Shown in pieces: positions 1 through 42,589 of a stretch of 42,589 bases of DNA. The notes beneath the pieces are model-generated. The model did no database searches, had not been told where the DNA came from, and saw nothing but the letters and a program-made list of their open reading frames with translations. The stretch lies in the NCBI GenBank assembly GCA_016871595.1, contig VHCY01000012.1, positions 1 through 42,589 on the forward strand, in the 5' to 3' direction. The position numbers and the translations under genes are program-made. This DNA comes from Verrucomicrobiota bacterium (lineage in GTDB: Bacteria; Verrucomicrobiota; Verrucomicrobiia; Opitutales; Opitutaceae). Numbering within the stretch: the stretch's first letter is position 1; each line of letters starts with the position of its first letter.

Positions 1-174
1 GGTGAAGGCGAGGAGTTCGGTGCCGCGGACGGCGACGCGGGCGCGCTGGAGGTAGGCGCCGGTGGCGGCGTTGCTCACGCGGCCGGTGACGGTGCCGGCC
101 CCGGTTTCGGCCGCGGCGGCCGGGCGGAGCGGGACGAGCAGGACGGCGAGGACGAGCGCAAAGCGGGGTAACAT
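1..174 (-). CDS. N-terminal fragment of an exported protein with a carboxypeptidase-regulatory-like start (probably a TonB-dependent receptor)
   Basis: Only the first 58 codons are visible; the gene continues beyond the left edge. The ATG at 174-172 opens a signal peptide (MLPRFALVLAVLLVPLRPAA, then AAA-ET) with likely cleavage after the alanine run. The mature part begins GTVTGRVSNAATGAYLQRAR and continues with VAVRGTEL, the strand pattern of a carboxypeptidase-regulatory-like beta-sandwich (G-x-V-x-D/N-x-x-T-G-x-x-L-x-x-A-x-V). In Verrucomicrobiota and Bacteroidota such a domain often precedes the plug of a TonB-dependent receptor, so a receptor for a large nutrient is the best guess. The plug and barrel are out of view, and a secreted enzyme carrying the same domain is possible. 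Confidence 0.6.
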   Translation of the reverse strand, partial: MLPRFALVLAVLLVPLRPAAAAETGAGTVTGRVSNAATGAYLQRARVAVRGTELLAFT

Positions 175-476
175 CGGGGCGGGGGTCAGGCGGGGGGATC
201 GCCCGGCGGCAGGCGGGGTGGGCGAGGGGTGCGTCGAGTCAGCCGCGCCCCACCGGTGAGTCAATGTTGCGTGGCGGCGGCTCGGTTTAGCCGGGGCTTG
301 CCCGCCCCGGTCCGCACCGACGAAAGCCAATCCGGATCCGGATCGCGGGTGAGCCCGCCGGGGCCAGGCGCGAGCGGGGTTTCCGGACGCACGACCGGGC
401 AAGGATTGCCCGGCTACACCAGACCTTCTCCCTCCTCGATTCCCGCTCCTCGCTCCCCGCTACTCTCTCCTAACCC
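175..476. other. 302-bp intergenic region with inverted repeats
   Basis: No convincing gene lies here. It is downstream of the minus-strand hydrolase and upstream of the minus-strand exported protein, so it should hold the 3' end of one transcript and the promoter of the next. Three symmetrical elements are visible: a stem of CCGGGGC (291-297) and GCCCCGG (304-310); a perfect 14-bp palindrome ATCCGGATCCGGAT (330-343); and a hairpin CCGGGCAA-GGA-TTGCCCGG (395-413). None is followed by a T-run on either strand, so none is a clear intrinsic terminator. The palindrome could be an operator; no -35/-10 pair is convincing. Confidence 0.5.
395..413. terminator. Perfect 8-bp hairpin downstream of the metallo-hydrolase gene
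   Basis: CCGGGCAA, loop GGA, TTGCCCGG. It sits about 65 bp beyond the minus-strand hydrolase stop codon, where a transcript end is expected. No U-tract follows on the minus strand, so termination is only suggested; an RNA 3'-stabilising stem is equally possible. Confidence 0.3.
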
Positions 477-1157
477 TCAAATCTCCAGCCCGGCGCCGGG
501 GGCGAGGACCTGGACGGCGTGGCCGCCGGCGGCGGCGAGGGCCGCGAAGCGCGCCGGGTCCTGCGCGATCACGGGCCACGTGTTGTAATGCATCGGCACC
601 GCCAGTCGCGGGCGCAGCAGGTCGAGCGCCGCCGCCGCGTCCTCCGGGCCCATCGTGTAGTTGTCCCCGATCGGTAGCAGCGCGACGTCGAGGCCCGCCT
701 TCCCGATGAGCTCCATATCCAGGAACAGCGCCGTGTCGCCCGCGTGGTAGACGGTCTTGCCGTCCGCCTGGATCAGCAGGCCGCAGGGCGAGCCGAGGTA
801 GATGGGGCGGAGGCCCGCCTCGACGCTGGAGCTGTGGTGGGCGAGCGTGAGCTTCACCCGGCCGAAAGGGAAATTGAACCCGCCGCCGGGGTTCATCCCG
901 TGGACCTTCGCGCCCTGGGCGGCGAAGTACTCGGCCAGCTCAAAGTTGGCGATGATCGGCGCCCCCAGGCGGCGGGAGAGCGCGAGGGCGTCGCCGGTGT
1001 GGTCCTCGTGCCCGTGCGAGAGCAGCAGGTAGTCGCAGGCGATGTCCTCCGCGCGCGCGGCGGCGGCCGGGTTGCCGGTCAGGAACGGGTCGAGCAGGAG
1101 GCGGGCGCGGCTCGTCTCCAGGAGGAAGCAGGCGTGGCCAAGGAACGTGAGGCGCAT
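477..1157 (-). CDS. UPF0173-family metal-dependent hydrolase (metallo-beta-lactamase fold)
   Basis: A 226-residue protein that is complete from MRLTFLGHACFLLE to the C-terminal beta strand. The metallo-beta-lactamase zinc signature is present at about residues 47-54 (SHGHEDHT: H48, H50, D52, H53). Further ligands occur in YHAGDTALF and in the C-terminal MHYNTWP. Length and motif order fit the UPF0173 group (YtkL-like), cytoplasmic hydrolases whose physiological substrate is unknown. The frame stays open far upstream, but the ATG at 1157 starts exactly at the family N-terminus. It lies 44 bp downstream of the RpiB-like gene on the same strand, so co-transcription with the ATP-grasp/transglutaminase operon is plausible. 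The substrate cannot be read from the sequence. Confidence 0.9.
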   Translation of the reverse strand: MRLTFLGHACFLLETSRARLLLDPFLTGNPAAAARAEDIACDYLLLSHGHEDHTGDALALSRRLGAPIIANFELAEYFAAQGAKVHGMNPGGGFNFPFGRVKLTLAHHSSSVEAGLRPIYLGSPCGLLIQADGKTVYHAGDTALFLDMELIGKAGLDVALLPIGDNYTMGPEDAAAALDLLRPRLAVPMHYNTWPVIAQDPARFAALAAAGGHAVQVLAPGAGLEI

Positions 1158-1201
1158 CCGCCGAGCTTGCACGCTGCCCGCGCGGACGCCAGTCCGGGCC
1201 G

Positions 1202-1642
1202 TCAGGCGGCGTCGATCTTGCGGATGCGGGGCAGGTGGCGGCCGCCCTCGAACTCGGTCGCCAGCCAGATCTTCACGATCGCGAGGGCCTCGGCCTCGGT
1301 GACGGTCCGCTGGCCGAGCGAGAGGACGTTGCCGTCGTTGTGAGCCCGGTTCCAGACGGCGACCTGCTCGTTCCAGCAGAGGCCGCAGCGGACGCCGCGG
1401 ACGCGGTTGGCGACGATGGCCTCGCCGTTGCCGGAGCCGCCCAGCACGATCCCGCGCCCGAACTCGCCGCGCGCCACCGCCTCGGCGACCGGGCGGATCC
1501 AGTCCGGGTAATCGCAGGACGCGTCCGAGTGGGTGCCGAAATCGCGGACGACGTGGCCCGCGGCGAGGAGCATCGCCTTGATGGCTTCCTTGTAGGCGAA
1601 GCCCGCGTGGTCGGAGCCAATGGCGACGGTGAAGGTCCTCAT
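1202..1642 (-). CDS. rpiB: RpiB/LacA-type sugar-phosphate isomerase (ribose-5-phosphate isomerase B-like)
   Basis: A 146-residue cytosolic enzyme predicted to interconvert ribose 5-phosphate and ribulose 5-phosphate, or a related aldose/ketose phosphate pair. It starts MRTFTVAIGSDHAGFAYKEA, with the phosphate-binding GSDHAG at 9-14. The active-site loop reads VLGGSGNGEAIVANRV (about 67-82). Escherichia coli RpiB has a catalytic cysteine in this loop (CGTG); here the position is glycine and a glutamate (E74) follows. That is the mycobacterial RpiB arrangement, in which glutamate acts as base. His101 in NRAHND and Arg112 fit the second half of the site. The ATG at 1642 is preferred over a start nine codons upstream because the beta-1 strand begins there. 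It follows the transglutaminase gene by 99 bp. Confidence 0.85.
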   Translation of the reverse strand: MRTFTVAIGSDHAGFAYKEAIKAMLLAAGHVVRDFGTHSDASCDYPDWIRPVAEAVARGEFGRGIVLGGSGNGEAIVANRVRGVRCGLCWNEQVAVWNRAHNDGNVLSLGQRTVTEAEALAIVKIWLATEFEGGRHLPRIRKIDAA

Positions 1643-1741
1643 CAGGCCCCGAGGTATCGTGGGCCCCACCGGCCGGTTCCAGCCGGAAATCGCGGGGCCG
1701 GCCGGGCCGGCCGACAGCGCGGCCCCGGACCGGGGGCTGCG

Positions 1742-2611
1742 TCAGGCCGCCGAGGCTGCGGCGGGGGCGTCCGCGGGGCGCACGCGGACGTCCACCACGA
1801 GTTCCCGGGTGGGGGCGCCGCGGTAGGAGCCGCTGAGCGGGCGGATGTCCGCGTAGTCGCGGCCCACGGCCACGCGCACGTAGCGCTCGTCCGCCGGCCG
1901 GTCGTGGGTGGGGTCGAAGCCGGCCCAGCCGTGACCCGGGATCCAGGTCTCGATCCACGCGTGGGAGGCCTCGATCTCGTCGGTCCGGCGGGTGGTGTTG
2001 AGGAAGTAGCCGCTCACGTAGCGGGCGGGGATGCCGAGGCTGCGGCAGAGGCCGAGGTGGACGTGGGCGAAGTCCTGGCAGACGCCCATCCGCTGGCGCA
2101 GGGCATCGGTCGCGCGGGTGTTCACGCCGGTGGTGTTGGGCCGGTAGGCGAAGGTGCGGTGCAGGTGCGCGCCGAGGCGGCGGACGTCGCCCCAGAGGTC
2201 CCCGCGGCCATCGGCAAGGACGTCCAAAGCCTCGCGCCACAGCTCCACCTCGAGCGGGACGTAATGCGAGGCGTGGTAGAACTCCGCCAGCATCTCCCGC
2301 TCGGGCGCCGTCTCAAGCTGCTCGGGGGTCACCGCGGGCACGGCGGGGCGCGCGGCGGCCGGGGTGGTCTCGACGAGGGACTCGGCCTCGATCCGCAACT
2401 CCTCGTGGGGCGGCGTGACCTCGAAGTAGTGCACCGTGTTGCCGTAGAAGTCCGCGTAGGCGCGCGGCTCGGTGGCGGGCGTGAGGCGGAGGGCGAAGTC
2501 AAGGCAGCGCTGGCCGGCGTCGTCCAGCGGGCGCAGGCGGGCCTCGTTGAAGCTCTCGCGCGCGTGGCCGGCGTAATGGTAGAGGGTGCGGTGGGTGACC
2601 CGGAGGAGCAT
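1742..2611 (-). CDS. Transglutaminase-like cysteine peptidase family protein
   Basis: A 289-residue protein with the two-part architecture of this family. An N-terminal beta-rich region (about 1-85, MLLRVTHRTLYHYAGHARES) precedes a transglutaminase-like papain-fold core (about 140-245). The catalytic triad is intact: Cys178 in MGVCQDFAHV, His217 in EASHAWIETW, Asp233 in GFDPTHDR. No signal peptide is seen, so it probably acts in the cytoplasm. It is the third gene of a conserved cluster with a circularly permuted ATP-grasp ligase and an alpha-E protein. Comparative genomics has linked such clusters to peptide-bond formation and processing of a peptide-like product; the substrate is unknown. 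The ATG at 2611 is 25 bp beyond the alpha-E stop and matches the family N-terminus. Confidence 0.9.
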   Translation of the reverse strand: MLLRVTHRTLYHYAGHARESFNEARLRPLDDAGQRCLDFALRLTPATEPRAYADFYGNTVHYFEVTPPHEELRIEAESLVETTPAAARPAVPAVTPEQLETAPEREMLAEFYHASHYVPLEVELWREALDVLADGRGDLWGDVRRLGAHLHRTFAYRPNTTGVNTRATDALRQRMGVCQDFAHVHLGLCRSLGIPARYVSGYFLNTTRRTDEIEASHAWIETWIPGHGWAGFDPTHDRPADERYVRVAVGRDYADIRPLSGSYRGAPTRELVVDVRVRPADAPAAASAA

Positions 2612-2636
2612 CTGGCGGGTGGGGCGGCGCCTGATC

Positions 2637-3632
2637 CTACTGCTGCTGTTGCTGCTGTTCGTCGAGGGCGGAATCCGCCCGGTAAAACATCGTGGTCGCA
2701 ACCACCTCGTCGCTGATCGCCACCAGCCCCGACCGCACCTCGACCAGGAACTCGTGCATCCCGCGCTGGAGGACGTCCGCGATGGTGAGCGACTGGAGGT
2801 CGCCGAGAAGGCGGCGGGAGGCGCGGGCGGCGCCGCTGCGGGGGCGGGCGGCGGTTTCGCCGAGGATCCGGCGCAGGAACTCGTCGACCTGCCCGGCGCA
2901 GAAGTGGAGCGAGCGGGGGAACGAGTCCGAGAAGATGAGGAATTCCGCCGCCTTCCAGGGAAGGATCTCGCGGACGTGGTAGCGGCGGTAGGCCTCGATG
3001 GCGGAGGCGGAGCGGAGCACGGCCTGCCATTGCGCGGTGTCGAGCGCGCCGCCCACATCCGTCGCCGCCGGCAGGAGGATGTGGTACTTCATATCGAGGA
3101 TGCGGGTGGTCTTGTCCGCGCGCTCGAGGTACTTGCCGAACTGGATGAACTCCCAGCCCTCGCTGCGGGAGTAGGTGCAGGCGGTGAGGCCCTGGAAGAG
3201 GTGGGAGGCGCGGGTGATGCGGGCGAAGAATTCCGCCGGGTGCGCCGCCCAGTCGCTCGAGGCGCTGCTCGCCTTGAGCAGGAGGTGGAGCTCGTTGATC
3301 GTCTCCCACATCTCGAGCGAGAGCTGGTCGCGGATCATCCGGGCGTTCTCGCGGGCGGCGTAGACGCAGGACAGGATCGAGTCTGGGTTGCGCAGGTCGA
3401 AGGCGAGGAACTCGGTGACCGCCTGACCGCCGGGATCGCCGTGGAGCTGGCCGAACCGCTCGCGCCCCCCGGTGCTGAGGAGGAGGGCCTCCCAGAGGTT
3501 CGGGGACGAGGCGCGGGCGTCGGGCAGGTCGGACACGAACTGGAGGTTCACGTCGAGCAGGCGGGCGATGTTCTCGGCGCGCTCGATGTAGCGGCTCATC
3601 CAGTAGAGCGAGTGGGCGACGCGGGAGAGCAT
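2637..3632 (-). CDS. Alpha-E domain protein (DUF403)
   Basis: A 331-residue, mostly helical protein that starts MLSRVAHSLYWMSRYIERAE, the diagnostic opening of the alpha-E family, and covers the family length. Its biochemical role is unproven. It is nearly always encoded beside a circularly permuted ATP-grasp ligase and a transglutaminase-like protein, as here (ATP-grasp upstream, transglutaminase 25 bp downstream). It probably works as a subunit or adaptor of that system. An upstream in-frame ATG at 3677 would add 15 residues and lie only 9 bp after the previous stop. I prefer 3632 because homologues begin at MLSRV. The C-terminus ends in six consecutive glutamines after YRADSALDE, encoded by CAG/CAA codons (2640-2657), which looks like a small slippage tract. 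Confidence 0.9.
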   Translation of the reverse strand: MLSRVAHSLYWMSRYIERAENIARLLDVNLQFVSDLPDARASSPNLWEALLLSTGGRERFGQLHGDPGGQAVTEFLAFDLRNPDSILSCVYAARENARMIRDQLSLEMWETINELHLLLKASSASSDWAAHPAEFFARITRASHLFQGLTACTYSRSEGWEFIQFGKYLERADKTTRILDMKYHILLPAATDVGGALDTAQWQAVLRSASAIEAYRRYHVREILPWKAAEFLIFSDSFPRSLHFCAGQVDEFLRRILGETAARPRSGAARASRRLLGDLQSLTIADVLQRGMHEFLVEVRSGLVAISDEVVATTMFYRADSALDEQQQQQQ

Positions 3633-3686
3633 CACCGTGGCCTGGGGGCGGAGGAAGGGCGGTTCGCTGGCGATCATCGCGGCGGC

Positions 3687-5138
3687 TCAGTTCTCGCCCT
3701 GGAGCACCCAGGTGTCCTTGGAGCCCCCGCCTTGGGAGGAGTTCACGACGAGGGAGCCGCGGCGGAGCGCGACGCGGGTGAGGCCGCCGGGGGTGACGGT
3801 GGTCTTCTCGCCGCAGATGATGTAGGGGCGGAGGTCGATGTGGCGGCCCTCGAGGCGGCCGTCGCACCAGGTGGGGGAGCGGGAGAGCTGGATGGGATCC
3901 TGGGCGATGTAATTGCGGGGCTGGGCGGCGACCTGGGCGCGGAAGCGGGCGCATTCCTCGCGGGTGGAGGCGGGGCCGATGAGCATCCCGTAGCCGCCGG
4001 CCTCGTTGGCCGCCTTGACCACGAGCCGCTCGATGTTCTCGAGGATGAACTTCCGGTCCGCCGGCTCCGCCGCGAGGTAGGTGTTCACGTTGGGCAAGAT
4101 CGCGTCCTGCCCGAGGTAGTATTTGATGAGGCGGGGGACGTAGGCGTAGATGACCTTGTCATCGGCGACCCCGGTGCCGATCGAGTTGGCGAGGGCCACG
4201 CGACCCGCCCGGTAAGCCTGGATCAGCCCGGGCACGCCCAGCAGTGAATCCGGCCGGAAGACGGTCGGATCCAGGAAATCGTCGTCGATCCGGCGGTAGA
4301 TGACGTCCACCGGCATCAGGCCGGCGGTCGTGCGCATATACACCCGGGCGTCGCGCACGACGAGGTCCCGGCCCTCGACGATCGGGATGCCCATCTGGCG
4401 GGCGAGGAAGCAGTGCTCGAAGTAGGCGCTGTTGTGGACCCCCGGGGTGAGCAGCACGACGGTGGGTTTCTCCGTGGCTTCCGGGGCGAGGTGGAGCAGC
4501 GCCTTCAGGAGGTCGTCCGTGTAGCCCTCGACGGGGCGCACGCCGTAGCGGTCGAAGACCTGAGGCAAGGCCCGGCGCATCGCGGAGCGGTTCTCGATCA
4601 TATAACTGGCGCCCGAGGGGCAGCGGAGGTTGTCCTCGAGCACCAGGTAGTTGCCCGCGGCGTCCCGGATGAGGTCGGTGCCGCAGATGTGGACGTAGAT
4701 CCCGCGGGGGACCGTGAAGTGCATAAACTCCCGCCGAAAGTGCTTCGCGCCGAGGATCAGGGAGGGCGGCACGATGTTGTCCTTCAACACCTTCTGGTCG
4801 TGGTAAAGGTCGTCGAGGAAGAGGTTGAGGGCGGTGACGCGCTGGATCAGGCCGGCCTCGATGCGGCGCCATTCGGCGGCGGGGATGATCCGGGGGATCA
4901 GGTCGAAGGGGAAGATGCGCTCGGTGCCCTGGGCGTCGTTGTAGACCGTGAAGGTGACGCCGCGGCGGAGGAAGGCGGCATCGACGGCGGCCCGGCGGCG
5001 GTCGAACTCGGCGGGGGCGAGGGCGGCGAGGCCCTCGGCGAGGCGCTGGTAGTGCTGCCGCACGCGGCCGTCCTCCGGCCGGGTGAACATCTCGTCGAAG
5101 AAGCCGCTGAGTTCGTAATCGGAGGGCAGCAGGGACAT
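3687..5138 (-). CDS. Circularly permuted ATP-grasp family ligase (DUF404/DUF407 type)
   Basis: A 483-residue cytoplasmic protein of the circularly permuted type-2 ATP-grasp family, predicted to use ATP to form a carboxylate-amine (peptide-like) bond. Recognisable family segments are [17 protein letters not shown] in the N-terminal half, [19 protein letters not shown], the ATP-binding [19 protein letters not shown], and RIDDDFLDP. The ATP-grasp core continues in [18 protein letters not shown] and [20 protein letters not shown]. It is the first gene of the trio with alpha-E (55 bp downstream to the preferred start) and the transglutaminase-like gene. The ATG at 5138 is preferred over a TTG 11 codons upstream because [18 protein letters not shown] begins as in relatives. 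Upstream sequence is C-rich with no Shine-Dalgarno motif. Confidence 0.9.
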
Positions 5139-5244
5139 TGGGCCGGGGAGGGTTTCCCTTCCCCTAAGCAAGTCCCTTGCCAGCCGCGCGGGAAACGGGC
5201 GGGGACGCCGCCGGCCGGCGTGGCGAATCCCGTCGGGTCGCGCC

Positions 5245-5259
5245 CCGCGGGTCCCGCGG
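5245..5259 (-). terminator. Hairpin just after the secreted multidomain gene
   Basis: CCGCGG-GTC-CCGCGG (one extra G-C pair can form in the loop) starts 7 bp beyond the minus-strand stop at 5266. It is compact and GC-rich, in a position expected for a terminator. No T-run follows in the minus direction, so the call rests on position and symmetry only. Confidence 0.3.
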
Positions 5260-5265
5260 CGCGGC

Positions 5266-8049
5266 TCAGGGCACCTCGTAGAGCTCGACCAGCACGAGGC
5301 CGGTCGGGTTGCCGGCGTTCCCGGGGGCCGGTGAGGCCTGCATAGTGTAGGCGCCGGGAGTGAGGGTGGTGAGCAGCGCGGCCTCGTTGGCGTTGGTGAG
5401 GGGGAAGGCGCCGATCACCGGGAAGACCGCGGCGAGGGTGGCCCCGTTGGTCTGGCCCCAGTTGTTGTTGTTGGCCTGGGCCTGGACGCCGCTGAAGAGG
5501 ATGAGGCGCGGATCGGAGAGCACGGTGGCCGCGGGCCGGCCGAAGGGCACGAGGCCGGGACCGATGGCGCGCAGCACGACCGTGCGCGGGGTGTTGCCGG
5601 CCACGACCACCCCGGGGATGACCGCCTCGTTGCCGGCGTCGATCCGGGAGAGGGAGGAGAGGTTCGTCAGGCGGGAGGCGTTGCGGCTGACGTCGTAAAT
5701 CTCGGCCATCACCTCGCCGATGGCCCCGCCGACCCCGGTCACGACGACGCTGTAGGAGCCCGGGTCGAGGGTGAGGAGGAGGGCGGAGTCGAGGCTGCCG
5801 TTGCCGAGGGCGAAGGTGCCGACGGCGTTCGTCGCGGCGATGAGCTGGGTACGCGCGGCGGGCGTGGCCTGGTTTTCCCAGCCCACGTTGCTCCCGAGGC
5901 TCGTGCCGGCGCGGAAGACCTCGAGGCGGGCGGCGGCGATCGCGTTGTCCACCCGGAAGCGGGCGAGGCCCGGGCCGACGGCGCGGACGAGGATGTTGGC
6001 CCGGGCGCCGGCCGAGAGGGTGAAGCCGGCGGTGAGGGTGTCGCCGAGGAAGGCGATGCCGCCGCGGGTGGAAAGGTTGATCATCCGGCCCGGTTCGGGG
6101 GCGGGGTTGCCGGCGAGCCGGGCCTCGAGGAAGGCGAGCACGCGCCGGTTGGCGCCGCTGAAGAACTCGCGGTCCCCGGAGGCGATCGCCAGCTCGGTGG
6201 CCACGTCGGCCGCCCGGGCCCGGTACGTCGCCGGCAGGGCGGCGGCGAGGGCGGTGACCGAGGGCTGGGTCCGGGGATAGAGGTTCGCGTCCACGATCCC
6301 GGCGGTGCGCAGGGCGGCGGCGACGGTGGTGGCGTCCTCGCCGGTGAACTGGTCCGGGTTCTGCAGGCCCAGCATCCGCAGGCGGGCGGGGTAGAGCGGG
6401 GTGAGGTCGCTGATGACCAGCCCGCCGGGCACGCCGCGGCCGGCGAGCAGCTGCGAGCGGGTGCGGGCTTCCGCGAGGTCCGTCGGCCCGGTGACCTCCT
6501 CGTTGGCCGAGACCGCGAAGAACTGGGGCACGCGCGACAGCGCCGCGAGGGTCTCGTCACCGCCGGAAAGGTACAGCACGGCGCCGCGGACCGGCCGGCC
6601 CGCGGCGAGGAGCAGGTCGGCGTAGCGCACGCCGGCCACGGCCCCGGCGGCCCGGCCGAGGAAGAAGACGGGCGTCGCGGGATCGAGCTCCTCCCGGCCG
6701 GCGAGGTAATTGAGGGCCGTCACGTGGTTCAGCGCGTCGGGGTTGCCGCCGAGGGTGGCGGTGCCGGACCAGGCGCCGGTGACGCGGTTCACGCTGTTGA
6801 GGGCGGCGACGCCGTAGCCGGCGGCCACCAGTTCGCGGAGGAGGAGCGAGGGGTGGGCGCGGTCGAACCACTCGTTGAGGTCGCCGCTGGTCTGGTGCAG
6901 GAGGAACACCAGCCCGCGGGGGCGGAAGGCCGGCAGGTGGTAGGCGAGGGTGCTGGCGACGGCGGGCGCGCTGGCGGCGGCGCCGGGCAGCGCCTGCGGG
7001 TTGAAGTTGCGGGCGATCACCGGCCGCCAAGCCGGCGCGGGCCGGTAGGTGGCCTGCAGGCGCACCGGATTGGTCGGGACGGTGAGGTTGACCTCGCTCA
7101 GCTGCGGCAGGATCTGCCCGGCGCCGAGGGCGGCGGTATCGCCCGTCCAGCGGTCGAAGACCATCCCGGGGGCCGGCGGGTGGGCGATGAGAGTGACGGG
7201 GGTGCCGGCCGGGTAGGTGCCGCCGCCATCGCCGCCCTCGACCGTGACCGCGACGGGGGCGCCGGTGCCGAGGGCGAGCAGGGAGGACTTCAGGTCGACC
7301 TGGACGACGTTGCGGAAATTGACCGTGCAGGTGAGGCGTTTCAGCCCGGGGGAGGTGGGGCGGAAGGTGACCGTGTTGGTGCCCTGACCGGAGACGATCG
7401 TGGCACCGCCGGCGACGGCCCAGCGGAACGTGCGGTCGTTGCCCTGCGCGGCGGGGACCGAGGCGGTGACGCTGGTGGCGCTGGCGGCGATGGTGGCCGG
7501 GCTGGTCACCCGGCCGGCGGTGTCGGCCGCGATGACGGTGACGTTGGCGGTGGGGGCGAAGGAGGTGCCGTCCGCGCCGATGGTGGCGGCGAGGGTGACG
7601 GTGCCCGGGGTGTCGGCCACGAAGTTCACGGTGGCGCTGCGGGGGTCGCCCACGATGCGCCCGCCGGAGATGCTCCACTGGTAGGAGGCGTTGGCGGCGA
7701 TGGCGGGATCCAGGTTGTTGCCGCCGAGGCTGATGGTGGCGGAAGCGCCGGTGCCGCTGAGGATGCCGGAGGGCGCATTGATGGTCGGGGAGAGGGTGGA
7801 ATTCTGGGCTCCGCCGCCGGGCGGCACGAAGATCGGGGGGATAATGATCCCGCCGCCGCCACCGCCGCCCGCGCCACCCCCGCCGGGGATCACGATGCCG
7901 GGTGGGATCACGATGCCGGGTGGGATGACGATGCCCCCGCCGGGACGGACTTGGGCGGAGGCGGTGAGGGACAGCATCGCGGCGGCGCAGAGCACCGGCA
8001 GCGGGGAAAGAAGGCAAAGGCGGGCGGAGAGGCGCGAGGGGTGCGGCAT
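5266..8049 (-). CDS. Large secreted protein: Ig-like/repeat domains, alpha/beta-hydrolase-like core, two C-terminal Verrucomicrobia-type repeats
   Basis: A 927-residue exported protein. A signal peptide (1-32) is followed by a low-complexity P/G stretch (33-82) containing three IVIPPG-like units. Ig/PKD-like beta domains span about 85-262 ([20 protein letters not shown]). A bacterial InlB-type B-repeat follows at about 268-335 ([26 protein letters not shown]). About 365-650 resembles an alpha/beta hydrolase or polyhydroxyalkanoate depolymerase-like fold ([39 protein letters not shown]). The nucleophile elbow that should read GxSxG reads GRAAG (465-469), so the catalytic serine seems lost. From about 660 two copies of a repeat occur (INLSTRG...[10 protein letters not shown] and TNLSSLS...[10 protein letters not shown], each ending AEIYDVSR or VELYEVP), a C-terminal module common in secreted Verrucomicrobiota proteins. 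Function is unknown; binding rather than catalysis is my inference. Confidence 0.8.
7887..7940. repeat. 18-bp in-frame tandem repeat encoding IVIPPG
   Basis: The unit GGATCACGATGCCGGGTG occurs at 7887-7904 and 7905-7922, with a diverged third copy at 7923-7940. On the coding (minus) strand it gives three [12 protein letters not shown] units directly after the signal peptide of the large secreted protein. Because the unit is a multiple of three, copy-number change keeps the frame. Confidence 0.85.
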
Positions 8050-8086
8050 GGCGACGAAGATGAGGGACGCAGGGGCGGGGAACAGG

Positions 8087-10669
8087 TTACAGCGCGGCCG
8101 GGGCGGGGCGAGGAGAACCTGCGGGCGCAGGTTCGGGCGGGCGCGCCAGCCAGGCGGCGAGGTCGGCGTCCGTGGCGAGGGTGGTCCCGCCCTGATAGGC
8201 CGGGGCCAGGAGTTCCGCGTAAGCCGGCTCCGCGAAGCGGCGGCAGTGCAGGAGGATGCGGGCGTGGTGCCCCGGGGCGCGGACGAGGCGGCCGAGCGCC
8301 TGGTTCACCTTGGTCATCCCGGGCAACTGGTACACCCGGCGGAAGGCCGCGTCGCGATCGAGGCCCGCGCGCGTGGCCTCTTCCATCCGGGCCTTCTGCA
8401 CGGGGTTGACCTCGGGGAGGGCGGGGCCCGCGACCAGCGCGTGGCGGACGCGGCCGCCCAGGGCGTCGATGCCCTCGGCGAAGCTGGAGCCGAGGATCAG
8501 GCCGAGCACGTCCCCGCGGTCGAGGGCGGCGTTGATCCAGCCCGCCTGCGCCGCGAGGTCGAGGCCGCGCGGTTGGAGCGCGAGCGGGAGGACGAGGCCC
8601 AGCTCCTCGGCGGCGTCGCGCACGGCCTCGGCGTAAGCGTAGGAGGGGAAGAAGGCCGCGACGGGGCCGCCCGCGCACCGGTGCAGCGCGGCGGCGGTGG
8701 CGGCGGTGGTCCCGTGGTGGCGGCCACGTTGCTGGAAACTCGTGTCCACGCGGAGGTCACGGGCGACGTCGTAGGCCCCGTCCCGCCAGGGGGCGTGGGC
8801 CGAGAGGAGCCGCGGGGTGGCGGCGTCGCGCTGCTCCTCCTCGCGCAGCAGGGCGGCGGCGCTGGTGAGTTGCCGGAACAGGCGCCGGGTGTCGCGCTTG
8901 GTCAGGTCCCCGAGGCGTTCCGGGGCGGGGGCGGGGCTGGGCGCGGGCGCCGGGGCGGGGGGCGTGTCGAGCCCGCAGGCGGTGGCGAAGCCCTCGAGCG
9001 GGCTCAAGGTGGCGCTGGCGAAGACCACCCCGCCGAAGACGCGGAGGAGGGTGCCGATCGGCTGGGCGGCGTCGAGGCAGGTGAGGACGAGGCGGCCCTT
9101 TTCCGGGCTCCACCAGAGGCGGGGGGGCGCCGCGGGGTCCCCGAGCGCCGCGACCAGCGCGGGCGCCTCCCAGAGGGCCGCGCTCGCGGTCGGGCCGAGG
9201 GCGGCGAAATCCACCCCGGTGCCGCGCAGCGCGGCGGCGATTTCCCCGAGCAGGTGGCGGGCATCGTCCTCGTCGTGGGCCGGGAGCGCGTCCCGTTTGG
9301 GCAGGCGGTGCAGGAAGTGGCACCAGTGCTCCCACGCCCACACCAGCGCGGCGCCGGGCCGGACGCGGTGGAGCTCCTCGCGCACCGCGAAGGCGTCGGC
9401 GGCGGCGCAGGCGTGCGAAAGCGCGTCGGCGGCGCGGGCGGGGAGGTTGTGCGCCTCGTCGATCACGAGCAGCGTGCGGGCCGGGTCGTACCCGGGCTGG
9501 CCGCCGAAGAGGCCGCGGCTGCGCGGGGCGAAGACGTAGTTGTAATCCCCGATCCACACGTCGTGGAAGGCGAGGGCGGTGCGGGTGATCTCGTAGGGGC
9601 AGACCCCGGCGTCGCGGCCGGCCGCGCGCAGCGCCTCCACGTCGCGCGCGTGGGCCTCGTCGAGGTGGAAGCGCGAGAGGCCGGCCCGCTCCCAGCGGAG
9701 GGCGGTGTCGGCGAGGTGCGGGCAGGCGTCGCGGACGCAGTGGAAGACGGCATTGATGCAGTGCTCGGCCTTGTTGCGGACGTGCCACACGGCGACCGGC
9801 GGGCCCGACCCGGCGCCGGCGTCGGGGGGGCGCATCGCGGCGAGGGTCTGGACGACCTGCAGTTGCCCGGTGGCCTTGCTGGTGAGGTAAAGGAGGCGGT
9901 CGAAGTGGCCGGTGCGGAGCTGGCCGAGCGCGAACTCCAGCAGTACCCCCGTCTTGCCGAAGCCGGTTGGGGCCTCGAGGCCCACCAGCGGGTGCCGGGC
10001 GAAGAGCGCGGTGAGCTCGGCGACGGTGCGTTCCTGGCCCGGCCGGGGGGTGGCGAAGGCGGGCTGGAAGCGGAGCGTGCGCAGGCGGGTCCGGGCGCGG
10101 AGGCGCAGCTCGAGAAAATCGGCCACGCGGTCCAGCTGCGCGCGGAACGCGGCCTCGTCCGCCGGATCGAGCGGGACGGTCTGGAGCAGGCCGGTGCCCG
10201 CCTCGACGAAGACCAGTTCGGCGGCGGCCGCGGCCGGGAGCGGGGGGTCTTCCGGCGCGGGCGCGGCGAGGCCGAGCCGCAGCAGGGCGGCGTAGGTCGC
10301 GAGCTGGATGAAGTACGCCGGGTGCTCCGCGCGGAGCTCGGCCGGGTCGGCCGGCAGGTCCCGGAGCACCGACTTGATCTCGCGCAGGGTGCCGCCCGCG
10401 GGCCCGGGCAGCAGCTGGTCCACGCGGCCCGTCAGCGTGAGGCGCCAGCCGCGGTGCACGAGGGTGCCGCTGATCCCGACCTCGAAGCGGGCGGCGGCCC
10501 CGTGCGCCGTGGCTGCGCGGGCGCGGAGTTCCTGGTGCCAGCGCGTGCCGAGCTGCGCCCGCCAGAGGCCGCCACCGCCTTCGGTGCTGGCCTCGGCCGG
10601 GCCGGCGGTGAACGCGGAGAATTCTCCCGCGCCGAGGGCGGCGGTGCGCTGGTCGAGGTCGAAGTTCAC
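8087..10669 (-). CDS. RecB-like nuclease fused to an XPD/DinG-type Fe-S DNA helicase
   Basis: An 860-residue fusion starting at a GTG whose last bases overlap the upstream stop (GTGA). The N-terminal ~200 residues carry a RecB/Cas4-type PD-(D/E)XK nuclease pattern: His45 in GTRWHQEL, Asp84 in GRVDQLL, E97-x-K99 in LREIKS, and Gln122/Tyr126 in FIQLATYAALL. The helicase part has Walker A APTGFGKT (233-240) and DEAH at 404-407 in LLVIDEAHNLP. SATLSPLEGF and the arginine-finger motif QALGRLVRAPG lie near the C-terminus. Four cysteines between Walker A and DEAH (C304, C311, C316, C357) match the Fe-S cluster of XPD/DinG helicases. It should unwind and cut DNA in repair or recombination. The 4-bp overlap with a RecO-like gene supports joint function. 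Longer upstream starts in this frame are antisense artefacts. Confidence 0.88.
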   Translation of the reverse strand: MNFDLDQRTAALGAGEFSAFTAGPAEASTEGGGGLWRAQLGTRWHQELRARAATAHGAAARFEVGISGTLVHRGWRLTLTGRVDQLLPGPAGGTLREIKSVLRDLPADPAELRAEHPAYFIQLATYAALLRLGLAAPAPEDPPLPAAAAAELVFVEAGTGLLQTVPLDPADEAAFRAQLDRVADFLELRLRARTRLRTLRFQPAFATPRPGQERTVAELTALFARHPLVGLEAPTGFGKTGVLLEFALGQLRTGHFDRLLYLTSKATGQLQVVQTLAAMRPPDAGAGSGPPVAVWHVRNKAEHCINAVFHCVRDACPHLADTALRWERAGLSRFHLDEAHARDVEALRAAGRDAGVCPYEITRTALAFHDVWIGDYNYVFAPRSRGLFGGQPGYDPARTLLVIDEAHNLPARAADALSHACAAADAFAVREELHRVRPGAALVWAWEHWCHFLHRLPKRDALPAHDEDDARHLLGEIAAALRGTGVDFAALGPTASAALWEAPALVAALGDPAAPPRLWWSPEKGRLVLTCLDAAQPIGTLLRVFGGVVFASATLSPLEGFATACGLDTPPAPAPAPSPAPAPERLGDLTKRDTRRLFRQLTSAAALLREEEQRDAATPRLLSAHAPWRDGAYDVARDLRVDTSFQQRGRHHGTTAATAAALHRCAGGPVAAFFPSYAYAEAVRDAAEELGLVLPLALQPRGLDLAAQAGWINAALDRGDVLGLILGSSFAEGIDALGGRVRHALVAGPALPEVNPVQKARMEEATRAGLDRDAAFRRVYQLPGMTKVNQALGRLVRAPGHHARILLHCRRFAEPAYAELLAPAYQGGTTLATDADLAAWLARPPEPAPAGSPRPAPAAL

Positions 10670-11292
10670 GGCTCGGCGCGCGGCAGGATCTCCGTGTGCC
10701 CGCGCAGGTAGTGCTCCAGTCGCCCGAGCAGGCGCTCGACCTCCTCCGGCGCGGCGGTCTGCGCGGCCAGCGGCTGGTTGAGCAGGTGTGCGACGGTCGC
10801 GCGGTCGGCGGCCGGCAGCGTGGGGAACCACTGTTCCCGCACGGGATGACCCTCGTCCCGCGCGAACCGGTACAGGGCCTTCAGGTAGACGATGTCCGGC
10901 CGCGCCCCCGCGTCGAACGCGGCGAGGGCGGTCGCGAGCAGGGCGCCCACGGCCGGCCGGTCCTCCTCCGCCACGGGGTGGCGGTCGATGAACGTGGCCA
11001 AGGCGGAGGCGCGCCGCAGGGTCTCGTAGCCGCGGCCGATGCCGGTGTGGCGCCGGACGATCACGACCCCGCGCACGAACCAGGTCCGGCCGCCGCGGCC
11101 GCCCTCGAGTTCTAGCGCGGCCTCATCGAACAGGTCGAGCGGGGGCAGTGCCGCGGCGGCGGCGCGGGGCGCCCGTTGCATCAGGTGCAGGGCGCCGTGT
11201 TCCGGGGAGAAGGCCCCGTGCGCGAGGTAGCCGTCCTTCGCCGGGCGGCGGGTGAGCACGAACGCCGTGGTCTGGAGGCTCGGCCCGGGCAC
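10666..11292 (-). CDS. RecO-like DNA repair protein (putative)
   Basis: A 208-residue protein. The N-terminal TTAFVLTRRPAKDGYLAHG with FSPEHGALHLM resembles the OB-fold start of RecO, whose members load RecA through the RecFOR pathway. The rest is helical (ETLRRASALATFIDRHP, IVYLKALYRFARDEGHP), as in the RecO C-terminal domain. It contains no cysteine, so the zinc knuckle of some RecO proteins is absent, and the similarity is distant. The start is GTG at 11292, 7 bp after the stop of the DUF502 gene. Its stop overlaps the start of the nuclease-helicase gene, implying translational coupling. If it is not RecO, it is an uncharacterised partner of that helicase. Confidence 0.6.
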   Translation of the reverse strand: MPGPSLQTTAFVLTRRPAKDGYLAHGAFSPEHGALHLMQRAPRAAAAALPPLDLFDEAALELEGGRGGRTWFVRGVVIVRRHTGIGRGYETLRRASALATFIDRHPVAEEDRPAVGALLATALAAFDAGARPDIVYLKALYRFARDEGHPVREQWFPTLPAADRATVAHLLNQPLAAQTAAPEEVERLLGRLEHYLRGHTEILPRAEP

Positions 11293-11299
11293 CGGCGGA

Positions 11300-11959
11300 T
11301 CAGCGCGCCGCGGCGGGCGCGGGCTCGGGCGGCGTGACGGCGCCCCCGGAGAGGATCATCTTCATCCCGTCGCCCACACTCATCTCGAGTTCCACGACCT
11401 CGGCGCGCGGCAGCATCAGCAGGAAACCGCTGGTCGGGTTCGGGGTGGTGGGCACGAACACCGTCCAGAGTTCGCCGGCGCCCGCCCGCCGCTGCGGCTC
11501 GGCCTGCGCGCGGTTGGTGAGGAAGCCGATCGTCCAGCAGCCGGGCCGCGGGTACTGCACGAGCACCACCTGGCTGAACAAATTCCGGTTCTGCGACCCG
11601 AAGGTGGCCACGATCTGCCGCACCGCGTTGTACACCGCGCCGACGCCGGGGATCCGCTGGATGGTCCGCTCGGCGAGGGACCAGAAGAACTTCCCGAGGA
11701 CGTAATTGGAAAAGAATCCGAACAGGGTCACGAGCACCACCACCACGGCGGTCGCGAGCAGGTCCCAGAGCAGCGGCGCGCCCTCCAGCGCCCGCGGAAT
11801 CAGGTCCTCGTAGAGCGGCCGGAAACTGCCCCCGACGAGGTCGACCACCTTGCGGAAGGCCCAGACCGTGACGACGAGTGGCGCCAGCAACAGCACGCCC
11901 GAAAGGAAGGCGTTGCGGCAGAGGACCCAGCGGGACGGAGGCGGCGGTTCGACGTGCAT
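11300..11959 (-). CDS. DUF502 family inner-membrane protein
   Basis: A 219-residue protein with two hydrophobic segments, about 18-38 (FLSGVLLLAPLVVTVWAF) and 64-88 (LLATAVVVVLVTLFGFFSNY). A soluble beta-rich domain follows. Family-typical stretches are IQRIPGVGAVYNAVRQIVAT and LVQYPRPGCWTIGFLT, then WTVFVPTTPNPTSGFLLML. DUF502 proteins are widespread and of unknown function. I chose the ATG at 11959 over a TTG 12 codons upstream. It lies 55 bp after the YbeY stop and 7 bp before the RecO-like gene, so it may be transcribed with both. Confidence 0.88.
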   Translation of the reverse strand: MHVEPPPPSRWVLCRNAFLSGVLLLAPLVVTVWAFRKVVDLVGGSFRPLYEDLIPRALEGAPLLWDLLATAVVVVLVTLFGFFSNYVLGKFFWSLAERTIQRIPGVGAVYNAVRQIVATFGSQNRNLFSQVVLVQYPRPGCWTIGFLTNRAQAEPQRRAGAGELWTVFVPTTPNPTSGFLLMLPRAEVVELEMSVGDGMKMILSGGAVTPPEPAPAAAR

Positions 11960-12014
11960 CGGGGCAGGTGTCGCAGGGCCATCCGGCGCAGGCAATGCAA
12001 AGGCGCGCGCCCCG

Positions 12015-12500
12015 CTAGCGCCGCCAGCTGAACCGCGGCAGCGCCGCCGCGTCCGCCAGCAGCCTTAGCGCCCGCGCCTCCGCCCGGCGCATCGCGCGCT
12101 TGCGGCGCGGCTCCAGGTCGTCGTGCCCCGCGAGGTGCAGCCAGCCGTGCACGAGGTAGAGGGCCAACTCCGCCGCGAGGTCGCTCCGCCGCTCCCGCGC
12201 GCAGCGAGCCGCGGTGTCGGCCGAGACGCAGATCTCCCCGCCGGTGCCCAGCGCCGGGTCCGCGGCGAAGGTGATGACGTCGGTCGTGGTCGGGTCGTCG
12301 AGGAACCGGCCGTGCAGGGCCGCGAGGGCGTCGTCGGTGAGGAACGCCACCGAGAGTTCCCCCGCGGGGGGGGGTGGGTCCGCTTCCGGGGCGAAGCGCG
12401 CGTGGGCCGCGTCGAGGACCGCGAGGGCCCGCCGGACGGAGGCCCGGTCCACTCGCAGGCGCGGGTGCCGGTTGGCGATGACGCAGGTCCGCGGGGTCAT
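12015..12500 (-). CDS. ybeY: Endoribonuclease YbeY (16S rRNA maturation)
   Basis: A 161-residue metal-dependent endoribonuclease of the UPF0054 family, which acts in 3'-end maturation of 16S rRNA and ribosome quality control. The family core is visible: ELSVAFLTDDALAALHGRFL, then DPTTTDVITFAAD, GGEICVSADTA and the metal site HGWLHLAGHDDLE (118-130). In most YbeY proteins this site reads HGxLHLxGYDH with three histidine ligands. Here H118 and H122 are kept but the third position (128) is aspartate, with an extra histidine at 126. The gene overlaps the end of the PgpH-type gene by 4 bp (ATGA), reproducing the widespread phoH-pgpH-ybeY order and suggesting translational coupling. Confidence 0.93.
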   Translation of the reverse strand: MTPRTCVIANRHPRLRVDRASVRRALAVLDAAHARFAPEADPPPPAGELSVAFLTDDALAALHGRFLDDPTTTDVITFAADPALGTGGEICVSADTAARCARERRSDLAAELALYLVHGWLHLAGHDDLEPRRKRAMRRAEARALRLLADAAALPRFSWRR

Positions 12501-14827
12501 CCGGCCGGGGTACCGCGGGCGGCGGGCTCGTTGGCCGGCGGATAGGCGACGCGCGCGTGGAGCATGTTCTGGAGCGTGAACTGGAAGCTGCCGCGGACGC
12601 GCGCGAGCTCCTCGAAGGTCAGCGGTGCCTCGTCCAGCTGACCGTCGCCCAGGCGTTCCGCCACGACCCGCTGGATAACCTGCTGGAGGTCCTCGGGCCC
12701 GGGCTGGCGCAGCGACCGCGTGGCCGCTTCGACGCCGTCGGCGAGCATGATGATGGCCGCCTCGCGGGTCTCTGGGCGCGGCCCCTCGTAGCGAAAATCG
12801 GCCTCCGCCGGCGGCGGCTCCCCGCGGGCGCGCGCGGACTCGAGGGCGCGCTGGTGGAAGTAGCGGACGAGGGTGGTTCCGTGATGCTGGCGGATGACGT
12901 CCGTCACGGCGCGCGGCAGCTGGTGCCGCCGGGCGAGCTCGATTCCGTCGGGCACGTGGCGCCGGATGAGGCGGGCGGACTCCGCGGGAGCCAGTCCGGC
13001 GTGGACGTTGGCGCGGTCGCGCTGGTTCTCGCTGAAGCAGGCGGGGCGCTCGGTCTTGCCCACGTCGTGGAAGAGGGCCGCCACCCTCGCCACCAACGGG
13101 TTGGCGCCGACCGCGCCCGCGGCGTTCTCCGCCAGCTGCGCCACCACGAGCGAGTGGTGGTAGGTGCCGGGCGCCTCGAGCTGCATCCGCCGGAGCAGGG
13201 GATGGTTGAAATCGGTCAGCTCGAGCAGGGTGATGTCGGTCGTCCGCTTGAAGAGGCTCTCGAGCACGGGCAGCAGCCCAACCACGGCCACGCCAGTGAG
13301 GAGGCCGGCGCCGAGCCCGGCGATCATCTGGCGGCCGAGCGTCTCCAGCGGGGTCTGGTCGGCGAGCCCGATCAGCGCCGCGGCCGCCGCCATCGTGAGC
13401 CCGCCCATCCCGCCCGCCCGCACCACCGCGCCCCGGCGGCGCGCCTCGCGGCCCGCGTGAATCGCGACGAGGGAGGCGAGGAAGGTCAGCACCAGCAGGT
13501 CGAGGCGGTTGCCGTAGATGACGCCGGTGAAGATCGAGACCAGCAGCGCCATAAAGATTCCCGACCCCGCGTCGATCAGGATGGCCACGAGCAGCGGCGC
13601 GAGGGCGGTCGGCGCCACGTAGGGCAGGGTGGAGCCCCAGGCCTCGTCGCGCAGGAAGAACTCGGCGCCGCCCAGGGAGTAGTTCGCCCGGATCAGGGTC
13701 AGGTTCGCGATCACCACCAGCGCCAGCAGGCCGATCCGGGCGTTGCTCCGCAGGGTCTCCGCATCCTCGATCCGGATGTAGATCAGTGAGGCGATCACCA
13801 TCGCCACCACCAGCAGCACCCGGCCCAGCAGCGTCAGGCCTTCCTGGGTCGCCGCGTCCGCGTGCTCCCGCAGGTAGTTGCGGTGCGCGTTCAGCAGCTC
13901 GAAGACCTCCGGCGTCACCTTGTCCCCCGGCTCCACCAGCGTCTGGCCCTGCACGACGCGGACGGTGACGGGCCGCAGGGCCTGGCTGACGGCCTCCTCG
14001 CGCGCGGCGGTCGCGAGGCGGTCGAAGACGAGGTTGGGGGTGACGCCGAACCGGAAGAGGCGGAACACGGCCTGCGCCGCTACCCGCGGCACCTGGTCCC
14101 CTGCGAGGCTGCCCCGGAGGACGGCGAGGGCGTCCTCGAGGGACTGCACCGGCTGCGAGGAAGCGGTGTCGTCCGCCCGTCGGACCTGGAAGGCGACGAG
14201 GCCGTCGGCACCGGTGCCCCCGAGGGAAGCGTCAGCCACGCCCTGGGCGTAGATGTCGCGCAGGGCCCTCAGGCCCTCGTCGAAGAGGGCCGCCCGCGTC
14301 GCCGCGTCCCCGGCGCCGAGCACGGCCGCGATGTCCTCCGGCGCGGCGTGGTAGGGGCCGGGGGCGTTGAAGGCGGCGGCGATCCGCGCCAGCTCGGGTT
14401 GGAAGCGCAGCAGCGCCGAGGAGGCGTCCCCGGGGTGGGTCCGCTCGAATTCCGCCAGTTGCGGGAGCAGCAAGTTCGCCGCCGCCTCGAAGCGCCGCAG
14501 CGGCTCGGGATCGAGGCGGTAGATGGGCGGCACGCGGTTCCGGAACTGCTCGCGGGCGGCTCGGGTCTTCTCTGCGCTCTCGTAGCCGAACGAGGCTTGC
14601 GCCACCACGCGGGCCGTGGCGGGCTGGTTTAGTCGCAGGGGGGCATCCAGCGTCGTGAGTCCGGCGGAACTCACCAGTACGATCGCGGCCACGGTCAGGA
14701 TGAAGATCAGGGCCGCGACCAGCCGGCTGCGGTCGAGGAACTCGGTCCAGGCCGCGCGCGCTCCGGTCCCCGGGGCGGGACCGCCGAGCCCGGCGAGCAG
14801 GCGCTGCCAGAGGGAAGGGTCGGACAT
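12497..14827 (-). CDS. PgpH-type 7TM-HD domain protein (putative c-di-AMP phosphodiesterase)
   Basis: A 776-residue membrane protein with the PgpH/YqfF architecture. One N-terminal membrane segment (about 36-56) and a large extracytoplasmic 7TMR-HDED region (about 60-325, including FGYESAEKTRAAREQFRNRV and VVQGQTLVEPGDKVTPEVFE) come first. Several membrane helices (about 332-520) and a cytoplasmic HDIG-type HD domain (about 548-740) follow. Metal ligands are in TYHHSLVVAQLAENA (H557/H558), ALFHDVGKTERP (H587-D588), DVIRQHHG and IIMLADGVEAATRS. In Listeria PgpH this family hydrolyses cyclic di-AMP. No diadenylate cyclase is encoded in the window, so the substrate is by homology. It lies 3 bp after phoH and overlaps ybeY by 4 bp. 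Confidence 0.92.
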   Translation of the reverse strand: MSDPSLWQRLLAGLGGPAPGTGARAAWTEFLDRSRLVAALIFILTVAAIVLVSSAGLTTLDAPLRLNQPATARVVAQASFGYESAEKTRAAREQFRNRVPPIYRLDPEPLRRFEAAANLLLPQLAEFERTHPGDASSALLRFQPELARIAAAFNAPGPYHAAPEDIAAVLGAGDAATRAALFDEGLRALRDIYAQGVADASLGGTGADGLVAFQVRRADDTASSQPVQSLEDALAVLRGSLAGDQVPRVAAQAVFRLFRFGVTPNLVFDRLATAAREEAVSQALRPVTVRVVQGQTLVEPGDKVTPEVFELLNAHRNYLREHADAATQEGLTLLGRVLLVVAMVIASLIYIRIEDAETLRSNARIGLLALVVIANLTLIRANYSLGGAEFFLRDEAWGSTLPYVAPTALAPLLVAILIDAGSGIFMALLVSIFTGVIYGNRLDLLVLTFLASLVAIHAGREARRRGAVVRAGGMGGLTMAAAAALIGLADQTPLETLGRQMIAGLGAGLLTGVAVVGLLPVLESLFKRTTDITLLELTDFNHPLLRRMQLEAPGTYHHSLVVAQLAENAAGAVGANPLVARVAALFHDVGKTERPACFSENQRDRANVHAGLAPAESARLIRRHVPDGIELARRHQLPRAVTDVIRQHHGTTLVRYFHQRALESARARGEPPPAEADFRYEGPRPETREAAIIMLADGVEAATRSLRQPGPEDLQQVIQRVVAERLGDGQLDEAPLTFEELARVRGSFQFTLQNMLHARVAYPPANEPAARGTPAG

Positions 14828-14830
14828 TGG

Positions 14831-15793
14831 TCAGGCGGGGCCGGGAGCCCGGTAGGCCTCGTAGGCGGCGATGATCCGCTGCACCAGCGGGTGGCGCACA
14901 ACGTCCGCGCCGCTGAAGGTGTGGAAGTCGATGCCGGGAATGTCCGCCAGGATGTGGCGCACCTCGAGCAGCCCGCTCGCCTTCGCCTTGGGCAGGTCGA
15001 TCTGGGTGATGTCGCCGGTGACGACCATCCGCGATTCCTCCCCGAGGCGAGTGAGGAACATCATCATCTGCTCGGGCGTGGTGTTCTGGGCCTCGTCGAG
15101 GATGATGAAGGCGCGCGAGAGGGTGCGGCCGCGCATATAGGCCAGCGGGGCGATCTCGATCACCCCCTTCTCGCTCAGGTGGGCCACGTCCTCGGCGTCC
15201 AGCATGTCGTGCAACGCGTCATAGAGGGGCCGGAGGTAGGGGAGGATCTTCTCGCGGAGGTCGCCGGGCAGGAACCCGAGGGCCTCGCCGGCCTCGACCG
15301 CGGGCCGGGTCAGGATGATGCGCTCGACCTGATTCTGGAGGAGGGCGTTCACCGCCGCGGCCATCGCGAGGTAGGTCTTGCCGGTGCCGGCGGGGCCGAT
15401 CCCGAAGACCACCGGGTGGGCCAGCATCGATTGCAGGTAGAGCTTCTGGCCGAGGGTCTTCGGGACGATCGTGCGCCGGTTGGTGGCGATCACCAGCGGG
15501 GTCGCCAGCAACCCCTGGAGCTGCGCGCCCTCGCCGCGCGCGAAGGCGTCGGTCAGGCGGTGGAAGTCCGGCGTGCGGATGGTCATCCCCTGGCCGCGCG
15601 CCTGGTCGAGGAAGGTGAACAGTGCCTCCGCGCGGGCCACGGGCTCGTCCTCGCCCTCGAGGCGGAGCCAATCCTCGCGACTGGTGAGCCGCACGCCGAG
15701 GGTGCGCTCGGCGTGGACGAGATTCTCCTCGCGGCCGGCGTAGAGGGCGGCGGCGTGGCGGGGGCTGGGGTAGTGCAGCGTGCGGGAGGCCAT
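14831..15793 (-). CDS. PhoH family P-loop ATPase
   Basis: A 320-residue cytoplasmic protein of the PhoH-like group, proposed to act in RNA metabolism with YbeY. An N-terminal KH-like region (about 1-70, [19 protein letters not shown]) precedes the ATPase core. [20 protein letters not shown] leads to Walker A GPAGTGKT (133-140). [20 protein letters not shown] and [20 protein letters not shown] follow, then Walker [21 protein letters not shown] and [13 protein letters not shown]. All key residues are intact. It is the first gene of the phoH-pgpH-ybeY block, and its ATG at 15793 lies 4 bp after the stop of the HIT gene. Confidence 0.94.
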
Positions 15794-15797
15794 CGGT

Positions 15798-16301
15798 TCA
15801 GGCGACCGGCGGGAGCGTGGCGGCGGCGGCCCGGAGTTTCTCCCAGGTCGCCTCGAGGGCCTCGGGCAGGACGCGGGTCTGGCCGAGCACGGGCATGAAG
15901 TTGTGGTCGCCGTTCCAGCGGGGGACGATGTGGCCGTGCAGGTGCGCGATGCTGCCGCCGGCGACGCCCGCCCCGAGGTTGAAGCCGAGGTTGAACCCGT
16001 CGGGCCGCAGCGCGGCGGTCAGGATCCGCTGCCCGGCGAGGAGGGTGTCGAAGAGGTCCGCCCGCTCGTCCGCGCGCAGTTCCCCGATTTCCCGGACCTC
16101 GCGGAAGGGCACGGCCAGGAGGTGGCCCGGGTTGTAGGGGAAACGGTTCAGGATGAGGTAACTCAGGGGGGTGCGGTGGACGATCAGCGCCACCCGGTCA
16201 TCGCCCAGCGCGGGCAACTCGGTGAACGGGCGCTCCATCCGTTCCGGGTAACGCGGCGCCGCGATGTACTCCATCCGCCAGTAGGCGTGCAGCTGTTGCA
16301 T
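15798..16301 (-). CDS. HIT-family nucleotide hydrolase/transferase (Ap4A phosphorylase-like)
   Basis: A 167-residue protein with the histidine-triad fold. The catalytic motif is HLHGHIVPRW (H120, H122, H124), preceded by FNLGFNLGAGVAGGSIA. The substrate pocket strand NRFPYNPGHLLAVPFREV is typical of the group related to Ap4A phosphorylases and bacterial HIT hydrolases. These enzymes act on dinucleoside polyphosphates or nucleoside phosphoramidates; the exact substrate is not predictable. The ATG at 16301 matches the usual short N-terminus (MQQLHAYWRMEYI), while the frame upstream is open only as an antisense artefact of purD. It is the first gene of the minus-strand phoH block and divergent from purD, so a bidirectional promoter should lie in 16302-16443. 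Confidence 0.9.
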   Translation of the reverse strand: MQQLHAYWRMEYIAAPRYPERMERPFTELPALGDDRVALIVHRTPLSYLILNRFPYNPGHLLAVPFREVREIGELRADERADLFDTLLAGQRILTAALRPDGFNLGFNLGAGVAGGSIAHLHGHIVPRWNGDHNFMPVLGQTRVLPEALEATWEKLRAAAATLPPVA

Positions 16302-16381
16302 TGGGTTTCGGGGGGAAGGCGGACCGGCCGCGGGAGGGGCAGGAAAGGGCGGGGGCGGGGGGATGTCAAAACCCGCTTCGG

Positions 16382-16404
16382 CCCCGCGCGGCGCGGGGAT
16401 TTTT
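16382..16404 (+). terminator. Terminator-like hairpin with T-run in the purD leader
   Basis: CCCCGCGC (16382-16389) and GCGCGGGG (16391-16398) are perfect inverted copies. With a realistic loop of 3-5 bases they leave a 6-7 bp GC stem, followed by ATTTTT (16399-16404). It points toward purD and lies 40 bp before its preferred start, with no plus-strand gene upstream. It may therefore be an attenuator in the purD leader, or may sit upstream of the promoter. Confidence 0.45.
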
Positions 16405-16443
16405 GCTTTCCGCCCCCCCGGCGCATCGCCCAAGGTCCGCCGC

Positions 16444-17742
16444 GTGGCTTCCGTTCCTCCCGTGCTTCCCCGTTCCGTGCTCGTCGTCGGTGCGGGCGGG
16501 CGCGAGCACGCCCTGGTGCGGGCGCTGCTCGCCTCGCCCGCCGCCCCCCGGGTGGCCGCGGCGCCGGGCAACGCCGGGATCGCCGCCGAGGTCCCCTGTT
16601 TCCCGGTGCCGGTCGACGACGTGCCCGGCCTGGTCGCGCTGGTCCGCCGGGAGGGGTTCGGGTTCGTCGTGGTCGGCCCCGAGGTGCCCCTCGCGCTCGG
16701 GCTGGCGGACGCCCTGCGCGCGGCGGGGATCCCGGTGTACGGGCCCGGCGCGGACGGCGCGCGGCTGGAGGCCTCGAAGATCTTCACCAAGGAAATCCTC
16801 CTCCGGCACCGCATCCCCACGGCGGCGGCGGCCTTCTTCGACGCCGTGGCACCGGCCCTCGCGTACCTCCGCGCCCGGCCCTTGCCGATCGTGATCAAGG
16901 CGGACGGCCTTGCCGCCGGGAAGGGCGTGGTCGTCGCGACCACCGCGGAGGAGGCGGCCGCGGCGGTGCGCGGGATGCTCGCGGACGGCCGCTTTGGCGC
17001 CGCCGGCCAGCGCATTTTGATCGAGGACTGCCTCGTGGGGGAGGAGACCTCCATCCTGGTGGTCGTGGCGGGCCGGGATTACCTGATCTTGCCCACGTCG
17101 CAGGACCACAAGCGGGTGGGGGATGGCGACACCGGGCCCAACACCGGCGGGATGGGGACCTATTCGCCCGCGGAGGTGGTCACCCCGCCGCTGCTCGCGC
17201 GGATCGACGCGGAGATCGTGCGGCCGTCCGTCGCCGCCATCGCCGCGGAGGGCATCGATTACCGGGGCACGCTGTTCATCGGGATTATGCTCACGGCGGA
17301 TGGCCCGCGGGTGATCGAGTACAACGCGCGTTTCGGCGATCCCGAGACGCAGGTCGTGCTCCCGCGCGTCGGCAACGACGTGCTCGCCCTGCTGTGGGCG
17401 GCCAGCCACGGCTCCCTCGCGGGCCACCGCCTCGTGGAGCGGCCGGTGCACGCGCTCTGCGTGGTGGTCGCGGCGCGGGGGTATCCGGAGGCCTTTCCCC
17501 GGGGCGACCCGATCACGCTGCCGGAAACCCTGCCCGCCGGGGTGGGCATTTTGCACGCCGGGACCGCGCGGGACGCGGCGGGGCGGCTCGTGACGGCGGG
17601 CGGCCGGGTGCTCGGCGTGGTGGCGGTGGCGCCCAGCCTGCGGGCGGCCGCCGATGCCGCCTATGCCACCTGCGCGCGGATCGAGTGCCAGAGCAAGTAC
17701 TACCGCCGGGACATCGGGGCCCGCCAATTGCAACGCGGATGA
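16444..17742 (+). CDS. purD: Phosphoribosylamine-glycine ligase (GAR synthetase)
   Basis: A 432-residue ATP-grasp enzyme that joins phosphoribosylamine and glycine in de novo purine synthesis. It shows VLVVGAGGREHALVRALL at the N-terminus, then APGNAGIA and VVGPEVPLALGLADAL. The ATP-grasp core contains KIFTKEILLRHRIPTAAAAF, IVIKADGLAAGKGVVVATT, SQDHKRVGDGDTGPNTGGMG and VIEYNARFGDPETQVVLPRV. The GTG at 16444 starts at the family N-terminus and has AAGG 8 bp upstream. An ATG at 16363 would add 27 non-homologous residues and run through the leader hairpin. The ATGA at its end overlaps the next gene. The neighbouring glyA fits, since glycine is a PurD substrate. Confidence 0.95.
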   Translation: MASVPPVLPRSVLVVGAGGREHALVRALLASPAAPRVAAAPGNAGIAAEVPCFPVPVDDVPGLVALVRREGFGFVVVGPEVPLALGLADALRAAGIPVYGPGADGARLEASKIFTKEILLRHRIPTAAAAFFDAVAPALAYLRARPLPIVIKADGLAAGKGVVVATTAEEAAAAVRGMLADGRFGAAGQRILIEDCLVGEETSILVVVAGRDYLILPTSQDHKRVGDGDTGPNTGGMGTYSPAEVVTPPLLARIDAEIVRPSVAAIAAEGIDYRGTLFIGIMLTADGPRVIEYNARFGDPETQVVLPRVGNDVLALLWAASHGSLAGHRLVERPVHALCVVVAARGYPEAFPRGDPITLPETLPAGVGILHAGTARDAAGRLVTAGGRVLGVVAVAPSLRAAADAAYATCARIECQSKYYRRDIGARQLQRG

Positions 17743-18353
17743 GGACCGGGCACTGGGGGGTGGTCGCGGCCGGTTGGCTCGCGCTGGCGGTGGCCCGGGC
17801 AGCTGGGCTCGCGGACTTGGGCGAGGGGCTGGCCTACTTGCGCCTGAAGGCCCTGCCCGCCGACCTGACCTCCGCCCCGCGGACGGGCCCGCTGGTGGCG
17901 GATCTGCGCTTTTTGCCCGCCACGGCGGAGCAGGCGGCGGCCTTCGGCGCCTGGCTGGGTTTCCAAGCGCGCCCCGGGGTGCCGCTGCTGCTGGTCGCGA
18001 ACCGCGAGACCGGGGAGGAACTCCGCCGGGTTCTCGCCGGCCCGCGGCCGCCCGCGGTCGTGCTCATCGGGGTGCCCGGGCCGGGGTTCACGCCGGACCT
18101 GGAGGTGACGGCCGCGCCGGAGGCGGATCGCCAAGCCTACGCCGCGCTTGACGCCGGGTCCACGCTGGCGGGCCTGCTCGCGGACCATCCCGGCAAGGCA
18201 CGGCAGGACGAGCTCAGCCTGCGTCTCGGGGGCGAGACCTCCCGCCCGCCCGCGCCCGGGGCCGGCCCGGCCCCGGCGGAGCCGGTGGTCGACGCGGCCC
18301 TGCAGCGGGCCGTGCACCTGCACCGCGCGCATCGCGCCCTACGGCGCGGGTGA
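17739..18353 (+). CDS. Exported protein of unknown function
   Basis: A 204-residue protein whose ATG overlaps the purD stop (ATGA), implying translational coupling. It begins with a short charged region and a hydrophobic stretch (WGVVAAGWLALAVARAAG), a probable signal peptide cleaved near residue 22. The rest alternates strands and helices: PLVADLRFLPATAEQAAAF, then VPLLLVANRETGEELRRVL, PPAVVLIGVPG and a C-terminal helix ending HLHRAHRALRRG. A proline/alanine-rich linker lies near residues 167-185. I recognise no family, and no catalytic motif is evident. Its position between purD and a phosphatase gene looks like operon membership rather than functional evidence. Confidence 0.7.
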   Translation: MRTGHWGVVAAGWLALAVARAAGLADLGEGLAYLRLKALPADLTSAPRTGPLVADLRFLPATAEQAAAFGAWLGFQARPGVPLLLVANRETGEELRRVLAGPRPPAVVLIGVPGPGFTPDLEVTAAPEADRQAYAALDAGSTLAGLLADHPGKARQDELSLRLGGETSRPPAPGAGPAPAEPVVDAALQRAVHLHRAHRALRRG

Positions 18354-18412
18354 GGCGGCCGGAGGCGGATTCCGCGCTTGGCGCAGGCGGGCGTTTGCGT
18401 TCCCTTTGGCGC

Positions 18413-18892
18413 GTGTCCGCTCCCGGTGAGATCATCGTCGTCTGCACCGCCAACGTCTGCCGCAGTCCGATGGCGGCCGCGTTGCTCCAGCACGCGCTCG
18501 CGGTGGAGCCGGGCCCCCTGCAGGGCTGCCGCGTGGTGTCCGCCGGCGTGGTCGCGCGCGCCGGGGACGCCGTGACCCCGCACTCCGTCGCGGCCCTCCG
18601 CAAGGTCGGGCTCGACATCGCGGGGCACCGCAGCCGGCCCCTCACGCAGGCGATGATGGACGGCGCCTTGGCCGTGCTCTGTATGACCGAGGGGCACCGT
18701 GAGATGATCCGCCTGCGGGCCGATCCGGTGCCACGGCACTTGTACCTGTTCCGGGAGTTCATCGAGGCGACGCCGGAGCGCGAGATCGGCGATCCCTTCG
18801 GTGGGCCGGCGCCGTTGTACGAGGCGGTCCGCGATGAGATGGTCGAGGCGATCCCTGGGCTGGTCCGCCGGCTGCGGGAGCTGGCGGGTTGA
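18413..18892 (+). CDS. Low-molecular-weight protein tyrosine phosphatase family protein
   Basis: A 159-residue cytoplasmic phosphatase of the LMW-PTP/arsenate reductase superfamily. The P-loop is [15 protein letters not shown], with nucleophile C11 and R17 (CX5R). It follows the first strand EIIVVC directly, as in the family. [20 protein letters not shown] and the general-acid loop EIGDPFGG (Asp-Pro) complete the site. In bacteria such enzymes often dephosphorylate tyrosine kinases of polysaccharide export, or act as arsenate reductases; no kinase is nearby. I chose the GTG at 18413 because it gives the normal short N-terminus. A GTG at 18350 overlapping the previous stop (GTGA) would add 21 residues, and cannot be excluded. 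Confidence 0.87.
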
Positions 18893-18893
18893 G

Positions 18894-18928
18894 CGGCGCG
18901 GGCGGATTGTCCGCGCCGGTGCATTTTT
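18894..18928 (+). terminator. Probable intrinsic terminator after the purD operon
   Basis: CGGCGCGG (18894-18901) and CCGCGCCG (18911-18918) form an 8-bp stem with a 9-base loop. It starts 2 bp after the phosphatase stop, and TTTTT follows at 18924-18928 after a five-base gap. It lies 54 bp before glyA, so it probably separates purD-phosphatase transcription from glyA. Confidence 0.55.
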
Positions 18929-18981
18929 GGCTGGCGGCGCGCGCGTGGCGGCCCCGCAATCCGGGCTCCGATTTCTCCGCT

Positions 18982-20247
18982 ATGCCGCTGCCCGCCGATC
19001 CCCTCCGCCTCCTTGATCCCGAAGTCCACGCCGCGATCCGCGCCGAGCGGGCGCGCCAGGAGAGCCACATTGAGCTCATCGCCTCGGAGAACTTCACCCT
19101 GCCGGCGGTGATGGAGGCCCAGGGCGGCGTCCTGACCAACAAGTACGCCGAGGGTTACCCGGGCCGGCGCTGGTATGGCGGGTGCGAGCACGTCGACGTG
19201 GTCGAGACCCTCGCGATCGAGCGGGCGAAGAAGCTCTTCGGGGCGGAGCACGCCAACGTGCAGCCGCACTCGGGCTCGCAGGCCAATTTCGCGGTCTACA
19301 CCTCCGTGCTCTCCCCCGGCGACAAGCTGCTCGGGATGAACCTCAGCCACGGCGGGCACCTCACCCACGGCAACCCGGCGAACTTCTCCGGCAAGCTCTA
19401 CCAGTTCTGCCAATACGGCGTGCGCGAGGACAACGGCCTGATCGATTACGACGAACTCGCCCGCACCGCCGAGCGCGAGCGGCCGAAGATGATCACGGTG
19501 GGCGCCAGCGCCTATTCGCGGGTCATCGACTTCGCCCGGATGGGCGAGATCGCCCGTGGCGTCGGGGCGATGCTCTTCGCGGACATCGCGCACATCGCCG
19601 GCCTCGTCGCCGCCGGCGTGCACCCGTCCCCGGTGCCGCACGCGGACTTCGTCACCACCACCACCCACAAGACGCTCCGCGGTCCCCGCGGCGGCCTGAT
19701 CCTGTGCCGGGCGGCGCACGCCAAGGCGGTGGACTCCGCCGTCTTCCCCGGCGGCCAGGGCGGCCCGCTGATGCACGTGATCGCGGCCAAGGCGGTCTGC
19801 TTCGGCGAGTGCCTGAAGCCCGAGTTCCGCGCCTACGCCGAACAGGTGGTCCGCAACTCCCGCGCCCTCGCCGCCGCGATGCTGCGCCGGGGCTACAAGA
19901 TTGTGTCGGGCGGCACCGACAACCACCTGATGCTGGTCGACCTGCGCCCGAAGTTCCCCGAGCTCACGGCGAAGAAGGCCCAGGAGACGCTCGATCTGGC
20001 CCACGTCACCTGCAACAAGAACACGGTGCCGTTTGAGACGCGCAGCCCCTTCCAGGCCTCGGGCATCCGCCTGGGCACGCCGGCCGTCACCAGCCGCGGG
20101 TTCACCGAGGCCGAGATGGAGGAGATCGCCGGCTGCATCGACACGGTGCTGGCGGCCACCGGCACCCCCGGCGAGGCCGCGGCGCTGGAGCAGGTGCGCG
20201 CGCGGGTCGCCGTGCTCACGGGCCGCCATCCGCTGCCGTACGCCTGA
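18982..20247 (+). CDS. glyA: Serine hydroxymethyltransferase
   Basis: A 421-residue PLP enzyme that interconverts serine and glycine with tetrahydrofolate, feeding one-carbon units to purine and thymidylate synthesis. Family blocks are complete: [20 protein letters not shown] (28-47), [39 protein letters not shown] and [19 protein letters not shown]. The PLP lysine is K230 in [14 protein letters not shown]. The C-terminal half is also intact ([23 protein letters not shown]). The ATG at 18982 gives the usual N-terminus; upstream codons in frame run through the terminator-like hairpin. Proximity to purD, which consumes glycine, is metabolically sensible. Confidence 0.97.
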
Positions 20248-20274
20248 CGGACTGCCGGCCCGGCCCGCGTCCCC

Positions 20275-21606
20275 TTGTCGACCCCCGCCCCCCAGTCCGT
20301 CGCCGCGCCGGCCCGGCCGCTCTCCCTCGGCGTCATCTTCCTGACGCTCTACATCGATCTGGTCGGCTTCTCGATCAGCTTCCCGCTGGGGCCGGACCTG
20401 ATGGCGCATTACCTAGCCCTGGAGGGGCAGGCGGGGTTGCTGGGATGGCTGGTGGGGCAAAGTGACGCCTGGGCGCGCGCGTTGGGCATCGCCAGTTACG
20501 CGCCGGTGCTGTTCGGCGGCCTGCTGGCCTCGGTCTTTTCCCTGCTGCAGTTCGTGTTCGCCCCTTATTGGGGCGCCTTGAGCGACCGGCGCGGCCGGCG
20601 GCCCATTCTGCTCTTCACGGTGGCGGGCACGGCCTTCAGCTACCTGCTCTGGGCGGTGAGCGGCTCGTTCTGGCTCTTCTTCCTGTCACGGGCGTTGGCC
20701 GGCGCCTTCGGCGGCAACCTCTCGGTCGCCACCGCGGCCGTCGCGGACGTCACCTCGCGGGCGGAGCGTTCCCGCGCGATGGGGCTGGTGGGCGCGGCCT
20801 TCGGGCTCGGGCTGCTGACCGGACCGATGCTGGGCGCGGTCTCCGTGCAGCTGAACCTGCTCGAGCGCTTCCCGGGCCTGGCGGCGTGGGGGTTCAACCC
20901 GTTCTCGACGCCCGCCCTGCTGGCCCTCGCGCTCTCCCTGTTGAACCTCGTCTGGATCGGGGTGCGCTTCCGCGAGACGCTGCCGGCCGGCGGGGGTGCA
21001 GGCGCCCCGGAGCCCCGCCTGCGCAACCCGGTGGCCGCGATCCTCGGGCTGGAGGACCCGGCGCTCCGCCGGACCAACCTGGTGGCGTTTGTCTTCGCGG
21101 TGGCGTTCGTCGCGATGGAGGCGACGGTGACCTTCCTCGCCGCCCAACGCTTCGGCTACACCGCCCGCGACAACGGCTGGCTGCTCGCCTTCCTCGGCCT
21201 CTGCGCGATCGTCACGCAGGGCTATGTCGTGCGGAAGATGCTGCGCGTGATCGACGAGCGGCGGGTTTTGCGGCTCGGGCTGGGCAGCGCGGCCGTCGGG
21301 TTGGTCGGGATCGGCCTGGCCGCCCAGCCGTGGCACCTTTACGTCGGCGTGGGCGTGCTGGTCTTCGGCTCGAGCCTGGTGAACCCCGCGACCACCGGCC
21401 TGATCTCGCTCTACGCGGGGGCTGGCGACCAGGGGCGGGTGCTGGGGATTTTCCGCTCGCTCGGGGCGCTGGCGCGGGCCTTCACGCCCCTGCTGGCGGG
21501 CGTGGCCTTCTGGGTGAGCGGCGCGCTCTCGGTGTACGTCGCCGGGGCCCTGCTCGTGGGGTTGGCGCTGGTGCTGAGCCGCCGGCTCCCCGCGCCGGTG
21601 AAATGA
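20275..21606 (+). CDS. MFS transporter, TCR/Tet-like subgroup
   Basis: A 443-residue inner-membrane protein with roughly twelve hydrophobic segments. Motif A of the major facilitator superfamily is seen as WGALSDRRGRRPILLF between helices 2 and 3. The opening LGVIFLTLYIDLVGFSISFP and GLLTGPMLGAVS (motif C-like) resemble the tetracycline-resistance/multidrug subgroup of proton antiporters. The substrate cannot be inferred. The best start is a TTG at 20275 (TTG-TCG-ACC), as no ATG or GTG precedes the first helix in frame. The next gene starts inside its stop codon (ATGA), so the two are translationally coupled. Confidence 0.88.
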   Translation: MSTPAPQSVAAPARPLSLGVIFLTLYIDLVGFSISFPLGPDLMAHYLALEGQAGLLGWLVGQSDAWARALGIASYAPVLFGGLLASVFSLLQFVFAPYWGALSDRRGRRPILLFTVAGTAFSYLLWAVSGSFWLFFLSRALAGAFGGNLSVATAAVADVTSRAERSRAMGLVGAAFGLGLLTGPMLGAVSVQLNLLERFPGLAAWGFNPFSTPALLALALSLLNLVWIGVRFRETLPAGGGAGAPEPRLRNPVAAILGLEDPALRRTNLVAFVFAVAFVAMEATVTFLAAQRFGYTARDNGWLLAFLGLCAIVTQGYVVRKMLRVIDERRVLRLGLGSAAVGLVGIGLAAQPWHLYVGVGVLVFGSSLVNPATTGLISLYAGAGDQGRVLGIFRSLGALARAFTPLLAGVAFWVSGALSVYVAGALLVGLALVLSRRLPAPVK

Positions 21607-22805
21607 CCTGCCGCGGCCCACGCCGGCTCGCGCGCGGCCTCCCGTTCGCGCTGGGGCTCCTGCTCGGGGGCTGCGCGCTTCCGCCTTTCCTGCGTGAGCC
21701 CGCCCCCCCGGGACGTGTGACTCTCGCGGGCAACGAGGTGGTCGTGCCCGCCCGCCTCGCCGGCAACCTGCTTTGGGTGGAGGCCTACTGGGAGGGCGCC
21801 GGGCCCTTCCGCTTTCTGGTCGATACGGGCTCCTCGGTCACCCTGGTGACCCCCGCGCTCGCCAAGCGCTTCCCCGGCCGGGTCCAGCCCGCCGGGCCGA
21901 ACCCGCGCCTCCGGGTGCGGGGCGCGGAGGGTGGGGCGATCGACCTCCCGCGGGCCTCGCTCCGGCGCCTGGAACTGGGCGGCGCCGCCTTCGAGGAGGT
22001 CGAGGTCCTGCTCTACGATTGCGCCCCCCTCTCGGCCCACCTCGGCCTGCCGGTGGACGGCGTGCTGGGCTTCCCGATCTTCCGGGAACTCCTCCTGACC
22101 CTCGATTATCCCGGCAGCCGGCTCATTTTGCGCCCCCGGTCGCTCTCCGCCCTCATCCCCGGCCAACCGGTGCCGGCGGACGCCGCCCTGCGCACGCCGC
22201 TGGTCACTGTCGGCTTGGGGGACCGGTCGCTACTGGTGCTCGTCGACTCCGGCAGCGCGGCCGGCTTCAGCCTGAACCCCACCGGGATCAGCCCCCGCTA
22301 CGTGGTCCCGCCGCGGGACGGGCCCCTGCTCGGGACCTTGGCGGGGGAGCGCGCGCAACGTGTCGCCCGGCTCGCGGAGCCGCTCCGGCTGGGAGGGCAC
22401 GTCATCCCGGAACCCGTGGTGGACCTCACCGACGAGTTGTCCGCGCTGGGCGGGGGGCTATTGCGGCAGTTCGTGGTGACCTTCGATCCGGGGCGGGACC
22501 GGGTGTTCTTCCATCGTCCCGGGGAGGCGGCGCCGGTCCGGATGGAGGTGCGCAGCAGCGGGCTCAGTTTCACCCGCACGCCGGCCTATTGGCGGGTGGC
22601 GGCGGTCATTCCGGGTTCACCCGCGGCGGCGGCCGGCATCGTGCCCGGGGAGCTGGTGGTCCGCATCAACGGCGAACCGGTGGGCCGCTGGGACTTGGCC
22701 CGCTTCGAACGGCTGCTGGAGGGGTCGGACCCCCTCACGCTGACCTTCCTGGAGGGCACGACCGAGGTGGAGGCGCGGATCGCGCCGTTCAACCTGTTGC
22801 CTTGA
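21603..22805 (+). CDS. Lipoprotein with retropepsin-like aspartyl protease and PDZ domains
   Basis: A 400-residue protein. The lipobox LLLGGC puts the lipidated cysteine at residue 24, so it is probably anchored on the periplasmic face of a membrane. Two aspartyl-protease-like half sites are visible: FLVDTGSSVTLV (D74-T75-G76) and LLVLVDSGSAAGFSL (D215-S216-G217). Each lies in a duplicated beta domain with downstream VDGVLGFPIFRELLLTLDYP and FVVTFDPGRDRVFFH. The C-terminal ~85 residues form a PDZ domain (VAAVIPGSPAAAAGIVPGEL, VVRINGEPVG). The family is annotated as retroviral-type aspartyl protease with PDZ; activity in bacteria is little tested. It is coupled to the MFS gene by a 4-bp overlap. 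Confidence 0.85.
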   Translation: MTCRGPRRLARGLPFALGLLLGGCALPPFLREPAPPGRVTLAGNEVVVPARLAGNLLWVEAYWEGAGPFRFLVDTGSSVTLVTPALAKRFPGRVQPAGPNPRLRVRGAEGGAIDLPRASLRRLELGGAAFEEVEVLLYDCAPLSAHLGLPVDGVLGFPIFRELLLTLDYPGSRLILRPRSLSALIPGQPVPADAALRTPLVTVGLGDRSLLVLVDSGSAAGFSLNPTGISPRYVVPPRDGPLLGTLAGERAQRVARLAEPLRLGGHVIPEPVVDLTDELSALGGGLLRQFVVTFDPGRDRVFFHRPGEAAPVRMEVRSSGLSFTRTPAYWRVAAVIPGSPAAAAGIVPGELVVRINGEPVGRWDLARFERLLEGSDPLTLTFLEGTTEVEARIAPFNLLP

Positions 22806-22806
22806 C

Positions 22807-22821
22807 CCGCGCAGAGCGCGG
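22807..22821. terminator. Short perfect hairpin between convergent genes
   Basis: CCGCGC-AGA-GCGCGG lies immediately after the plus-strand PDZ lipoprotein stop and 8 bp from the end of the minus-strand gene at 22829. The location between convergent stops suggests a bidirectional terminator. It lacks a T-run on either side. Confidence 0.35.
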
Positions 22822-22828
22822 TTGGCGC

Positions 22829-23203
22829 TCAGGCCGTGGCGGCCAGCGGGGTTTCCGTCCGGAGCAGGCGGCCGGTGGCGGCGTCGATGTAAAGCGTTTG
22901 CCCGCTGCAGCTTTGCACAACGAGCGTCTCGCCGTCCTCGCCGACGATCCGGGCGCACGGATCCGCGGGGTCCGGCCATTCCGCCAGCCACAGCAGGCCC
23001 AGGTCGGGACGCAGGCAGTACAGGTTGGGGATGCCGGGGAGGAGGCCGAAGGGGTGTTCGCGCACGTAGCAGCGGAAGGCGCCCCGGTGGAACTCGACGA
23101 TCGCCGTCGCCAGGGGGGGCCGGCCAGCGGCGCGGCGGCCGTCGCGGCTGAGGGGGATGAGGGCGCCGTCGAGCACGGCTAGGGCGGGGGCGGGTAAGTT
23201 CAC
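22829..23203 (-). CDS. Small protein of unknown function
   Basis: A 124-residue soluble protein preceded by GTG at 23203 ([20 protein letters not shown]). Longer starts would run into gmd on the other strand and encode low-complexity sequence. The body looks like a compact beta-rich domain: [60 protein letters not shown]. Conserved-looking aromatic and cysteine residues suggest a real protein, but I do not recognise a family. It stands alone on the minus strand between two plus-strand groups, so it must have its own promoter in 23204-23369. Confidence 0.65.
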
Positions 23204-23268
23204 GGCCAAGGGTTGGAAAGGAAGGCAGGCTCCCGGCCCGCCGGCCACCCTAAATTTTGGGGGTAGTC

Positions 23269-23291
23269 CCCGCCGACCCGGGCGGGTTTTT
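23269..23291 (+). terminator. Intrinsic terminator-like element upstream of gmd
   Basis: CCCGCC (23269-23274), loop GACCCG, GGCGGG (23281-23286), then TTTTT (23287-23291). It is oriented toward gmd and lies 78 bp before its start. It could stop read-through from the MFS/PDZ operon, which would otherwise run antisense through the small minus-strand gene, or be an attenuator in the gmd leader. Confidence 0.55.
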
Positions 23292-23369
23292 ACGGGTGGG
23301 GGACGGTTTGTGCGCTTGCGCCCGCGGCCCAAGCTCAAGTTTCTTTCAACAAACGTCTCCCGCCCCCTG

Positions 23370-24386
23370 ATGAAAAGAGCGCTGATCACCGGCATCACCG
23401 GCCAAGATGGTTCCTACCTCGCTGAACTCCTGCTCGCCAAGGGCTACGAGGTCCACGGGGTGATCCGCCGGTCCTCCACCTTCAACACCAGCCGGATCGA
23501 CCACCTCTACCGGGATCCGCACGTCAATGGGGTGAGGCTGTTTCTGCATTACGGGGACCTCGCGGACTCGGTGCAGATGGTGAAGCTGCTCTACCAGCTC
23601 CAGCCGGATGAGATCTACAACCTCGGGGCGCAGTCGCACGTGCGCGTCTCGTTCGACATCCCGGAATACACTGGCGACGTCGACGGCCTCGGCGCCCAGC
23701 GCATCCTCGAGGCCATCCGCGAGGCGGGCCTGGTGAAGAAGGTCCGGTACTACCAGGCCTCCTCCTCTGAGATGTTCGGCAAGGTGCAGCAGGTGCCCCA
23801 GACCGAGACGACCCCGTTCTGGCCGCGCTCGCCCTACGGCTGCGCCAAGGTCTACGCCTACTGGCTCACGGTGAACTACCGCGAGAGCTACCAGTTGCAC
23901 GCTTCCAACGGCATCCTCTTCAACCACGAGAGCCCCCGCCGCGGCGAGACGTTCGTCACCCGCAAGATCACCCGCGCCGCCACCCGCATCAAGCTGGGCC
24001 TCCAGGACTCCCTCTACCTCGGCAACCTCGACGCCCAGCGCGACTGGGGCTACGCCAAGGAGTACGTCGAGATGATGTGGCTGATGCTGCAGCAGGACAA
24101 TCCGGACGACTACGTCGTGGCCACCAACGAGACCCACAGCGTGAAGGAGTTCTGCCAGGAGACCTTCGGGCTGCTCGGGCTCGATTGGGAGCAGCACGTG
24201 AAGTACGACCAGCGCTACGAGCGCCCGGCGGAGGTCGAGCTGCTGATCGGCGACCCGGCCAAGGCCCGCAAGCAGCTCGGCTGGGAGCCGAAGGTGCGCT
24301 TCAAGGATCTCGTCCGCATTATGGTCGAGCACGACCTCGAGCTGGCCAAGCGCGAGGCCCAGATCGCCCGCCTGCCCCAGCCCTGA
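23370..24386 (+). CDS. gmd: GDP-mannose 4,6-dehydratase
   Basis: A 338-residue NADP-dependent extended SDR that converts GDP-D-mannose to GDP-4-keto-6-deoxy-D-mannose. The Rossmann glycine motif is GITGQDG (8-14), followed by [20 protein letters not shown]. The catalytic region is [15 protein letters not shown], with E134 and the YGCAK pair Y156/K160. NESP-type substrate residues are in [20 protein letters not shown], and [20 protein letters not shown] completes the family pattern. The ATG at 23370 is the family start. It lies 36 bp before fcl, forming the usual two-gene GDP-L-fucose pathway. No glycosyltransferases are adjacent, so the destination polymer is unknown. Confidence 0.97.
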
Positions 24387-24422
24387 CCCGCGCCGCGCGC
24401 CCGCCGCCGTCTTCGCCACCCG

Positions 24423-25358
24423 ATGAAGCTCTTCATTGCCGGGCACCAGGGAATGGTCGGCGCCGCGCTGGTGCGGCGTTTCACCCGCGAGCCGGACGTC
24501 ACGCTCTGCCTGCGCTCCCGGCGCGAGCTGGACCTGACCAACCAGGCCGCGGTCGAGGCCTTTTACGCGGCCGAGCGGCCGGATGTGGCGATCATCGCCG
24601 CGGCCAAGGTGGGCGGCATCCACGCCAACAACACCTATCCGGCGGATTTCCTCTTCGATAACCTCGCCATCGCCGCGAACTCCATCCACGGGGCGTGGCG
24701 TGCGGGCGTCCGTCGGCTCCTGTTCCTCGGCAGCTCCTGCATCTACCCGAAGCACGCGCCACAGCCGATGACCGAGGACTGCCTGCTGACGAGCGCCCTC
24801 GAGCCGACCAACGAGGCCTACGCCATCGCCAAGATCGCCGGGCTAAAGCTCTGCCAGTACTACCGGCGCCAGCACGGCGTGAGCTTCCACTCCGCGATGC
24901 CCACCAACCTCTACGGCCCGGGCGACAACTACCACCCGCGCAACTCCCACGTCCTCCCGGCGCTGCTCCGCCGCTTCCACGAGGCGCGGGAACAGGGCCT
25001 GCCCGAGGTCGTCGCCTGGGGCACCGGCTCGCCCCGCCGCGAATTCCTCCACGTGGACGACCTCGCGGACGCCTGCGCCTTCCTGCTCGGCCAAGCCGAG
25101 CCGCCCGACTGGATCAACGTCGGCACCGGCACGGACGTCACCATCCGCGAGCTCACCGAGCTTGTGGCGGCGGTGACCGGGTACCGCGGCCGGATCGTCT
25201 GGGACGCCACCAAGCCGGACGGCACGCCCCGCAAGCTGATGGACGTCTCCCGGCTCAGCGCGCTCGGCTGGCGGGCCCGGGTGGGCCTCCGCGAGGGCGT
25301 GGAGCGGACCTACGCCAGCTTCCGCGAGGAACTGGCCGCGGGCCGGCTGCGCGGCTGA
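24423..25358 (+). CDS. fcl: GDP-L-fucose synthase (GDP-4-keto-6-deoxymannose epimerase/reductase)
   Basis: A 311-residue NADPH-dependent SDR that epimerises and reduces the Gmd product to GDP-L-fucose. It has the nucleotide-binding GHQGMVG (7-13), [18 protein letters not shown], and the catalytic LGSSCIYPK with S105/C106. [10 protein letters not shown] supplies Y133/K137. Substrate-site segments [19 protein letters not shown] and [20 protein letters not shown] are intact. The length is normal. It follows gmd by 36 bp on the same strand and converges with the NamZ-like gene 22 bp downstream, with no clear terminator between. Confidence 0.97.
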
Positions 25359-25380
25359 GCCGTACTCCCGGTTCGCCCGC

Positions 25381-26757
25381 TCACAGGTAGAGCCAGAACT
25401 TCCGGCTCTGTTGCTGGAAGGCCGTGGCCTGCTCGCGCCATTGGCGAAGCCACTTCTCGACGTCGACCTTCGCGCCCTGCCGGGCGATGTCGTCCGCGAA
25501 GCCCTGCGAGCCCATATGCCGCAGGAAGCCGGAAACGTCGCGGCCCTTGACCGGGCTGAACGGGTTCTGGGGCGAGTACTTGCACGCCAGTTTCATCATC
25601 CAGAAGTTCAGCTCGGTGGGCCGCCATTCGTCCGGGTCGGTGATCTTCACCACCAGGCCGGTGCCGGGCTTCCCGGTCTTGGCGTTGGGGGCGGTCACGC
25701 GCTGGAAGGCGAGCCCGGGGAGCTTCGGCTGCAGGGCGCGGAGCTCCTGCTCCAGTTGCTCGAGCGTCGCGCGGCGGTGGGAGAGGCCGCGGAACGGATG
25801 GGCGGCGCCAACGCCCGTGCGGAAGCCGAGATCGAAGCCGGCCTTCGGGTCGAAATAGGAGCCGAGGCCCGTCATCGGGTAACCCTCCACCGCCGCGAAG
25901 TCGCGGATCATCTTCGAGGTGGGCACGAACTTCAGGCCGGTGTCCGGCCAGCGCATCGACCGCGTCCACCCGCGCATCGTGACCACGCGGAGCTTGCCGC
26001 GGGCGCGGACGGGCTCGGGCACGGCGAGCGCCCCGGGGGTCTCCTTGGCCATTCGGGCGAGTTCCCCGATGGTGAGGCCGTGGACGTACGGCACCGCGAA
26101 GGCGCCGACGTAGTTCTGGCGCGCCCATTGAGGGTCGAGCGGCGGGCCGTCGACCTTCAGGCCCCCGAGGGGATTGGGCCGATCGAGGACGATCACCTCG
26201 ACGTTGTGCTCGAAGCAGCCCTCCATCGCCCAGCGCATTGCCGCGGCAAAGGTGTAGCTGCGCGTGCCGATGTCCTGCAGGTCCACCACGAGGGCGTCGA
26301 GGTCCTTGAGCATCGCCTTGGTCGGGCGGCGCGGCGGGTAGAGGGAGTGGACGGGCAACCCGGTGCGCGCGTCGGTGCCGCTGGCCACGCTCACGGCCGC
26401 CGGGGCGTCGCCGTGGATGCCGTGTTCCGGGCCGAAGAGGGCGACCAGCTTCACCCCGGGGGCCCGCCGGAGCACGTCCACGGTGGGCACGCCGAGGCGG
26501 TTGACGCCGGCGGGATGGGTGAGGAGGCCAAGGCGCTTGCCCTTGACGGTGGCGAAGCCCTCCGCCTCGAGCACGTCGATGCCCAGCATCACGCCCTGGG
26601 TGGCGGGCGGGGCGGGCTGCGGCTGGCTGGCCGGGAGCTGGGCGACGGGGGCCACGGCCTTGGGCGCCGACGCGGAGCGGCAGCCCACGAGCCCAAGGAG
26701 GAGGGCCAGCAGGGGCAGCAGGGGGGGGAGCGCCGGGAGCCGGGCGAGGCCGAACAT
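25381..26757 (-). CDS. NamZ-like exo-beta-N-acetylmuramidase family lipoprotein (DUF1343)
   Basis: A 458-residue protein with a lipobox LLGLVGC (lipidated C26) and a proline-rich linker to about 53, so it is a membrane-anchored periplasmic protein. Residues 57-458 are a full DUF1343 domain: GIDVLEAEGFATVKGKRLGL, HPAGVNRLGVPT, LFGPEHGIHGDAPA (FGPEHG at 108-113), VVDLQDIGTRSYTFAAAMRW, DRPNPLGGLKVDGPPLD and TDPDEWRPTELNFWMM. Members such as Bacillus NamZ release terminal N-acetylmuramic acid from peptidoglycan fragments, so cell-wall recycling is the likely role. It is convergent with fcl and preceded by 66 bp to the SDR gene. Confidence 0.9.
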   Translation of the reverse strand: MFGLARLPALPPLLPLLALLLGLVGCRSASAPKAVAPVAQLPASQPQPAPPATQGVMLGIDVLEAEGFATVKGKRLGLLTHPAGVNRLGVPTVDVLRRAPGVKLVALFGPEHGIHGDAPAAVSVASGTDARTGLPVHSLYPPRRPTKAMLKDLDALVVDLQDIGTRSYTFAAAMRWAMEGCFEHNVEVIVLDRPNPLGGLKVDGPPLDPQWARQNYVGAFAVPYVHGLTIGELARMAKETPGALAVPEPVRARGKLRVVTMRGWTRSMRWPDTGLKFVPTSKMIRDFAAVEGYPMTGLGSYFDPKAGFDLGFRTGVGAAHPFRGLSHRRATLEQLEQELRALQPKLPGLAFQRVTAPNAKTGKPGTGLVVKITDPDEWRPTELNFWMMKLACKYSPQNPFSPVKGRDVSGFLRHMGSQGFADDIARQGAKVDVEKWLRQWREQATAFQQQSRKFWLYL

Positions 26758-26823
26758 AAGGCGGACGAATGGCCGCGCGCCCGGGGCGGGTCGAGCCGTT
26801 TCAGCGGCGCCGGGCCGGCCGGG

Positions 26824-27606
26824 TCAGAGCCGGTGCAGGTGGAACCCGCCGTCGACGTCGAAGGCGGAGCCGGTGGTGAACGGGAAGCGGTCCTCCGCGA
26901 TCGCGCGCACGGCCCGGCCCACGTCCTCCGGCTGGCCCCAGCGGCGGATGGGCGTGATGCCGCGCTCGTCCTGCAGGATCAGCTTATCGTACTTGGCCTT
27001 CACCCCGGCGGTGAGGTCGGTGGCGATCACGCCGGGGCGGATCTCGTACACGTTGATCCCCTCGGTGGCGAGGCGCTCGGCGAAGAGGCCCGTCATCATA
27101 CTCAGGCCGGCCTTGACCATACAGTAATCGCCGCGGTTCACCGAGGCGGTGTAGGCCGAGATGGACGAGATGTTCACGATCCGCCCGCGGAAGCCCTCGG
27201 CGTCGCGCTCCTGCGCCAGCATCCGGCGGGCGATCTGCTGGGTGAGGAGGAACGGGCCCTTGAGGTTGATCGCGAAGAGGCGGTCGAAGCTTTCCTCCGT
27301 GGACTCAAGCAGGTCCGCGCGCACGGTCGGGCCGACGCCCGCGTTGTTCACGAGCAGGTCGATCCGGCCGAGGCCCTCCGCGGCGGCGGCGACCAGACGC
27401 TCGCGGTCGGCGGCGCGAGACACGTCGCCCTGGGTGGTGAAGCCGTCCCCGCCGGCCGCCTGGACGAGCGCGAGGGCCTCGGCGGCGGCGGTGGCGTTGC
27501 CGGCGTAATTGATCATCACCCGGTAACCGCCCCGGGCGAGTTCGATGGCGATGGCGCGGCCGATGCCGCGGGAAGCTCCGGTGACGAGGGCGGTGCGGGT
27601 AGGCAT
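26824..27606 (-). CDS. Short-chain dehydrogenase/reductase (3-ketoacyl-ACP reductase-like)
   Basis: A 260-residue classical SDR. The cofactor motif is TGASRGIG (9-16) and NNAG lies at 87-90. The catalytic residues are Ser147/148 in [15 protein letters not shown], Tyr161 and Lys165 in [23 protein letters not shown] and the C-terminal [15 protein letters not shown] are typical of FabG-like enzymes annotated as 3-ketoacyl-ACP reductases. With no fatty-acid or polyketide genes nearby, the substrate is open. The ATG at 27606 fits the family. It follows the signalling operon by 47 bp on the same strand and could be read through from it, although an inverted repeat lies between. Confidence 0.9.
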
Positions 27607-27623
27607 CCGGCGAGGCCAAGGCC

Positions 27624-27637
27624 CCCGCCGCGGCGGG
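27624..27637. terminator. Palindrome between the histidine kinase gene and the SDR gene
   Basis: CCCGCCG followed directly by CGGCGGG forms a perfect 14-bp palindrome in the 47-bp gap after the hybrid kinase stop. No T-run follows on the minus strand. It could be a weak terminator of the signalling operon or an operator for the SDR gene. Confidence 0.25.
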
Positions 27638-27653
27638 CCAAGCCTTTTCGGCG

Positions 27654-30584
27654 TCAGGCCCGCGGCGCGGGCGCCTTGCCGAGGTGGGCGCGGATCTCGC
27701 CCAGCAGCTTCTCGGTGGTCATCGAATCGCGCTGGACGATGTTCTCCACGCAGGCGCGGAGGGTCTCGCGTTCGGCGGCGGTGAGCTCCTTGGCGGTCAC
27801 CACCACCACGGGCACGCCCCGCCCGTCCTCGCACGCCCGCAACTCGCGCAGGAACTCGAACCCGTCCATCCCCGGCATCATCAGGTCGAGCAGGATGAGC
27901 GCCGGGCGCTGGCGTCCGAACGCCTCCAGGCCGGTCCGGCCGTCGGTCGCCTCGGCGACCTGCCAGCCCTCGCGCTCGAGGGCGTGGCGCAGCACGGCGC
28001 GGTTGTCCGGCAGGTCATCGATCACCAGCGCCCGCGGCTCCTCCCCGCGCGACACGTGGCGGGCGAGGATCGCCGCGAGCTGGCCCCGGTCAATCGGCTT
28101 GGTCAGGTAATCGGCCGCCCCGAGGGCGAAGCCCAGCTGGCGGTCGTCCACGATCGAGATCATCACCACCGGGATGTCGCGGGTGGCCGGGTCGGCCTTG
28201 AGCGCGGTGAGGACGGACCAGCCGTCCATACTCGGCATCATCACGTCGAGGGTGATGAGGCGGGGCTTCAGTTCCCGGGCGAGGGCGAGGGCGTCGCGGC
28301 CGTTGCCCGCGGAACGCACCCGGCAGCCCTCGCGCACGAGGCTGCGGCTGATGATATCGACCACCGTGGGCTCGTCGTCGACCACCAGCACCAGCGGGGC
28401 GGAAGCGTCGCCGGCGGCCGCGACCGGCGCGGGCGGGGGCGGCTCTGCCGCGGGGGTCGGCGCCGGGGCCGGGTCGGTGACCTCGACGGGGACCAGCGCG
28501 GTGAAGACGGTGCCCTGGCCGGGCTGGCTGGTGACGAGGATGTCGCCGCCCATCAGCTGGCAGAACTTGCGGCTGATCGCCAGGCCGAGGCCGGTGCCGC
28601 CGTACTTGCGGGTGGTGGAGGCGTCCGCCTGCACGAACGCCCCGAAGAGTTTCCCCACCTGCTCGGGCGTCATCCCGATGCCCGTGTCCGTCACGCGGAA
28701 CGCGACGCAGGTGCGCCCCTCGTGGGTCGCGGGGGCGACCCCGAGGGTGATCCGGCCCTGATGGGTGAATTTCGCCGCGTTGCTGAGCAGGTTGAAGAGC
28801 GTCTGCCGGACCTTGGTCACGTCGGCCCGCATCCGGCCGACGGCGGGGTCGACCTCGACCGCGAGGGTGTTGCCGTTCTTGGCCACGAGGGGCTGCACGG
28901 TGGCCGCGGTCTCGGCGATCATCTCGGCGACGCCGAAGGCCTCCACGTAGAGGGTCATCTTACCGGCCTCGATCTTCGAGAGGTCGAGGACGTCGTTGAT
29001 GAGCCCGAGGAGGTGTTTGCCGGCGCCGTGGATCTTGCGCAGGTCGGGCAGGAAGGCGTCCTGGCCCGTGTCCTCAGCCTCCTCCATCAGCATCTCGCTG
29101 TAGCCGATGATGGCGTTCATCGGCGTGCGCAGCTCGTGGCTCATATTGGCGAGGAAGGCGCTCTTGGTCCGGTTGGCCTGCTCCGCCGCCTCCTGCGCGG
29201 CGCGCAGCTCGGCCTCCGCCTGCTTGCGGTGGGTGATGTCCGTCTGGACCACGATGTAGTTCCGGACTTCACCCTGCTCGTCCAAAATCGGCTGGCCGTC
29301 GGCGAGGATCCACACGGGGCGGCCGGACTTGTGGTAGTTGAGGATCTCGAGCTGGAAGCCGCGCCGCTCCTGCCGCGCCCGCTTCTTCTCCGCGAGCGTG
29401 GCCGGCGAGGTGTCCGGCCCCATCAGGAACTCGTCGGGGTGGCGGCCGAGTGCCTCCGTCTCGGGGTAGCCGGTGAGCCGGGTGAAGGCGTCGTTGATCC
29501 ACTCGATGCGGCCGGTCGACCCGGTGATGAGCACGCCGTTGTGGGTCCGGCTGGCGACTAGGGCTAGCTTGCGCGCTTCCTCGCGCAGGCGTTCCGCGGT
29601 GGTCAGGGCCTGCGAGAGCCGCCGGGCGAAGAACAGCCCGAGCCCGAGCGCGGCGAGGATCATCGGGCTCATAAAGCCGAAGACGGGCAGGACCTGGTCC
29701 CACGAGGCGCGGTCGATCTGCGCGAGGTCGACGCCCACCAGCAGGGTGAAGCCCCACTCGGGGAACAGTTCCTTGCGCCACGACCAGTCGCCCTCGACCC
29801 AGGTCGCCGCCGCGCCCGCCGCGCCAGCCCGCGCCGATTCCACCAGCCGCACCTTCGTGGTGGGCACGGGGAACAGGGGCTCGCCCCGCCGATCGAGCAG
29901 CGCGATCACGCTCTGGCCGAGCAGCTGCGCTTCCTCGAGCAGGCGGCCGACCTGCGAGATGGCCTCGATCGGGTAGCCCACGTAGAGCACCCCGATCACG
30001 GCGCCGGCCGCGTCGCGCACCGGCTCGTAACCGGTGAGGTAGGCGCGGCCGAGGATGTCGGCCACGCCGTAGTAGGCGTCGCCCCGCCGCAGCGCCGCCA
30101 TCGCCGGGCCCGCCGGATCGAGCACGGTCCCGATCGCGCGGTTGCCGTCGGCGCGCCGCACGTTGGTGGAGATGCGCACGAAGTCGTCGCCGTCCCGCGT
30201 GAAGAGGGTCGCGGTCCCGCCGACGAGGTCCACCGTGCGGTCGACGAGCGTGTTGCCGGCTGCACCCCGAAGGTTGCCGAAACGGAGGTCGCGGACGGTC
30301 CTTGCCTCCACCACGACGGGATCACCGGCGGCCGCCGGGCCCTCCGCGGCCGCGAGTTGCCGCAGCACGCGCATCGAGGACTGCACCCGCTCGAGGTACA
30401 GGCTGCGCATCGTCCAGAGGGTCCGGCCGACCTCGGCCACCTGCTGGTCCACCTCCGCGTGGAGGGTGGTGCGGATCTCCTGGCGGAGCAGGCGGAAGCC
30501 GCCGGCGAGGCCGCCGCCGACCAGCGCGCAGAGGAGGAGGAAGCCGCCGAGGAAGCGGAGGTTGAAGGCGGTTTTCGGGGCCAT
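27654..30584 (-). CDS. Membrane hybrid sensor histidine kinase: Cache, PAS, HisKA, HATPase, two receiver domains
   Basis: A 976-residue protein, last gene of the signalling operon. Membrane helices at about 10-30 and 301-320 flank a periplasmic Cache_3/Cache_2-type sensor (about 35-295). Its segment [20 protein letters not shown] and [15 protein letters not shown] is typical of small-ligand Cache domains. A PAS domain follows (about 345-455, [19 protein letters not shown]). The DHp helix is [20 protein letters not shown] with phospho-acceptor H483. The HATPase has [16 protein letters not shown] and [11 protein letters not shown]. Receiver domains at about 731-845 and 851-965 carry phospho-acceptors D780 ([10 protein letters not shown]) and D900 ([10 protein letters not shown]). 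It can sense an extracytoplasmic ligand and feed a phosphorelay, plausibly to the response regulators encoded just upstream. Confidence 0.94.
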
Positions 30585-30607
30585 CGGGAAAGCGGCGCTG
30601 CCGGCCG

Positions 30608-32089
30608 TCAGAGGTCGAGGCGCATAATCGAGAAATCGTCGTCCAGCATCGTCGCGCCGCGCAGCGCGCGGGCGCGGGCGAGCAAGGCGGCCAGGTCCTC
30701 CGCGGCCGTACCCGCGGGTGGCGCCGTGAAGTGACGCTCAAAGTCCGCTGCCGGCCACATCTCGCCTGAGGGTAGGGTGATCTCGAAGGTGCCGTCGCTG
30801 ACCACGTAGAGCTGCGCTCCTGCAGGGAGCGTCCGCTCGATGGTCCGGTAGACGGTGCCGCTCATCCCGCCGAGGATCATCCCTGGGCCCCGCAGGCGCT
30901 CGACCTTCCGCTCCGCGCCCGCCGGCGTGGCGAGCAGCGCCGCGGGGTGCCCGGCGCTCGCGAGGCGCAAGCGGCGGGAGGAGGGCGACCAGACCCCGTA
31001 CCAGATGGTGAAGTACATCCCGTTCTGGTTCTCCATCAGGAAGACCTCGTTGAGGGCGGTGAGCACCGCGCCCGGGTCCCGGAAGTCAACGCCCGGGAGC
31101 GATCCGTGGCGGAGCACGTTGCCCGCCGTCACCGAGAGCAGGGCGGCGCCGACGCCGTGCCCGCAGACGTCGAGCAGGTAGATCGCGAGGTGGTCCGGAT
31201 CGATCCAGTGGTGGCCGAAGGCGTCGCCCCCGAGTTCCGTGGAGGGCACGAGCAGCCACTCCGAGCGCACCGGGCCCGAGGTGAGCGGCGGCGGCAAGAT
31301 CGAGCGGACGTAGTTCTCCGCCTCCTGCAGTTCCGCCTGCAGGCGCTGCTGGGTCTCCTCGATGGTGCGGACGTAGGCCCGCTCCTGGTCGCGGAACCGC
31401 TTCTTCTCGAGGCCGGCCCCGATCCGCGCGCGCAGCAGGGTCGGGTTGAAGGGCTTCGGGAGGTAATCCTCGGCCCCCCGCTCGATGCAGCGCACCACGC
31501 TCCCGAGCTCGTCGAGGGCGGAGATCATTATGACCGGCAGGTGGCTGAGCGCCGGGTCGGCCTTGATCTCGACCAGGGTGCCGTGGCCGTCGAGCACGGG
31601 CATCATCACGTCCAGCAGGACGAGGTCGTGGGGCGCGGCGCGCAGGCGTTCGAGGGCCTTGCGGCCGTCGCCGGCGACGGCGGTGGTGTGGCCCTGGCGC
31701 TCGAGCTGGCGGGCGAGCATATCCCGGTTCCCGGGCTGGTCGTCCACGACGAGGATCCGGCCGGTGATCGGGGCGCGCGCGTGCCCGGGGTCGGCGACCG
31801 GGGGTGCGGAACCGCCGGCCGGGGGCGCGGCCGGGGCCGCGGCGGCGGCGGTCGACGCCACGATCTCGCCCGCGAGCGTCACGCGCTCGTCGGTGAGGTT
31901 GCGGTTGATCAGGTCGAGCAGCTGGCGGGCGGCGCCGCGGATGCGCTCGAGGTCAGGCCCGTAGGCTGCGTGCCCGGCGTCGGCGGCCTCCTCGGCCAGC
32001 AGCTCGCTGTAGCCGATGATCTGGTTGAGGGGGGTCCGCAGGTCGTGCCGCAGGTGCGAGAGCGACGAGCGGTCGGTCGGGGCGGACAT
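30608..32089 (-). CDS. DHp-like / receiver / SpoIIE-type PP2C phosphatase response regulator
   Basis: A 493-residue cytoplasmic protein. Residues about 10-66 resemble a histidine-kinase DHp hairpin (LSHLRHDLRTPLNQIIGYSE, H15), but no ATPase domain follows. After an Ala/Pro linker comes a receiver domain (about 111-225) with D160 in LVLLDVMMPVLDG and K212 in YLPKPFNP. A coiled-coil signalling helix follows (about 226-262). The rest is a SpoIIE/RsbU-type PP2C phosphatase with STELGGDAFGHHWID, YLLDVCGHGVGAALLS, LASAGHPAALL and a C-terminal LDDDFSIMRLDL. Such proteins dephosphorylate STAS anti-anti-sigma factors when the receiver is phosphorylated. Here the likely substrate is the STAS protein at 33165 or 35702. 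The ATG at 32089 begins directly before the DHp helix. Confidence 0.93.
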   Translation of the reverse strand: MSAPTDRSSLSHLRHDLRTPLNQIIGYSELLAEEAADAGHAAYGPDLERIRGAARQLLDLINRNLTDERVTLAGEIVASTAAAAAPAAPPAGGSAPPVADPGHARAPITGRILVVDDQPGNRDMLARQLERQGHTTAVAGDGRKALERLRAAPHDLVLLDVMMPVLDGHGTLVEIKADPALSHLPVIMISALDELGSVVRCIERGAEDYLPKPFNPTLLRARIGAGLEKKRFRDQERAYVRTIEETQQRLQAELQEAENYVRSILPPPLTSGPVRSEWLLVPSTELGGDAFGHHWIDPDHLAIYLLDVCGHGVGAALLSVTAGNVLRHGSLPGVDFRDPGAVLTALNEVFLMENQNGMYFTIWYGVWSPSSRRLRLASAGHPAALLATPAGAERKVERLRGPGMILGGMSGTVYRTIERTLPAGAQLYVVSDGTFEITLPSGEMWPAADFERHFTAPPAGTAAEDLAALLARARALRGATMLDDDFSIMRLDL

Positions 32090-32103
32090 CGGGCGGCGGC
32101 GCC

Positions 32104-32484
32104 TCAGGCCGCGGGGGTGCCCGGACCGGCGTATTTCTCGATCTTGGGCAGCAGCCGCGTGAGGTCGATCGGCTTGGTGTCGTAGTCGTCGCACCCGGCC
32201 GCGAGGGCCTGCTCGCGGTCGCCCGCCATCGCGTGGGCGGTCAGGGCGATCACGGGGATGGCCTTGGTCGCGGGATCCGCCTTGATGCGGCGGGTCGCCT
32301 CCCAGCCGTCGATCACCGGCAGGCTCATATCCATCAGGATCACGTTCGGCCGGGTCGTGCCGGCAAGGTCCACGCCCTGCTGGCCGTCGACGGCGATCAC
32401 GACCTCGTAGCCGCGGCGGAGGAGGCGCCGCGACAGCATGTCGCGGTTCATCTCATTGTCTTCGACGAGGAGGATCTTGGGCAT
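32104..32484 (-). CDS. Single-domain response regulator (CheY/DivK-like receiver)
   Basis: A 126-residue receiver with no output domain. Acidic pocket residues are in ILLVEDNEMNRDML, the phospho-acceptor is D52 in VILMDMSLPVIDGWEATRRI, the switch threonine is in IPVIALTAHAM and the lysine in DYDTKPIDLTRLL. The sequence resembles DivK-type shuttles and the receivers of hybrid kinases. It lies between the GPP34 gene (12 bp) and the phosphatase gene (14 bp). It may carry phosphate between the hybrid kinase and other partners, or compete for it. Confidence 0.93.
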   Translation of the reverse strand: MPKILLVEDNEMNRDMLSRRLLRRGYEVVIAVDGQQGVDLAGTTRPNVILMDMSLPVIDGWEATRRIKADPATKAIPVIALTAHAMAGDREQALAAGCDDYDTKPIDLTRLLPKIEKYAGPGTPAA

Positions 32485-32496
32485 CGGAGGGCGGGG

Positions 32497-33162
32497 TCAG
32501 AGGCGCATCGGCGAGGCGCCGAGGAGGGCCTTGCCAAGGGCGTCGATCGCGCGGGAGACCTCGCGGCCGACGAGGTCCAGCTTCGCGAGGGAGGCGAGGC
32601 GGTCGGCGCGGGCGTTGGACTCGGGCCCGCGGAAGATCACCGCGGCCAGCTGGCAGGCGCAGAGCAGGCTCAGCAGGGTCGCGTCGCGCGGGTCCGGCAG
32701 GTCGTCACCGAGGATGAGCGCCCGGAGGCGGGTGCGGACCTCGATCCGCTCGTGGTTGTCCACTGTCGGGTAGCGCCGTACGCCGAAGACCCAAAGCACC
32801 TTGCTCTCCTCGCGGCGCAGGATGCCGCGCTCCACCAGCCGGTCATCCGCCGCCGCCTCGAGCCAGGCGGAGCGCTGGGCGAGGATGCCGAGCCAGGAGC
32901 CCACCGGTTCCGGGGTCCGGTCCGCGGCGAGAACCTTCAGCACCTCGTCCAGAATTGGGTCCCCCGTGGGAGCCGTGCTGAGCACGGTCAGCGCGGCCGG
33001 GTCCGTGTCGATGCGGCCCAGATGAGAGAGATCACAGAGCGCGGCGCCGGCGAGGGCGTAGCTGAAGCCGAGGGTCGGCATCGGCAGGCGTTTGCCGGAG
33101 GCATCGTCGAGGGCGAGCAGCGCGATCTCCTCGACGAAGGTGAGCTGGAGGGAGGGGATCAT
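32497..33162 (-). CDS. GPP34 (GOLPH3/Vps74-family) protein
   Basis: A 221-residue helical protein with the GPP34 domain layout. It opens LTFVEEIALLALDDASGKRL, followed by YALAGAALCDLSHLGRIDTD, then GDPILDEVLKVLAAD. The middle has WLGILAQRSAWLEAAADDRL with VERGILRREESKVLWVFGVRRYP, and DLPDPRDATLLSLLCACQLA comes near the C-terminus. In eukaryotes GOLPH3/Vps74 binds phosphatidylinositol-4-phosphate and glycosyltransferase tails at the Golgi. Bacterial members are common in Actinobacteria and have no settled role. It is embedded between the STAS gene (2 bp away) and the response regulator, so a link to partner-switching output or to anionic membrane lipid is likely but unproven. Whether lipid-binding residues are kept cannot be judged without alignment. 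Confidence 0.82.
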   Translation of the reverse strand: MIPSLQLTFVEEIALLALDDASGKRLPMPTLGFSYALAGAALCDLSHLGRIDTDPAALTVLSTAPTGDPILDEVLKVLAADRTPEPVGSWLGILAQRSAWLEAAADDRLVERGILRREESKVLWVFGVRRYPTVDNHERIEVRTRLRALILGDDLPDPRDATLLSLLCACQLAAVIFRGPESNARADRLASLAKLDLVGREVSRAIDALGKALLGASPMRL

Positions 33163-33164
33163 CG

Positions 33165-33500
33165 TCAGGCGAGGCTGGCGGCGGCGGCGGCGGCCGAGGG
33201 GTGGACGGCCAGGACCTCAAGGAATCCGGACAACTCGAAGACCTCGTGCACCGGCGGGGTGAGGGCGGCGAACGCCGCGCGGCCGCCCGCGGACTTGAGC
33301 TTCTTCGCCCCGCCAAGGAATACCCGCAGACCGGCGCTGCTCACGTAGTTGAGCGCGGCGCAGTCGAGCACCACCTTGCGCGTGCCCGCCGCGACCAGGG
33401 CGTCCAAGCGCTGTTCCAGCTGGGGACTGGCGAGGCCGTCGAGGCGGCCCTGCAGGGCCAGCACCGTGATGTCGTTCTGGGTCGAGGCGGTGATTTCCAT
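33165..33500 (-). CDS. STAS-domain anti-anti-sigma factor
   Basis: A 111-residue single STAS domain (MEITASTQNDITVLALQGRL). The regulatory phosphorylation site is in YVSSAGLRVFLGG (Ser54/Ser55), the place where RsbW-type kinases phosphorylate RsbV/SpoIIAA. Unphosphorylated, it should bind the kinase encoded 5 bp upstream and free that kinase's other target; the SpoIIE-type phosphatase of the operon should reverse phosphorylation. It is followed after only 2 bp by the GPP34 gene. The assignment is secure by motif and context, while the final target of the switch is not encoded nearby. Confidence 0.93.
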   Translation of the reverse strand: MEITASTQNDITVLALQGRLDGLASPQLEQRLDALVAAGTRKVVLDCAALNYVSSAGLRVFLGGAKKLKSAGGRAAFAALTPPVHEVFELSGFLEVLAVHPSAAAAAASLA

Positions 33501-33505
33501 AGGGA

Positions 33506-33937
33506 TCAGGGGGCGGGTGGGGCGAGGGCGCGCGCGAGGGTGAGCACGTTGCGGCCATCCCGACGCTCGTAGGCCGCGGAGTCCATCAGCTTTTTCACGA
33601 GGTGCACCCCCAGCCCGCCGATGCCGCGCTCGGCTAGGGGCGCGTGGATGTCCACCTCCGCCCGGGCCAGGGGATCGTAGGCGGGGGCATCGTCGGTGAG
33701 CACGGCCGTCACCCGCCGCCCCTCGCGCCGCAGTTCCAGGGTGAAGGCGTGGCCGGGCCGCCCGCCGTAGCCGTGGGAGATGACGTTGGTGACGGCCTCC
33801 TCGAGCGCGAGCTGGAGGGCGTGGAGGTCGCGCGGCCCGGGTTCGAGGGGCCCGCAGAACGCCTCCACCGCGTCCGCCACGCGCGGGATCTCCTCGAGGG
33901 AGCTGGTGAGCGGGAGCAGTTGGACGGCCGGGGTCAT
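33506..33937 (-). CDS. RsbW/SpoIIAB-like serine kinase anti-sigma factor
   Basis: A 143-residue protein of the HATPase_c_2 family. The N box is LQLALEEAVTNVISHGY (E46, N51), the G1-type motif is LTDDAPAYDP and the G2-type loop is GIGGLGVHLVKKL. These are the ATP-binding features of GHKL serine kinases that phosphorylate STAS partners and sequester a sigma factor or another effector. It lies 3 bp after the ABC ATPase gene and 5 bp before the STAS gene. No sigma factor gene occurs in the window, so the sequestered target is either encoded elsewhere or is not a sigma factor. Confidence 0.93.
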   Translation of the reverse strand: MTPAVQLLPLTSSLEEIPRVADAVEAFCGPLEPGPRDLHALQLALEEAVTNVISHGYGGRPGHAFTLELRREGRRVTAVLTDDAPAYDPLARAEVDIHAPLAERGIGGLGVHLVKKLMDSAAYERRDGRNVLTLARALAPPAP

Positions 33938-33940
33938 CGT

Positions 33941-34753
33941 TCAGACGTAGAGGTCGCGCAGCATCGCGGCCGCGCCCTCGTCGAGCTGCTCGCGGCGGCG
34001 GATCTCGTCGAAGCGGTCGATCAGGTCCTCGGGCCGCAGGCGGCGCTTCTCGGCGCCCCGGAAGTCGTGCACCACCCGGCCCCGGTGCATCATCAGGATG
34101 CGGTCGCCGTAGGCCACCGCCTGCGCCATCGAGTGGGTCACCATCATCGTGGTGAGGCCGTCCCGCCGGATCACCTCGTCGGAGAGGGTGATGACCTGGT
34201 CGGCGCTCTTGGGGTCGAGCGCGGCGGTGTGCTCGTCGAGGAGGAGCAGGCGGGGGCGCAGCCAGGTCGCCATCAGCAGGGTGAGAGCCTGGCGCTGGCC
34301 GCCCGAGAGGGAGCCGATGGCGTTGTCGAGGCGGTCCTCGAGCCCCATCCGCAGCGCCGCGACGCGGTCCCGCAGGGGCCCCATCAGGTCCGGGGCGAGG
34401 GCCCAGCCGAGCCCGCGGGGCCGCCCACGACGGGCGGCGAGGGCGAAGTTCTCCGCGATCGACATCCCCGGCGCGGTGCCGCTGAACGGGTTCTGGAACA
34501 CCCGGCCGATCAGCCGCGCGCGCCGGTGCTCGGGCCAGCGGGTGACGTCGTGGCCGTCCAGGCGGATGCGGCCCTCGTCGAGAAGGAAGGAGCCGGCGAC
34601 CGCGTTGAGCAGGGTGGACTTGCCGGAGCCGTTGGTGCCGAGCACGACGACGAACGAGCCCTCCTCCAGCGTGACGTCCACGCCCTGGAGGGCGCGCACC
34701 TCGTTCACGGTGCCGGGGTTGAAGGTCTGGCGGAGGCCGTGGAGCTCGAGCAT
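33941..34753 (-). CDS. ABC transporter ATP-binding protein (TrpXYZ/branched-chain-like uptake family)
   Basis: A 270-residue ATPase. Walker A is GTNGSGKST (39-47), the signature LSGGQR lies at 149-154 and Walker B is LLLLDEHTAALD (D173/E174). The H-loop is in MMVTHSMAQAVAYGDRILMM. The extended C-terminus (DLIDRFDEIRRREQLDEGAA) is typical of ATPases paired with PF04392 substrate-binding proteins, such as the TrpXYZ tryptophan importer. It follows the permease gene by 5 bp. With the permease and the tandem binding protein it makes a complete importer; the imported compound is not identifiable, although amino acids or related aromatics are the known substrates of relatives. Confidence 0.93.
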   Translation of the reverse strand: MLELHGLRQTFNPGTVNEVRALQGVDVTLEEGSFVVVLGTNGSGKSTLLNAVAGSFLLDEGRIRLDGHDVTRWPEHRRARLIGRVFQNPFSGTAPGMSIAENFALAARRGRPRGLGWALAPDLMGPLRDRVAALRMGLEDRLDNAIGSLSGGQRQALTLLMATWLRPRLLLLDEHTAALDPKSADQVITLSDEVIRRDGLTTMMVTHSMAQAVAYGDRILMMHRGRVVHDFRGAEKRRLRPEDLIDRFDEIRRREQLDEGAAAMLRDLYV

Positions 34754-34758
34754 CGGGA

Positions 34759-35685
34759 TCAGGCGGCCGGCGCGCCGCCCCGCCGGCGGGCGAGGAAGCG
34801 CGGGAGGACCAGGGCGGAGAAGACGAAGAGGGCGGTGATGAGCTTGAGGTCGTTCGGGTTCAGGCCCCAGCGCAGGGCCACCGCGACCAGTAGGCGGAAC
34901 AGGACCGAGCCGAGCACCGCGCCGGCGAGCGCGAGGCCGAGGCTCCGCGAGCCGGTGAGGGCCTCGCCGATGATCACGCTCGCCAGCCCCCAGACGATCA
35001 TCCCGATGCCCATCTGCGCGTCCGCGAACCCCTGGTACTGCGCGAGGAGGGCGCCGGAGAGGGCGACCAGGCCGTTGGAGAGGGCGAGGCCGAGGATGGT
35101 GTAGCGGTCGACGTCGGCGCCCAGCGCCCGGACCATCTGCGGGTTGTCGCCCGTCGCCCGCATCGCCGTGCCGACGTCCGTCCGGAAGAACAGGTACAGC
35201 GTCACGCCCGCCGCGACCGCCGCGAGCAGCGCGAGGGCGAGGACGGCGAGGTCGCCCGGCGCCACCGGCCAGCCCAGCAGGTGCAGCGGCCCGGCGCCGA
35301 ACAACGCGTGCCCGAGGCGCTCGCCCTGGGTGGCGAAGGTGTTCGCCTGCAGCAGCGGCACGTTGCTCCGGCCCATCACGTGCAGGTTCACCGAATAGAG
35401 CGCGGTCATCACGAGGATGCCCGCGAGCAGGGCGTTGATCTTGAAGCGCGTGTGGATCACGCCGGCGAGGGCGCCCGCGGCCGCGCCGGCCAGGGCGCCG
35501 GCCCCCGTGGCAAGGATGGGCGACGTGCCCCCGACCAGCAGCACCGCCGCGACCGCCGCGCCGAGGGTGATCGAGCCGTCGGTGGTGATGTCCGGGATCG
35601 AGAAGATGCGGAACGAGACGTACACGCCCATCGCGAGGAGCGAGAGGATCAGGCCGAGGGTCAGCGCGCCGAGGAGGAGGGTCAT
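34759..35685 (-). CDS. ABC transporter permease (BPD_transp_2 family)
   Basis: A 308-residue, very hydrophobic inner-membrane protein with about eight to ten helices. Family-typical sections are VSFRIFSIPDITTDGSITLG near the N-terminus, GVIHTRFKINALLAGILVMT, and the cytoplasmic coupling loop FRTDVGTAMRATGDNPQMVR. ALSGALLAQYQGFADAQMGI and MIVWGLASVIIGEALTGSR follow. This is the LivH/LivM-like single-permease type seen in TrpXYZ systems, working as a homodimer. It lies 5 bp before the ATPase gene and 16 bp after the STAS-fusion gene. Confidence 0.92.
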   Translation of the reverse strand: MTLLLGALTLGLILSLLAMGVYVSFRIFSIPDITTDGSITLGAAVAAVLLVGGTSPILATGAGALAGAAAGALAGVIHTRFKINALLAGILVMTALYSVNLHVMGRSNVPLLQANTFATQGERLGHALFGAGPLHLLGWPVAPGDLAVLALALLAAVAAGVTLYLFFRTDVGTAMRATGDNPQMVRALGADVDRYTILGLALSNGLVALSGALLAQYQGFADAQMGIGMIVWGLASVIIGEALTGSRSLGLALAGAVLGSVLFRLLVAVALRWGLNPNDLKLITALFVFSALVLPRFLARRRGGAPAA

Positions 35686-35701
35686 CGCGGGACGGTTGGG
35701 T

Positions 35702-36922
35702 TCAGGCGGGATGGGCCGGGGCGCACCAGAGCGCGCCGCGCAGGAATTCGCTGTCGCCCGCGCCGCCGGGCCCCCGCGGATCGGCCAGCAGGTGCAGGAT
35801 CGCCTGCAGTCCCTGGCCGTCGAACAGTTCCCGCACCGTCGCCGCCAGCTCGATCGCGCCCTGCCGCACGGGGCGGTAGGGGAACACGGCCGCGTGGACG
35901 TGCGCGCGCAGGCCCTCCCCGCCGAGCGGCCGCAGCAGCGGGTCGAACGGTGTGCCCGGGCGCGCCACCACGCCCGCGAGCAGGGCGGTCGATTCGCGGA
36001 AGGAGCGCTCCGGCGTGAACGACAGCCAGTTCCGCACCGCCGGGAAGGCGAAGCGTTCCTCCGTGCCGGCCTCCGCCGCCGGCGAACGCCGGAGGGTGGC
36101 GCCGACCAGGCCCGCGGTCTCGACGGCGGCCACGAACGCCACCGCGGGCGCCGCGCCCAGCGTGAGGGCCTCGGCCGCCAGCGCCGCCAGCGGCACGGTC
36201 CGGCGGTCGCCCAGCGGGGTGAAGCGCGAGAGGAGGTTGAAGTCTCCCTCGCCGGCCAGACCGAGGAGCAGGTGCCCGGAGGGCTCGAGGCCGCGCTCCG
36301 TCACCAGGAAATCCGGTCGACCGGGCCCGTCCGTCGGCTGGTAGGCGGCGGCGCCGCCGGCGGCCAGCAGTTCCCCGAGCCGGCCGCGGCTGTCCGCCGC
36401 GTCGTGACCGAGCGCGCCCACGCCGAGGGCGAAGGTCCCGGGCCCGAAACGGGCCGGAAAAAGGGCCCCGGCGCCGCGTTGCAGCTGGGCCGCCTCGCCG
36501 GAGATCCGCACCCGCACGCCGCCCGGCCGGGCCCCGGCCACCGGGTGCAGCTCGTGCCGCGCCGCCGCACCCTCGTGCACGCGCCCGGGCGCCGGCCCCG
36601 CCGGGGCGGCCTCCGGCGCGGCCGCGGCGGAGATCAATTGCTCGAGGCCCGCCAGTTCCAGGACCTCGCGCACGGTCGCCGAGGGCGCCAGGATGCCGAA
36701 GCTGCCGCCGATGGCCTTCGCCTGCCGGTGCGCGGTGAGCAGGGTGCGCAGGCCGGCCGAACTGACGTAGCCCACGGCCGACATCTCGGCCCGCAGGTGG
36801 TGCTCGCCGTCCCGCACCGCCGCCTCCAGGGCGGTCGAGACGTGCCCGGCCCAGCTCGCGTCAAGCCGGCCCCGCAGGACGAGGACCAGCAGTTCGCCGC
36901 GCTTGTCGCGTTGGATGTCCAT
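35702..36922 (-). CDS. STAS domain fused to a large uncharacterised domain
   Basis: A 406-residue protein. Residues 1-112 are a STAS domain (MDIQRDKRGELLVLVLRGRL) with phospho-site motif VGYVSSAGLRTLL, the same YVSSAGLR as the separate STAS protein of this operon. After an Ala/Pro linker, residues about 130-406 form a globular region I cannot assign. Notable stretches are FALGVGALGHDAADSRGRLG, ELLAAGGAAAYQP, GDFNLLSRFTPLGDRRTVPL, AVAFVAAVETAGLVGATLRR, NWLSFTPERSFRESTALLAG and LRAHVHAAVFPYRPVRQGAI. No membrane segment or known catalytic motif is evident. It sits between the binding-protein gene (4 bp) and the permease gene (16 bp), so it may link transporter state to the RsbW-like kinase. The ATG at 36922 is the family-consistent start. 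Confidence 0.8.
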   Translation of the reverse strand: MDIQRDKRGELLVLVLRGRLDASWAGHVSTALEAAVRDGEHHLRAEMSAVGYVSSAGLRTLLTAHRQAKAIGGSFGILAPSATVREVLELAGLEQLISAAAAPEAAPAGPAPGRVHEGAAARHELHPVAGARPGGVRVRISGEAAQLQRGAGALFPARFGPGTFALGVGALGHDAADSRGRLGELLAAGGAAAYQPTDGPGRPDFLVTERGLEPSGHLLLGLAGEGDFNLLSRFTPLGDRRTVPLAALAAEALTLGAAPAVAFVAAVETAGLVGATLRRSPAAEAGTEERFAFPAVRNWLSFTPERSFRESTALLAGVVARPGTPFDPLLRPLGGEGLRAHVHAAVFPYRPVRQGAIELAATVRELFDGQGLQAILHLLADPRGPGGAGDSEFLRGALWCAPAHPA

Positions 36923-36926
36923 CGGT

Positions 36927-38927
36927 TCAGCGCTTCCCCTCGAGTTCGGCGATGAGCGCGGGGTCAAGGCTGAGCCCGAGCCGCGGGATCGCCTCGCGGC
37001 CGATCCGGATCTCGTTCACCGCCACGTTGGCCATCGGGATGCCGGCCGGGCTCTCGCCCCCGAGGACGCGGGCGAGGAGGGGCGCGGCCGCCTTGCCGCT
37101 GTGGTAGAAGCCGGGCCCGGCGCCCATCAGCGCGCCGCGGGCGGCGGCGTCCGGGTCCTCCGCGACCAGCGGCAGCCGCGCTTCCTGGCAGACCTTGCGG
37201 ATCCCGTCGTAGGCGAGGAAGGCCGTGTTGTCGCTCGTCAGGTAGAACACATCGACCTGGCGGGACACGATGCCCTGCGCGGCCTGCAGCACCTCGTTGG
37301 TGCTGGCGGCGGTCAGCTCCACCAGCTCGATCCCGCGGCGCCGGGTCGACTCGCGCAGCAGGCTGATGATCTTCACCGAGTTCGCCTCGCCGCTGTTGTA
37401 GACGGTGCCGATGCGGCGCACGGACGGCAGCAGGCGCGTCAGCGCCGCCACGATGTCCTCGACCGGCGTGAGCGAGCCGATCCCGGTCACGTGCGGCAGG
37501 TGGTCGGTGAAGGAGCGGCCGGCGCCGGCCGCGACGGGGTCGGTCACGTAGGTGAACACCACGGGCTTGGCGCGCGCCTGGAAGGAGGCCTGCAGGACGG
37601 GCGTCGAGAAGGGCACGATGACGTCGACCTCGGACGAATCGAAGTTGCGGATCATCGGGAGGATGTTGACCACCTCGCCCTGCGCGTGCTGGCGGACGAC
37701 GCGGAGGTTCTGCCCCTCGGTGAAGCCCAGCTCGCGGAGGCCGTCGAGCAGCCCCTTCTGGCAAAGGTCCAGCTGGGGGTCCGGGGCGAAGGCGGCGAAG
37801 CCGAGGGTGAAGGTGCGCCCGGCTGGCGGGGGAGGCGAGGCGGCGGGAGCAGCTGCCGTGGCGCGGGGCTGCTCGCGGCCCTGCTCGTCCAGGATCAGCT
37901 GCGCGCGGGCGACGAGGGCTGGCGGGAACGACCAACCCTCACGGAGGCCGGCGAGAGCCTGCCGGTTGAGGCAGAGGTTTTCCGCCATCAGGGGCCCGAC
38001 GGGGATGGTGGCGGGGCTGCGGCCGTTGAGCACCTCGCCGGCGAGCCGGCCGGTCTGCCGCCCGATCTCGAAGTAATCGGCGCCGAGGTCGAACAGGGTC
38101 CCCTTGCGCACGCTGGGCGGGGTGACGGTGAGGACGGGGATGCGGGCCTTGCGGGCGGCGGCGACGATGCCGTCGAGCGCCACCAGCACCGCGACATCGC
38201 CGGGCAGCCAGAGGGCGTCGACCCCGCGGGCGATCACCGCGGCGGCGGCCTCGGGGGCGGAGCTGGCGTTCTCGGCGTTGCCCTCCTCCAGCGTGATCCC
38301 GAGGGCGGCGCAGGTCGCGCGGGCCACCTTCATCTGGGCGAGCGAGTTGGGCTCCGCCGGGTTGAAGATCGCGCCGAGGCGGCGCAGGCCCGGATTCAGC
38401 TCGCGGGCGGTCCGCAGGCAGGCGTCCACCGGCTGCATCGTGGCGAAGCCGGTGAGGTGGGGTGGGTGGTCGAGGTGGTTCTCGCGGCTGATGCCGACCC
38501 CGGCCGCGTAGGGATCCGACACGAGGCCGAACACGTGGGGCGTCTTGCCGGCGCGGTTGGCGTTGGCCACCGCCTGCAGGGAGACCGTGGTGATGGTCAG
38601 CAGCAGGTCGTGGCCCCCCGCGGCCATCTGGCGGGCGATGGACTGCGCGACGTTGGCGTCGCCCTCCGCGTTGAAGAACCGGATCCGCGCGTTACGGCCC
38701 TGTTCCCAGCCCAGCTCGGCCAGCCCCTTCACCATCCCCTCGCGCCCGTCGTCGAGGATGCTCTGGGAGGCGTGTTGCAGGAGTGCGATGCTGACCTGCC
38801 GGCCGGGTTGGGCGCGCGCCTGCGCGGCGGCGTCGCGCCGCGAGCCAAGGTCCGATAGCAGGAGCACCGCCGAGGTGGCGGCGATCAGGAACAGGCCGAG
38901 GCTGAGGCGACGCAGGAAGACGGGCAT
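36927..38927 (-). CDS. Tandem ABC substrate-binding protein (two PF04392-type domains), membrane-anchored or exported
   Basis: A 666-residue protein and first gene of the ten-gene unit. An N-terminal hydrophobic segment (about 8-25, SLGLFLIAATSAVLLL) without lipobox is a signal peptide or anchor. Two complete TrpX-like binding domains follow, about 43-345 and 371-660, joined by an Ala/Pro linker (about 354-370). The hinge motif appears in both: LRRLGAIFNPAEPNSLAQMK and VRRIGTVYNSGEANSVKI. So do DHPPHLTGFATMQPVDACL versus HLPHVTGIGSLTPVEDIVAA, and DYFEIGRQTGRLAGEVLNG versus GFYHSGKAAAPLLARVLGG. Most relatives have one such domain. It should present one or two small ligands to the permease, or sense them for signalling. 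ATGs at 38951 and 38927 are both possible; I prefer 38927, just before the hydrophobic segment. Confidence 0.88.
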   Translation of the reverse strand: MPVFLRRLSLGLFLIAATSAVLLLSDLGSRRDAAAQARAQPGRQVSIALLQHASQSILDDGREGMVKGLAELGWEQGRNARIRFFNAEGDANVAQSIARQMAAGGHDLLLTITTVSLQAVANANRAGKTPHVFGLVSDPYAAGVGISRENHLDHPPHLTGFATMQPVDACLRTARELNPGLRRLGAIFNPAEPNSLAQMKVARATCAALGITLEEGNAENASSAPEAAAAVIARGVDALWLPGDVAVLVALDGIVAAARKARIPVLTVTPPSVRKGTLFDLGADYFEIGRQTGRLAGEVLNGRSPATIPVGPLMAENLCLNRQALAGLREGWSFPPALVARAQLILDEQGREQPRATAAAPAASPPPPAGRTFTLGFAAFAPDPQLDLCQKGLLDGLRELGFTEGQNLRVVRQHAQGEVVNILPMIRNFDSSEVDVIVPFSTPVLQASFQARAKPVVFTYVTDPVAAGAGRSFTDHLPHVTGIGSLTPVEDIVAALTRLLPSVRRIGTVYNSGEANSVKIISLLRESTRRRGIELVELTAASTNEVLQAAQGIVSRQVDVFYLTSDNTAFLAYDGIRKVCQEARLPLVAEDPDAAARGALMGAGPGFYHSGKAAAPLLARVLGGESPAGIPMANVAVNEIRIGREAIPRLGLSLDPALIAELEGKR

Positions 38928-38998
38928 CGGGGCGGGCCGAGGGGAATGCATTTCCCTTGAGAAGTGCAAGGCTGCGGGAGTAGCCCGGAGGGGAGATG

Positions 38999-39018
38999 GG
39001 GTTGCGACGGTCCAACCC
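38999..39018. promoter_or_regulatory. Inverted repeat upstream of the signalling operon
   Basis: GGGTTG (38999-39004) and CAACCC (39013-39018) form a 6-bp dyad with an 8-base spacer, inside the 133-bp gap between the S9 peptidase stop and the binding-protein start. It could be an operator for the ten-gene operon or a weak transcript end of the peptidase gene. I see no convincing -35/-10 pair. Confidence 0.2.
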
Positions 39019-39060
39019 GCCTTCGCCGCTGGTTCACTCGTCGTCCGCGCGGCCCTTCCC

Positions 39061-41157
39061 CTACTGCCCGGGCCGGGGGGCGACCTCGACCGGGGTGCCG
39101 ACCTTCACGCGGCCCTCCGGGACGTTCATATTGCGGGCGAGGAAGGCCTCCACCTTGGCGTAGAACTCGAGCTTGTTCTCGAGCTTCCGGAAACCGTGGC
39201 CCTCGTTCTCCTCGATGATGGCCTCGTACTCCTTGCCGTGCTGGCGCAGCCGCGACTCCAGCTTCTGCCACTGGTCGAAGCGCACGCGGGGGTCGTTCTT
39301 CCCGTAGGCCGCCATCAGCGGCGCGCGGATCGCGGCGATGTGGTTGATCGGGTTCACCGCGCTGAGGCGGGCGGCATCCTTGACCGGATCCAGGTTGGTG
39401 AAGGAACGCGTCTCCTCGAAGATCCGCGGCAGGGCGAAGCTGCGGCCGCCGCCGCGCAGCTCGAGGTCCGCGACGCCCACGTAGTTGATGCCCAGGCAGT
39501 ACAGCTCGGGCGTGAAGGTCAGGCCCGCCATCGTGGCGTAGCCGCCGTAGCTGGCGCCAAAGATGCCCACGCGCGCCGGGTCGGCGTAGCCCTGGGCCAC
39601 GCACCAGCGCACGGCGTCGGTGAGGTCGTCCTGCATCTTCCCGCCCCACTCCCGGTAGCCGCCGCGCTGGAAGGTCAACCCGTAGCCGCCGCTGCCGCGG
39701 TAATTCACCTGCAACACCGCGTAGCCGCGGCTGGCGAGGAACTGCACCTGCTCGCTCCAGCCCCACTGGTCGCGCGGGCCGTACGGGCCGCCGTGCGGCA
39801 CCAGAATCATCGGCAGGTTCCGCAGCTCGCGGCCCGCCGGCACGCTGAGGTAGCCCGGGATCTCAAGGCCGTCCCGCGCCGGGAAACGGATCGGGCGCAT
39901 CTCCGCCATCCGCGCCGGGTCCACCTTCGGCCGCACCTTGCCGATCACGGACATCTCCTGCTTGCCGGCATCGTAGAGGTAGTAGGTGCCGGGATCGCGG
40001 TCGCTGGCGGCGAGGATCACCATCACCTGCCCGTCGCGGGTGGCACTGGCGATGAAGTTGCGGGTCCCGGCCAGCGCCCCGTCGAGGTCGCGCTGCAGCT
40101 TCGCCATCGCCGGGTCGAGCCAGCGCACCTCGGGGTAGTCATCGTGGAACGCAACCCCCGCGAGGTCCCCCGCCGGGTTGAAGATCAGGCCGTCCACCGC
40201 CGCGCGGGACGACAGGCCGCCGCGCCGGTAGTTGGCGAGGCGGTCCCCGGGCTCGACGCGCGGGTGCTCGAACAGGATCGGCCCCCAGGTTCCCGTCTCG
40301 GGATCCAGAGTGCGGATCACCGCCCGGTCGTGCTCCATAAAACTCTTCACGTAGAGGGTCCGGTCGTCCTTCGCGAAGACGCTCGGCCGCCAGTGCGGGT
40401 CGATGGGGGAGGCCTCCTCGAACAGCAGGGAGACCTCCCGGCTGAACTCCCCGATCGGCCGCCAATCGGCCTTCTCGGACGCGCGGTACATCACCTGCAC
40501 CGGCTTCTCGAAGTCCGTGCAGATCGCGAGGCGGATGACGCCCTTCGAGTCCGCCAGCCAGACGCGCGCGTTGATGTGGTTCTGCTCGTGGATCGTCTCC
40601 CGGCCGGTGCGCAGGTTCACCTTGATCACGTCGCCGAGACCGGAATTGCCCCGCAGGCGGTTCATCAGGATGTGCTCCGGATCCTTGGGGAGCAGCGAGA
40701 TCAGGGTCTTGGGCAGGTCCCGCTCCGACGCGGGGGCATCGCCGGCGCCGAGGCCGTCGGCAGTGGCCTCTACGCCCTCCAGCTTGTTGATGGTCACTAG
40801 GTTCGAGCCGTCTGGGGAGCAGGCGAACATCCCGTACTGCTCACGGCCGCCGAACTGCTGCGCGAACACGATCCGGTCGGGCTTGGCCCACACGTAGGCC
40901 ACCACGCTCTCGATCTTCATATCCGTGAGCCAGCGCATCTTGCGCGTTTCCCGGTCGAGGATCGCGAGGTTCATCCGCTGGTTCCTCGGCGCCAGCCAGG
41001 TGAGATAACGGCCGGTGGGGGAAATCTGGACCGCCTGCATTTCCGGATCGGCGAACAGGTCCGCCAGGGCGGGGGGCGGCGTGGCGGGTGAAGGGGCTGC
41101 CGCGGTCAGGCAGGGGAGCGTGGAAATGCCCAGCAGGAGGAGCAGGAATCGGCGCAT
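39061..41157 (-). CDS. Secreted S9 prolyl oligopeptidase-family peptidase
   Basis: A 698-residue protein with a signal peptide (MRRFLLLLLGISTLPCLTAA, 1-20). An N-terminal beta-propeller-like region (about 30-420, PDGSNLVTI-type blades) precedes an alpha/beta hydrolase domain (about 425-680). The catalytic triad is intact: Ser536 in GIFGASYGGYATMAG, Asp622 in AYGKNDPRVRFDQW, His654 in NEGHGFRKLENK. The oxyanion segment MILVPHGGPYGPRDQWGW and VNYRGSGGYGLTFQRGGY are typical of acylaminoacyl-peptidase/dipeptidyl-peptidase relatives. It likely releases amino acids or short peptides from peptides in the periplasm. It is divergent from the TonB-dependent receptor gene across 159 bp, a pairing that suggests uptake and breakdown of peptides, though that is inference. 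Confidence 0.93.
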   Translation of the reverse strand: MRRFLLLLLGISTLPCLTAAAPSPATPPPALADLFADPEMQAVQISPTGRYLTWLAPRNQRMNLAILDRETRKMRWLTDMKIESVVAYVWAKPDRIVFAQQFGGREQYGMFACSPDGSNLVTINKLEGVEATADGLGAGDAPASERDLPKTLISLLPKDPEHILMNRLRGNSGLGDVIKVNLRTGRETIHEQNHINARVWLADSKGVIRLAICTDFEKPVQVMYRASEKADWRPIGEFSREVSLLFEEASPIDPHWRPSVFAKDDRTLYVKSFMEHDRAVIRTLDPETGTWGPILFEHPRVEPGDRLANYRRGGLSSRAAVDGLIFNPAGDLAGVAFHDDYPEVRWLDPAMAKLQRDLDGALAGTRNFIASATRDGQVMVILAASDRDPGTYYLYDAGKQEMSVIGKVRPKVDPARMAEMRPIRFPARDGLEIPGYLSVPAGRELRNLPMILVPHGGPYGPRDQWGWSEQVQFLASRGYAVLQVNYRGSGGYGLTFQRGGYREWGGKMQDDLTDAVRWCVAQGYADPARVGIFGASYGGYATMAGLTFTPELYCLGINYVGVADLELRGGGRSFALPRIFEETRSFTNLDPVKDAARLSAVNPINHIAAIRAPLMAAYGKNDPRVRFDQWQKLESRLRQHGKEYEAIIEENEGHGFRKLENKLEFYAKVEAFLARNMNVPEGRVKVGTPVEVAPRPGQ

Positions 41158-41316
41158 GGCGGGGGAGAGAGCGGGCTTGCGGCCGGGAGTCAAACGTCGC
41201 CCGGCGGCCAAAGTTGGGCGTTGCCTTGCAAGTTTAACCGCACTTTTACTTCTCCGTTCATTATCGGATTTCGGCGCCGTTGCCGGATTCGTCCCCTCCC
41301 AACCAACCAAACCACC
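41158..41316. promoter_or_regulatory. Divergent promoter region of the S9 peptidase and TonB-dependent receptor genes
   Basis: A 159-bp region between two divergent starts. Its middle (about 41220-41270) is much more AT-rich than the surroundings. A possible plus-strand promoter is TTGCCT, a 17-base spacer and TTTTAC (41221-41249), a weak match to the sigma-70 consensus. The receptor leader ends CCAACCAAACCACC directly before ATG, with no Shine-Dalgarno motif. Confidence 0.35.
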
Positions 41317-42589
41317 ATGAGAAAACTGACCATCGCGGCCTTGCGCTGCGTGCTGGCGGGTTCCGCGGGCGCCAGCGTCGTCTGGGCCCAGACCGTGACC
41401 CCCGCGAAGAAGGAAGACGCCCCGATCAAGCTCGAGAAGTTCGAGGTCACGGGCTCGCACATCAAGCGCGCCGAGACCGAGGGCCCGTCCCCGATCAAGA
41501 TCATCAACCGCGCCGACATCGAGGTTTCCGGCCGGACCAACCTCACCGACCTCCTCCGGGAGCTCCCCGAGGGCGGCCAGATCGGCATCAATGAGGCCGG
41601 CACGATCACCGCGGTCCGCGGCTCCACCGCCCTCGACCTCCGTGGCCTCGGCGCCAACAACACCCTGGTCATCGTCAACGGCCGCCGCGTCGCCCCCACG
41701 GGCAACAACTCCGGCGGCACGGTGTTCGTCGACCTCAACCGCTTCCCGATCGCGATGGTCGAGCGCGTCGAGGTCCTCAAGGACGGCGCCTCCGCCATCT
41801 ACGGCGCGGACGCCACCGCGGGCGTGGTCAACGTCATCCTGCGCAAGGACTACTCCGGCGCCGAGGTCGGCGTGAGCTACGGCAACTCGTTCAAGACGGA
41901 CGTCGCGGAGAAGACCTACTCCTTCTTCGGCGGCGCCGCCAGCGGCAAGGCCAGCGCCACCGTCGGCATCACCTGGTTCGAGCGCGCCGCGCTGCGCGCC
42001 TCCGACACCTCGTTCGCCAACAACGCCGACCTCTCGGCCCGCTTCGCGGCCCGGGGCCCGGCCTACGCCGACAACGTCGCCGCCGGCGCCTTCGACCTGC
42101 GCTCCGGCACCGGCCCGCAGGCCCGCATCGGCCTGACCGGCGCCGCCGCCGGCCAGGTCAACGGCGTCAACGGCGTGAACATCCCCGGCCTCGCCGCGGG
42201 CACCGCCATCACCCGCCTGCCCGGCACCGGTGGCGTTGTCGCCGGCACCCTGGCCTCGGCCTCGCCCAACTTCGCCAGCGCGAACCGCAGCCCCACCGGC
42301 GGCGCCTTCAGCGCGGCCGGCGCGGCCACGTTCGAGCCCCAGCGCCTTGTCCCCCAGGGCAGCCCCTCGAACTTGTACAACTTCCAGGAGTTCGTCTGGC
42401 TCACCCCCTCGACCGAGCGCCTCGGCATCAACACCACGTTCCGGTATGATGTGACCAAGGACGTGGCCTTCTACGTCGAGACCGCCTACCAGCAGAACAA
42501 GTCCCACATCGAGCTCGCGCCCTCGCCGATCTCCACCGCGGGTGACAACAACATCATCGTCCCGAAGACCAACTACTGGAACCCCTTCG
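41317..42589 (+). CDS. TonB-dependent outer-membrane receptor (N-terminal part)
   Basis: The first 424 residues are visible and the frame is open at the right edge. A signal peptide ends near AWAQ-type sequence (VVWAQ, about 25). A TonB-box region follows (KLEKFEVTGSHIKRAE, 38-53), the wording common in Opitutaceae receptors. The plug domain (about 55-178) contains GRTNLTDLLRELPEGGQIGI, ALDLRGLGANNTLVIVNGRR, MVERVEVLKDGASAIYG and ADATAGVVNVILRKDYSG. From about 180 the barrel strands begin (GAEVGVSYGNSFKTDVAEKT). It would import a large or scarce nutrient using TonB energy. Its substrate is unknown, but the divergent S9 peptidase hints at peptides. The start is the ATG at 41317. Confidence 0.93.
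   Translation, partial: MRKLTIAALRCVLAGSAGASVVWAQTVTPAKKEDAPIKLEKFEVTGSHIKRAETEGPSPIKIINRADIEVSGRTNLTDLLRELPEGGQIGINEAGTITAVRGSTALDLRGLGANNTLVIVNGRRVAPTGNNSGGTVFVDLNRFPIAMVERVEVLKDGASAIYGADATAGVVNVILRKDYSGAEVGVSYGNSFKTDVAEKTYSFFGGAASGKASATVGITWFERAALRASDTSFANNADLSARFAARGPAYADNVAAGAFDLRSGTGPQARIGLTGAAAGQVNGVNGVNIPGLAAGTAITRLPGTGGVVAGTLASASPNFASANRSPTGGAFSAAGAATFEPQRLVPQGSPSNLYNFQEFVWLTPSTERLGINTTFRYDVTKDVAFYVETAYQQNKSHIELAPSPISTAGDNNIIVPKTNYWNPF

Follow-up and report, generated by a model that had tools for sequence, protein, structure and literature searches.

Partner-switching systems of the RsbU-RsbV-RsbW and SpoIIE-SpoIIAA-SpoIIAB type combine a serine kinase of the HATPase_c_2 family, a STAS protein with a phospho-serine, and a SpoIIE-type phosphatase. 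A STAS protein can also be encoded with an ABC ATPase, as is the case for MlaB, the STAS subunit of the MlaFEDB transporter. According to the available portion of the report on that complex (PMC7367683), MlaB binds the ATPase, its Thr52 phospho-site sits in the ATPase interface, a phosphomimic weakens binding, a Thr52Ala change is non-functional, and phosphorylation in cells is left open. Importers of the TrpXYZ type, in turn, consist of a PF04392 binding protein, a PF02653-type permease and an ATPase. Here we describe a bacterial locus in which parts resembling all three systems are encoded together.

The locus comes from a Verrucomicrobiota bacterium of the Opitutaceae (assembly GCA_016871595.1, 89.67% complete). 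The window is the whole stretch of 42,589 nucleotides that was analysed, corresponding to positions 1-42,589 of the forward strand of contig VHCY01000012.1. An earlier note had described ten closely spaced minus-strand genes at positions 27654-38927, and their coordinates and strand are confirmed, as are their domain order, by Pfam searches, and the short gaps of 2-23 bp (4, 16, 5, 3, 5, 2, 12, 14 and 23 bp from gene 1 to gene 10). The first gene encodes a tandem substrate-binding protein (36927..38927) with two copies of PF04392 (2.3e-92). It is followed by a gene for a STAS-fusion protein, here called STASfus (35702..36922), in which a STAS domain precedes a C-terminus of about 280 residues. 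The importer permease (34759..35685; BPD_transp_2, PF02653, E 3e-30) and ATPase (33941..34753; ABC_tran, PF00005, E 4.4e-27) come next, such that all three importer component families are present in one operon.

The six remaining genes encode signalling proteins and a GPP34 protein. An RsbW/SpoIIAB-like serine kinase (33506..33937; HATPase_c_2, E 7.3e-24) and a stand-alone STAS protein resembling RsbV and SpoIIAA (33165..33500) are followed by a protein with the GPP34, or Golgi phosphoprotein 3, fold (32497..33162; Pfam E 4.9e-46). The last three genes specify a single-domain receiver (32104..32484) whose phospho-acceptor Asp is present in the sequence MDMSLP, a HisKA-REC-SpoIIE/PP2C phosphatase (30608..32089, with an in-frame ATG at 32089; PF07228, 3e-36) in which no ATPase domain was found beside HisKA, and a hybrid histidine kinase with the architecture Cache_3-PAS-HisKA-HATPase-REC-REC (27654..30584). 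The partner-switching set of kinase, phospho-serine STAS and SpoIIE-type phosphatase is complete within the unit.

Four relatives (L087, L088, L089 and L090) carry the same ten genes in this order, which argues that the unit did not arise by chance. A contig end cuts the last gene in L089, and the binding protein of L088 has a single domain compared to two in the window. Comparison with L087 and L090 shows purifying selection on every gene of the unit (dN/dS 0.047-0.284). A scan for promoters and terminators performed at chance level, with no promoter-like sites (0.3 expected) and two terminator-like sites (2.4 expected). Only 47 bp beyond the tenth gene lies a short-chain dehydrogenase gene, and thus this gene may be an eleventh member of the unit. 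Of the two flanking genes searched for in relatives, a short-chain dehydrogenase and an S9 peptidase, the former is likewise present in L087 and L090 and was not found in L088.

To establish which parts of the unit are constant, neighbourhoods were compared among named loci representing the best 80 of 146 relatives, and the resulting counts therefore lean towards close relatives. The gene order binding protein-STASfus-permease-ATPase is found in 70 of these 80 loci, and six of the ten exceptions are contig ends. Individually, the permease gene was found in 79, the binding-protein gene in 76 and the ATPase gene in 75. Carriers of the core include Cerasicoccus frondis NBRC 105381 (L094) and C. 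maritimus NBRC 105382 (L098). A tree of STASfus loci places this core in eight phyla by label; the tree excludes L145, whose STASfus is split by a stop, and its L091 row is to be disregarded because the long branch marks a remote 550-aa paralog rather than the operon copy. The core differs from TrpXYZ-type importers in that the STASfus gene stands between those for binding protein and permease, and in that each binding-protein chain carries one to four PF04392 copies. The window's binding protein, which begins with a hydrophobic signal-like stretch and has the PDB relatives 3lkv, 6hni and 3lft, also falls below the cut-off of the TrpX equivalog NF041285 (302.8 versus 390 bits, in two stretches of one protein).

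Outside the core, module order varies. The earlier note had proposed a single ten-gene unit, but only the four-gene core is constant, whereas the RsbW/STAS pair, the Cache kinase/SpoIIE phosphorelay and GPP34 come and go. Independent movement was thus found for GPP34 and the phosphorelay, and not for the core. By Pfam, the SpoIIE protein at L134 has the same HisKA-REC-SpoIIE architecture as that in the window; the protein at L138 is a receiver-SpoIIE protein by Pfam, and its HisKA part is also matched in a profile search of the loci. The core importer with its STASfus protein may couple uptake to signalling in a manner that has not been described before.

The STASfus protein carries Ser55 at the position of the SpoIIAA phospho-serine, and the surrounding Ser54-Ser55-x-Gly is kept in 48 of 48 STASfus sequences. 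Its C-terminus shows similarly strict conservation, with His341, His343, His377 and Glu184 present in all 48 proteins and in seven of seven more distant relatives. A frameshift origin of this region was considered and rejected because it is conserved in 47 relatives. No Pfam family covers the C-terminal 280 residues in any of the 48 members searched: at E values up to 1, eight families were matched, all of them either STAS models or scattered hits of low significance, the best of these at 0.073, and neither PF03306 (acetolactate decarboxylase) nor PF08925 (DUF1907) was among them. NCBIfam matches below 0.001 are restricted to ant_ant_sig, spore_II_AA, the slr1659 superfamily, MlaB, and one glutaminase model that weakly matches the stand-alone STAS as well; positions of these matches are known from the window's protein. 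The MlaB model (NF033618, cut-off 90 bits) matches 25 of the 48 proteins under a limit of E 1, with 5.6e-7 as the best value, and the window's STASfus is not one of them.

A structural model of the C-terminus (pLDDT 92) yielded Foldseek matches to acetolactate decarboxylases (E 1.3e-5 for 5yho to 1.5e-4) and to PTD012 (1xcr, E 1.1e-4), although TM-scores by target are modest (0.54-0.65 for the decarboxylases and 0.48 for PTD012). Like zinc alpha-acetolactate decarboxylase and PTD012 (C11orf54), the domain has three conserved histidines including an HxH pair, which are putative zinc ligands here. In contrast to them, it is joined to a STAS domain, and its third histidine lies 34 residues past the pair rather than about 11 as in the decarboxylases. 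Sequence homology to acetolactate decarboxylase is unsupported. Local profile-profile comparison gave a non-significant P of 0.033, compared to 0.31-0.61 for three negative controls and 0.0021 for a positive control of two decarboxylase-like groups. Comparison with a second decarboxylase-like group gave 0.27, and global profile alignment produced nothing usable. A search of 194 genomes of the phylum with PF08925, the PTD012 family, returned no match, and its controls were equally silent. From the model, STASfus is predicted to combine a STAS domain with a fold of the acetolactate-decarboxylase/PTD012 type, in which the three histidines form a conserved pattern.

The window's RsbW-like kinase is, among the matches listed, the sole high-scoring one for its genome (G000), at 84.3 bits compared to 27.5 bits for the next. 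It matches SpoIIAB in the PDB at 7.8e-6, and its EEAVTN, which contains Glu and Asn of the N-box, aligns with SEAVTN of SpoIIAB. Alignment of the stand-alone STAS to SpoIIAA likewise places Ser55 at the phospho-serine site, opposite SpoIIAA Ser58. This protein exceeds the cut-off of TIGR00377 (74.7 versus 53.45) and falls below that of the SpoIIAA equivalog (54.7 versus 114.75).

Kinases of this type are enriched at the importer locus. They occur near 30 of the best 80 of 146 relatives and in 19 of the 32 loci whose flanks are long; in the other 13 long-flank loci none lies within reach, such that the kinase is either encoded elsewhere or not obligatory. Among the matches listed for 13 genomes, 11 of 37 high-scoring RsbW-type kinases (above 60 bits, read by hand) fall inside the fetched STASfus stretch, where 0.14 would be expected. 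This represents an approximately 78-fold enrichment and involves nine of the 13 genomes. These 13 of 16 genomes are the window's, 11 strong ones and G238, with G000 and G238 not picked blind; G398, G399 and G400 were left out since their loci had been chosen for gene content. The enrichment is not independent of the 80-locus counts because the loci of nine of the 13 genomes are the same DNA as named loci. In addition, STASfus and RsbW distances are correlated across 31 loci (r 0.845; none of 500 shuffles as high), as are those of permease and RsbW (0.766) and ATPase and RsbW (0.72). All of these values are inflated by relatedness, and the pairs draw on different locus sets (30-31 loci with RsbW, 76-80 without). 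The recurrence across phyla, the enrichment and the parallel divergence bear out the view of the earlier note that the importer goes with the partner-switching genes.

GPP34 joins the locus only occasionally, in four lineages and in six of the best 80 of 146 relatives. The window's protein scores 157.8 bits against a Pfam cut-off of 29.1 and resembles GOLPH3 by sequence (2.1e-8) and by Foldseek (3.1e-8; 9qpq/3kn1), the latter with a mediocre model (pLDDT 73, seven sequences) that was consequently used for the fold alone. As in GOLPH3/Vps74, a hydrophobic stretch (LWVF) is present where the membrane hairpin of those proteins lies. However, none of the four PI4P-binding residues of GOLPH3, listed as W81, R90, R171 and R174 in the available portion of PMC13408441, is kept; in an alignment read by hand they correspond to P29, A38, a gap and E102. 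Another difference from GOLPH3/Vps74 is linkage or fusion to STAS. Fusions of STAS and GPP34 are found at L074, L078, L081 and L171, the first confirmed by Pfam. In the phylum, 25 of 36 GPP34 neighbourhoods contain no STAS or RsbW gene in the fetched stretch; these cover 36 of 39 matches, the others being that of G000 and those of G013 and G207, which score below the cut-off; in a second match set neighbourhoods cover 20 of 48. Literature searches, which reached their sources in part, returned no study linking bacterial GPP34 with STAS proteins or ABC import.

The reading that we favour, with a probability of roughly 0.45, is that the locus encodes a phospho-switchable ABC importer, and that the client of the switch is the transporter (and GPP34) rather than a sigma factor, in a manner resembling MlaB. 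The tandem binding protein would capture a small, amino-acid-like solute for import by the permease and ATPase. On the cytoplasmic side, the STAS domain of STASfus would dock on the ATPase when Ser55 is unphosphorylated, by analogy with MlaB on MlaF, and the three-histidine site would bind or act on the imported solute or its product. The RsbW-like kinase would phosphorylate Ser55 of STASfus and the stand-alone STAS and thereby uncouple the importer, whereas the Cache kinase, through one or more receivers, would control the SpoIIE phosphatase that resets both proteins. GPP34 might serve as a peripheral membrane tether recruiting the STAS arm near the importer. We infer the contacts and the direction of control in this scheme; its parts and their linkage are as observed.

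The constancy of the core, the kinase enrichment and the STASfus-RsbW correlation favour this importer-client reading. The invariant Ser54-Ser55-x-Gly and the MlaB-model matches point the same way at the level of sequence, as do the C-terminal fold matches with their conserved histidines and Glu184, the STAS-GPP34 fusions, the single Sigma70_r3 protein of the genome, and the MlaB precedent, by analogy. Weighing against it are the 13 long-flank loci without RsbW, a decarboxylase likeness by fold with modest TM-scores, the many GPP34 neighbourhoods without STAS or RsbW, and both the Thr52Ala result and the open state of MlaB phosphorylation. The locus also differs from that of MlaB, in that the importer here is of the binding-protein/PF02653 type, its STAS carries a second domain, and genes for a candidate kinase and phosphatase lie next to it. 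An elaborated version, which we hold a little more tentatively, makes STASfus a new ABC-importer subunit that would act as a phospho-switchable metallo-sensor, and possibly as an enzyme on the solute, with the kinase/phosphatase pair gating the transporter and GPP34 serving as a bacterial membrane-recruitment module, in a system spanning at least five phyla.

STASfus may instead act on RsbW and not on the ATPase. In a reverse arrangement, which we judge less likely than the importer-client reading, the importer and STASfus would form a sensor in which the C-terminus, on binding imported ligand, frees or ties up the STAS domain. This domain and the stand-alone STAS would then compete for the RsbW-like kinase, and uptake would be reported to GPP34 or an unknown client. 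Neighbourhoods, enrichment and distance correlations also fit this arrangement, the putative ligand- or metal-type site is kept in all 48 proteins, and RsbW tracks STASfus somewhat more closely than permease or ATPase. Also as expected for a transporter-independent signalling protein, a remote STASfus-like protein has genes for HisKA-REC-SpoIIE, receiver and Cache-kinase proteins as neighbours at L062, a 20 kb stretch in which no importer genes were found; such forms may be under-counted because the 80 loci are the best of 146. However, the permease adjoins STASfus in 79 of those 80, which better fits a transporter subunit, and no output gene is constant across loci.

It is more doubtful still that the genes are co-transcribed for expression alone, with STASfus a STAS-type stabilising subunit of the importer beside an unrelated Rsb/GPP34 signalling operon. 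The absence of RsbW from 13 long-flank loci, the rarity of GPP34, the variable module order, and the GPP34 genes that neighbour STAS or RsbW in fetched stretches where no importer is seen (L069, L072 and L168) would agree with this, but the kinase enrichment, the recurrence over several phyla and the invariant phospho-serine do not.

The window's system differs from RsbU/V/W partner switching in that one STAS domain is joined, inside an ABC importer operon, to a fold resembling a metallo-decarboxylase, and in that no SigB/SigF/FliA-type sigma factor was seen in the 89.67% complete assembly. The single Sigma70_r3 protein of the genome lies in the same 646-aa frame as the best Sigma70_r2 match and is taken to be RpoD, which makes a SigB/SigF-type client of the RsbW-like kinase unlikely; with the assembly 90% complete, other sigma factors, among 18 Sigma70_r2 matches in all, may fill this role. 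Least probable is classical switching in which the importer serves only as an input and the partner of the kinase is a sigma factor from another locus. Although the RsbW/STAS/SpoIIE set is complete and Sigma70_r2 matches are plentiful, no sigma factor of the appropriate type was seen and the kinase falls under all SpoIIAB/RsbW equivalog cut-offs (42.2 versus 135 bits and lower).

Phosphorylation switching of an ABC-transporter STAS subunit is the question left open for MlaB in the available portion of PMC7367683. Because a STAS-bearing importer gene adjoins candidate kinase and phosphatase genes in several phyla, this question becomes directly testable. The locus further hints at a client of partner switching other than a sigma factor, at an unnamed STAS-linked metallo-fold family, and at a role for bacterial GPP34.

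The importer and its STAS-fusion gene form the constant core of this gene system. To recover relatives of the STAS-fusion protein (35702–36922, minus strand), a 12-sequence alignment was scanned against one genome per species, which found 146 proteins, of which the best 80 were taken. These 80 fall in Verrucomicrobiota, Planctomycetota, Acidobacteriota, Pseudomonadota, Myxococcota, Thermodesulfobacteriota, Sumerlaeota, and Lentisphaerota, although these phylum labels may err because nearly all of the loci are from metagenome bins. Among the best 80 of the 146, the locus carries the permease in 79, the binding protein in 76, and the ATPase in 75 cases, and the order binding protein, STAS-fusion, permease, and ATPase on the same strand is present in 70. 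Six of the ten exceptions lie at contig ends (L093, L120, L126, L131, L132, and L162), and the others are L108, L111, L157, and L145, where a stop splits the STAS-fusion gene. Loci L056 and L145 are the same DNA, in which this TAG stop is accompanied by merging of the permease and ATPase into one shortened frame; this copy is decayed or misassembled. The number of PF04392 domains per binding-protein chain varies across the 80 loci, with one in 22, two in 34, three in 18, four in two, and none found in four. A search of the class gave 11 strong relatives of the STAS-fusion protein besides that of the window; each reaches E 1.1e-45 or better and lies within such an importer operon (fragmented in L056). 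Weaker matches are located mostly outside one.

In the window, this core opens a minus-strand run of ten genes that extends from 38927 to 27654 with intergenic gaps of 4, 16, 5, 3, 5, 2, 12, 14, and 23 bp. The source genome is 3.6 Mb in 444 contigs and is 89.67% complete, and the closest named relatives at the locus are Opitutaceae/Opitutia metagenome bins of Verrucomicrobiota. The domains that the earlier note had listed for the ten genes were borne out by Pfam, and the gene order, which it had proposed to look for in related genomes, recurs identically in four loci (L087, L088, L089, and L090) whose STAS-fusion proteins are 86–90% identical to that of the window. The kinase gene of L089 is truncated by a contig end, and the close relative L088 has a binding protein with a single domain compared to two in the window. 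The order is real and under selection, with dN/dS values of 0.047–0.284 for the ten genes relative to L087 and L090. An S9 peptidase gene upstream is kept in all four relatives, and the short-chain dehydrogenase and DUF1343 genes downstream are also present in L087 and L090. These shared flanking genes indicate that the clade carries the unit at a single chromosomal location. The short-chain dehydrogenase/reductase gene (26824–27606, minus strand, 260 amino acids) begins 47 bp beyond the hybrid kinase gene (27654–30584) and could be an eleventh member; it also follows the unit in L087 (96% identical) and L090 (92%), and was not found within 1.1 kb past the kinase in L088. The distribution of the unit is patchy. 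In the class search, 15 of 188 genomes have any match to the STAS-fusion protein, which is absent from all 17 listed genomes of the same genus or family.

Partner-switching genes are linked to the importer core. An RsbW-type kinase is present at 30 of the best 80 of the 146 loci, a SpoIIE phosphatase at 25, and both at 19. Where long flanks are available (at least 8 kb before and at least 6 kb after the STAS-fusion gene; n = 32), the kinase is found in 19 loci and missing in 13. Across 13 whole genomes, the fetched STAS-fusion stretches contain 11 of the 37 high-scoring RsbW-type kinases, from nine genomes, versus 0.14 expected; two of the 13 genomes were not picked blind, and nine of the 13 loci coincide with members of the 80. 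Distance correlations with the STAS-fusion protein are 0.845 for the RsbW-type kinase (31 loci), 0.724 for the permease (80 loci), 0.665 for the ATPase (76 loci), and 0.439 for the binding protein (77 loci), values that are inflated by relatedness and that none of 500 shuffles reached in any case. Locus L138 encodes a receiver-SpoIIE phosphatase, RsbW, and STAS, and then the core. Locus L134, labelled Planctomycetota, has STAS, RsbW, a binding-protein gene (SBP2), STAS-fusion, permease, ATPase, a Cache kinase with two receivers, a receiver, and a HisKA-REC-SpoIIE protein, and thus holds the parts seen in the window, without GPP34 and differently ordered.

Judged from their sequences, the switch parts look active. 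Ser55 of the STAS-fusion protein and Ser55 of the stand-alone STAS protein (33165–33500) both align with the SpoIIAA serine that we take to be the phosphorylated residue, and the chain 1tid carries alanine at this position, which is consistent with that assumption. In the RsbW-type kinase (33506–33937) both Glu and Asn of the nucleotide motif are intact, the receivers have their Asp, and the histidine kinase has its His. This RsbW-type kinase is the one high-scoring member listed for the genome (84.3 bits); the four other HATPase_c_2 matches score at most 27.5 bits. The genome, at 89.67% completeness, encodes a single protein with sigma region 3 and thus shows no SigB/SigF client; with 18 Sigma70_r2 matches present, sigma factors of other kinds may be clients.

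The STAS domain of the fusion protein lies within its first 100 residues, and neither Pfam nor NCBIfam displays a family for the C-terminal domain. In a structure model built with 48 sequences (mean pLDDT 92), Foldseek matches the first domain to SpoIIAA/RsbV (E 1.2e-6 and weaker) and the remainder to alpha-acetolactate decarboxylases (E 1.3e-5 to 1.5e-4) and human PTD012/C11orf54 (1xcr, E 1.1e-4). A commentary describes PTD012 as holding zinc by three histidines, as a structural relative of acetolactate decarboxylase, and as assigned to be a beta-ketogulonate decarboxylase (PMC12435205). In the model, one strand of the STAS-fusion protein carries His341-x-His343 and the following strand carries His377, and all 48 proteins keep these histidines together with Glu184, Asp204, Arg297, Asp381, and Arg383. 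Sequence-profile comparison of the C-terminus with acetolactate decarboxylase was not significant, and the likeness is therefore one of fold, with histidines arranged in a matching way. It is a prediction that this domain binds metal and is catalytic. Seven of seven more distant relatives keep the three histidines, Glu184, and Asp204. Six of them, none of which occupies the second position in an importer operon, do not keep Arg233, Arg297, and Asp381; the importer-linked seventh (L061) keeps all three. These six STAS plus acetolactate-decarboxylase-like proteins, which also retain the serine, are located at L066:2571–3899 (C130, in the window's own genome), L062:9137–10423, L063:9590–10879, L064:8539–10470, L065:9198–10745, and L091:4643–6295, the last lying in divergent orientation beside an importer operon. 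Next to the L062 protein are genes for a HisKA-REC-SpoIIE protein, a receiver, and a Cache kinase, the trio also present in the window.

GPP34 (32497–33162 in the window) is an occasional member of the system. It is present at six of the best 80 of the 146 loci, namely L087–L090 of the window's clade, the Verrucomicrobiota locus L096, and L101 from Bryobacterales (Acidobacteriota), and it also occurs in L074, from the window's phylum. This distribution requires four changes on the STAS-fusion tree (4–4 across the bootstrap range), where some absences reflect short contigs. GPP34 is uncommon in genomes: at E 0.001, matches occur in 29 of 288 genomes of the window's phylum (27 above the cut-off) and 21 of 199 of Acidobacteriota (19 above). 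STAS-GPP34 fusions are encoded in four of 36 GPP34 neighbourhoods from the window's phylum (L074:2377–3453, also by Pfam; L078:3420–4451; L081:9219–10268; and a 360-aa minus-strand frame from 1739 in L171). In three others STAS or RsbW directly adjoins GPP34 (L069, L072, and L168), in four either lies some kilobases off (L082, L174, L179, and L182), and 25 have neither in the fetched stretch. Within about 15 kb, L074 combines its fusion with a STAS gene, a gene that fuses Cache, SpoIIE, and RsbW, and a core bearing four copies of the binding protein. These natural fusions are a direct hint that GPP34 partners STAS proteins. In Acidobacteriota, long fusions account for six of 20 fetched GPP34 frames: L231:9647–11656 and L241:3822–5843 join GPP34 to cytochrome P450 by Pfam, and L232:8366–10390, L237:8226–10481, L238:8290–10386, and L239:9659–11773 were judged by eye from translations. 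We interpret GPP34 as a modular domain for membrane recruitment. The window protein keeps a hydrophobic LWVF where the hairpin sits, and a hand-read alignment shows none of the four PI4P-binding residues listed for GOLPH3 (PMC13408441), so its expected lipid is not PI4P.

A precedent is the STAS protein MlaB, which is reported to bind the ABC ATPase MlaF through an interface that includes its STAS phospho-site, Thr52; binding is weaker with a phosphomimic, and whether phosphorylation occurs in cells was left as a question by the authors (PMC7367683). Alongside the observed parts, linkage, and site conservation, we infer, as follows, every contact, which way control runs, the ligand, and what GPP34 does. 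The STAS-fusion protein would be an MlaB-like subunit of the importer, with the state of its Ser55 set by the RsbW-like kinase and the SpoIIE phosphatase, the latter set in turn by the Cache hybrid kinase and receivers. The three-histidine domain may sense or process the imported solute, and GPP34 may keep the STAS arm at the membrane. The chief rival has the flow reversed, with the importer acting as a sensor for the switch.

Searches of open-access literature yielded no paper on GPP34 together with a STAS domain and none on STAS, a substrate-binding protein, an ABC transporter, anti-sigma, and partner switching together, and no description of this gene unit came up in the open-access papers examined. 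A review of STAS-only proteins (PMC8256260) uses neither the term 'ABC transporter' nor 'MlaB'. The gene system is real, recurrent, and cross-phylum, bringing known kinds of parts into a combination not found described in that literature, and it includes one unnamed domain family.
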